Positions 1-37,665 of a stretch of 37,665 nucleotides of DNA are shown here, piece after piece. A program made the position numbers and the translations under genes. The stretch is from a virus, in the IMG/VR virus record IMGVR_UViG_3300029263_000815, positions 1-37,665 of that record. The stretch is one strand, 5' to 3'. How positions within the stretch are numbered: the first letter of the stretch is position 1; each line of letters opens with the position of its first letter. The notes beneath the pieces were generated by a model. It ran no database searches, was not told the origin of the DNA, and was given only the letters and a program-made list of their open reading frames with translations.

Positions 1-1
1 A

Positions 2-598
2 ATTAAAATCGAGTCTGAACGTGCCAGTATGGACCTTGCTGAAGAGTTTGGCGAACCTTTGTGGTGTGTCGGCACTGGCATGCGTAATACTCATCTTAGG
101 GCTATTGCTCCTACCGTTAGTAACAGCAAGCTTAGTGGTAATGTATCTCCTGGTATTGAGCCTTGGGCTGCCAATGTATTTACTGAGCAAAGTGCTAAAG
201 GTACTTTTATCAGAAAAAACCCAACATTAGAAAATGTTTTAGCAAAATATAATTCAAATAATAATGACACGTGGAATAAAATATTACAAGACGGAGGATC
301 GGTACAGGATATAAATTGTTTAACTGAAGATGAAAAAGAAATATTTAAAACATTTAAAGAGATTAATCAATTAGAATTAATTAATCAAGCAGGTATAAGG
401 CAACAGTATATAGATCAAAGTGTAAGTTTAAACTTAGCTTTTCCTAGTGTTGCCACACCTAAGTGGATAAATAAAGTACATTTTGAAGCCTGGAAAAAAG
501 GTATTAAAACCTTATACTATACTCGGACTGAGTCAGTGTTACGTGGAGATATTGCTGAACAAGCAATGGATGAAAGCTGTCTTAGTTGTGACGGATAA
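2..598 (+). CDS. nrdA: Ribonucleoside-diphosphate reductase large (alpha) subunit, class I, C-terminal part
   Basis: The protein reduces ribonucleotides to deoxyribonucleotides together with a radical-generating beta subunit, supplying dNTPs for phage replication. The frame is open to the left edge, so only about the last 199 residues are present and the start lies outside. Visible signatures are SPGIEPWAANVF, the GTFIRKNPTLE segment, and KTLYYTRT. The adjacent tyrosines in KTLYYTRT match the radical-transfer pair Tyr730-Tyr731 of E. coli NrdA. The C-terminus DESCLSCDG carries a CxxC pair as expected for the swinging redox tail. It is the only gene here read rightward and it converges on the virion operon. 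I see no intein or frameshift in the visible part. The beta subunit is not in this window and is probably further left. Family assignment is firm; class Ia versus another class I subtype is not decided. Confidence 0.93.
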   Translation: MKIESERASMDLAEEFGEPLWCVGTGMRNTHLRAIAPTVSNSKLSGNVSPGIEPWAANVFTEQSAKGTFIRKNPTLENVLAKYNSNNNDTWNKILQDGGSVQDINCLTEDEKEIFKTFKEINQLELINQAGIRQQYIDQSVSLNLAFPSVATPKWINKVHFEAWKKGIKTLYYTRTESVLRGDIAEQAMDESCLSCDG

Positions 599-599
599 C

Positions 600-628
600 A
601 AAAAAAGGGGAGGTCTTGCGACTTCCCC
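600..628 (-). terminator. Intrinsic terminator of the leftward virion operon
   Basis: A 9-bp stem (607-615 with 620-628, one wobble pair) closes a 4-base loop. On the minus strand it is followed directly by seven Ts (positions 606-600). It lies just beyond the last leftward gene, so it should end the long leftward transcript. Confidence 0.8.
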
Positions 629-647
629 TTCTTGGTTACAGGATCTT

Positions 648-670
648 TGGGTATGGTGCCCATTTTTTTT
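648..670 (+). terminator. Intrinsic terminator of the rightward RNR gene
   Basis: A 6-bp stem (648-653 with 657-662, including one wobble pair) and a 3-base loop are followed by eight Ts at 663-670 on the plus strand. It sits 50 bases after the RNR stop codon and abuts the stop of the convergent gene. Confidence 0.65.
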
Positions 671-675
671 GACCC

Positions 676-963
676 TTATCTTCTATATACTTTATCTTCT
701 ATTTTATCTAAACGAATATTTTGTTCTTTAATGTGCTCTTCAAGAAATGTAATCTTCTGATCTATAAGATCATGAGACTGCATGGGAGGTAGTTGTTTAG
801 CTACTTCTATTTCCGATGCGTTAATTGCAATTTGTTTAGTTAAAGTAGAATAAGTCATTGTTATACTTATTAAACCACCAATAATTAAAATAACGGTTTT
901 TAAATCTAAACTTAAATCTGGTTTACCATCCCCATCAATGTCTACACCTATTTCCTTTTTCAT
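676..963 (-). CDS. Small membrane protein with EF-hand-like loop and coiled coil; possible inner-membrane spanin
   Basis: This is a 95-residue protein and the last gene of the leftward operon. Residues 8-20 read DIDGDGKPDLSLD, the Asp spacing of a calcium-binding EF-hand or dockerin loop. One hydrophobic membrane segment follows at about 22-38. The remainder is a charged amphipathic helix (about 50-93) likely to form a coiled coil. It begins 3 bases after the stop of a predicted lipoprotein gene. A one-pass membrane protein with a coiled coil next to a lipoprotein fits a two-gene spanin arrangement, in which the pair joins inner and outer membranes during lysis. The acidic loop before the membrane segment is not typical of spanins. 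The alternative is an unrelated membrane-anchored structural or lysis helper. Confidence 0.6.
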   Translation of the reverse strand: MKKEIGVDIDGDGKPDLSLDLKTVILIIGGLISITMTYSTLTKQIAINASEIEVAKQLPPMQSHDLIDQKITFLEEHIKEQNIRLDKIEDKVYRR

Positions 964-966
964 AAT

Positions 967-1353
967 TTATTTTTTACCCTTCATTAATCTATTTGAATTT
1001 GTTCTTCTTACAACAGGAACTGTTTTAATAGGCGGCGGATTTCTTTTAACATCTCCACCGGTTTTATTTCCACCACTTCCTCTTGATCCTCTATTACTAG
1101 AATATCTAAATTTATAATTATTATAACCATAATATTGATTACTATAATAAGGTTTATAATTACTATAAACAGGATAATAATTATTATATATAGTAGGTCT
1201 AATTCTATCAATAGCAACAAGTATTGTATCTCCTTCCATTGTTACAGCAACTACATGACTAGCAACAGGTTGCTTTACATATGTTCCGCAACTGTAAACA
1301 AATAATAACATTATTATTATTAATAAAATAAATGGTAGAAATAGTTTTTTCAT
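967..1353 (-). CDS. Predicted lipoprotein, Tyr/Asn-rich; possible outer-membrane spanin
   Basis: This is a 128-residue protein. A basic N-terminus, a long hydrophobic stretch (about 5-20) and VYSC with Cys22 form a plausible signal peptidase II lipobox, so the mature protein would be lipid-anchored. Residues about 54-85 are unusually rich in Tyr and Asn (YNNYYPVYSNY and similar). A Gly/Ser/Arg-rich piece and a PPPIKTVPVV proline stretch follow, and the tail is basic. It lies immediately upstream of the small membrane protein gene, with a 3-base gap. Lipoprotein plus proline-rich segment plus this neighbour suggests an outer-membrane spanin. A secreted or virion-associated lipoprotein is the alternative. 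The lipobox is my reading, not a computed prediction. Confidence 0.6.
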   Translation of the reverse strand: MKKLFLPFILLIIIMLLFVYSCGTYVKQPVASHVVAVTMEGDTILVAIDRIRPTIYNNYYPVYSNYKPYYSNQYYGYNNYKFRYSSNRGSRGSGGNKTGGDVKRNPPPIKTVPVVRRTNSNRLMKGKK

Positions 1354-1354
1354 G

Positions 1355-1462
1355 TTATTTTCTTAAAGATTTAAGCATTTTATCTATAATGCCAGATTGT
1401 TTTTTATGCATTGCTGATGCTCCTTTTAATTCTTTACTAATTTTTTTTAGTTTATCTTTCAT
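1355..1462 (-). CDS. 35-residue basic small protein
   Basis: The reading frame begins MKDKLKKISKELKG and ends in TAA. It is lysine-rich and predicted largely helical, with one Cys-free amphipathic helix (KISKELKGASAMHKK). Its ATG overlaps the TGA of the preceding 50-residue gene (ATGA), and the lipoprotein gene starts 2 bases after its stop. The tight packing and coupling support a real gene. Function is unknown. A helical DNA-binding or virion accessory peptide is possible but not shown. Confidence 0.5.
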   Translation of the reverse strand: MKDKLKKISKELKGASAMHKKQSGIIDKMLKSLRK

Positions 1463-1611
1463 TTCTTTTTAATTTTAACACAGTTATTAACCATTTTAAC
1501 TTTTCCGTTTTTATCTTTTTTTCCACTAGGTGATTTTTTCTTACCCTTTGCTACATATCCTTTCCAGCAAGTAGGTTTTTTTCTCATTTTTTTTAATAAA
1601 GGTGATTCCAT
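1459..1611 (-). CDS. 50-residue lysine-rich protein with CWKGY motif
   Basis: The frame begins MESPLLKKMRKKP and contains TCWKGYVAKGKKK, then a GKVKMVNNC stretch. About 40% of residues are Lys or Arg. The pattern C-W-x-G-Y followed some 27 residues later by N-C recurs, as I recall it, in small proteins and protein tails of many marine phages, where its role is unknown. The gene begins 2 bases after the stop of the giant 2452-residue gene, and its stop TGA overlaps the next ATG. Position within the late operon suggests a virion or DNA-associated role. I cannot assign a function. Confidence 0.6.
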   Translation of the reverse strand: MESPLLKKMRKKPTCWKGYVAKGKKKSPSGKKDKNGKVKMVNNCVKIKKK

Positions 1612-1613
1612 AT

Positions 1614-4600
1614 TTATAACTTTAGTTTTTTAAATTTTAATTTGTTAAACTTTAATTTGTTAAAATTAAGCTTACTATTGGACCTTGATTTCCGTTTAGA
1701 TCTTTTTGAACCAAATATTTTCTTTCTTTCTTTTTGTATTTTTTCTTCAGAAATCCAATCTAATTCCCATTTGGCCCAACCTAAAACAGTTGCAACTCTT
1801 TGCCACTCTTCATTGTCTGAATTAGAAGCTTCTTTTAAATTTTGTAGTTTTTTTATAGCTCTATCTAAAGGAAAATTAGTAGTTGCGCTTACAACTTGAC
1901 CACTTGCAAGCCAAGCTGGATTATCTAATGACCAACCTTTTTCAATTATTTCTTTTTTATTCCAATCCCATGTTCTACCTGCAGATCTTAGTTTACCTAT
2001 TTTAGAAGATACAGGAGGCGAAATATCTAATAATTCAATAGCCGCATCTTGAGCTTTACCACCTGAAGCTAGTTTCATTATTGCATTTTTTAATGCTGAT
2101 ATAGCAGCTCCATGAAATCCAATTCCTCTAAGTAAAGAATCTGCCATACCATTGACAATAGCAATATTCTTTTTTTCTTTTAAATTTTCTCTGGCTAAAT
2201 CTTCTCCTTCTTCTTCATCATCAAACGCTAATGCAAACAAAGCTTGCTGTAAAGCATTAAACACAACATTTTGAATCATACCATAGTATAATATTTTAGA
2301 AATATTAGTTTTATCATCTCCTCGGCGATTCTTAATGTCACTAGCAGCTTTTTGCATTAATCGAGCATATTGAGCTGGAGTGTTGGCAAAAGCTAATATA
2401 ATACGTCCTAAAGGACCAGCTTGTTGAGCACTAATTCTATCAGGTCTACTTGACTGTTGTGACTCTTCGGCTGTTTCTCTAAAATCTTGAAACGCTTGAG
2501 CTTCAGCATCTTTCTGAGACATGCCTTCTTTTAAATAAGATTTAAGTCTATTTCTATAAAATGTAGCTCCACCAGATGCTATAGCAAAACTATCTGCTAT
2601 TTGCGTAGGTAAAAATCCTAATTTTAAAACTTTATTAATAAAAGCTTTAGCTTTGTTTTTAGACTCAGCAGCTATTTCAGCAATATCAGCTTCACTTACA
2701 TTTATTTTTAAACCATTACGTCTTTGAATTAAATAATTAGAATTAATTAATTTAACAACATCACTCCAATATTGTGGTTGATTAGCAAAAGCAGTTGCAG
2801 CTTTTAATGGATTATTATCTGTAAAATTAACAAAATTAAAAGATGATATAGTTTGTAAAACAGCTGACTTATCGTTAAAAAACATAATAGAACCTACCGC
2901 TCCATTAATCCAATCAGTAAATCTACCAGTTAAACTGTCGCCTGGAAATGTTCTGTTGCTACCAGATTTCATTCTACCTAGTATGTTTTCTAAAGCACTT
3001 CTATAACCTTTACCATAAGAAGCTTCTAACTTGTTTAGATTTGTTTCATTAAAAACAGTATCTACGTTTTCTTGCCATTGTTTTAAGTATTTAGCTCTAA
3101 CAGTAGTGTTTAAACTAGACAGTAAGTCTGTTTGAATAGTACCAGCCAACCAACTGTCATCTGGTTTAGGATAACCATTTTCTTTATTAATATTGATTAA
3201 TTGCTCTGAAAAATTAATTAAATTAGAGTCGCTTTCTACGTATAGGTTTAATTCTTTTAAATCAGCTTTTGATAAACCAGGAACTTGCATGCCTTGTTTA
3301 GTCCAAGTATAAGCTCTCACAGCTTGAGCTACAGTGTATGGTTCTCCGGGTATTTTTTTATTTAAATCTTTTTTAGAAATACTTAAAACCTTTTTTAATC
3401 CCTTAAAATCATTAGCTAAGGAAACACTAGCATCGGATATTTCTACATTAGCTCTAGCAAAAGGATCTAAAAAGTTTTCTTTAATCCAAGCTATAGTAGC
3501 ATCTCCTTTTTTACCTTTTCCAGCAAAATATCTAGTTAAACCTACAAAGTCCTGAGCTGATGGTGGTATACCTAATAAATCAAACTTACCTTTACCTTTT
3601 CCAGCAATCTCTCCTTTAGATCTACCATATCTTTTTTCTGATCTTATACCTGTTGCATTTTCTAGTATATCATTAAAGTCTTGATCTAATTTTTCTCCTT
3701 TACTATCTTTAACTCTTGCCTCCATAGCTTGATTATCTAAATCAGCCATTTGATCAAGCATTTGTTTAGTAGTATCTTTAGGGTTTACATCTTGTTTAGA
3801 ATCTTTTATTAAAGCTTCATTGTATTTTCTTAAATCTACAAAGTTTTTATTGTTATTTATCTTAGCAGATAGCCAACCCATCTCTGATTGAATGTCTTCG
3901 CCTTTAGAAGATTTAGTTATAATTTCATTAAAAGTTTGAACATTGTCTGGATTACTAAATATTTTAGATTTGTTTTTAGCATCAAAAACATTTTCTGCAG
4001 CCTTCCTTGATTGATCAAATAAATCTTGTTTTAGCTTTATAGTAAAAACATCTAAAGCTTCTAAAGCTTTTTTACTAGCTATTCTATTATGAATAACTTT
4101 ATCAAGAGTTAAACCAGTTTCTAAATCTAATATTGATGATGCGGGAACTCCAGCTAGTAAAAACATAGCTTCTGAAACCATACCAATCTCAAACAGTTCT
4201 GGAATACTAGTTTTTCCTGCTGTTTCAATATCAAAATTAAGTCCTTTTGCAGCTAAACCTTTAGTTATAATTCCTTGATCTGCAGCTAATTGAATATCAG
4301 TATCTAATATTGTTTGTGTATATCTTGAAGAGTATAGCGGATAAAGAGTTTTAAATTTACCAGATTCAATACTTTTAAGAATGTTTATATTAAAATTTAA
4401 ACTTTGTATATTATGCTCTCTTTGAAAAAGATCTAAAACACCCTTAACAGCTTTATTATAACCAGGTTGCATGGAAACAGTCGTAACCACAGCACCTTGT
4501 CTAGGTATTCCAGCTGTTAAACTACTTTGTAATTGAAGTAGTTTAGAAATATTCTGAAGAGCTAATGTCTTGTTTGGAGCATTTGCGTAATAATCATTTA

Positions 4601-7600
4601 GTTTATTATAAAAATAATCTCTTGTGCCTTGTATTGCTTTTTTTCTGGCTTTTGTAATATATTTACTTGTAATTTTATCTGCTAGTTCTTTTTGTGCTTT
4701 TGCAGTCTTCGGATCATTAGCTTCTTTTATTAATTTTTCAGTACTAGCATAAGCTGGTGACAAAGAAACCGCTTGTTTTGGATTAAAAATGACTTCAATA
4801 GTTCCATCTTCTTTCACTTCAATTCCATTAAAATCAGTTATTTTATTATTTAAAACAAAGTTATTCTTTCTAAAATCGCTACCTTTTTTAGTAGATATAG
4901 CTTGTGGTACTTGTTTACCAGCGCTATTTTTTCGTGTTCCAGAACTATACATTGGAACCACTCCACCACCAAAAGTGCTACCAAACATAGATAATTCAAC
5001 AAATCTAGGATCTAAAGTATTAGTAAAATCTTGTGCAAATCCTAAAAACTGACTTTCACCTTCAAGAGTCATTAAATCTAGCATCTCAATATCTTGTTCT
5101 TTTGCAAACTGATTCATGTTTTTATATGAATCAAAATCAACTTTTACACCAGGAGAAGTTGCTTGAGAAATATTTTTCTCTGCTCTTAATTCTTTCGGTG
5201 TAATATCTAAACCAGATGTCTTCCAGTTTTGTTTTGTAACTTTTATAGCTGGACCTAAAAAATCTTTTTCATCCTTAGGTTTTCCCTTTATATAATCATC
5301 AATAATTGCATTTATATTTTGACCACTATAAGCCTCACTCCTTACGTGTATACCAAAATTATTTAATTCATTTACTTGAGCTTGAAGAGGTAGCGAAGAC
5401 TTTGACACAGCCTCTTGTTCTACATTTTTTCCAAAATCTTTTTTAACTTTATCAATAATGTTATCTACAGATTCTTGTCTACCTTCTTGATACTTATATA
5501 TTAAAGCAGGATCATTTAAAGTTTTAAAAGTTAAATCATCTGCAAGCGTTTCAGCCACACTACCTAATAATGAAGTTTTTCTAGTACCTCTTTTACTTGG
5601 TGCAATTGCTTGACCTACGAAATATTCAGCAAATTCTCTTTTACTTATTTTCTTTTTAATAAATTTAGGCGGTCCAGATTTATCATCAGCAATAAGTTTG
5701 CCTTCAATAAAACCATTTTTAACCATGTTGTTATAACCTCTTACTTCATCTACAGTTTGCCTATAAGGTGTACCATCTTCATTTAGTTTTTGTTCTGCAA
5801 ACTCTTTATAACGTTTGTTTATAATAGATTGAGGTAGAGCAGTGTATATATAATCAAAATTTGTTCTAATAAAATCTTCAAACTTAGGCGTTGTGTTTAA
5901 AAGCTTTTTTAATTCAGGACCAAGCTTTTTATTAAAACTTTCTAGCATTTTTGGCCTAAACTCATTTGTACCAATTAAATTTATATTATCTTTAAACGAT
6001 TGCTCTATAGTAGATTTAACTAAAGGTTCTAAATCTTTTCCGTTTAATATATCTTTAATTAAATTTCTTCTTTTTCTTTTAGGCTCTTGAGGTTTTTCAT
6101 CAACTAAAACATCACCTTCTAGGTCTGTAGAAAGTATAGAATTAGCTTCGTCTAACAAAGACTGATCTATTTGTATATCAATACCTAAATCATTAAGAGC
6201 GTTTAAAGATTTATTATAAGCTTGAGCCATTATCCAACCATCCATTGAATCGTTTTGTGTTGGTTCAAAATTCATTATATGAATTTCTAACTCTGTTTGG
6301 GCAAAGTCTAAATAAGTATCCATATCAAAACCATCTAATGTAGAAAACGCAGCTTTACCTGTTTTAGGTTGAGACCGTGTAGCATAAAACTTCATCAAAG
6401 GTTCATAATTTTTAGCAATTTCACGTGCTACTTTACCTTTAGATTCACCACCTTTATTAAATGCCTCAAGATTTTTTTGAAATAAACCATCAATTTTTGC
6501 TTTATTAGCTACAGGATCAAAACCAGCCTGTATTAAAACTTTAGAGTCTACGGTTCTTGCTCCTTCACCAATAGCTTTATTTTTTAAATATCCTTCAGCA
6601 GCTCTAGATAAATTACCTTTAGTTTGACCTTTGCTAAAATCCTGCAAAAAATTAAATGCTTGTCTACCGTCAGTAAAAGTATTGTCACCTGTAAAAGGTT
6701 TCATTATTTTGTTAAAAAATTGTAATAAAGTATCTCCTAAGTTTTTATTATAAGACACTTGACCATTAACCATTTTATCGCTTACTGCGTTAAAAAACTC
6801 TTCATATTGTGCCGCTGTGCTATATCCTTTTAATCCTAGCTCAGTATCTATTTGTTTAACAAGCTTAGAGTTGTTTTTATTTAAATAAGTTCTTAAAGCG
6901 TTATAACCTGTTTTAAAATCACCTGGGTTTGTACCTATAGCTCTACCTAAAACACCGTGTAAAATTTCATGACTACCAGTTGTACCATCCCATTGTTGTA
7001 GAGTTTTTTCTTGATTAACAAAAAACTCTTGAACTAGGGTACCATCTTTTTTATAATACTGTAAGTTTTCACCTTTTTTCCTTTTTAAATCATCAACTCT
7101 TTGATCTATTGTTTTGCCATCTGCAAAAGTAACCCCTTCACTTTGCAATTGTTCAAGTCTTTCTCTGTATTCGGTATCAATAGCTTTTTCATCTTTTAAT
7201 ACTCTACCATCTAAATTATCAACTTTAGCTATAGATTCTACTTGTTTAACTATGTTTTTAGCTAATTTTTCTTTTTGTGTATTTTCCCAAGTCTTTTGAC
7301 TGTTTTCAAATATTCTAGCGTTTTCATTTGTTTTTTCTGTAATTAGTTCGTTTTGAATATCTTTTTGCGATTGCGTTAACGTTTGATCATTTTTTAATGA
7401 AAGATTTGCATCACCTATTTGTTTAACATTTTTTGCGGTAGCTATTTGATCTTCCTTAGACATGTCTTGTATTATAGCACCTGCCAATCTTTTATTATTC
7501 TCAATTTTATTTTTTAATTTCTTAATTTCTTGAGCAACGGCTGGACTAGCCATTGTTCTATTAGCTACAACAAGTTTATTTAATCTAGCACCATCTTTTA

Positions 7601-8972
7601 TATTTTGTGCTGTCATTGCTAATGGTGTTAATCTTTCATCACGTAGTCTTCTGTTTTTATTGTTTATAGCGGTACCTGCAGACATACCACCACCAATTAG
7701 AGAACTGATTAAAAATGTATCAAAAACTCTTTTTGCTACACCGTTATAGTCAAATTCACCATCTTTATTGTAAAAATTATTTATTTTTCCTTCGGTAAAA
7801 GCGTAATCTATTATTCCATTAAATTCTTGAGCAGCTACTTCAGAAGTTCCTTCCCAAAAAGCACCTCCAGCAATAACTCTCATTAATCCTTTTGCAGCTT
7901 CTTCTGTTGGTTCTTTAAAACTTTTTATTAATCCTTTAGCTAAACCTCTTGTAACAGTTTCACTTGCTAGCTCTACACCACCTTGAACTAATGCAGTCCC
8001 ATACATGCTCCAACCTCTGTCTTGAGGACTAGCTTCGCTTAATTTTTCATAAGCACTACCCGTAGCGCTTGCGCCTAATAAAACCATACCTGCTGGCCCC
8101 ATAAATGCCATAGCAACAGACGGAGCTGCCTCAACTACACCTTGAACAGTTTGATCAGCGGCTACTCCAAAATTAAGAGCATACAAGTTTTCACCAATAG
8201 TGTTGTCATAATCTCCTCCAGTTGTTTTAAAGCTTTCAGTAGCTTCTTGAAACTCATCATAACTTTTTTCTCTTTCTAAAAACGCTTTTTTTCCTTTTCC
8301 TGAAATTCCAGGGGTTTCGTTTGCGATCTCAACAAATAAATTTTGATATGAAATTCTTTCGTTAGGAGTTAAGTCAGGTTGATATAAATCAAGATAAGCT
8401 CCACTTACTGTATCATAAAAACCTTTTCTTAAATCTATATCTATAGATTCATAAGTTCCTACTAAAACATCGGATAATCTTGCTACTTTATCTATAGCAA
8501 AAACATCATTAACAAGAGCTCCAACTGTTTCTGCAGAGTTAACAGCTTTAAGAGCTTCAAAACCTAATTTTAAATTATCAGTAAAACTTAATGCATTTTC
8601 TTCTGTTTGTTCTTCTTGTTCTTCTACTACTTCTAATGGATTAAAATCATCTGTTATTAAACCAATTTCTTCCGCTTTTTTAATTCCGTTATCTATAGGA
8701 TTTAAAACTTCAATTTTTTCTTCTGATAAATCCGAAGAAATAACTTCCGAAGGTAACTCCGTATCGGACGCTATGTCTTCTCCTGCAGTCGCATCCTCTA
8801 CTACAGGCGTTGTCTTTCCTGGCTCAACAGCATCTTGTTCTTCAACTTGTTTTAAAGCTTTAAACTCTGCTTTTTTAATATCAATTTGAGCTTGAATTTC
8901 TTCTTTTGATAACCCTTCTTCGGTTAATTTATCAATGAGATTTTGTAATTCTTCAATTTGTTCTTTATCCAT
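1614..8972 (-). CDS. Giant internal virion (DNA-ejection) protein with embedded HEILH metallopeptidase motif
   Basis: At 2452 residues this is the largest gene, the third of a 262/694/2452-residue series at the end of the virion module. The N-terminus is a charged helical hairpin followed by an acidic, low-complexity linker (about 45-115). Hydrophobic, glycine-rich segments occur near 280-305 and 425-440 and again near 2225-2250; they could insert into membrane. A zinc-peptidase motif HEILH lies at 668-672, with a candidate third ligand in YEEFFNAV (Glu724/725). Most of the rest looks helical. The C-terminus ends in short Asn-Lys-Leu repeats. By order, size and composition it resembles T7 gp16-type ejection proteins and the polyvalent giant proteins of marine phages. 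T7 gp16 carries a lytic transglycosylase; I see none here, so a peptidase may replace it. Function is inferred. Confidence 0.7.
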   Translation of the reverse strand: MDKEQIEELQNLIDKLTEEGLSKEEIQAQIDIKKAEFKALKQVEEQDAVEPGKTTPVVEDATAGEDIASDTELPSEVISSDLSEEKIEVLNPIDNGIKKAEEIGLITDDFNPLEVVEEQEEQTEENALSFTDNLKLGFEALKAVNSAETVGALVNDVFAIDKVARLSDVLVGTYESIDIDLRKGFYDTVSGAYLDLYQPDLTPNERISYQNLFVEIANETPGISGKGKKAFLEREKSYDEFQEATESFKTTGGDYDNTIGENLYALNFGVAADQTVQGVVEAAPSVAMAFMGPAGMVLLGASATGSAYEKLSEASPQDRGWSMYGTALVQGGVELASETVTRGLAKGLIKSFKEPTEEAAKGLMRVIAGGAFWEGTSEVAAQEFNGIIDYAFTEGKINNFYNKDGEFDYNGVAKRVFDTFLISSLIGGGMSAGTAINNKNRRLRDERLTPLAMTAQNIKDGARLNKLVVANRTMASPAVAQEIKKLKNKIENNKRLAGAIIQDMSKEDQIATAKNVKQIGDANLSLKNDQTLTQSQKDIQNELITEKTNENARIFENSQKTWENTQKEKLAKNIVKQVESIAKVDNLDGRVLKDEKAIDTEYRERLEQLQSEGVTFADGKTIDQRVDDLKRKKGENLQYYKKDGTLVQEFFVNQEKTLQQWDGTTGSHEILHGVLGRAIGTNPGDFKTGYNALRTYLNKNNSKLVKQIDTELGLKGYSTAAQYEEFFNAVSDKMVNGQVSYNKNLGDTLLQFFNKIMKPFTGDNTFTDGRQAFNFLQDFSKGQTKGNLSRAAEGYLKNKAIGEGARTVDSKVLIQAGFDPVANKAKIDGLFQKNLEAFNKGGESKGKVAREIAKNYEPLMKFYATRSQPKTGKAAFSTLDGFDMDTYLDFAQTELEIHIMNFEPTQNDSMDGWIMAQAYNKSLNALNDLGIDIQIDQSLLDEANSILSTDLEGDVLVDEKPQEPKRKRRNLIKDILNGKDLEPLVKSTIEQSFKDNINLIGTNEFRPKMLESFNKKLGPELKKLLNTTPKFEDFIRTNFDYIYTALPQSIINKRYKEFAEQKLNEDGTPYRQTVDEVRGYNNMVKNGFIEGKLIADDKSGPPKFIKKKISKREFAEYFVGQAIAPSKRGTRKTSLLGSVAETLADDLTFKTLNDPALIYKYQEGRQESVDNIIDKVKKDFGKNVEQEAVSKSSLPLQAQVNELNNFGIHVRSEAYSGQNINAIIDDYIKGKPKDEKDFLGPAIKVTKQNWKTSGLDITPKELRAEKNISQATSPGVKVDFDSYKNMNQFAKEQDIEMLDLMTLEGESQFLGFAQDFTNTLDPRFVELSMFGSTFGGGVVPMYSSGTRKNSAGKQVPQAISTKKGSDFRKNNFVLNNKITDFNGIEVKEDGTIEVIFNPKQAVSLSPAYASTEKLIKEANDPKTAKAQKELADKITSKYITKARKKAIQGTRDYFYNKLNDYYANAPNKTLALQNISKLLQLQSSLTAGIPRQGAVVTTVSMQPGYNKAVKGVLDLFQREHNIQSLNFNINILKSIESGKFKTLYPLYSSRYTQTILDTDIQLAADQGIITKGLAAKGLNFDIETAGKTSIPELFEIGMVSEAMFLLAGVPASSILDLETGLTLDKVIHNRIASKKALEALDVFTIKLKQDLFDQSRKAAENVFDAKNKSKIFSNPDNVQTFNEIITKSSKGEDIQSEMGWLSAKINNNKNFVDLRKYNEALIKDSKQDVNPKDTTKQMLDQMADLDNQAMEARVKDSKGEKLDQDFNDILENATGIRSEKRYGRSKGEIAGKGKGKFDLLGIPPSAQDFVGLTRYFAGKGKKGDATIAWIKENFLDPFARANVEISDASVSLANDFKGLKKVLSISKKDLNKKIPGEPYTVAQAVRAYTWTKQGMQVPGLSKADLKELNLYVESDSNLINFSEQLININKENGYPKPDDSWLAGTIQTDLLSSLNTTVRAKYLKQWQENVDTVFNETNLNKLEASYGKGYRSALENILGRMKSGSNRTFPGDSLTGRFTDWINGAVGSIMFFNDKSAVLQTISSFNFVNFTDNNPLKAATAFANQPQYWSDVVKLINSNYLIQRRNGLKINVSEADIAEIAAESKNKAKAFINKVLKLGFLPTQIADSFAIASGGATFYRNRLKSYLKEGMSQKDAEAQAFQDFRETAEESQQSSRPDRISAQQAGPLGRIILAFANTPAQYARLMQKAASDIKNRRGDDKTNISKILYYGMIQNVVFNALQQALFALAFDDEEEGEDLARENLKEKKNIAIVNGMADSLLRGIGFHGAAISALKNAIMKLASGGKAQDAAIELLDISPPVSSKIGKLRSAGRTWDWNKKEIIEKGWSLDNPAWLASGQVVSATTNFPLDRAIKKLQNLKEASNSDNEEWQRVATVLGWAKWELDWISEEKIQKERKKIFGSKRSKRKSRSNSKLNFNKLKFNKLKFKKLKL
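1626..1670. repeat. Three imperfect 15-bp tandem repeats at the 3' end of the giant gene
   Basis: Units at 1626-1640, 1641-1655 and 1656-1670 share a TTTGTTAAA-type core. In the coding frame they give NKLKF-like pentapeptides just before the stop codon. This looks like slippage-type expansion of a basic tail. Confidence 0.75.
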
Positions 8973-8981
8973 ATTATTTAA

Positions 8982-11066
8982 TTAAGATATATCAAATTCT
9001 TCTCCTCTATCATTAGTTCCTAAAGTTTTCGGTCTACCTGAGTCAAACCATTTTTCAAACTCAACAAAAGTGTTTTTCTTTTTATTTTGTTTTCTAAATT
9101 TTTGCCATTTTGGATTTAATTCTAATTGTATTTCTCTTTTTTCTTTTGGATTAAGTTTCCTATCACTCCATGGAGTATCTCCATACCCATCATTTGTATT
9201 ATTAGGAGATGTTATTACATCTGAATTTTTAACCACTGGAGTTTCAACCACTGAAGTTTCAACCACTGAGGGTTGGGTTGAAGTTATTGGTGGTGTTACG
9301 CTCGGATCTGTTCTATCATTTAAAACTTCTTTTTGAAATTTTTGAATTTTAGCATTCATCATATCATAAGTTAAAACTGAATCAGTTTTTGTGTCATAAA
9401 TACTACCTTCGTTTATAGCTTTCGTAAGATCTTTAACATATTTTTCTTTTTGTTTTTCCATCTCTTTTCTTTGAGGACCATTATCGTCTCCTTTGTCTAA
9501 TATAGGTTGACCAGTAGGTCCAAGTCGTACATCTTTAGTTTCAGCAAGATCAGCTAAATAATCTGCTTCGAATGCATCTGTTTGATCATCAATAACATCT
9601 TGAGTAACAACTATAAAGTCTTTTAAAGCTTCATTATTTACTTGATCATTATTTAACATGTCTGTTAACACTAGGCCAGCATCAATTCTTCCTTTACCTT
9701 TTTCAATTCTATATTTAGGATCTTTAGCGTAAGTTTTTTCTAAAGTATCTTTAAAGGTATTTAAATTATATTGAGTTTCAGTTACGCTATTTAAAGTGCT
9801 AGATGCAATGTTATCAGCTTGTACGTTATTTTTTAACCAATGTTTTTGATACATTATATTAAATATATCTTTTTGTTCATCAGTTAAATTGCTTTCTAAA
9901 TCAAACATATAATCACCGCTGTTATCAGAATCATTTATCATAGCAAAAACTTCACCACCTATTGGATCCCCTTCTTTTAAATTTTCTTTAGTATATTTAC
10001 CTTTAAACAATGGGTTGTTTATAAAATTCTCTTCAGTTAATTCTATGTTTTGCATTTGAGTGTTTGCATAACCTAAAGCACTTTTACGATTTTTATTAGT
10101 AACAAACATGCCTTCTACAGTTGCTTCAGAATTTACCGCAAACTTTGTATTTTGCATCATTTTATCGTAATTTGATTCAAACATTTGTACTGACGTGGTG
10201 GATCCATCACTTTTTCTAGTATACGCTAGTTTTGTTGGTGTTAAATACTCAGGATTTAGTCCAGCGCTATTAACCTTTGTAGAGTACTCAGGGGTACCAT
10301 CATCCTTAGTGCCTGTTATTTGAAAAAAATTACCACCATTATTTATTACTTGTTTATTCCATTCACCATTACCATTTGGATCTGATATTGTTGTTACAAC
10401 AGATTGATCTTGATCACTAAGTCTTTGTAACAAAGCGGTATCAATAGTTTCTACTAGTTTTCCTTCTCCATCAAAAATATCCCAAACTAATTGTCCATCT
10501 TGTTTTCTAGGTTGTCTAGAGCCAGGCATTTGACCATCAAAAATACTAAAAGCCTCTATTGTATTTGCTTGTTCACCAGTATAAATACCACCTGGTTTGT
10601 TTGCCGTATTACCATTTAAGCTTTTATTTATAATAGTTGTTGTTGCAGATATGTAACCTAAAGAATCAGTTAAGTTTGTTACTTGACCAAATATTTCGTT
10701 CATTCGTCTTTTATCTGCTCCAGGATTTTTACTTGTCCCCAATGCAAGACCTTCAACTAATTGTTCATATTCTCTTATATCACCTTCATAAAATTTAGCC
10801 CAATCAACTTCTCTAATTTTATTATTTTGATTAGCAGCTGTTCTAGCAACAGATCTTTGCATTAAAGTAACATCGTCTGCTCCTTTTTTTATTAATTTAT
10901 CAACTCTTAAATCTTCTTTTTCTTTTTTAAATCTTATTTCTTTTTGTCGTGCTTGATAACCTTGCATACTCATTGCAAAGCTTTTAGCAATCGTTCCTTG
11001 TAAAGCGGCTAAATTTTGACCTGATGATCTATCGACTATTGGTGTTGGACTTTCGTATGCTCCCAT
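8982..11066 (-). CDS. Putative internal virion protein (T7 gp15-position), 694 residues
   Basis: No family is recognised from motifs. The N-terminus is Gln/Lys-rich and helical (SMQGYQARQKEIRFKKEKED). The middle alternates polar helices with some beta-like stretches. Residues about 575-615 are a Thr/Pro/Val-rich linker containing repeated VVET, before a basic C-terminal segment. It lies between a 262-residue glycine/glutamine-rich protein and the 2452-residue giant protein. T7 encodes its ejection proteins gp14 (about 196), gp15 (about 747) and gp16 (about 1318) in the same order and rising size. On that basis a role in the internal core or ejection tube is likely. It could instead be a different tail or core component. 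The gene starts 48 bases after the 262-residue gene ends. Confidence 0.6.
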   Translation of the reverse strand: MGAYESPTPIVDRSSGQNLAALQGTIAKSFAMSMQGYQARQKEIRFKKEKEDLRVDKLIKKGADDVTLMQRSVARTAANQNNKIREVDWAKFYEGDIREYEQLVEGLALGTSKNPGADKRRMNEIFGQVTNLTDSLGYISATTTIINKSLNGNTANKPGGIYTGEQANTIEAFSIFDGQMPGSRQPRKQDGQLVWDIFDGEGKLVETIDTALLQRLSDQDQSVVTTISDPNGNGEWNKQVINNGGNFFQITGTKDDGTPEYSTKVNSAGLNPEYLTPTKLAYTRKSDGSTTSVQMFESNYDKMMQNTKFAVNSEATVEGMFVTNKNRKSALGYANTQMQNIELTEENFINNPLFKGKYTKENLKEGDPIGGEVFAMINDSDNSGDYMFDLESNLTDEQKDIFNIMYQKHWLKNNVQADNIASSTLNSVTETQYNLNTFKDTLEKTYAKDPKYRIEKGKGRIDAGLVLTDMLNNDQVNNEALKDFIVVTQDVIDDQTDAFEADYLADLAETKDVRLGPTGQPILDKGDDNGPQRKEMEKQKEKYVKDLTKAINEGSIYDTKTDSVLTYDMMNAKIQKFQKEVLNDRTDPSVTPPITSTQPSVVETSVVETPVVKNSDVITSPNNTNDGYGDTPWSDRKLNPKEKREIQLELNPKWQKFRKQNKKKNTFVEFEKWFDSGRPKTLGTNDRGEEFDIS
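9231..9270. repeat. 15-bp tandem repeat, about 2.7 copies
   Basis: Copies begin at 9231, 9246 and 9261 with the shared core AACCACTGAAGTTTC (first copy with one change). In the 694-residue gene they encode the VVETS/VVETP repeat of a linker region. Confidence 0.8.
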
Positions 11067-11114
11067 AATTAATTCGTGTTGTTTAAATAAGCTTTGTATA
11101 TGTTTTTATTGTAA

Positions 11115-11903
11115 TCATCGCTCTACCCATGGGGTATTAGATACCATGCTATTTTTAAAATCTTTATTTCCTTTTCCAAGCACTCCACCACCAGCCATAA
11201 AGCTACCAGCCATAGATGTTAAACCTCCAATAGCACCTGTTATAGCACCCATTTGATCGCTTGAAGCTTGCATTTGCTGTTGTTGTGCTCCACTTAATTG
11301 CGCTGCAACCCTATTTAATTGTTGCATTTGTCTACCTTCTTTGGCGTTAAACATAAATTGTTTTCCTGCAGCGTCAGCACCTTGAAGTCTTTGACCTTCT
11401 GATAAAGCAATACTTTGTTGCCTTTGTTTTTCTTGAAGTTTCATAGCATCAAGTTGTTGTTCACCTTGAGCTCTTAGTTTTTCATTAGCAACTTCTTGTT
11501 TTTCTATATCCGCGGCTATACCTTTTTTACTTTGTAAAGCGGCTTGAGCTAAAGCAGTTGCACCGCCTGCACTTGCGCCTGTAGCTCTAATAGTGTCTAG
11601 CGTGTTAGCTAATGCCATATCTGATTGTTCAAATTGTATTTCTGCGGCTTGAGTAGCAACTGATAAGTTTGCAAAAGGATTAGAAAGTTCACCACTAAGA
11701 TCTGAAGCTAAAGAACTTAAATCTCTTGTTCCAGCGTAAGGATTAACTATAGATTGTCTATTACTTTCTAAACTAGCTAGCTCAGCACTTAATCTACGTG
11801 CATTATCTGCAGCTTCTCTTTTTCTGTTTTTAGCAGCTCCAAAACCTAATATACCAGAAGCAATCTGAGATCCTCCTATTATTATTCCTAAGGTTACCGA
11901 CAT
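11115..11903 (-). CDS. Putative internal virion protein (T7 gp14-position), 262 residues
   Basis: The N-terminus has a glycine-rich hydrophobic stretch (about 4-24, LGIIIGGSQIASGILGFG). A long Ala/Gln/Glu-rich region (about 30-215) follows, predicted helical and probably coiled-coil, then a second Gly/Met-rich hydrophobic stretch near 220-245. This pattern of two membrane-compatible segments around a helical bundle is typical of podovirus internal virion proteins such as T7 gp14, which form a pore in the outer membrane. It follows the nozzle-type genes and precedes the 694- and 2452-residue genes, the T7 order. The assignment is from composition and position; no sequence-level homology was established. 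Confidence 0.6.
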   Translation of the reverse strand: MSVTLGIIIGGSQIASGILGFGAAKNRKREAADNARRLSAELASLESNRQSIVNPYAGTRDLSSLASDLSGELSNPFANLSVATQAAEIQFEQSDMALANTLDTIRATGASAGGATALAQAALQSKKGIAADIEKQEVANEKLRAQGEQQLDAMKLQEKQRQQSIALSEGQRLQGADAAGKQFMFNAKEGRQMQQLNRVAAQLSGAQQQQMQASSDQMGAITGAIGGLTSMAGSFMAGGGVLGKGNKDFKNSMVSNTPWVER

Positions 11904-11928
11904 AATTTATTGTTTTAATTGTTTATAC

Positions 11929-13806
11929 TTAATATGATGATTGTGAAATATTTGAAGAAACGGCAAATAATTCTTTTTTACCATAACCGCCAGCGCCTGA
12001 TTTATTATTATTTAATGTCAATGTTGTTTCAGCGAAGAAACCTTTAACTCCTGACACATTTTGACCAAATAAAATTTCACCATTTTGTGCATCAGTATTA
12101 TTTATTAAATTAGCAAAATATTTATTTTCTTTTCTTTTAAAATTATTTACAAATATATTAGACTCTAAAGATTCTAAACTAATAGGTTGAAAATATTTAA
12201 AAACCGGTAAAGCAACCGCAGCAATGTCTGTATTAAGTGTAGTTGGTGTGATTGCTGAATAAACTCTTGAAGCCTTAAAAGATGTCATTTCCCATTCAGT
12301 ACCACCTTCATATTCGATTGTTTTAAAATTTTTAACAATAGAAGGATTAGAATTTAAAACTAAAGTAACTTTAGAATCATATGTAGTATTGTAAAAATTA
12401 GAATATTTATTAGCGTTGTTTGGATTTAGCTTATGATGTTGCCATATAGATGATCCTAATGGTTGTATGGAGAAAAAATTTGCTCCAGAACTTAACATAT
12501 CACCAGGTTTAAAACTTAAAAAACTTGTCCATCCTAGAACAGTTTCGTCAAAAGCAATAGTTCTGTAGTTACCATCAGTTTTTTGAATAGACAATATGTA
12601 ATTTTTAGTATGCATGTCCCAAGCGCCAACAATTTTATTTACAGGTTGAGAAAGGTTTGTTACGTTACTAATACCAGATAGTTCATCTCTAAAAAAATCA
12701 TGCATACCATATGAAGATATTTCTGTTATACCATCTCTTGATAACCTTAACACGCAGTTTCTTTTTCTGTCTGTAAAATACTTTCTATAACCATATACAG
12801 CAAAACTTTTTGGATCTTTAGAAATTCCATAAAGCCCAGCATAAGGAATTATCTGACCTATTACAACGTTACTAGCCGTACTTAAAGGAACCCCTTCTGC
12901 TGAATATATAGCATCTTTGTCTATTAATGCTCTACTTACTTTTTCTTCTTGAAATATAATTAAATTATTATCTTCTGCGTATAATTTTTGTATAGAAGCG
13001 TTTATAGGATCAACAGTTTTAACTATGTCTTCACCTATAGAAAATTGATTACTATTGTTTATGCCGGTTCTAGAATTGTAAATTCCAGAATATATCATAG
13101 AACTTAATCTATGTTGCTGCTGTGGATTATCTTCTACAATAAAAGCTCTTACACCTAAATCTACCGTTGTGTTGTTAAAACCACCTCTTATTCTTGATTC
13201 TTCAATATACCAATCGTTTACTGTGCTTCCAGCGTAACCCGAAGGAATATAAGTAAAATCATTTATATTAGTAAAGTTTAATATATCATCAAGTGCAACG
13301 TTTTGTGAAGAATCTATAAAGACTTGAGTTGTTCCATTAACATTAAAAGTATAATTAATAGTTTTAACAACTGAACTAAACGGATTAGTAAGATTAGTTA
13401 CGGTTTGTCCAGTTCCAACTTTTTTGTTTGGATTTATTGTTAATGCTGTGCTTGTGCTAGCTGCAGAAGCTTCTGCTTGAAAAGTTAACACTGTACCAAC
13501 ATTTAACTCTGTAGAAATTAGAGGAGCTATGTTAAATATTTGTGTAGATTCTACCCCTGCTACAGTTACAGGTCCATTAATATTACCAATTATTACACCA
13601 TCAACTAAAACAGCATCCCCATTACCCGATCCCGTAACCCCATACTGAATATTAGCATTAGGTAATCTTAATCCAAATGTTGTAGCACCTTGCGGAACAA
13701 CATCAGAGGTTTCTCCACTTGATACCGTACTACGTATTGGTTGTATACTTTTTATTCTCTTTAGCCAAAAGGTATTATAAAATTTTAATTCAAGTGTTGC
13801 CGCCAT
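11929..13806 (-). CDS. Tail nozzle / stabilization-type protein, 625 residues
   Basis: The protein is beta-rich. Its central part (about 215-460) carries segments that I recognise from the tail stabilization proteins of crAss-like podoviruses. Examples are IQKLYAEDNNLIIFQEEKVS, YGISKDPKSFAVYGYRKYF and CVLRLSRDGITEISSYGM followed by HDFFRDEL. These proteins are compared with P22 gp10 and T7 gp12, beta-propeller proteins that form the tail nozzle. The N-terminal third is Thr/Asn/Gly-rich and probably an inserted beta domain. The upstream 1725-residue gene carries the usual N-terminal signature of the same family, so the nozzle may be split across two genes here. Virion location is near certain; exact position in the tail is inferred. 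Confidence 0.72.
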   Translation of the reverse strand: MAATLELKFYNTFWLKRIKSIQPIRSTVSSGETSDVVPQGATTFGLRLPNANIQYGVTGSGNGDAVLVDGVIIGNINGPVTVAGVESTQIFNIAPLISTELNVGTVLTFQAEASAASTSTALTINPNKKVGTGQTVTNLTNPFSSVVKTINYTFNVNGTTQVFIDSSQNVALDDILNFTNINDFTYIPSGYAGSTVNDWYIEESRIRGGFNNTTVDLGVRAFIVEDNPQQQHRLSSMIYSGIYNSRTGINNSNQFSIGEDIVKTVDPINASIQKLYAEDNNLIIFQEEKVSRALIDKDAIYSAEGVPLSTASNVVIGQIIPYAGLYGISKDPKSFAVYGYRKYFTDRKRNCVLRLSRDGITEISSYGMHDFFRDELSGISNVTNLSQPVNKIVGAWDMHTKNYILSIQKTDGNYRTIAFDETVLGWTSFLSFKPGDMLSSGANFFSIQPLGSSIWQHHKLNPNNANKYSNFYNTTYDSKVTLVLNSNPSIVKNFKTIEYEGGTEWEMTSFKASRVYSAITPTTLNTDIAAVALPVFKYFQPISLESLESNIFVNNFKRKENKYFANLINNTDAQNGEILFGQNVSGVKGFFAETTLTLNNNKSGAGGYGKKELFAVSSNISQSSY

Positions 13807-13838
13807 AATTTATTATCACTTATTTTTTTGCATTATTA

Positions 13839-16800
13839 CTATCCGCTTGCTCCACCTGATTTTCTTAATAAAGGTTTTTGAACCCCTGTTGTTTGACCAG
13901 AGTTCCCATAATTATAAACAAACGGTGCGGTTGCAAAAGGTACACCGTTTTCAGTAGCAGCACCAACCCGCGCCGGATTTGGTAACATTTTTGCTGTAAA
14001 ATTATAATCATCATATTCACCTACCACTGTAAACGCTGGGGTTGTTGACGTAACAACATCTGTTACGTTCCAAGGATAGCAAGGTAAACTAGTACTGTAA
14101 GCATTTCCACCAGGACCTACGGTAGTCCAATCAGCAGGGTTTTGTAAAGTAAAAGAGTTTTGAAATCTTGTTACATATTCTCCGTAAGCAGTTCCTGCAA
14201 AATTAGTAGCATTGCTTCCACCACTGCTTCCACCTCCAGGGGTAAGATTAAGATCACTACTAGGAGCTCCAACCGCATATCTATAGCTTTTAGGTGTTGT
14301 ATTAGCTAATGTTCCATAATTAATAGCCGCATTAGTACCACTTTTAGGAACTAAAACACAAACGTCGTTATACAAATCTTGACTATTAACAGAAACAAAA
14401 GGCATTTCAGCTGTAGCCGGCACATAGTCGGGATTATTAACATCTAAACCAATCATTACAATAGCATATTCTGTAGCTACATTGAATCCACCGGTAACAG
14501 GTGTTGGAAAAGCAAATATATATTGTTGGTATTTGAAAGTATTTAAAACGCTATTACTTGTAGACATGCCTAATTGTAATGTTGAAGCAGCTGTTGAATT
14601 TTCAAATTCATAACCATTTAAATCTACCGCTGGTAACCATTGGTTTGGCGTTGACCCTGGGTCTACAGCTTCTCTAGAATAAACATTAAAGCTATCAACA
14701 GCTGAATTTATAAAGCTTCCAACACCTCCAGCTTGAGTTTTTGTCTGAGACAAAGATATGTTAAATACAATTGTTCCAATTTTTTGATCAGAAAAAGCGT
14801 TTGGACGTTGTCCTAAATGCGTAGGAGCATTATTTGCTCCTGCTCCACCAACTCCTAAAACAGTATTTACTGTTCCACTTGCATCGGCCGTGTCTGTTAA
14901 ACCAGTACCAGCAAAATCACTGTTAGTTAGTGTTTCATCGGAAATATACCAACAAGCGTTATATTTTATATTTGGGGAAACAGCTTGAACAGTGTTTATA
15001 GGGAAAAAACCAGGATTAGATGGATCTACACAAGGTGATATACAACCTGGTGTTAAAGGGGCGTTTCCAACTATAACAGTTAACGTTCCTTGAACAGATT
15101 CAAATTTAGTTCCTTCTATAACAGTGTTATCAGCGTTTATTAACACAGCATCTTTTAGTTTTATAACTAAATCATAGCTGCCTGGAACCGTAATAGCTGC
15201 ATCCATAGTTAAAGATCCTTGTGGGGTTAAGCTAAAATATGGTGGATTAAGTATTGTACCATTTCCATCTTTTTGTGAGTCTATGTTAAAAGCTAAAGAA
15301 TTTTGTTTAGACGAAGCAGCTATGCTACCATTTTCAGCATTTGTCATCATGTTTCTTAATTCTCCTGCATCTCCTTGGCCAACCTGTAAATCTTGCAATT
15401 GCGAAGGACTAATTGTTGGAGCAATATTACCAAGATCTCCTTTAAAACTTTGTACTGTTCCTTCAAAATTAAAATTAAATTCAAAATATTCGGTGGGCGT
15501 AAAATTATTTATTGATCTATTGTAGTCAAAAGTAAATGAATTACTCGCGCTTGGCCGTATATTCCAAGGTCCTGTATATGTTCCACCTATAACACCATCA
15601 GTTACGTAACTAGCTCCGTCTGGTCTAACTAATTCAAATTGAGTTGTAACATCAGCTTCATTCCCATCTCTAACAGTAAAAGTATTAATTATTTTATCAA
15701 CTTCAACGCCAGCAGTGTCTACAGGTTTAAAATCATTGCTACACAGAAGAGTATCAAGTGGAGTTGCTTCCGTAAGTAAAAAATTAAAATCACTAAATCC
15801 AGCGGCGCCGGTAAAACCACTTAATATATCTGCATTTAAATCAGATATTAAACCTGTTGTTGTGGATTCCCAGTATATATCTAAAATAGATTCTACAGGT
15901 TCTGTTTCGTATATAGCTAAATGTGGAACCATTGTGTTTGTAGATACACCAATTTTTTTAGAAGTAGATACTCTACCTATTAAAGGATTTGTGTTTAATT
16001 GGTATAAATTTCCAATACCTATAGCATCAAGATCTTCTTCCCCTTCCATACCTGAATCATTAGCTGTTTCTATATTCACAACAGTATCCGATAAGTTTCC
16101 TGGAAAAAATTGAACATTAGATGTTGCTGTATTCTCTACTCTACCAAATAATTGAACAGAACTTGAAAATTGTTTTTGATCTGGTCCAACCTCACCTAAA
16201 TCTCTAGGTATTTTGTTTATGTTATCATTTAGTAAAACTATATTTGCTGTTTCATTTATTTCGTCTAATGGAAAAGGAGTTGCACCGCTTTTTTGTTTTG
16301 GATAACCATTTAAAATACCAGGAATAAATGCGTTGTAGTAATCTTGTTCTTGTTGTTTTACAACAATTTTATAAGAATACCACCCAGCTTGATTTAAGCT
16401 GTAAGCAAATTTTATATCAGGAGCTACCGCAGGTACCGACAATGAATAAAGACTTTTGTTAATTTCATCTTTTGTATACACGGTATATGCAGAACCAGTT
16501 ATTGTAATTTTTTCGATTTCAACGTAATCAACATATTCTCCTCTTAAATAATCACCAACTATAGGTATACCAACTGGCACAGAGCCTCCTCTACTAAAAG
16601 TTAATGGATAAGTAGTTGTGCTACCTCCTTGTGGTCCTGCATAACCTGGAGCAGTAGGTTTATTTATTTGAACAGCCCAAGCCGCAAATGGAGATAATCC
16701 ACCCGCGCTATTAGATCCTAATATTGCTGTTACCACTGCCCCATTTAAATGTGAATTAGCCGCTATACTAGTTGTTATCACATCGCCAACTTGAATATTA

Positions 16801-19016
16801 GCTAAAGTACCGGTATTAGCTGTTATAGTGATTGTGCTAGTGGTGTTTGTGCCTTGAATAGGTTGGATTGTGTCATTTTCAAAATAGTTAACTCCTCCAG
16901 AACCACTAAACCCACCAACTACAGCGCTTGTAATTACACCACCAAAACCGACACTTAATATGTTAATTTTCATATTGGATCCTGTTCCAGTGAGAGTAGT
17001 TGTTGCTAAATTATCGCCAACCGTATAACCTGTTCCTCCATTAGTAATTGCTAATGTTGCTGCCATGTCAATAGAACAAGTGGTTTGACAAGTGCTACTT
17101 ACACCTCCCCTAGTACCCCAGTTTGCAATTACAGTACCACCAATAGATGTTGGGGTAAACTCGTATTTAAAACCAGGAACATTTAAAACAGGTATAGTTG
17201 TTGGAGTATTTATTATTGGTGTAGTGCCAGAAATATCAAAACCTGTGTTACCACCTTTAGATTGTGCGTAAAGACCTGGATCACTTCCTATTTCCCAAGG
17301 TGTTACATTAGGAAGTCTTGTAGGTGCACTAATATATGTACCGGATGAATCTCCAGTTGCAATTGCATCTGGAAAAAAAACATTTAAAGCGTCTCCAAAC
17401 CAATCTTTTATTGGAGAAACGGAAGATTCATTAGCATCGTTATAAGGAGCGTAAACAGTTGAAGCACCAAATTTAATATTATTTAATACTCTTGTGCCGG
17501 CAATAGCATTTGAAAGAATAACAGAACTTTGCCTTCCCCATTTATCAGCTAAAATGATACCAACTTGATAGTTTCTATTTTGTTTTAAAGAACTGTTAGG
17601 ATATTCTATCCAATTATTAACATTAGGTGTTGTTCTTTTTCTTCCTACACCAACTTCATACGTTATTCCATTTGTTGGTGGACTGTATTTGTTATAAAAA
17701 TTACCATAAATAATTCTATTACCTGCGCTTTCTTGAGCTAGAGCCCTGACAGGTATTTGATCATAAACTCTAATTGTTTGAGCTTCTGTTAAAGTTTTGT
17801 ATGGTTTGCTGGATTGATAATTAAAGCTAAAAACATTAGTAGAGCTAGTTAGTATACGTGTTGAATTTATAGTTTCTAAAACTTTAGCAACTAAAGCATC
17901 AGACTCTTTATATAAAATATCAATTTCAATAATTTTATAAGTTTTATCATTTTCACCTCCAATTTTACTACCTACATCTGGTAAAGGTATAAGTAATTCA
18001 ATATTTTGAACGCTATTTTCCATCCAATTAATGATTGTACTTCTATAAGCATTTTCTTCATTTTCATTTAAAAAATATCCTTTTTGACTAGGTATGTAAG
18101 CAGGTTGAGTGAAAGGTGCAAATGTAGAATATTCTCCATCACTATATCTATATCTATAGCTAAATCTTACAAATTTATCCAATAAAAAATTAGGATCACC
18201 AGGCCAATTTGCATTGCTTTTTTCATTGGTCATAGTTGTTATTGCAAAATACAATAAATCTCCAGTCGTAAAAGCTTTTTGAGATGACAATGTTATTAGT
18301 AAAGAATTTATTGCGGTTACAAAAACATACTGATTAGCTTCTATTATCGCGTCTCCAGCTGAATTAGTGCTTATCAAAGTCATACCTATTTCAATTCCAG
18401 TAGCATTAGCAACAGCGACCACAGAACTAGTTTGAGTTGTTGTAGAAGTGGTTTGAACGTGTTTAATTAATTGAATAGGCTCAAATGGACTAAACTTAGC
18501 TACAGAAATATCAGATTCTTGAGTGTAATAACCTAAACTATTGGTTACATTTATAACTCTTGGTTGATTTCTATTGTCAGTAAAAAACAATAAATCTTCT
18601 ATTAAATTAATACCAACAACAGGAAAACTTGTAGAAAAGTTTAAAAACTTTCCTTCCACTAAAATATTCCATGGGTTTCCGCTATTAAAATTTGATCCAT
18701 CAGCTTTTATAACTACAATATAATGATTTACAGAAGTACTAATTAAATTCTCAACAGATATATTGTCGGTAAAAAAAGCATATATAAGTTCATTAGGTTC
18801 ATCATTATATGTTCCAATTATGTTTCCAGCTGTTACAGCTGTTCCATTTGATAAAAGAGCGTTACCTAGAACGTTTTCTAATGACCCTATGTTATTAGCT
18901 TCAGATTTACCTACAGATATGTTTTCTGCATCTCTATACTCACCATTAGGTATAAGTCTATTATCCAAGTCTTTATTCATTTTGGATCTTAGAAAAGTAT
19001 TCTTAATTTCTGCCAT
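13839..19016 (-). CDS. Large tail nozzle/fibre-type protein, 1725 residues, with cadherin/Ig-like region
   Basis: The N-terminus (KDLDNRLIPNGEYRDAENIS, then SLENVLGN) is the style found at the start of tail stabilization/nozzle proteins of Bacteroidota podoviruses. It is followed by repeated strands such as GTYNDEPNELIYAFFTDN, as in a beta-propeller. The middle and C-terminal parts are Gly/Thr/Asn-rich. They include a GIEIGMTLIS module near 205-260 and a cadherin- or Ig-like segment at about 1205-1320 (FSLTPQGSL, PGSYDLVIKLKDA). Such domains usually contact the cell surface. Virion role is well supported by context; whether it is nozzle, fibre or a fusion of both is open. The gene lies between the tail adaptor gene and the 625-residue nozzle-type gene, 32 bases upstream of the latter. 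Confidence 0.7.
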   Translation of the reverse strand: MAEIKNTFLRSKMNKDLDNRLIPNGEYRDAENISVGKSEANNIGSLENVLGNALLSNGTAVTAGNIIGTYNDEPNELIYAFFTDNISVENLISTSVNHYIVVIKADGSNFNSGNPWNILVEGKFLNFSTSFPVVGINLIEDLLFFTDNRNQPRVINVTNSLGYYTQESDISVAKFSPFEPIQLIKHVQTTSTTTQTSSVVAVANATGIEIGMTLISTNSAGDAIIEANQYVFVTAINSLLITLSSQKAFTTGDLLYFAITTMTNEKSNANWPGDPNFLLDKFVRFSYRYRYSDGEYSTFAPFTQPAYIPSQKGYFLNENEENAYRSTIINWMENSVQNIELLIPLPDVGSKIGGENDKTYKIIEIDILYKESDALVAKVLETINSTRILTSSTNVFSFNYQSSKPYKTLTEAQTIRVYDQIPVRALAQESAGNRIIYGNFYNKYSPPTNGITYEVGVGRKRTTPNVNNWIEYPNSSLKQNRNYQVGIILADKWGRQSSVILSNAIAGTRVLNNIKFGASTVYAPYNDANESSVSPIKDWFGDALNVFFPDAIATGDSSGTYISAPTRLPNVTPWEIGSDPGLYAQSKGGNTGFDISGTTPIINTPTTIPVLNVPGFKYEFTPTSIGGTVIANWGTRGGVSSTCQTTCSIDMAATLAITNGGTGYTVGDNLATTTLTGTGSNMKINILSVGFGGVITSAVVGGFSGSGGVNYFENDTIQPIQGTNTTSTITITANTGTLANIQVGDVITTSIAANSHLNGAVVTAILGSNSAGGLSPFAAWAVQINKPTAPGYAGPQGGSTTTYPLTFSRGGSVPVGIPIVGDYLRGEYVDYVEIEKITITGSAYTVYTKDEINKSLYSLSVPAVAPDIKFAYSLNQAGWYSYKIVVKQQEQDYYNAFIPGILNGYPKQKSGATPFPLDEINETANIVLLNDNINKIPRDLGEVGPDQKQFSSSVQLFGRVENTATSNVQFFPGNLSDTVVNIETANDSGMEGEEDLDAIGIGNLYQLNTNPLIGRVSTSKKIGVSTNTMVPHLAIYETEPVESILDIYWESTTTGLISDLNADILSGFTGAAGFSDFNFLLTEATPLDTLLCSNDFKPVDTAGVEVDKIINTFTVRDGNEADVTTQFELVRPDGASYVTDGVIGGTYTGPWNIRPSASNSFTFDYNRSINNFTPTEYFEFNFNFEGTVQSFKGDLGNIAPTISPSQLQDLQVGQGDAGELRNMMTNAENGSIAASSKQNSLAFNIDSQKDGNGTILNPPYFSLTPQGSLTMDAAITVPGSYDLVIKLKDAVLINADNTVIEGTKFESVQGTLTVIVGNAPLTPGCISPCVDPSNPGFFPINTVQAVSPNIKYNACWYISDETLTNSDFAGTGLTDTADASGTVNTVLGVGGAGANNAPTHLGQRPNAFSDQKIGTIVFNISLSQTKTQAGGVGSFINSAVDSFNVYSREAVDPGSTPNQWLPAVDLNGYEFENSTAASTLQLGMSTSNSVLNTFKYQQYIFAFPTPVTGGFNVATEYAIVMIGLDVNNPDYVPATAEMPFVSVNSQDLYNDVCVLVPKSGTNAAINYGTLANTTPKSYRYAVGAPSSDLNLTPGGGSSGGSNATNFAGTAYGEYVTRFQNSFTLQNPADWTTVGPGGNAYSTSLPCYPWNVTDVVTSTTPAFTVVGEYDDYNFTAKMLPNPARVGAATENGVPFATAPFVYNYGNSGQTTGVQKPLLRKSGGASG

Positions 19017-19021
19017 GTTTG

Positions 19022-20986
19022 TTATTTAATCCATTTAGATTTGCCTCTCATAACTTGAATTATTTGATCAAGTTTAAGATTAGATAATCTTATTTTAGCA
19101 TTTCTTAATTTAGCACTTTTTTCTTTTTGAAATCTTTTTACTATGTATTCTTGAATTCCCCTACTAACAGAAAGCATAGCATAAATTATATAAGAATACA
19201 AAGCTTCTTCAGCAAGCTTAGGAATTCTTGCATCAAGATCGTAAGCATTACCATCTGATATATATTCTACTAAAATAATTTTATTTTTTAAATTGCTTGA
19301 AAAATTAAAAGTCCCTTTGGATTCATCAATTTTAAACCAACCATTTTTTTGACTAACTTGTGGTTCTAAACCATATCTTTGACCTAATGCTCCGTCATAA
19401 ACGCTTTGATCAAAAACTGCATTCGCATTATTTAAGTTGTTAATAAAAGCACCACTAATTTGTCTTGGATTTGTAGCTTCCCAAGCTGCATTTATTTGAG
19501 AAGGCGTTTGGGTATTTATAAAATTACTATCCTGTATTGGATTACCTAAGTCGTCTTGAGCTAAAGTTTCATAAGGACTTTGGTTTAAATTATTTGTTGG
19601 ATATATAATATGCAAAACACCTTGCTCATCTGCCCAAGACAGTTTAACATAATTTACGTAATCTTGTGGTATTATAACGCTTAAACTACTAGGAACCTCT
19701 AATTCTTGGGATCTTGAACTTTTTAATGTATCATAGCTAAATTCTTGTAAACCTCTTCTAGCGTGAAATATTATATCTGTTCTTTTAGCACTAGTTATTA
19801 ATTTACCTGCACCAATATAAGCTATCATAAAATTATCAATAACATCGTGAAGCCTAGTGTACTCATAACTTCCGTGTATATCATCTAGAGTAGATTCATT
19901 CATTTGAATCTTTAAATATGATTGTGCGGCTAAAATTGTATTAACTGTTACAACGTTATTTGATTCAGTAAAAGGAGCTATATTTCTAAAACTTAACGTT
20001 GTTCCGTTTACAACTGTAGCTGCTTGGCTTAATGTTATTTCTTGAGAGCTAAACAGTAACGTGTCACCATTCCAAGGCGTTGTTGCAAAAGTGTATAGAG
20101 TTCCAGCACCAGGTGTATTTGCACCGGTTTCAAGAACTATAACGCTTTTTCCTGCAGCTTCCGTATTAGATCTTACTGTAACTCCTGCGGATAAAGCAAT
20201 TTTACCTGTTCCAAAAGCATTACTTGTGCTGCCAGAAACTCTCATGCCAGGTAAAATATTATTATTAAGATCTAATCTTATGACGCTCGTTTGGAAGGGG
20301 CTGTATGGATTAGCTGTTAAAACTTGTCCAGCCTCAAATGCAATATCTGGTTGAGTTGGGGTATTTCCATTGACGGTTGATCTAGTTAATATTCCAAGTA
20401 GTCCATTGACCACGTTAGCTCCTACAAACCACGCAATGGTTGTATTGTTTGTAAAAACTGGAATATTACCACCTGTTATTATATAATTGTTAATTGTAAT
20501 AGCTGCATTAAATGTAGTGTAATTGAATACAACTCCTGTTTGATTTGGAAGATTTACCGATAGCGATATAGCATCAGGAACAAAAACTGTTCCAGTAATA
20601 GGTTGAGTAGTGTTTATGCTTGCAACTTTTGTTCCTACACTTATTCCAGCACCTGCAACTACCATATCAATTTGAATATTGTTATCAAGAGATACTAAAT
20701 CTACAAGAAGAGAGGGTGTGCTAGTAGCATTTTCAACAACACCAGTGACTTGTGATTTAATAGGTGATAACTCACTCCAAGTCGATGCATCAGGACTTGT
20801 AAAAACCTTAAAATTATTTAAATTATAACCATTAGTTGCGGGGTCAGAATTACCAAATATTAAGTTTGTATCAAAAGTAGATGTAAAAGTTTTACCCGTG
20901 CCACTAGTTGATATGTAAAATTGCTGCGATCCCGCGTAATATTGAGCATTGGTTTCATTTATTAAACCTCCGTTTGGTGTAGACAT
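19022..20986 (-). CDS. Tail adaptor / ring protein with N-terminal beta insertions, 654 residues
   Basis: The C-terminal half (about 350-654) is helical and typical of podovirus adaptor proteins, the dodecameric ring between portal and nozzle (T7 gp11 and P22 gp4 type). It includes TDIIFHARRGLQEFSYDTLK, PQDYVNYVKLSW and a basic helical end (KRFQKEKSAKLRNAKIRLS). The N-terminal half is Thr/Asn/Gly-rich, has beta character, and holds two copies of a module built on G-M/V-x-V-x-G followed by G-T-x-V. The gene starts 6 bases after the ring protein gene and precedes the 1725-residue tail gene, matching the order head connector, adaptor, nozzle. The N-terminal extension is unusual for an adaptor and may be exposed on the tail surface. 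Confidence 0.68.
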   Translation of the reverse strand: MSTPNGGLINETNAQYYAGSQQFYISTSGTGKTFTSTFDTNLIFGNSDPATNGYNLNNFKVFTSPDASTWSELSPIKSQVTGVVENATSTPSLLVDLVSLDNNIQIDMVVAGAGISVGTKVASINTTQPITGTVFVPDAISLSVNLPNQTGVVFNYTTFNAAITINNYIITGGNIPVFTNNTTIAWFVGANVVNGLLGILTRSTVNGNTPTQPDIAFEAGQVLTANPYSPFQTSVIRLDLNNNILPGMRVSGSTSNAFGTGKIALSAGVTVRSNTEAAGKSVIVLETGANTPGAGTLYTFATTPWNGDTLLFSSQEITLSQAATVVNGTTLSFRNIAPFTESNNVVTVNTILAAQSYLKIQMNESTLDDIHGSYEYTRLHDVIDNFMIAYIGAGKLITSAKRTDIIFHARRGLQEFSYDTLKSSRSQELEVPSSLSVIIPQDYVNYVKLSWADEQGVLHIIYPTNNLNQSPYETLAQDDLGNPIQDSNFINTQTPSQINAAWEATNPRQISGAFINNLNNANAVFDQSVYDGALGQRYGLEPQVSQKNGWFKIDESKGTFNFSSNLKNKIILVEYISDGNAYDLDARIPKLAEEALYSYIIYAMLSVSRGIQEYIVKRFQKEKSAKLRNAKIRLSNLKLDQIIQVMRGKSKWIK

Positions 20987-20992
20987 ATTTTA

Positions 20993-22183
20993 TTATCTTT
21001 GTTGATTTATATTTTCTTGAGAAACTTGTTGCGCTGCAACTTGTATTACTGCTGGATCTTCAATTACAACACCTGCATATAATAATGTTTTTAATATTAA
21101 CTCTGTTTGATCCGCGGGATGCAGTTCAAAATTTATAGAATTACTAGAATCATAAATATACGTATAATTAGTAGCAGCGCTACTTGTAAAATTCCATTTT
21201 GGAGGTGTTGGTTTTCTTATATAATCTACATTAATACCTGATTGTATTTCAGTAGGATATATAGTTAATTGATTGTTTTCGTAAGTATATATAGGATACG
21301 TGGTTGTAGGCTTTGTTAAATTAGAGCTTAAAAAATGATATAATTCAGATCTCGTAACTCTTTGTAATTCGTGAATTGGTATATTACCACCAGCCCCATA
21401 TCTAACGGTTCCCAATCTATAAAAATCTTGCTCAGTAGTTTGAACAGTAATATTGTTTGTAATATTTAATAAAGCTCCGGCTGCATAGTTTTGGATACTG
21501 CTTACGCTAGTGTTATAAGGGCCTGGAGCGTTTGATTTAGCTGTTATAGTAGGAGCACCTACAGTTCCTCCTCCTGAAACAATAGCGCCAATCATTAAGC
21601 TAGATGCCGCGACTCCGCTTGCGTTAGACAAAACAAAATTAGTGCTGTTTGTGGTTGCAGCATTAACAGCAATTAATTGAGTAGCTGTGTTTGACCAAGA
21701 TGGTAACGGTTGTGAATTGTTTGTAAAAGTTAATGTATTTCCTATAATATTAAAATCTGTTGATCTTGTAATGCCGTTAACAGCTACAACAGGTGTCCCT
21801 TGAGACAATTGAGCAGCTGTAATGTTAGATATAGTGTAGGAAATAGGAGATGGTGAGTTATTAGGTGGAACAACAAAGTTTTGAGTTAATGTAGTTGCTC
21901 CACTTGTGGTAGGAAGATTAAAAACTCCATTTACGTAAGACGCAGCGCCTGAAGTTTTAAATATAGATATTTTTTCATCCAGATTAACAATTCTATCTGC
22001 ATAATCTTCGTTTGTTTGTGGAATACGTATTTGCTGATTTAAACTATCAAAATAATTTTCAAATATTTCTAATTGAGCTTGCGCACCTATTTTATTAAAC
22101 TCAACAGGTGTTAAATAACCTCTCTGTTCTTTATTTAGTATTAATAAAACGGTTTGATATACAGTATTTACGTTTATTGCCAT
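20993..22183 (-). CDS. Head-tail connector ring protein, 396 residues
   Basis: The N-terminus (VYQTVLLILNKEQRGYLTPV, then FNKIGAQAQLEIFENYF) and the C-terminal part (HELQRVTRSELYHFL, YPIYTYENNQLTIYPTEI, VDYIRKPTPPKW) match the style of ring protein 1 of crAss-like phages, which docks on the portal. Between them, about residues 85-225 form a Thr/Ser/Asn-rich beta-type insertion (VAASSLMIGAIVSGGG). The core remains intact on both sides, so this looks like a domain inserted into a surface loop. The C-terminus is Gln-rich. The gene follows the 254-residue conserved gene after a 70-base spacer with a hairpin, and precedes the adaptor gene. Confidence 0.68.
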   Translation of the reverse strand: MAINVNTVYQTVLLILNKEQRGYLTPVEFNKIGAQAQLEIFENYFDSLNQQIRIPQTNEDYADRIVNLDEKISIFKTSGAASYVNGVFNLPTTSGATTLTQNFVVPPNNSPSPISYTISNITAAQLSQGTPVVAVNGITRSTDFNIIGNTLTFTNNSQPLPSWSNTATQLIAVNAATTNSTNFVLSNASGVAASSLMIGAIVSGGGTVGAPTITAKSNAPGPYNTSVSSIQNYAAGALLNITNNITVQTTEQDFYRLGTVRYGAGGNIPIHELQRVTRSELYHFLSSNLTKPTTTYPIYTYENNQLTIYPTEIQSGINVDYIRKPTPPKWNFTSSAATNYTYIYDSSNSINFELHPADQTELILKTLLYAGVVIEDPAVIQVAAQQVSQENINQQR

Positions 22184-22208
22184 TTTAATATTTTAGTTAA
22201 TAATGACA

Positions 22209-22230
22209 GGGCCACGTTTTCAAGTGACCC
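22209..22230 (-). promoter_or_regulatory. Hairpin in the spacer upstream of the ring protein gene
   Basis: A 7-bp stem (22209-22215 with 22224-22230, one wobble pair on the minus strand) closes an 8-base loop. A perfect 14-base palindrome (ACTATAATTATAGT, 22234-22247) lies next to it on the promoter-distal side of the preceding gene. No strong T-tract follows, so attenuation, RNA end protection or processing is more likely than full termination. Confidence 0.45.
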
Positions 22231-22253
22231 TTCACTATAATTATAGTCACATG

Positions 22254-23018
22254 TTATTGTAACTTTTTCTTAATTGTTTTAAAGACTTCTACGCCTTCAT
22301 CAGTTTTAAACCATGAGGCTAAAGCTGAATAAGGGTTTTCATCAAAAGGAACTGTCATTAGTTTTCTATCATTAGATCCCCAGTGAAAAGTTCTTTGGTC
22401 TTGAGCTATTTTTATAACGTTTTGTTCTACAGCTCTAATACCTATATTTCTTAAACCTACGTTTTCATCAGAAGCAATAGCTAAGAAAGCATTTGGATTT
22501 GATCTAGCCATAATAAGTAAATCTCTTCTAAGCTCTTTAGAACTTAAATTAGAAACAGCTGATCCTTTTTCTACTCTTAAAACAGCTTCAGCATGATCTA
22601 TATCCATTTCTTTAGCCGCAATCATTGCGTCTAACTCAATATTAATAATATCAAGTTCATCTTCTGCAACAACTTCTGCTTGCCATTCAGAATAAACAGT
22701 GTCTTTTCTAGGATGATATAATGATAATAGTTTTTGTAAGTTTTGTTTTTGTTTTGGTACAGCTAAAACTCCATCTTCAAATATAATGTGTCCTAGTGTT
22801 ACTTCTCCTTTTTGATCTTGTACAAAAGGTGAGTTTTGATTCGTAGCATATCTTAATTCTCTTTGCTCTCCTGTTTTTTCATCAAACCATAGTAGTGAAT
22901 GTCTACCTGAGTTTCTAGAATTTAAAGTATATGTTAACGGTTCTTTATCTTGTAATAGATAGTATCTTCTATCTTTTATCTCCCATTTAGGGGCTTGTAT
23001 TTCTTTTGTCTTTGACAT
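22254..23018 (-). CDS. Conserved uncharacterised virion-module protein, 254 residues
   Basis: The gene sits between the major capsid protein and the head-tail ring protein, a position held by a conserved unknown in related podoviruses. The N-terminal half is basic with aromatic strands (WEIKDRRYYLLQDKEPLTYT, HSLLWFDEKTG). A charged helical middle (AEDELDIINIELDAMIAAKE) and a helical C-terminal half follow. No signal peptide or membrane segment is visible. I do not recognise the family by name. Head completion, a capsid accessory role or a regulator of tail attachment are possible. It is bracketed by hairpins on both sides, which would allow its expression level to differ from that of the capsid gene. 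Confidence 0.65.
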   Translation of the reverse strand: MSKTKEIQAPKWEIKDRRYYLLQDKEPLTYTLNSRNSGRHSLLWFDEKTGEQRELRYATNQNSPFVQDQKGEVTLGHIIFEDGVLAVPKQKQNLQKLLSLYHPRKDTVYSEWQAEVVAEDELDIINIELDAMIAAKEMDIDHAEAVLRVEKGSAVSNLSSKELRRDLLIMARSNPNAFLAIASDENVGLRNIGIRAVEQNVIKIAQDQRTFHWGSNDRKLMTVPFDENPYSALASWFKTDEGVEVFKTIKKKLQ

Positions 23019-23051
23019 AATATAATATAATATAATTAATAAGAGTAATAA

Positions 23052-23078
23052 TTACCCCCGTCAGTTCAACGAGGGTAA
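23052..23078 (-). terminator. Terminator-like hairpin downstream of the major capsid gene
   Basis: A 10-bp stem (23052-23061 with 23069-23078, one wobble) closes a 7-base loop, 15 bases after the capsid stop codon. On the minus strand it is followed by an AT-rich run with several Ts but no pure T-tract. It is probably a partial terminator or a stabiliser of the capsid mRNA 3' end. Confidence 0.55.
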
Positions 23079-23092
23079 CTACTACAGCAATC

Positions 23093-24598
23093 TTAGTTTT
23101 GGAATAATACGAAATTATTCGCAGCTTGAGTAACCAAACATCTTTCAGATAACCAGTTAACTTGCATAGCATCTAAGTTAGTAGTGTAAGCACCACCAGC
23201 AGATCCTGTGATCCAGTTTTTGTATCTTCTGTCTTCTGTTTGTGAAGCTCTATATCTAACGTGTAAGAATGGTCTTCTTATGTTAGTACCTAATTGTTGG
23301 TCATAAACAGTTGACGTTCCAGCAGGTATTAATACACCTTCAATATTACTTACAGCAACAGCACCTCTTGTAGAAGCGTCGTTTAAGTATTTCCAGCTAG
23401 TTTTGTAGAAGTCATAAGAACCTCTTCTAAATCCAGAAAAACCTAAATTAAGCGCCATGTCTTCAGAGTTTTCAAATAAACCATAAGCAGTACCTCCAGC
23501 TTGTCCAGAAGAAATTTGCCCTAGCATATCATCAAAATCTAAATCAAGTCCTCTATTTAAGAAAAGCATATTTTCTTCGATAGCTCCTTGAGTATCAAGA
23601 TTTTTAAGTACTTGATCAAAGTCAGAAATACCTGTACCTCCAGAGAAGCCAGCCATCACATTACCTCTTGCTTGAATAGCAGAGAAAAGACCTTGAGATC
23701 CATAAGCATTGATAGAACCAGCAGCGTTAAATGCACCGCTAAATCCTTGAACCTGTGCTTGTTGAGCTTGGAAACTTTGTCCACCAGCTCCAGTAGCTAA
23801 TTCACCTTCTACCATTGCCATTTCTAAATAGTCATCAAATCTTAGTCTCGTTTCAGACTCAGACTTTAGATACCATAAGTATCCTGATGTACCATCTTCT
23901 GTAGCAACTTCTACCCAACCGATTTGAGCCATATCAGAACCATTTATTTCAAATGAATCTTTTATGATAATTGGTTGATTAGAAAATTGAGTGAATGAAG
24001 GTTGTATAGATTTATAAGATCCAATGGCTAGTCCATTATTTACAGGTCCAGCAGATCCTTTAGCAAAAATAGAACCATATACAAACATTTTAAGGTTTGT
24101 AGCTCCAACTCCTAAAGCATCCCAGTTTTGAGCAGTAAAAGGATAAGCAATAACTCTTTGCCCTATACCAGCTGGTAAGCTAGTAGATACCACACCTTTA
24201 AGTGTAACACCTGTAGTAGGATTCATTACTACAATAGTATCATTTGGAAAAATAGCATTTGATACGACTGGAGTTCCACCTAAAACAAATTCTAGTTGTG
24301 CAACACCTGCACCACCAGTTTGATTCACATTGTTGTAAGACACATGTAATCTATTTTGTTCCGACCAAATTACTTGATCAGATGTCATTGGCATTTCAGC
24401 GCCAACCATACGTAGAAAACCGTTTAAAGTTCTATTTCCGTATCTCTCTACCTCAGCTTCATAAACTTCAGGTAAGTATTGTTGTGCAAAATCATTTGCA
24501 TTTGCACCACCAGCATTAAACGCTAGGTAATTGCTTTGGAGTGCTAATTGAGTTTGAGAAGGTACTATACTTCCAAACACAGGGGTAATTTGTCCCAT
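23093..24598 (-). CDS. Major capsid protein (HK97-fold), 501 residues
   Basis: Length, position after portal and scaffold, and composition fit the HK97-type major capsid protein of a podovirus. The N-terminal region FAQQYLPEVYEAEVERYGNR followed by LRMVGAEMPMTSDQVIWSEQ is a stretch I associate with capsid proteins of marine and crAss-like Bacteroidota phages. The protein is acidic and rich in Gly/Ala/Gln near 255-300 (GGQSFQAQQAQVQGFSG), a likely flexible or alpha-helical spine segment. It ends LVTQAANNFVLFQN with no obvious protease-cleaved delta domain at the N-terminus. The leader before the ATG is A-rich without a Shine-Dalgarno sequence, and a strong hairpin follows the stop codon, as expected for a highly expressed gene. 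Confidence 0.85.
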   Translation of the reverse strand: MGQITPVFGSIVPSQTQLALQSNYLAFNAGGANANDFAQQYLPEVYEAEVERYGNRTLNGFLRMVGAEMPMTSDQVIWSEQNRLHVSYNNVNQTGGAGVAQLEFVLGGTPVVSNAIFPNDTIVVMNPTTGVTLKGVVSTSLPAGIGQRVIAYPFTAQNWDALGVGATNLKMFVYGSIFAKGSAGPVNNGLAIGSYKSIQPSFTQFSNQPIIIKDSFEINGSDMAQIGWVEVATEDGTSGYLWYLKSESETRLRFDDYLEMAMVEGELATGAGGQSFQAQQAQVQGFSGAFNAAGSINAYGSQGLFSAIQARGNVMAGFSGGTGISDFDQVLKNLDTQGAIEENMLFLNRGLDLDFDDMLGQISSGQAGGTAYGLFENSEDMALNLGFSGFRRGSYDFYKTSWKYLNDASTRGAVAVSNIEGVLIPAGTSTVYDQQLGTNIRRPFLHVRYRASQTEDRRYKNWITGSAGGAYTTNLDAMQVNWLSERCLVTQAANNFVLFQN

Positions 24599-24615
24599 AA
24601 TTAATTGTTTTGTTT

Positions 24616-25770
24616 TTAGTTAAATTTTCTTGTTTTAATCTTCAGTTTCGAAGAATCAAGACCACTGATAGCTTTAACTTTTAATCCATTAACAAATACG
24701 TCTCCATTAGGCGAAGGCCTAACATCATCAGATATGTTTTTAGATTTTGCAACAAGATCTTTAGTAGCATCGGATTTACCTTGCTCATAAAAATGTTTTG
24801 CAATAGAATCAACGTTTTCAGCGGCATACATAGCTTTGTGATAACCTTTAACATCATTTACATTACCTTTATCATCTAAGAACTTCTTAATTGTGTTTGT
24901 AATATTAGATTGTTTAGTTGCAACTTCACTTGGATTTTTAACCCCATATCTAAACTTTTTTTCTCCTACAGTAAAATCAAAACCTTTGAATTCTTCAGAA
25001 AAATATTTTTTAGTATTAGATTTAAAACTTTCATGCTGTTGTTGAGCTGTGCTTTGCTCCTCATTGTAACGGTTGAAAAAGTCTGTAGCCTTTTGTTGGT
25101 CTTGTGTCGTACCAGGTCTCAACTTGATTTCCTCGTAATATTGACTTTTTAAACCTTCTAAATGACCTTTGGCTTTAGCAACCTCTTCTTTATACGCAAG
25201 TTTCTTTTTACGAATCTCACGCTCTTCATCCACTTCTTCATCAAAAGAAAAATTATCTTCAATCATGAAATTAATTTCTTCTGAATCTAAGTGTGACTTA
25301 GCTTGTTTGTAATACTCTCTTAACAAAGTATCGTTATCTACATTAGAATAGTCAGCATTTAATCTAACGTAATCTTCTAATGTACCACCAGTTTGTTTCA
25401 TAAAGTCTACGACTTTTTCAATGTTTTCTGGTAATTTAGCTACTTCCCTTGCCTCTTCAGGAGTTGGAGCAATAACTCTTTCTTCAATTTTTTCACCTAT
25501 CTGTTCTATTTCTTCTTCTATTTTTTCTTCAATAGGTTTGGTTTCTTCTTTAATTTCAGAAACCGGGCTGGGCTCTGGTACTCGTTTGTCCACTTCAGGG
25601 CTATCTCCGGTTTGTTTGCCCACAACCACTTTCTCTGTTTCTCCGACTGGAATGGCATCTGTTTCTGTTTTAGGTTTTGATAAATCGACTTTAATAATAT
25701 CGTCTTTTACCAATTGTTTTGGCTTACGTTTAATTTTAAACGTGCCTTCTTCTTTTACTTGTTCTGACAT
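24616..25770 (-). CDS. Capsid scaffolding/assembly protein, 384 residues
   Basis: The gene lies between portal and major capsid genes, the standard scaffold position. The protein is highly charged. Residues about 1-115 are Lys/Glu/Pro-rich and probably disordered. The middle (about 115-260) forms charged helices with coiled-coil character (FMKQTGGTLEDYVRLNADYS, RKKKLAYKEEVAKAKGHLEG). The C-terminus is basic (LKIKTRKFN), like the capsid-binding ends of scaffolds such as that of P22. There is no catalytic signature of a prohead protease. Assignment is by position and composition, which are both typical. Confidence 0.72.
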   Translation of the reverse strand: MSEQVKEEGTFKIKRKPKQLVKDDIIKVDLSKPKTETDAIPVGETEKVVVGKQTGDSPEVDKRVPEPSPVSEIKEETKPIEEKIEEEIEQIGEKIEERVIAPTPEEAREVAKLPENIEKVVDFMKQTGGTLEDYVRLNADYSNVDNDTLLREYYKQAKSHLDSEEINFMIEDNFSFDEEVDEEREIRKKKLAYKEEVAKAKGHLEGLKSQYYEEIKLRPGTTQDQQKATDFFNRYNEEQSTAQQQHESFKSNTKKYFSEEFKGFDFTVGEKKFRYGVKNPSEVATKQSNITNTIKKFLDDKGNVNDVKGYHKAMYAAENVDSIAKHFYEQGKSDATKDLVAKSKNISDDVRPSPNGDVFVNGLKVKAISGLDSSKLKIKTRKFN

Positions 25771-25800
25771 AATATAATATAATAAAAATTAATAAATAGT

Positions 25801-28206
25801 TTATTGTGGTGCAAACTGTTCAGCGCCAAAATTTCCTAATGTATCATTACCAGAAGATTCAAAATCTTTAGGTAAACCATCATTTTGTCTTTGACTTATA
25901 AGTTCGCTTTGCTGAGTTGCTTGAATTTTAGTTCTTTTATCTTTACGATCTTCAATAAACTGTTCTTTTTCACCAACTCTAGCATTATTCGCTTGAGCCA
26001 ATTGTAAAGAATATTGAAACTCTTCTGCCATTAATTGTTTTTTAATCAAAGCTTCTTGTTCCATCCTTTGTATTTCAAATTGAGATTTAGCTTGTTCAAT
26101 TTGTATTTCAGTTTGAGCTAAAGCTTGTTGTTTTTCAACTTCGCTCATAGCAGCTTGCTCTGCTGCTTTAGCATTAGCTTCACCTTGTGCTTGTATTTGT
26201 TGTTGTTGTGCAGCTTGATCTTGTTTTTGTTTTTGTATTCTTCTAAACTTTAAAACTTGATTAGCTAAAGATGTATTTCTAATTTCTCTAATATCAATAG
26301 CGTCTTCAAGATATATTTGATTTTGTTGTAAAGCCATTTGAATATTTTGTTCTATCATAGCTTTTTCTTCATCGTCTGGTTCTAAATTTAAATATAAACC
26401 AAAATCATATAAATGAAGATCTTCTATTTCTTTTAATGTTGCTACATTAAATTTACCAATACTAGATTTTAATGCATTATTTGTTAAAGAAAAATCTAAC
26501 ATATCAGCCACTCTTAAAGATATATTTTCACAAGCTCTAAGGGTTAAATATAAACTGGCGTCTAATATATGTTTTGTAGCAATATTAGATGCATTGGCAG
26601 CCATTTTTTGCAAACCAACCAAAGCGTTAGGATCAGGTTGACTACCATCTCTTGCTTCATTAAGACCTGTTACATCTCTTATCATCTGTAAGTAATACTG
26701 ATAAGTGCTTACTAATGACTGTATTTTGCCATTAGCACTAGATGATTGTAATTCTTGAATAGGCACTTTACCTCTATTAGGATCACCGTCTTGCGTTAAA
26801 CTTCTACCAACTATACTACCAGTTTGGAAATACATGTTTAAAGCTTCTTGTGGATTATAATTAGTACCATTACCTAGATCAACCTCTGCCAAACCATCAA
26901 CATCAACAAACACACCATCTGGAACCATACGCTGTATTACTTGTTGTAATTTTAAAGATGTAAGTTGTATCATGTCAGCAAAACTTGTACACCTACTAAC
27001 CAATGACTCTATACGACCTTGATATAAATTAGGAGCACACATAACATAATTCATATTAACCTTAGTTAAATCACTTTTAGGTCTTGTCATATTTTCAGCC
27101 ATTTTCCACTCAAGCATTTGTGGAACACCCATTACTTTAGCTCCACTAAACAAAACTTCTATACTTCTTGAAACTCTTTCAAAGTTATCGCTTTCAGGAG
27201 GATTAAATGTATCAGGTTTTTCTAATGTTTTTTCTAAACCAGTATCAGTTTTTTTAATTTTAAAAACTTGATCTATAAATGTCTTATATTCAAAAAATAA
27301 TATTTGAACTAAATCATTATCATAATTAGGATTAGCTATATAACCATCACGCCCAGGGTATCTAACCATTTGTTCCATTTCTCCGTCTGTAAGATATGGA
27401 AATTTCTTTTTTATTTCTGCCAAAGTCATAGACTTTATTTCTCCTACGTAATAAATATCTTCAAAATTAGGATCATTAGTATATGAATAAACTAAATTAG
27501 CAGGATCTACATAATCAACAACAACTCCTTCTGATTTATTAAAAGAAGTTTTTAAAGCTCCAATACCTATTGTCACGACATCTTCAACAACACGTTTTTT
27601 AGTTAAATCATATTTATTAAAAGCTAAAACATTATCAATTAATTCTTCTTCTGCTATTTCAACTGACTGTTTGTAGTTTAATTGCATGTGAACTTCTAGT
27701 TCTTCTTTAGTTTCTGGTAACTCTTCTGGATTAGCTGTTGCAAATAAATCAGCACCAATTTTGTTTTTTATTTCATTTAAAAAAGGTTTTGCTGCCATAT
27801 CTCTCATAATGTCAGCTGCATATTTTGTTCTTAATTGTTGTGAAAAAGGATCTTGAGCATAAGCATTTATCTCATAATCTTTTGATGCTATACCGTTAAC
27901 AACTATATCTACAAACTTAGGTATAATAGGTACTGGCTTCCAGTCTAAATTTAAATAAGACAAATCACCATTAATAGATAATTCGTCTTTATATTTTTGA
28001 ACACTTTGCTCGCCACGAGCGTATAATCTTAAGTTATGGAAATTTTGATAACCTGTATTCCACCTGCTTCCATTTACTCTTCCTCCTCTAAACCACTCGT
28101 ATTCAATAGCTTGCCCAACTAGCAAACCATACTCTAAAGTTTTCTTTTCCTCTTCAGATACCATCTGACTAGGAAATGCACTATTAATACCAGTGTTTAA
28201 TTTCAT
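25801..28206 (-). CDS. Portal protein, 801 residues
   Basis: The portal forms the dodecameric channel at the capsid vertex through which DNA is packaged and ejected. The gene directly follows TerL, with an ATGA overlap, and precedes scaffold and capsid genes. Residues about 80-620 show the portal pattern: YLNLDWKPVPIIPKFVDIVV near the start, GIGALKTSFNKSEGVVVDYV in the middle, and TGLNEARDGSQPDPNALVGL in the stem region. The last ~130 residues form a long Gln/Ala/Glu-rich helix (QKQKQDQAAQQQQIQAQGEA), the barrel or C-terminal tail seen in crAss-like portals. Length near 800 residues is large compared with typical 500-residue portals but usual for podovirus and crAss-like types. Confidence 0.85.
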   Translation of the reverse strand: MKLNTGINSAFPSQMVSEEEKKTLEYGLLVGQAIEYEWFRGGRVNGSRWNTGYQNFHNLRLYARGEQSVQKYKDELSINGDLSYLNLDWKPVPIIPKFVDIVVNGIASKDYEINAYAQDPFSQQLRTKYAADIMRDMAAKPFLNEIKNKIGADLFATANPEELPETKEELEVHMQLNYKQSVEIAEEELIDNVLAFNKYDLTKKRVVEDVVTIGIGALKTSFNKSEGVVVDYVDPANLVYSYTNDPNFEDIYYVGEIKSMTLAEIKKKFPYLTDGEMEQMVRYPGRDGYIANPNYDNDLVQILFFEYKTFIDQVFKIKKTDTGLEKTLEKPDTFNPPESDNFERVSRSIEVLFSGAKVMGVPQMLEWKMAENMTRPKSDLTKVNMNYVMCAPNLYQGRIESLVSRCTSFADMIQLTSLKLQQVIQRMVPDGVFVDVDGLAEVDLGNGTNYNPQEALNMYFQTGSIVGRSLTQDGDPNRGKVPIQELQSSSANGKIQSLVSTYQYYLQMIRDVTGLNEARDGSQPDPNALVGLQKMAANASNIATKHILDASLYLTLRACENISLRVADMLDFSLTNNALKSSIGKFNVATLKEIEDLHLYDFGLYLNLEPDDEEKAMIEQNIQMALQQNQIYLEDAIDIREIRNTSLANQVLKFRRIQKQKQDQAAQQQQIQAQGEANAKAAEQAAMSEVEKQQALAQTEIQIEQAKSQFEIQRMEQEALIKKQLMAEEFQYSLQLAQANNARVGEKEQFIEDRKDKRTKIQATQQSELISQRQNDGLPKDFESSGNDTLGNFGAEQFAPQ

Positions 28207-30425
28207 CTATTAATTATTTTTGATGTACCGCCTCTATTATCGTATTTAGAAAATGTTAAATTAACAGGTTCTTTAATAACCTCAGGATTTGGTCTATATT
28301 TATTTTTATTGCATGCCATGATAGCTAACCCAGAACTTATCGAAGCATCGTGCTTGGTTCTATCATTTATATTAAAAGCCGCCCAGTCTTCTAATGTTCT
28401 TTGAAAATACATTGTACCATATTGTTCATTGTTGTAACCTACAAAATTTTCAATATAAGCTTCTATTGCGGCGGCATGAGCTTGTTTTATATCTTGACTT
28501 GAATTAGGTATTCCACCTATTTCTTTTTCTGTAATAGACAGTTTATGTATTGTTTTATCTGGTCTGTTCATTGCAAACTTTCTATAACCTCTTCTTTTAA
28601 AATGATATAAAAGTCTTGGCTTATTATTTTCAGCAAGTATTGGCATTCCATAAAAAACACAAGCCATAAGTACATCTTCAAAAAATATTTCGGCAGTTGG
28701 TGGTCTAGATATATATTCTAAAAAGAATAAATTAGCAGGCGCATCTTCCATGCTGAATTTAGTCAAACCATGCAAAGATCCTTTTGATCCTCTACCATCA
28801 ACTGTTCCAGATATATCATATGAATCACAACCAAAAGCTCCCATGTGTTCATTACCAGGATGCTTGTTTCCATTTTTTATTATTATTCTATTTTGTTGAT
28901 TTATATTAGGCACCCATGAAACTATAAATCTTCCATGTTTGTTTGGAATAAACATAACGCTTGTGTCTTTAATACCGTCTTCCCATTGAAAATTACCTTG
29001 ACTAATAATGTTCGAATGTTTTAAATCTTCATTGTAATCTATCTGTTCGTAGATTTTAGTTAGATTAAATAAAGATTGTTTTGTTTCATCTCTGAACGCG
29101 TGTTTTTCTGTACGCGGAAACTGTCTATATAATTCGTTAAGTCCATCAGGGTCTTCCTTAAGACCATCTACTTCATTCTCCCAGTGTTCAATGACGCCAA
29201 TTTCAATCTTTTGACCATCAACTCCATGCGTTTTGGATTTTGGAGTTTCAAAGACAGGGTATCCATAAGAATCAATGTATCCTTCGTAGTTCCATTCCAT
29301 AGGTATAAACAAGCTATATAATCCTGAGCGAGTCTGTCCATTGCGGTTTCTTTTACTGACATTTGAGTCATCGTATATTTTTTTGTAGTTTCGACCTCCT
29401 TTATCTAAAGCATTTGATGTTGATCCCATCATACACTTACCTATAATTCTACTACCTAATCTTAATGTTGTTTTTGTAACTCGCCAGTTGTTAAGAATGT
29501 TTTCTGGCTTTTCCCATTTACCTGCTTCATCATGTACAAGTAGTGCAAGTTTCTCTCCGTCATAAGAGTTATCTCCTGTGTTTTTCCAGTCAATAGTTGT
29601 ATCTAGTCCAACAATTTGTTCAATCTGTTCGTTACTATCAAGTTTTTTTCTAGTAAATCTTGAAGCCGGAACTCTGTAAGCAAGTTCTGTTTTTGGTCTA
29701 TCCATACCATCTTGGATAGGTTTAAAGAAAAAAGGATAGTTGACTGATATGGGAACGATCTTATCTGTAAACATTTTTTTAGCATCAGCCCCTGACTTTG
29801 ACAACACGCCAAATCTAGCATCGCTTGATATCGTGGCCATGTTAACAGTTTCGCCCGATGCCATGAAAGAGAATCCACTCCTTCTGTTTTTAAGATAGCA
29901 CATGCCGTATGATCGTATATCGGACTTACAAGCTTCCCAGAATATAAAGAATAATCTGTTTGCTTCCCTAAAATCTGCTTGCCCAACATCAATCTTTGAC
30001 CATTGCAAATACATGTAGTGAGTACCAGTAATATAGGTAGGAACACCTTTATTATAAAACCAGAAACCTTCGTCTCTTCTTCTAAATTCTTCATCAATGT
30101 AATCGTGTAGTTGTTCTTTAAATTTTACAGGATAAGCTTTCCAATCAAATATAGTTTTGATTTGCTTAAGTTCTTTTCTTGGTGTAAACACTTCCCAGTA
30201 TTGTTCTAATACTTTTTTAGATCTTTTATAAGAGTTGTCTTCTAGTGGTAAAGCTATTACAAGGTTTTGTATTTCATAGATTTCACCGATTTGACCGGTT
30301 CTGCTTATTACTATGATATCGTATTCTTTATTGTAACCATACTTCCATTTCTTAGACTTATTAAGTCTTTTAATGACATGAGGTTTAATAGGCTCTATAA
30401 TCTTATATAATGTTTGTTGATACAT
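28203..30425 (-). CDS. terL: Terminase large subunit (TerL), 740 residues
   Basis: TerL is the packaging motor: an ATPase that drives DNA into the prohead and a nuclease that cuts it. A deviant Walker A-like stretch KNRRSGFSF lies at about 179-187, where a canonical GxxxxGKT is absent. Walker B with the catalytic Glu is LALLVHDEAGKW (about 293-304). A coupling motif GSTSN lies near 334-338. The RNase H-like nuclease half shows GCDSYD (about 533-538) and KHDASIS (about 691-697) as acidic-site candidates, with AEN near 598-600 between. The gene starts by a 1-base TAATG overlap with the upstream 90-residue gene and overlaps the portal start by ATGA. The N-terminal ~100 residues precede the ATPase core and resemble the extension in crAss-like TerL. 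Confidence 0.88.
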   Translation of the reverse strand: MYQQTLYKIIEPIKPHVIKRLNKSKKWKYGYNKEYDIIVISRTGQIGEIYEIQNLVIALPLEDNSYKRSKKVLEQYWEVFTPRKELKQIKTIFDWKAYPVKFKEQLHDYIDEEFRRRDEGFWFYNKGVPTYITGTHYMYLQWSKIDVGQADFREANRLFFIFWEACKSDIRSYGMCYLKNRRSGFSFMASGETVNMATISSDARFGVLSKSGADAKKMFTDKIVPISVNYPFFFKPIQDGMDRPKTELAYRVPASRFTRKKLDSNEQIEQIVGLDTTIDWKNTGDNSYDGEKLALLVHDEAGKWEKPENILNNWRVTKTTLRLGSRIIGKCMMGSTSNALDKGGRNYKKIYDDSNVSKRNRNGQTRSGLYSLFIPMEWNYEGYIDSYGYPVFETPKSKTHGVDGQKIEIGVIEHWENEVDGLKEDPDGLNELYRQFPRTEKHAFRDETKQSLFNLTKIYEQIDYNEDLKHSNIISQGNFQWEDGIKDTSVMFIPNKHGRFIVSWVPNINQQNRIIIKNGNKHPGNEHMGAFGCDSYDISGTVDGRGSKGSLHGLTKFSMEDAPANLFFLEYISRPPTAEIFFEDVLMACVFYGMPILAENNKPRLLYHFKRRGYRKFAMNRPDKTIHKLSITEKEIGGIPNSSQDIKQAHAAAIEAYIENFVGYNNEQYGTMYFQRTLEDWAAFNINDRTKHDASISSGLAIMACNKNKYRPNPEVIKEPVNLTFSKYDNRGGTSKIINR

Positions 30426-30697
30426 TATTTAGATCTTTTTTCAGCAAAACCACTAAATGTGTTTTCCTGTTTTTCTGTAGGTTTGTTTTCTATAATATTG
30501 CTTTCTTCTTCAATACGATTCAGTATTTCAAAAGCATCAAATATAGCAAGTTTTTTTGTAGCTGCTGCGTTTTTTAAACGATCAGCGGATATGTCATCAT
30601 CCGAATCAACAATAGCTTCTTTGGCAACTTTAATTAGTTCTTCAACTGCTTTGTGCCCAGCTTGGATTATGCTCAACTTCGTTTCCTTGACGTTCAT
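30425..30697 (-). CDS. Small helical protein upstream of TerL; candidate terminase small subunit
   Basis: This is a 90-residue, highly charged, apparently all-helical protein (QAGHKAVEELIKVAKEAIV, KKLAIFDAFEILNRIEEE). It lies directly upstream of TerL, with the stop and the TerL start overlapping as TAATG. Small terminase subunits are helical DNA-recognition proteins encoded in this position in many phages. No helix-turn-helix is obvious, so the call is positional. Its start overlaps the end of the 201-residue gene by 56 bases in another frame. A later start is possible but would remove the conserved-looking N-terminal helix. Confidence 0.5.
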   Translation of the reverse strand: MNVKETKLSIIQAGHKAVEELIKVAKEAIVDSDDDISADRLKNAAATKKLAIFDAFEILNRIEEESNIIENKPTEKQENTFSGFAEKRSK

Positions 30698-31247
30698 ACT
30701 TTATAACAATATCATTAGATTTCATACAATATAGACGTTTGCCTTCAACGACAAAGTCATATTCACCACCTGGTTTGTAACCCACAAGCTGTCCTTCATT
30801 GATTCCTAGCGCTTCTAAGAAGCTATTACCATATTTTAATATGCCAATAAGGTTTTGTTCTTGCCAGTTGTGTACCTCATCCGTGTCTTTTAATGGAGCT
30901 ATAAAACATCTGTTGTTAAAAGCTTTCCATTTGTCTTCTTTTTTGTATAAATATACTTGATCTAGTTGAACAAAATATTTATTGTCCTTAAAATAAGACT
31001 TACTGTTTTTTTCCTCTCCTCTCATATTATACCATCTTCTAAATACATTGTGATGGATCATAACTAAATCACCTACTTTAATTGGTGTTTTATGAGACAG
31101 TGGTATTTCAATAACTTTAGCTATATTATTAACAGACTTAAATGTTTCTAATTGCGTGTTAATTATAAGGCTTTTGTCACCTACTTTTACTTTATTAGAA
31201 TATCGCTGGCCAACAGGCTCAACGATAAAATCAAATAAACTTTTCAC
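30642..31247 (-). CDS. GroES-like (Cpn10-fold) double-domain candidate, 201 residues
   Basis: The start codon is GTG, overlapping the TAG of the upstream gene (TAGTG); no in-frame ATG lies upstream. The C-terminal half (about 112-186) follows the chaperonin-10 layout: NRCFIAPLKD as first strand, then LIGILKYG, GQLVGYKPGGEYDFVVEGK and a final SNDIVIKYE strand. These correspond to the DRV, GKV, KVGD, EYK and DDILA strands of GroES. The N-terminal half (about 7-72) shows a weaker copy (FIVEPVGQ, AKVIEIP, IKVGDLVMIHHNVFRR). This suggests two tandem GroES-like barrels. No mobile-loop sequence is clear. It lies two genes upstream of TerL, apart from the real GroES gene at 36573-36833. Function is unproven; a capsid-assembly helper or virion barrel protein is possible. 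Confidence 0.5.
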   Translation of the reverse strand: MKSLFDFIVEPVGQRYSNKVKVGDKSLIINTQLETFKSVNNIAKVIEIPLSHKTPIKVGDLVMIHHNVFRRWYNMRGEEKNSKSYFKDNKYFVQLDQVYLYKKEDKWKAFNNRCFIAPLKDTDEVHNWQEQNLIGILKYGNSFLEALGINEGQLVGYKPGGEYDFVVEGKRLYCMKSNDIVIKYERQGNEVEHNPSWAQSS

Positions 31248-31474
31248 TAATATTCTAAGTCATACTCAACTGATATTGCCATGTTAGAATTAAACTTCTT
31301 CCACGGCAATACCTCGTCTTGTTTTTTGATGAAAATATTATAAGACTTGTCTTCTTTATCAGAAAGTATATGTGATATTGTGTGACCACCGTATACTGAC
31401 TGCCCTATCGAGTAGTGCATAGCATCAGTTTTGTAATCAGAACCAATACTTATCTTTCTAATTATAGAGGACAT
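31247..31474 (-). CDS. Hypothetical protein, 75 residues
   Basis: This is a small beta-type protein (KISIGSDYKTDAMHYSIGQS, then YNIFIKKQDEVLPWKKF). It has no membrane segment or signal peptide. It starts by TAATG overlap with the 84-residue coiled-coil gene and ends in TAG overlapping the GTG of the GroES-like gene. Being embedded between two coupled genes supports its reality. I do not recognise the family. Confidence 0.6.
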   Translation of the reverse strand: MSSIIRKISIGSDYKTDAMHYSIGQSVYGGHTISHILSDKEDKSYNIFIKKQDEVLPWKKFNSNMAISVEYDLEY

Positions 31475-31728
31475 TATTTCTTATCTTCTTTCTTTTCAAT
31501 AAGTGAGAATGATCCATCTTCCAAGTTAATGTTGATTGATCCATATTCACCTTCAAGTTCCTTTTTGAAAGCTTCAGTTTCCTTGTTGATTTCTTGGAAC
31601 TTGCCCAATATTGCGGTTTTTTGGGCTTCTAAAAATCCAACTTCATTTAGGTGCTTGTTTAATTCCTTTTGAAATTCTTGAATTTTCTTTAATTGGTCTT
31701 CGGTAATCATTTGTTTTGCTTCACTCAT
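31474..31728 (-). CDS. Small coiled-coil protein, 84 residues
   Basis: Residues about 8-58 form a long charged helix with heptad-like spacing (QLKKIQEFQKELNKHLNEVG, FQEINKETEAFKKELEGEYG). A short hairpin-like end (SININLEDGSFSLIEKKE) follows. The shape, a helical hairpin with a terminal beta extension, recalls prefoldin-like or chaperone-adaptor proteins, but I cannot show homology. I believe similar proteins are widespread in marine phage genomes as hypotheticals. It follows the holin gene by 11 bases and overlaps the next gene. Confidence 0.65.
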   Translation of the reverse strand: MSEAKQMITEDQLKKIQEFQKELNKHLNEVGFLEAQKTAILGKFQEINKETEAFKKELEGEYGSININLEDGSFSLIEKKEDKK

Positions 31729-31739
31729 CTTAATTTAAT

Positions 31740-32195
31740 TTAATTGTTACTTATTGTTTTAAATTTTTCAACTCCTCTTGAGCCAAAATACGCTACATAG
31801 ACAGTTATTAATAATGATTTTAATAGGTTAATCCATTCGCCGTCTATACCGAATGAAGTATTAAATCCATCTAATAAGATAAAAACTACAAGAGATAAAG
31901 TCAAAAAGATTAAAGCCATCGGCCTTGTATTTTTACTGAGCCATGAATCTGATTTCATGTCTGACTCCCATCTTTTTGATATTTCTTGAAGCTCAATCAT
32001 ATCTTGCTCTAACAACATAAGAGCTGTTTCTTTGTCCTGCGGTGGTAAGTCTGGATCTTTATCTATAAGATTTTTAACCATACTTAGCACACCTTGATCA
32101 GGCAATATATTACTAATCACATCTATAACACCTGATTTACCTAGTAAGAACTTACCGACTTTAGTGTCTTTAAATTTCTTTTTTGGTTTAGACAT
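31740..32195 (-). CDS. Holin of the 3TM/GTA type, 151 residues
   Basis: Holins permeabilise the inner membrane and time lysis. The N-terminal half is soluble and charged (about 1-80). The signature SDSWLSKNTRPMALIFLTLS (about 82-101) is the hallmark of the GTA_holin_3TM family, where a Trp and an Arg-Pro precede the first membrane segment. Membrane segments lie at about 92-110 and about 122-138. The second is followed by a positively charged end (GSRGVEKFK). The gene sits between a mini-metallopeptidase gene and a coiled-coil gene, and a few kilobases from the M15 peptidase that could act as endolysin. Assignment by motif is good; function in lysis is inferred from the family. Confidence 0.78.
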   Translation of the reverse strand: MSKPKKKFKDTKVGKFLLGKSGVIDVISNILPDQGVLSMVKNLIDKDPDLPPQDKETALMLLEQDMIELQEISKRWESDMKSDSWLSKNTRPMALIFLTLSLVVFILLDGFNTSFGIDGEWINLLKSLLITVYVAYFGSRGVEKFKTISNN

Positions 32196-32197
32196 AA

Positions 32198-32506
32198 TTA
32201 TCCTGCTTTATACGCGGGTGCTTCCCACGGTAATTTTTTATTTGCTTCGTTAAATGTAGATCTAGGATATGTTTTACCTTTAAAGTAAACGTTATCTTCA
32301 TCGTAATCTAACTCTCCAGAAGCTAATTGTTTTATATGAACCTCTTCGTGATTAATAGTGTCTACTATATCCTCTTGATGTGTCATATCCTGGTTTATTA
32401 AAATAGTACCTCTTTTATCAGCTCTACCCATAATGTCATCGCCTAATGGCATGTTAACTATTGGTGTAGGATTTTTTTTAAAAGGTGGTTTTAATTTAAA
32501 ACTCAT
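32198..32506 (-). CDS. Mini metallopeptidase-like protein with HEEVH motif, 102 residues
   Basis: The sequence contains INHEEVHIKQLASGELDY (about 51-68), an HExxH zinc-binding motif inside a helix (His53, Glu54, His57). A conserved-looking LPWEAPAY follows at 92-99, whose Glu95 could be the third metal ligand. This compact HExxH plus downstream Glu layout is that of minigluzincin-like proteins. The N-terminus is basic and Pro-rich. It overlaps the upstream 49-residue gene by ATGA and ends 3 bases before the holin start. No signal peptide is visible. It may process virion proteins, or have lost activity and serve structurally. Confidence 0.65.
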   Translation of the reverse strand: MSFKLKPPFKKNPTPIVNMPLGDDIMGRADKRGTILINQDMTHQEDIVDTINHEEVHIKQLASGELDYDEDNVYFKGKTYPRSTFNEANKKLPWEAPAYKAG

Positions 32507-32652
32507 TTTCCAGGAAACATTTTGTTTAAGTAGTTTTTACGCTGTTCACAGCCACAGGGTATGTTTAAACCCCGTGATACTGTGTCAACGATTTTCTTGA
32601 TACCAGTTACTTTAGTAAAAGACTCTATTCTGTCACCTAAGCCTGGTTTCAT
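32503..32652 (-). CDS. 49-residue protein with CGC motif
   Basis: This short frame runs from an ATG at 32652 to a TGA that overlaps the next start. It encodes MKPGLGDRIESFTKVTGIKK at the N-terminus and IPCGCEQRKNYLNKMFPGK at the end. The CGCxxRxxxLNxMFP pattern is one I associate with small conserved proteins in Bacteroidota and phage genomes. Its paired cysteines could bind metal, but two Cys alone would need dimerisation. The gene exactly fills the gap between the 122-residue and HEEVH genes with coupled starts, supporting that it is real. Confidence 0.65.
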   Translation of the reverse strand: MKPGLGDRIESFTKVTGIKKIVDTVSRGLNIPCGCEQRKNYLNKMFPGK

Positions 32653-32653
32653 G

Positions 32654-33022
32654 TTACGATATTACTGGTGCACTAAACTGTACAAAAGTTAAAGCTTGCC
32701 CTGTCGCGCTAATTGTAGCTGGAATACCACCAACTTTAGCAATAATACCTCCTGGATTACTAGCAATAGCTTCACTAATAGCATCAGCCACATTGTATCC
32801 AGCCGCAATAGTTGCTGCAGATAATACCGTGTGAGTAAATGTAACCGCTTCAAGTGCTGGATTAAATCCTTTTAAAAAGATTGTTACAGTTGTACCTACT
32901 GTACCTCCAGCTGCAGTTGGCAAAGTACCATCACCTTGTCTTACTAGCATAATGTCATCTTTTGCGACAACGTACTTTGTCTGACCGTTTACGGCCGTAA
33001 TTGGAATTTCTAAATAACTCAT
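32654..33022 (-). CDS. Small beta-rich protein, probably virion-associated, 122 residues
   Basis: The protein is Ala/Thr/Gly/Val-rich and beta-type (LEIPITAVNGQTKYVVAKDD, GTTVTIFLKGFN, TISATGQALTFVQF). It has no signal peptide or membrane segment. The A-rich leader, AACAAACAAAAAAAATTATT before the ATG, is like that of the 157-residue gene upstream and suggests strong translation. Composition recalls small capsid decoration or tail-surface proteins. I do not recognise a family, so virion localisation is inferred from context and composition. Confidence 0.6.
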   Translation of the reverse strand: MSYLEIPITAVNGQTKYVVAKDDIMLVRQGDGTLPTAAGGTVGTTVTIFLKGFNPALEAVTFTHTVLSAATIAAGYNVADAISEAIASNPGGIIAKVGGIPATISATGQALTFVQFSAPVIS

Positions 33023-33099
33023 AATAATTTTTTTTGTTTGTTAATTTGTTTTTTATTGGTATACTATTTTAATGGTATTATTTGGTTTACTTTATTTTA

Positions 33100-33573
33100 C
33101 TACATGTCTCCTATACCATCTGCAGCATAAAATGGAACCATTTTTCCATCTTTTTTAACCATTTTTAATTTTTCAGATTTAGCTACGCTTTTTTTTTTAC
33201 CATATCTAGTAAGACCATCAGGATCTTTATCTTGAGCTTTATTGTCTCCTTCTCTTTCGTCTCTACGATCTTTCATAGATTGAGATTTTGTAGATTCTTT
33301 ACCATCTTCCATACCTAAAGATTCATCTTCTCTATCGTCATATCCTTGAACTTTTGGCATGCTACTTTTTGATTTATGCATAAAGCCTCCTTTTGGATGA
33401 CCTCCTGAAATAACTTTAGCTTGACCAAAACTATTGTAAGCTCCAGCCGAAACTTTTTTTTGCGATTCGTCCATCATTTTTGGTGCTAAATTTACTCCAC
33501 CTCCTTGCATTTTACCTGCATTAGGTAAGCCGTGAATTCCTGGTGTGTCTTTTATACCTGTACCTTTTCCCAT
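33100..33573 (-). CDS. Polar low-complexity protein, 157 residues
   Basis: The sequence is dominated by Gly, Lys, Asp, Ser and Met and is probably disordered. A central acidic/basic patch (DDREDESLGMEDGKESTKSQ) is followed by a lysine-rich end with KKDGKMVPFY. A GlyGly-Met start (GKMQGGGVNLAPKMM) is reminiscent of proteins packaged with phage DNA or of disordered scaffolds. The stop is TAG. It lies in a group of basic or low-complexity small proteins (135, 65, 157 residues). No function can be assigned. Confidence 0.6.
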   Translation of the reverse strand: MGKGTGIKDTPGIHGLPNAGKMQGGGVNLAPKMMDESQKKVSAGAYNSFGQAKVISGGHPKGGFMHKSKSSMPKVQGYDDREDESLGMEDGKESTKSQSMKDRRDEREGDNKAQDKDPDGLTRYGKKKSVAKSEKLKMVKKDGKMVPFYAADGIGDM

Positions 33574-33600
33574 AATAATAATTTTTAATTTGTTTGTTTT

Positions 33601-33798
33601 TTATTTTTTTGATTTGCAGCCAAAGTTTTTGGCATAGTTAGCCATCTTAACAACAGCTGATGAATATTTGTTTTTTGATTTCATTACCATACTAGCGGCT
33701 GAACAAGCTGACATACCTCGTTTTTTAGCCCATGCAGTAAACTTTCCTTTATTTTTATCCTTTATTTCAGGAAACTTTTTTAATAGTGGCGATAACAT
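33601..33798 (-). CDS. Basic small protein, 65 residues
   Basis: The protein is about one-quarter Lys or Arg (GKFTAWAKKRGMSACSAASM, MANYAKNFGCKSKK), predicted helical with two cysteines. It starts by TAATG overlap with the 260-residue gene. Its composition and location among other basic small proteins suggest a DNA-binding or virion-internal protein. The family is unknown to me by name. Confidence 0.65.
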   Translation of the reverse strand: MLSPLLKKFPEIKDKNKGKFTAWAKKRGMSACSAASMVMKSKNKYSSAVVKMANYAKNFGCKSKK

Positions 33799-34580
33799 TA
33801 ATCTAAAGCTATTAAGTTAGTTAATCCATTTGCTACAGCAGTTACTTGAACTACCGATACTGGTAACACAAATCCTTCAGCAGGATTAACAAATGTCATT
33901 GTTTGGTTAGACGCTGTTAAAACAGATACACTAGCAGCTGCAGGATATACAAATGTTATCTTAGATAAATCTACAACTCCACCAACTATATTAGATGTTA
34001 GTGTTACAGCAAGCGTACTGTCTATGGTTGAAATAGTACCAATTAAAACACCGTCGTCATACACTAACATACCGGCAACTAATATACCTAAAACAATTGG
34101 TTGCTTCCAAGTTAAAATTGCTTGACCAGCTCCAGCTGTATTAGAGATGGCTGTAGTTACAACACCACCGCCACTACCTGAAAAAGAAGCCGGAGAGGAA
34201 CCTATAAATAAATTATACTCATTCCATGAGCTTTGATTAACTGAAAAGAAAGTTATAACTGTATTTGCAGCTATAGCTTTGGCAGTGGTAAACGTTATTG
34301 TTGTTGTAGTTGCACTATAAACTACAGATTCAACTAACATAGCATCGTTAATAGTCCAAGCCAATTGACCACCACCAGCCGGAGCTGTAGCGAACATATT
34401 TCTTTCTATTCCTAGAACAACAGCAGTTAAAACAACAACTCGAGAAGTTGCCGCCATAGCGTTGTGATTTCCACTAGGTATGCTTTGTATTATTTTAGTT
34501 CTACCGTCAATTAAGTTTGTAGCACTTATCGCTGGTACAATACCTCCTTTGTATGCTTCTGTGTAATAATTTCTTATCAT
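33798..34580 (-). CDS. Beta-rich putative virion surface protein, 260 residues
   Basis: Rich in Val, Thr, Ala, Ser and Gly with alternating strands (TTTITFTTAKAIAANTVITF). A Gly/Ser linker (SFSGSGGGVVTT) near 130-142 separates two beta domains. The second half contains GILVAGMLVYDDGVLIGTIS, a copy of the GM-V-G/GT-I module also seen in the ring, adaptor and nozzle proteins. There is no signal peptide. The A-rich leader before the ATG suggests good expression. A head-decoration, fibre or tail-surface role is plausible; the actual location is not known. Confidence 0.6.
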   Translation of the reverse strand: MIRNYYTEAYKGGIVPAISATNLIDGRTKIIQSIPSGNHNAMAATSRVVVLTAVVLGIERNMFATAPAGGGQLAWTINDAMLVESVVYSATTTTITFTTAKAIAANTVITFFSVNQSSWNEYNLFIGSSPASFSGSGGGVVTTAISNTAGAGQAILTWKQPIVLGILVAGMLVYDDGVLIGTISTIDSTLAVTLTSNIVGGVVDLSKITFVYPAAASVSVLTASNQTMTFVNPAEGFVLPVSVVQVTAVANGLTNLIALD

Positions 34581-34604
34581 AATGTTTTATTTTTTTTTTT
34601 TATT

Positions 34605-35012
34605 TTAACATTTCCATCTTCGCCTAGCAGCTCTACCTCTTTCACCTTTCCATCCCTTTGATCTAGCGCAAAATGATTTTCTTCTTTTAGCATCTTTGCT
34701 ACCAGCTTTTACTTTGCCAGTAACAGCTGTTTTTAGTTTACTACCTGGATTAGCTTTTTTATAAGCACGAACCCCTTTTTCAGTCATACCCGCACCTTCT
34801 TTAGCTTTTCTAAAGTTTCTACCTTTTCCTGTAGTAGTTTTTCTTATTCTTTTACTAGGTGACTGAGAATCTTGTAAGGCTTTATCAGTGGGATAATCTT
34901 TATCACCCGGTTGAGCAGGGCTTTCGCCTCTAGCTCTTTTAGCGTGCATGTTAGCCCATAGACCTCCTTTTGTAATCGGTGAAAAAGGATTATGATTTTG
35001 TTGATAAGCCAT
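34605..35012 (-). CDS. Very basic Arg/Lys-rich protein, 135 residues
   Basis: The N-terminal ~55 residues are polar and low-complexity. The C-terminal part has KANPGSKLKTAVTGKVKAGS, then KRRKSFCARSKGWKGERGRA and a final RRRWKC. This NPGSKLKTAV...KRRKSFCAR pattern is one I recall as an uncharacterised domain in marine phages and large DNA viruses, where the basic tail suggests nucleic-acid binding. It overlaps the M15 peptidase gene by TAATG. It may help condense DNA or be packaged in the head. The domain name is not certain, so none is given. Confidence 0.65.
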   Translation of the reverse strand: MAYQQNHNPFSPITKGGLWANMHAKRARGESPAQPGDKDYPTDKALQDSQSPSKRIRKTTTGKGRNFRKAKEGAGMTEKGVRAYKKANPGSKLKTAVTGKVKAGSKDAKRRKSFCARSKGWKGERGRAARRRWKC

Positions 35013-35476
35013 TATATTAATTCATATCTAGTTTTATCATTTTTTTTATAAGCTCTTAAGCATCTTCTTCTGTTTGCATCTTCTGAAATATAACTTACGT
35101 GCACCCAATCAGGATTATCTAAGTTACCAAACTCCCATATCATTTGATCATAATCTAAGTTTTCTTGTATATAATGATACATTTCTTCATTAGTTTTATA
35201 ACCATAGTTATCATCTATGTCAATTGCACAACCTATACAGTGTTGAGAGGTTGTACTTCCGCCAATAGCAGAATTCAATTTGGGTGAGCGATAGAAACTA
35301 TTAATAGCGATTGGACCACCAACAAATTTACGTAATGGTTCAAACACTTTTTCAGCAATAGTTTTCATGTTAATTAAATCTAAATCACGAGGTATATTGT
35401 CAATACTTAACCTGGTGGCCGTGTGAGATTTAATCCCTTCCTTAAATGATACGTGTTCACTTATTCTATCACTCAT
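35012..35476 (-). CDS. Peptidase M15 family (D-Ala-D-Ala/L-Ala-D-Glu type) endolysin, 154 residues
   Basis: The enzyme should cut peptide bonds in peptidoglycan stems during lysis. Motifs match family M15A: INSFYRSPKLNSAIGG (58-73), SQHCIGCAIDID with zinc ligands His79 and Asp86, a catalytic-type Glu115 in IWEFG, and the last zinc ligand His126 in WVHVSY. Spacing is as expected for single-domain phage M15 endolysins of about 150 residues. No signal peptide or SAR segment is seen, so export would need the holin at 31740-32195. It precedes the basic 135-residue gene with TAATG coupling. A virion-bound peptidoglycan hydrolase is the alternative role. Confidence 0.85.
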   Translation of the reverse strand: MSDRISEHVSFKEGIKSHTATRLSIDNIPRDLDLINMKTIAEKVFEPLRKFVGGPIAINSFYRSPKLNSAIGGSTTSQHCIGCAIDIDDNYGYKTNEEMYHYIQENLDYDQMIWEFGNLDNPDWVHVSYISEDANRRRCLRAYKKNDKTRYELI

Positions 35477-35488
35477 TTTAGTGAGTTT

Positions 35489-35704
35489 TTACTTCATCGA
35501 GCTTAAACCTGCAATACCAATACTCATTTGGCTTTTATAAGTTTTCATAGTAACAGGTCCCGGACTATAAGGTGTTGGTGCTTTTAGTATTTGCATACAA
35601 TTGCTGCCTGATCTAGAATTACCTTTAACCAAAGGTCTTCCTGCCTCTGATAAGGGTCCATCCCATATTGCACTTGCTCCTAATTGATTTGGATTTTTTG
35701 CCAT
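35489..35704 (-). CDS. Hypothetical protein, 71 residues
   Basis: A small polar protein, Gly/Ser/Pro-rich (SAIWDGPLSEAGRPLVKGNS, then LKAPTPYSPGPVTMKTYKS), with one cysteine and no membrane segment. It lies in line between the 102-residue and M15 genes with 10- to 12-base spacers, which supports coding. No family is recognised. Confidence 0.55.
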   Translation of the reverse strand: MAKNPNQLGASAIWDGPLSEAGRPLVKGNSRSGSNCMQILKAPTPYSPGPVTMKTYKSQMSIGIAGLSSMK

Positions 35705-35714
35705 AATTTTTTTT

Positions 35715-36023
35715 TTAAATAAGTTCTTTTATATCTTCCCCTGGAATAGATATAGGTTCATCCATTATATTTGGCGCAGAAGTAATTAAGTTTTCAACTG
35801 GTTGCAAAGAACCATCTTCAATAACTGTTTCTGTTCCTATCATATTACCATTTCTTTGTAATTGTCTACCAAACTTTGGACTCATCTTTTGTTGGTCAAT
35901 AGGTGAAATAAAATTATTTTTTATTTCAAAATCTAATTTAGGCATACCCATTAAGTCTCCAGAGTTTTCCATCATTTCCATGGGATTATTAAAATCTTTT
36001 CTTATATCATCTATTGTTGCCAT
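35715..36023 (-). CDS. Hypothetical acidic protein, 102 residues
   Basis: The sequence is Met/Asp/Glu/Pro-rich (NPMEMMENSGDLMGMPKLDF, PISIPGEDIKEL) and likely largely extended or disordered. Its start overlaps the stop of a 35-residue upstream gene by TAATG. No signal peptide or motif is recognisable. It may be a virion or assembly accessory. Confidence 0.55.
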   Translation of the reverse strand: MATIDDIRKDFNNPMEMMENSGDLMGMPKLDFEIKNNFISPIDQQKMSPKFGRQLQRNGNMIGTETVIEDGSLQPVENLITSAPNIMDEPISIPGEDIKELI

Positions 36024-36130
36024 TATTTCTTAGCTTTAAGCTTGTCTATTAGTTTTTGTAATTTTGCAATTTTTTTATCAATCGAAGAGTATACTTTTAC
36101 TTCTTCTTTTTTAATTTCTTTTTTTGCCAT
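36023..36130 (-). CDS. 35-residue lysine-rich helical peptide
   Basis: The frame reads MAKKEIKKEEVKVYSSIDKK and ends LQKLIDKLKAKK. It is a charged amphipathic helix. The stop overlaps the next start (TAATG), and it begins 2 bases after the stop of the winged-helix-like gene, so it fills the gap exactly. It probably is real; function is unknown. Confidence 0.5.
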   Translation of the reverse strand: MAKKEIKKEEVKVYSSIDKKIAKLQKLIDKLKAKK

Positions 36131-36132
36131 GA

Positions 36133-36576
36133 TTATCGGTTTTTATCTTTATTTACGTTGTTTATGGATGTAATCATTACTTTATCTATGTAACTTTTAC
36201 CCTTCATTATTTTATTTCGTGCTGTAGACGTTGGTATGTCTTGTTTACCAAGCATAATACGATACATACGACTTATTAGTTGTTTACACTTAAAGGAAAC
36301 TTTATAGATATTATACTTTTGAGTTGTACGATTATGTGTTCTCCATACGATTATCCAACCTTCTTTAAGTAATCTGTTCCAGCGTCTGTTGTCCCAACTG
36401 TAAGAATATGTACCGATTTTAAAATCTTCTCTTGTAAAAAGATCCATGCAATCGAAATAAATTAATAATTCAAGATCTGCATCATTTAATTCATTATTTT
36501 TACAGGCCCATTTTCTAATGATCCGATAATGTTTTAAAAGATTTAAATCTTTAATATCGCTAGCTTCTAGTCTCAT
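36133..36576 (-). CDS. Putative winged-helix protein, 147 residues
   Basis: The helical segment LNDADLELLIYFDCMDLFTR, then YSWDNRRWNRLLKEGWIIVW and KYNIYKVSFKCKQLISRM, gives the helix, recognition-helix and beta-wing layout of MarR-like winged-helix proteins. The C-terminal ~30 residues are basic. It overlaps GroES by ATGA and so is co-translated with the chaperonin genes. It could be a transcriptional regulator, or a virion protein using the same fold. I recall close relatives as hypotheticals in marine phages. The fold is inferred from pattern only. Confidence 0.6.
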   Translation of the reverse strand: MRLEASDIKDLNLLKHYRIIRKWACKNNELNDADLELLIYFDCMDLFTREDFKIGTYSYSWDNRRWNRLLKEGWIIVWRTHNRTTQKYNIYKVSFKCKQLISRMYRIMLGKQDIPTSTARNKIMKGKSYIDKVMITSINNVNKDKNR

Positions 36577-36833
36577 ATAACAACAACTACGTGTGCCATA
36601 TTAACTACTTGATATATTTCTTTTTTTATTTCTATTTGATGAGTATTATTTTTATCAAAATAAATAACATCACCTTTTTTGATTCCTATAACACTGCTTC
36701 CAGCTGACAATATCATGCCTTCAGCATATCTTATATCCTCTCTTTGTTTTTCTGCTAAGAATAGACCACCTTTTGTTTCAGATACCCCTTGCTTAGTCAT
36801 GTTGACTATTAAATTACTACCTATTGCTTTCAT
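36573..36833 (-). CDS. groES: Co-chaperonin GroES (Cpn10), 86 residues
   Basis: GroES caps the GroEL chamber and helps enclosed proteins fold. The protein has the Cpn10 order: IGSNLIVNM first strand, mobile loop at about 13-27 (TKQGVSETKGGLFLAE) with the GGLFL GroEL-binding element, IKKGDVIYFD, and a final AHVVVVI strand. It is about 11 residues shorter than E. coli GroES. Its start overlaps the end of groEL by 17 bases, so the order groEL-groES is reversed relative to the usual bacterial groES-groEL. The next gene overlaps by ATGA. Confidence 0.9.
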   Translation of the reverse strand: MKAIGSNLIVNMTKQGVSETKGGLFLAEKQREDIRYAEGMILSAGSSVIGIKKGDVIYFDKNNTHQIEIKKEIYQVVNMAHVVVVI

Positions 36834-37665
36834 TAACTCTAAGATTATTGATTACACAATCGGTTGATAAAATAGTAGTAGCTACAGAAGCCGCATTTCT
36901 TAATGCACTTTTTGTTACCAGTAAAGGATCTATAATTCCGGACTTAATCATATTTACCATATTTCCTGTAACAACGTTTAACCCTTCTCCTTCTGTTGTA
37001 GGTATTTTGTAGTTCTCTATACCTGCATTTGCTAATATGGTCTTAAACGGCGCCTTAATAGCGTCTAATAAAACCTTTTCACCTTCAGAAGTTACTAGTA
37101 TGTTTTGTGCAGCGTTTAAAAGAGCAATACCTCCACCTGGGACAATACCTTCTTTTATAGCGGCTTTAGTAGCACATATAGCGTCTTCGACTCTATCTCT
37201 TTTTTCTTTTAATTCAACTTCAGAATTAGCGCCAACTTTTACAACAGCAACTTTACCTGATAACCTAGCTAATCTTTTTTCATAGTTAACTATTATAGCG
37301 CCATGCTTAGCTGTTTTAAGTTTTTGCTTTAAATCTTCAATTAATTTTTTTATTTCCTCAGAGCTTTCTCCAACGTGCAAAATAGTTTCTGTTTGTGTAC
37401 TTACACTTTTTAAACACTCACCAAGTTGTTCTGGTTGTATTAAATCTATGTCATCACCTAAATCTTCATTAATAACAGTGGAACCAGTAAGCAAAGCTAA
37501 GTCTTCTAAAGTTTCTTTTTTATTTACGCCATAAGTAGGTGCATCAATTACATTAACTTTAATATTACCTTTAATTTTATTCATTGCTAAGGCTGACATA
37601 ACCTGTTGGTCAATATCAGCTATAATTAATAAAGATCTATTAATTTTTATAGCATATTCTAAAAC
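36817..37665 (-). CDS. groEL: Chaperonin GroEL, C-terminal half (cut by the window edge)
   Basis: The frame is open to the right edge, so 282 residues of the C-terminal half are present and the start lies outside. The edge segment VLEYAIKINRSLLIIADI aligns with the apical-domain strand of E. coli GroEL (PLLIIAED). Visible intermediate and equatorial motifs are RVEDAICATKAAIKEGIVPG, containing the Asp equivalent to Asp398 needed for ATP hydrolysis, then GGGIAL, and KSALRNAASVATTILSTDCV near the end. The protein stops at VINNLRVNESNR and lacks the Gly-Gly-Met tail of most bacterial GroELs. Apical-domain substrate-binding residues fall partly at the edge. A divergent phage chaperonin acting with the adjacent GroES is likely. 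Confidence 0.92.
   Translation of the reverse strand, partial: VLEYAIKINRSLLIIADIDQQVMSALAMNKIKGNIKVNVIDAPTYGVNKKETLEDLALLTGSTVINEDLGDDIDLIQPEQLGECLKSVSTQTETILHVGESSEEIKKLIEDLKQKLKTAKHGAIIVNYEKRLARLSGKVAVVKVGANSEVELKEKRDRVEDAICATKAAIKEGIVPGGGIALLNAAQNILVTSEGEKVLLDAIKAPFKTILANAGIENYKIPTTEGEGLNVVTGNMVNMIKSGIIDPLLVTKSALRNAASVATTILSTDCVINNLRVNESNR

Follow-up and report, generated by a model that had tools for sequence, protein, structure and literature searches.

Known phage chaperonins and the groEL–groES locus

The carriage of GroEL–GroES by phages is widespread and has been recorded before. Marine et al. reportedly found in 2017 that viral GroEL/GroES is widespread in virioplankton and that gene order is linked to GroEL phylogeny. 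The pair, the order groEL–groES and the loss of the GroEL tail already occur in deposited phages, namely the Manatee Spring podovirus ctfjg026 (MW202828, 60.9 kb; genes annotated as groeL and chaperonin 10 kd subunit) and Flavobacterium phage elemo (NC_062741), both of which also have a roofless GroES. The small subunit gene comes first, unlike in these phages, in Callevirus, immuto and a 39-kb Manatee phage. Phage T4, by contrast, uses the host GroEL together with its own Cpn10 protein gp31; this protein lacks the roof loops, its mobile loop is longer and its identity to GroES is 14%, yet it is still counted as a GroES homologue (PMC6318259). The GroEL–gp31 chamber is 8% larger, which is generally held to permit folding of the ~56 kDa gp23 (PMC6318259). 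The chaperonins of phages EL (gp146), OBP and AR9 are likewise phage-encoded and GroEL-like, with single-ring forms reported (PMC5934643, PMC9598537), but they do not need a co-chaperonin and are 22–26% identical to the family described here.

The window, by which we mean the whole stretch of 37,665 nucleotides analysed here, covers the part of a podovirus-like genome that encodes the virion (terminase, phrog_6681, 3.4e-162; portal, 1.5e-150). As the original prediction had stated, a complete groES and a groEL half are encoded with overlapping ends and are transcribed in the order groEL–groES (Table 1), their PF00166 and PF00118 matches both exceeding the curated Pfam cut-offs. This order had been noted as reversed relative to bacterial operons; phages of several genera with deposited genomes already show it. 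The 17-nt overlap is consistent with translational coupling, which we infer. The groEL piece comprises the apical part and the intermediate and equatorial C-terminal segments, its 5′ end being lost at the contig end. Because the record ends at 37665, the missing GroEL half is a truncation only; nothing of the record lies to the right of this point, where the full gene was to be sought, and full-length GroELs come from relatives, one of which (L003, from IMG/VR) has a full-length GroEL 84% identical to that of the window.

Residues D398, GGG(414–416) and D495 of the window GroEL align with E. coli GroEL and the protein stops at about E. coli position 530 without a GGM tail, which bears out the reported retention of the ATPase Asp (D398) and GGG and the absence of the tail. 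In a full-length relative, residues 7–508 match GroEL structures at 8.5e-112, so that Cpn60 homology runs along the whole chain, with equatorial, intermediate and apical domains. The window GroES combines the PF00166 match with a mobile loop (ETKGGLFL) that carries the GG-hydrophobic motif GGLFL; its AF2 model, with a pLDDT of 86.4 that is low only in this loop, matches Cpn10 structures at 4e-6 in Foldseek, in line with a Cpn10 barrel bearing a mobile loop.

Table 1. Features of the window, with the matches or observations on which each rests
Feature	Position	Strand	Evidence
groEL, C-terminal 282 codons	36817..37665	(-)	PF00118 E=2.9e-27 (profile 256-487 of 490); phrog_5725 E=7.6e-64
groES, complete, 86 aa	36573..36833	(-)	PF00166 E=7e-9
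groEL/groES overlap, 17 nt	36817..36833	(-)	ORF coordinates
147-aa gene, function unknown	36133..36576	(-)	phrog_17028 1.2e-8; 4-nt overlap with groES end
ES2, co-chaperonin-like, 201 aa	30642..31247	(-)	phrog_13932 'co-chaperonin GroES' 8e-26; two genes upstream of terminase
Candidate major capsid protein, 501 aa, 54 kDa	23093..24598	(-)	phrog_13704 2.7e-89 (head and packaging); after terminase and portal
625-aa protein	11929..13806	(-)	Crassvirus muzzle C-terminal domain PF25729, 4.1e-9
2452-aa (273 kDa) protein, virion block	1614..8972	(-)	No PHROG match at E<=0.01
Ribonucleotide reductase large subunit, C-terminal part	29..598	(+)	PF02867 1.4e-35

The pair lies inside a late gene block that comprises tail fibre, lysis, packaging and virion genes. 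Its original placement at the head of the virion operon does not hold, because in the relatives the genes immediately upstream of groEL are co-directional and include tail-fibre-like proteins of ~590–1500 aa; endolysin, holin, ES2, terminase and portal follow downstream. In the Manatee Spring podovirus, the overlapping groEL–groES flanks the endolysin, ES2, terminase and portal genes from the same side as in the window, whereas in elemo the pair is on the strand opposite the packaging genes. Elsewhere in the window, the muzzle-domain protein corresponds to a tail part common to crAss-like phages, found here outside Crassvirales, and the ribonucleotide reductase fragment is on the strand opposite the virion block. 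No tRNA was found in the window, and promoter and terminator scans of it gave background levels only.

Origin and conservation of the GroEL lineage

Of 600 candidate stretches in an IMG/VR scan, at least 565 were confirmed as relatives; the 80 best loci (69–84% identical) were used for comparison. All 80 of these best relatives have an overlapping groEL–groES in the order seen in the window, with overlaps of 4–23 nt, as had been proposed for the window itself; this retention of a cognate groES bears on the use of a separate lid, whose binding to GroEL is predicted. The 147-aa gene lies 3′ of groES throughout the family (83 matches among the fetched relative loci), and its product is a possible functional partner of the pair. 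Complete GroELs of the relatives measure 513–521 aa and have an intact apical domain, the absence of which would have spoken against function. D52, D87, TTT89–91, D398, GGG414–416 and D495 are invariant in 67 of 67 distinct full-length relative GroELs, the C-terminal ones being seen in the window GroEL itself. The dN/dS values between the window and five close relatives are ~0.15–0.2 for groEL and ~0.05–0.13 for groES, and both genes are therefore under purifying selection. By sequence, the pair is catalytically competent.

We next consider where this GroEL came from. GroEL is a cellular family, and the GroELs of DAC16 and Vibrio phages group among bacterial ones, as would fit a recent capture of the groE genes from a host or a chimeric assembly of phage and bacterial DNA. 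However, the closest bacterial GroELs in a one-genome-per-species collection are only ~42% identical and come from unrelated phyla. In a 62-row tree, the GroELs of the phage family, with the window inside, fall on one side of a 100/100 branch with a stem of 1.68, rather than within one bacterial genus; deep joins among the long phage branches, being unreliable, were left out of account. Both readings are further contradicted by the same synteny in 80 independent contigs (the best 80 relatives) and in MW202828. Tree and synteny together rule out recent capture or chimerism, to which we assign a negligible probability; the GroEL lineage is phage-specific and the phage-borne pair is old. Since several other phage GroELs (immuto, DAC16, Vibrio phages) lie near or among the bacterial ones, GroEL was probably acquired by phages more than once.

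The terminase large subunit (TerL) of the window is 63% identical to that of the Manatee Spring podovirus, but GroES is only 35% identical between the two and GroEL has strongly diverged. Further TerL relatives, at 30–45% identity, belong to Flavobacterium phage elemo, Maribacter phage Panino, and Cellulophaga and Tenacibaculum phages, which makes the Flavobacteriia the probable host group of this marine phage. GroEL identity with elemo is ~38%.

Lid, tail and ring contacts

In E. coli GroES, the segment GNGRILENGEVKP lies between strands and forms the roof hairpin. The window GroES has the short turn AGSSVIGIKKGD instead; alignment with E. coli GroES and T4 gp31 reveals that the roof beta-hairpin is missing from the whole family, and the AF2 model of the window GroES contains no strands at residues 45–55. 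A roofless GroES is common to the family, elemo, the Manatee Spring podovirus and T4 gp31, whereas the roof is kept in phage immuto. DAC16 carries an unannotated roofless GroES-like gene in normal ES–EL order; rooflessness and gene order are therefore separable. In Maribacter phage Panino, a gene for a roofless GroES follows groEL (L177:19129-19395; PP540027 68128-68394) but carries no annotation beyond hypothetical. An ORF overlapping the groEL end in crAss phage cr111_1 was considered as a GroES and rejected, as no Cpn10-like sequence could be recognized by eye.

The loss of the GGM tail, put forward as a special trait, proved not to be distinctive, because the tail, absent throughout the family, is also found in 0 of 12 other phage GroELs and is lacking in 11 of 31 bacterial ones (present in 20). 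The inter-ring segment, measured from GGG to GxxDP, spans 65–68 residues in the family versus 77–84 in bacteria, a loss of 10–15 residues at the inter-ring face; it is partly shortened in elemo and of bacterial length in MW202828. E434 is deleted in 67 of 67 full-length relatives, and position 109 is K in 42 of them. We take E434, position 109 and the inter-ring segment to be ring–ring contact positions in E. coli GroEL. The loss of these residues suggests a weak ring–ring contact, and on this prediction the double heptameric ring is uncertain. On the apical face that binds substrate, every member of the family carries L234Q, V263A and V264M; Y203 has become H in most of them, and F204 and L237 are retained. 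These replacements (L234Q, V263A, V264M, Y203H) could alter binding and count against reading the pair as a working chaperonin.

On balance, we consider it likely that the pair is the phage's own working group I chaperonin, with an enlarged or open-topped cage folding virion proteins near 55–60 kDa. The Pfam and PHROG matches, the invariant ATP site, the retention of the pair in 80 of the 80 best relatives, purifying selection, the missing roof with its gp31 precedent, the shortened inter-ring segment and the late-block location all argue for this reading. In the cycle that we infer, for its assembly, coupling, client, cage volume and ring number alike, both subunits would probably be translated from a single, coupled late-block transcript; GroEL rings would capture virion proteins in the unfolded state and be closed by ATP together with the phage GroES, so that the protein folds inside, and ATP hydrolysis (D398) would reset the GroEL ring. 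Because the GroES roof hairpin and the GroEL C-terminal tail are absent, the closed cage would be expected to have more room or an open top, in the manner of T4 gp31, and would suit proteins near the 55–60 kDa limit, such as the capsid candidate.

The nature of the client can be narrowed by size. A GroEL-type cage takes about 60 kDa (PMC5780408), and the 185 and 273 kDa proteins therefore cannot be caged, which removes the suggestion that the pair is specialized for very large structural proteins. The 54 kDa capsid candidate is a more plausible client, although naming it is a guess. The client need not be a virion protein at all, because groES and groEL sit among DNA replication genes in Callevirus phages; the groE genes of immuto similarly follow DNA polymerase. 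The pair might accordingly fold mainly replication or host-takeover proteins, or prop up host folding under infection stress, but in the window family its neighbours on the same strand are tail-fibre genes on one side and lysis/packaging genes on the other, and we regard such a role as improbable here.

A second co-chaperonin-like protein

Besides GroES, the window encodes ES2, whose homologues are annotated as Cpn10/GroES in elemo, Calle, Panino, phi18:3 and phi19:3; the Panino gene annotated as co-chaperonin GroES (PP540027) is one of these ES2 homologues. PF00166 scores above its cut-off in the ES2 homologues of phi18:3, phi19:3 and Calle. In ES2 of the window, the C-terminal half is Cpn10-like by profile (2.8e-5; shuffles 0.38 or more), whereas the N-terminal half gives no Cpn10 profile signal (E=0.58, as for shuffles) and is supported by fold only (AF2/Foldseek, pLDDT ~75). 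The top PDB match of the AF2 model (pLDDT 75.5) in Foldseek is the chloroplast Cpn20 chain 7ekq_R, over the full length (2.3e-5, TM ~0.5), and among viral models the best match is the phi18:3 'Chaperonin cpn10'. Thus modelled, ES2 probably consists of two Cpn10 folds in tandem and would resemble Cpn20, with which it shares the predicted presence of two Cpn10 domains in one chain; the two proteins differ in that they are 14% identical and ES2 is recognizable by sequence in its C-terminal half only.

The predicted Cpn20-like fold, the profile match of the C-terminal half and the mixed rings formed by chloroplast Cpn10 and Cpn20 (PMC5780408) raise the possibility that ES2 is a true second lid and partners the phage GroEL, by itself or in rings mixed with GroES. 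We find this possible but doubtful. ES2 lacks the mobile-loop GG motif as well as sequence support for its N-terminal half, and its gene is kept beside terminase in the window family, elemo (where it adjoins terminase), Callevirus, Panino and Baltivirus phages, even where a phage GroEL is missing. Moreover, phi18:3 and phi19:3 encode no GroEL, yet have both ES2 and a short Cpn10; ES2 is therefore not tied to phage GroEL, which rules it out as an obligate partner. ES2 may be a lid or a virion/packaging protein with a Cpn10-like fold.

The new elements here are the GroES without a roof, as in T4 gp31, the loss of residues at the inter-ring face of GroEL and the additional co-chaperonin-like gene; in the literature searched, we found no discussion of this combination of a roofless lid, a phage GroEL trimmed at its inter-ring face and a further, Cpn20-like protein. 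Taken furthest, these features could form a self-contained, remodelled system, in which a weakly paired or single-ring, tail-less GroEL would be served by a roofless lid and a Cpn20-like double lid, acting as alternatives or in mixed rings to give different cages for different virion proteins, with a tandem that would have arisen separately from that of chloroplasts. We think it rather unlikely that the whole of this scheme holds. If ES2 is Cpn20-like, viruses would have their own version of an arrangement that has been called unique to chloroplasts (PMC5780408). For the phages themselves, the findings mean that what many uncultured marine phages supply is a complete folding machine and not a lid alone. 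The natural loss of roof, tail and inter-ring contacts across a wide family, and in part in the culturable elemo, offers a direct test of which parts of GroEL and GroES set cage size and ring pairing.
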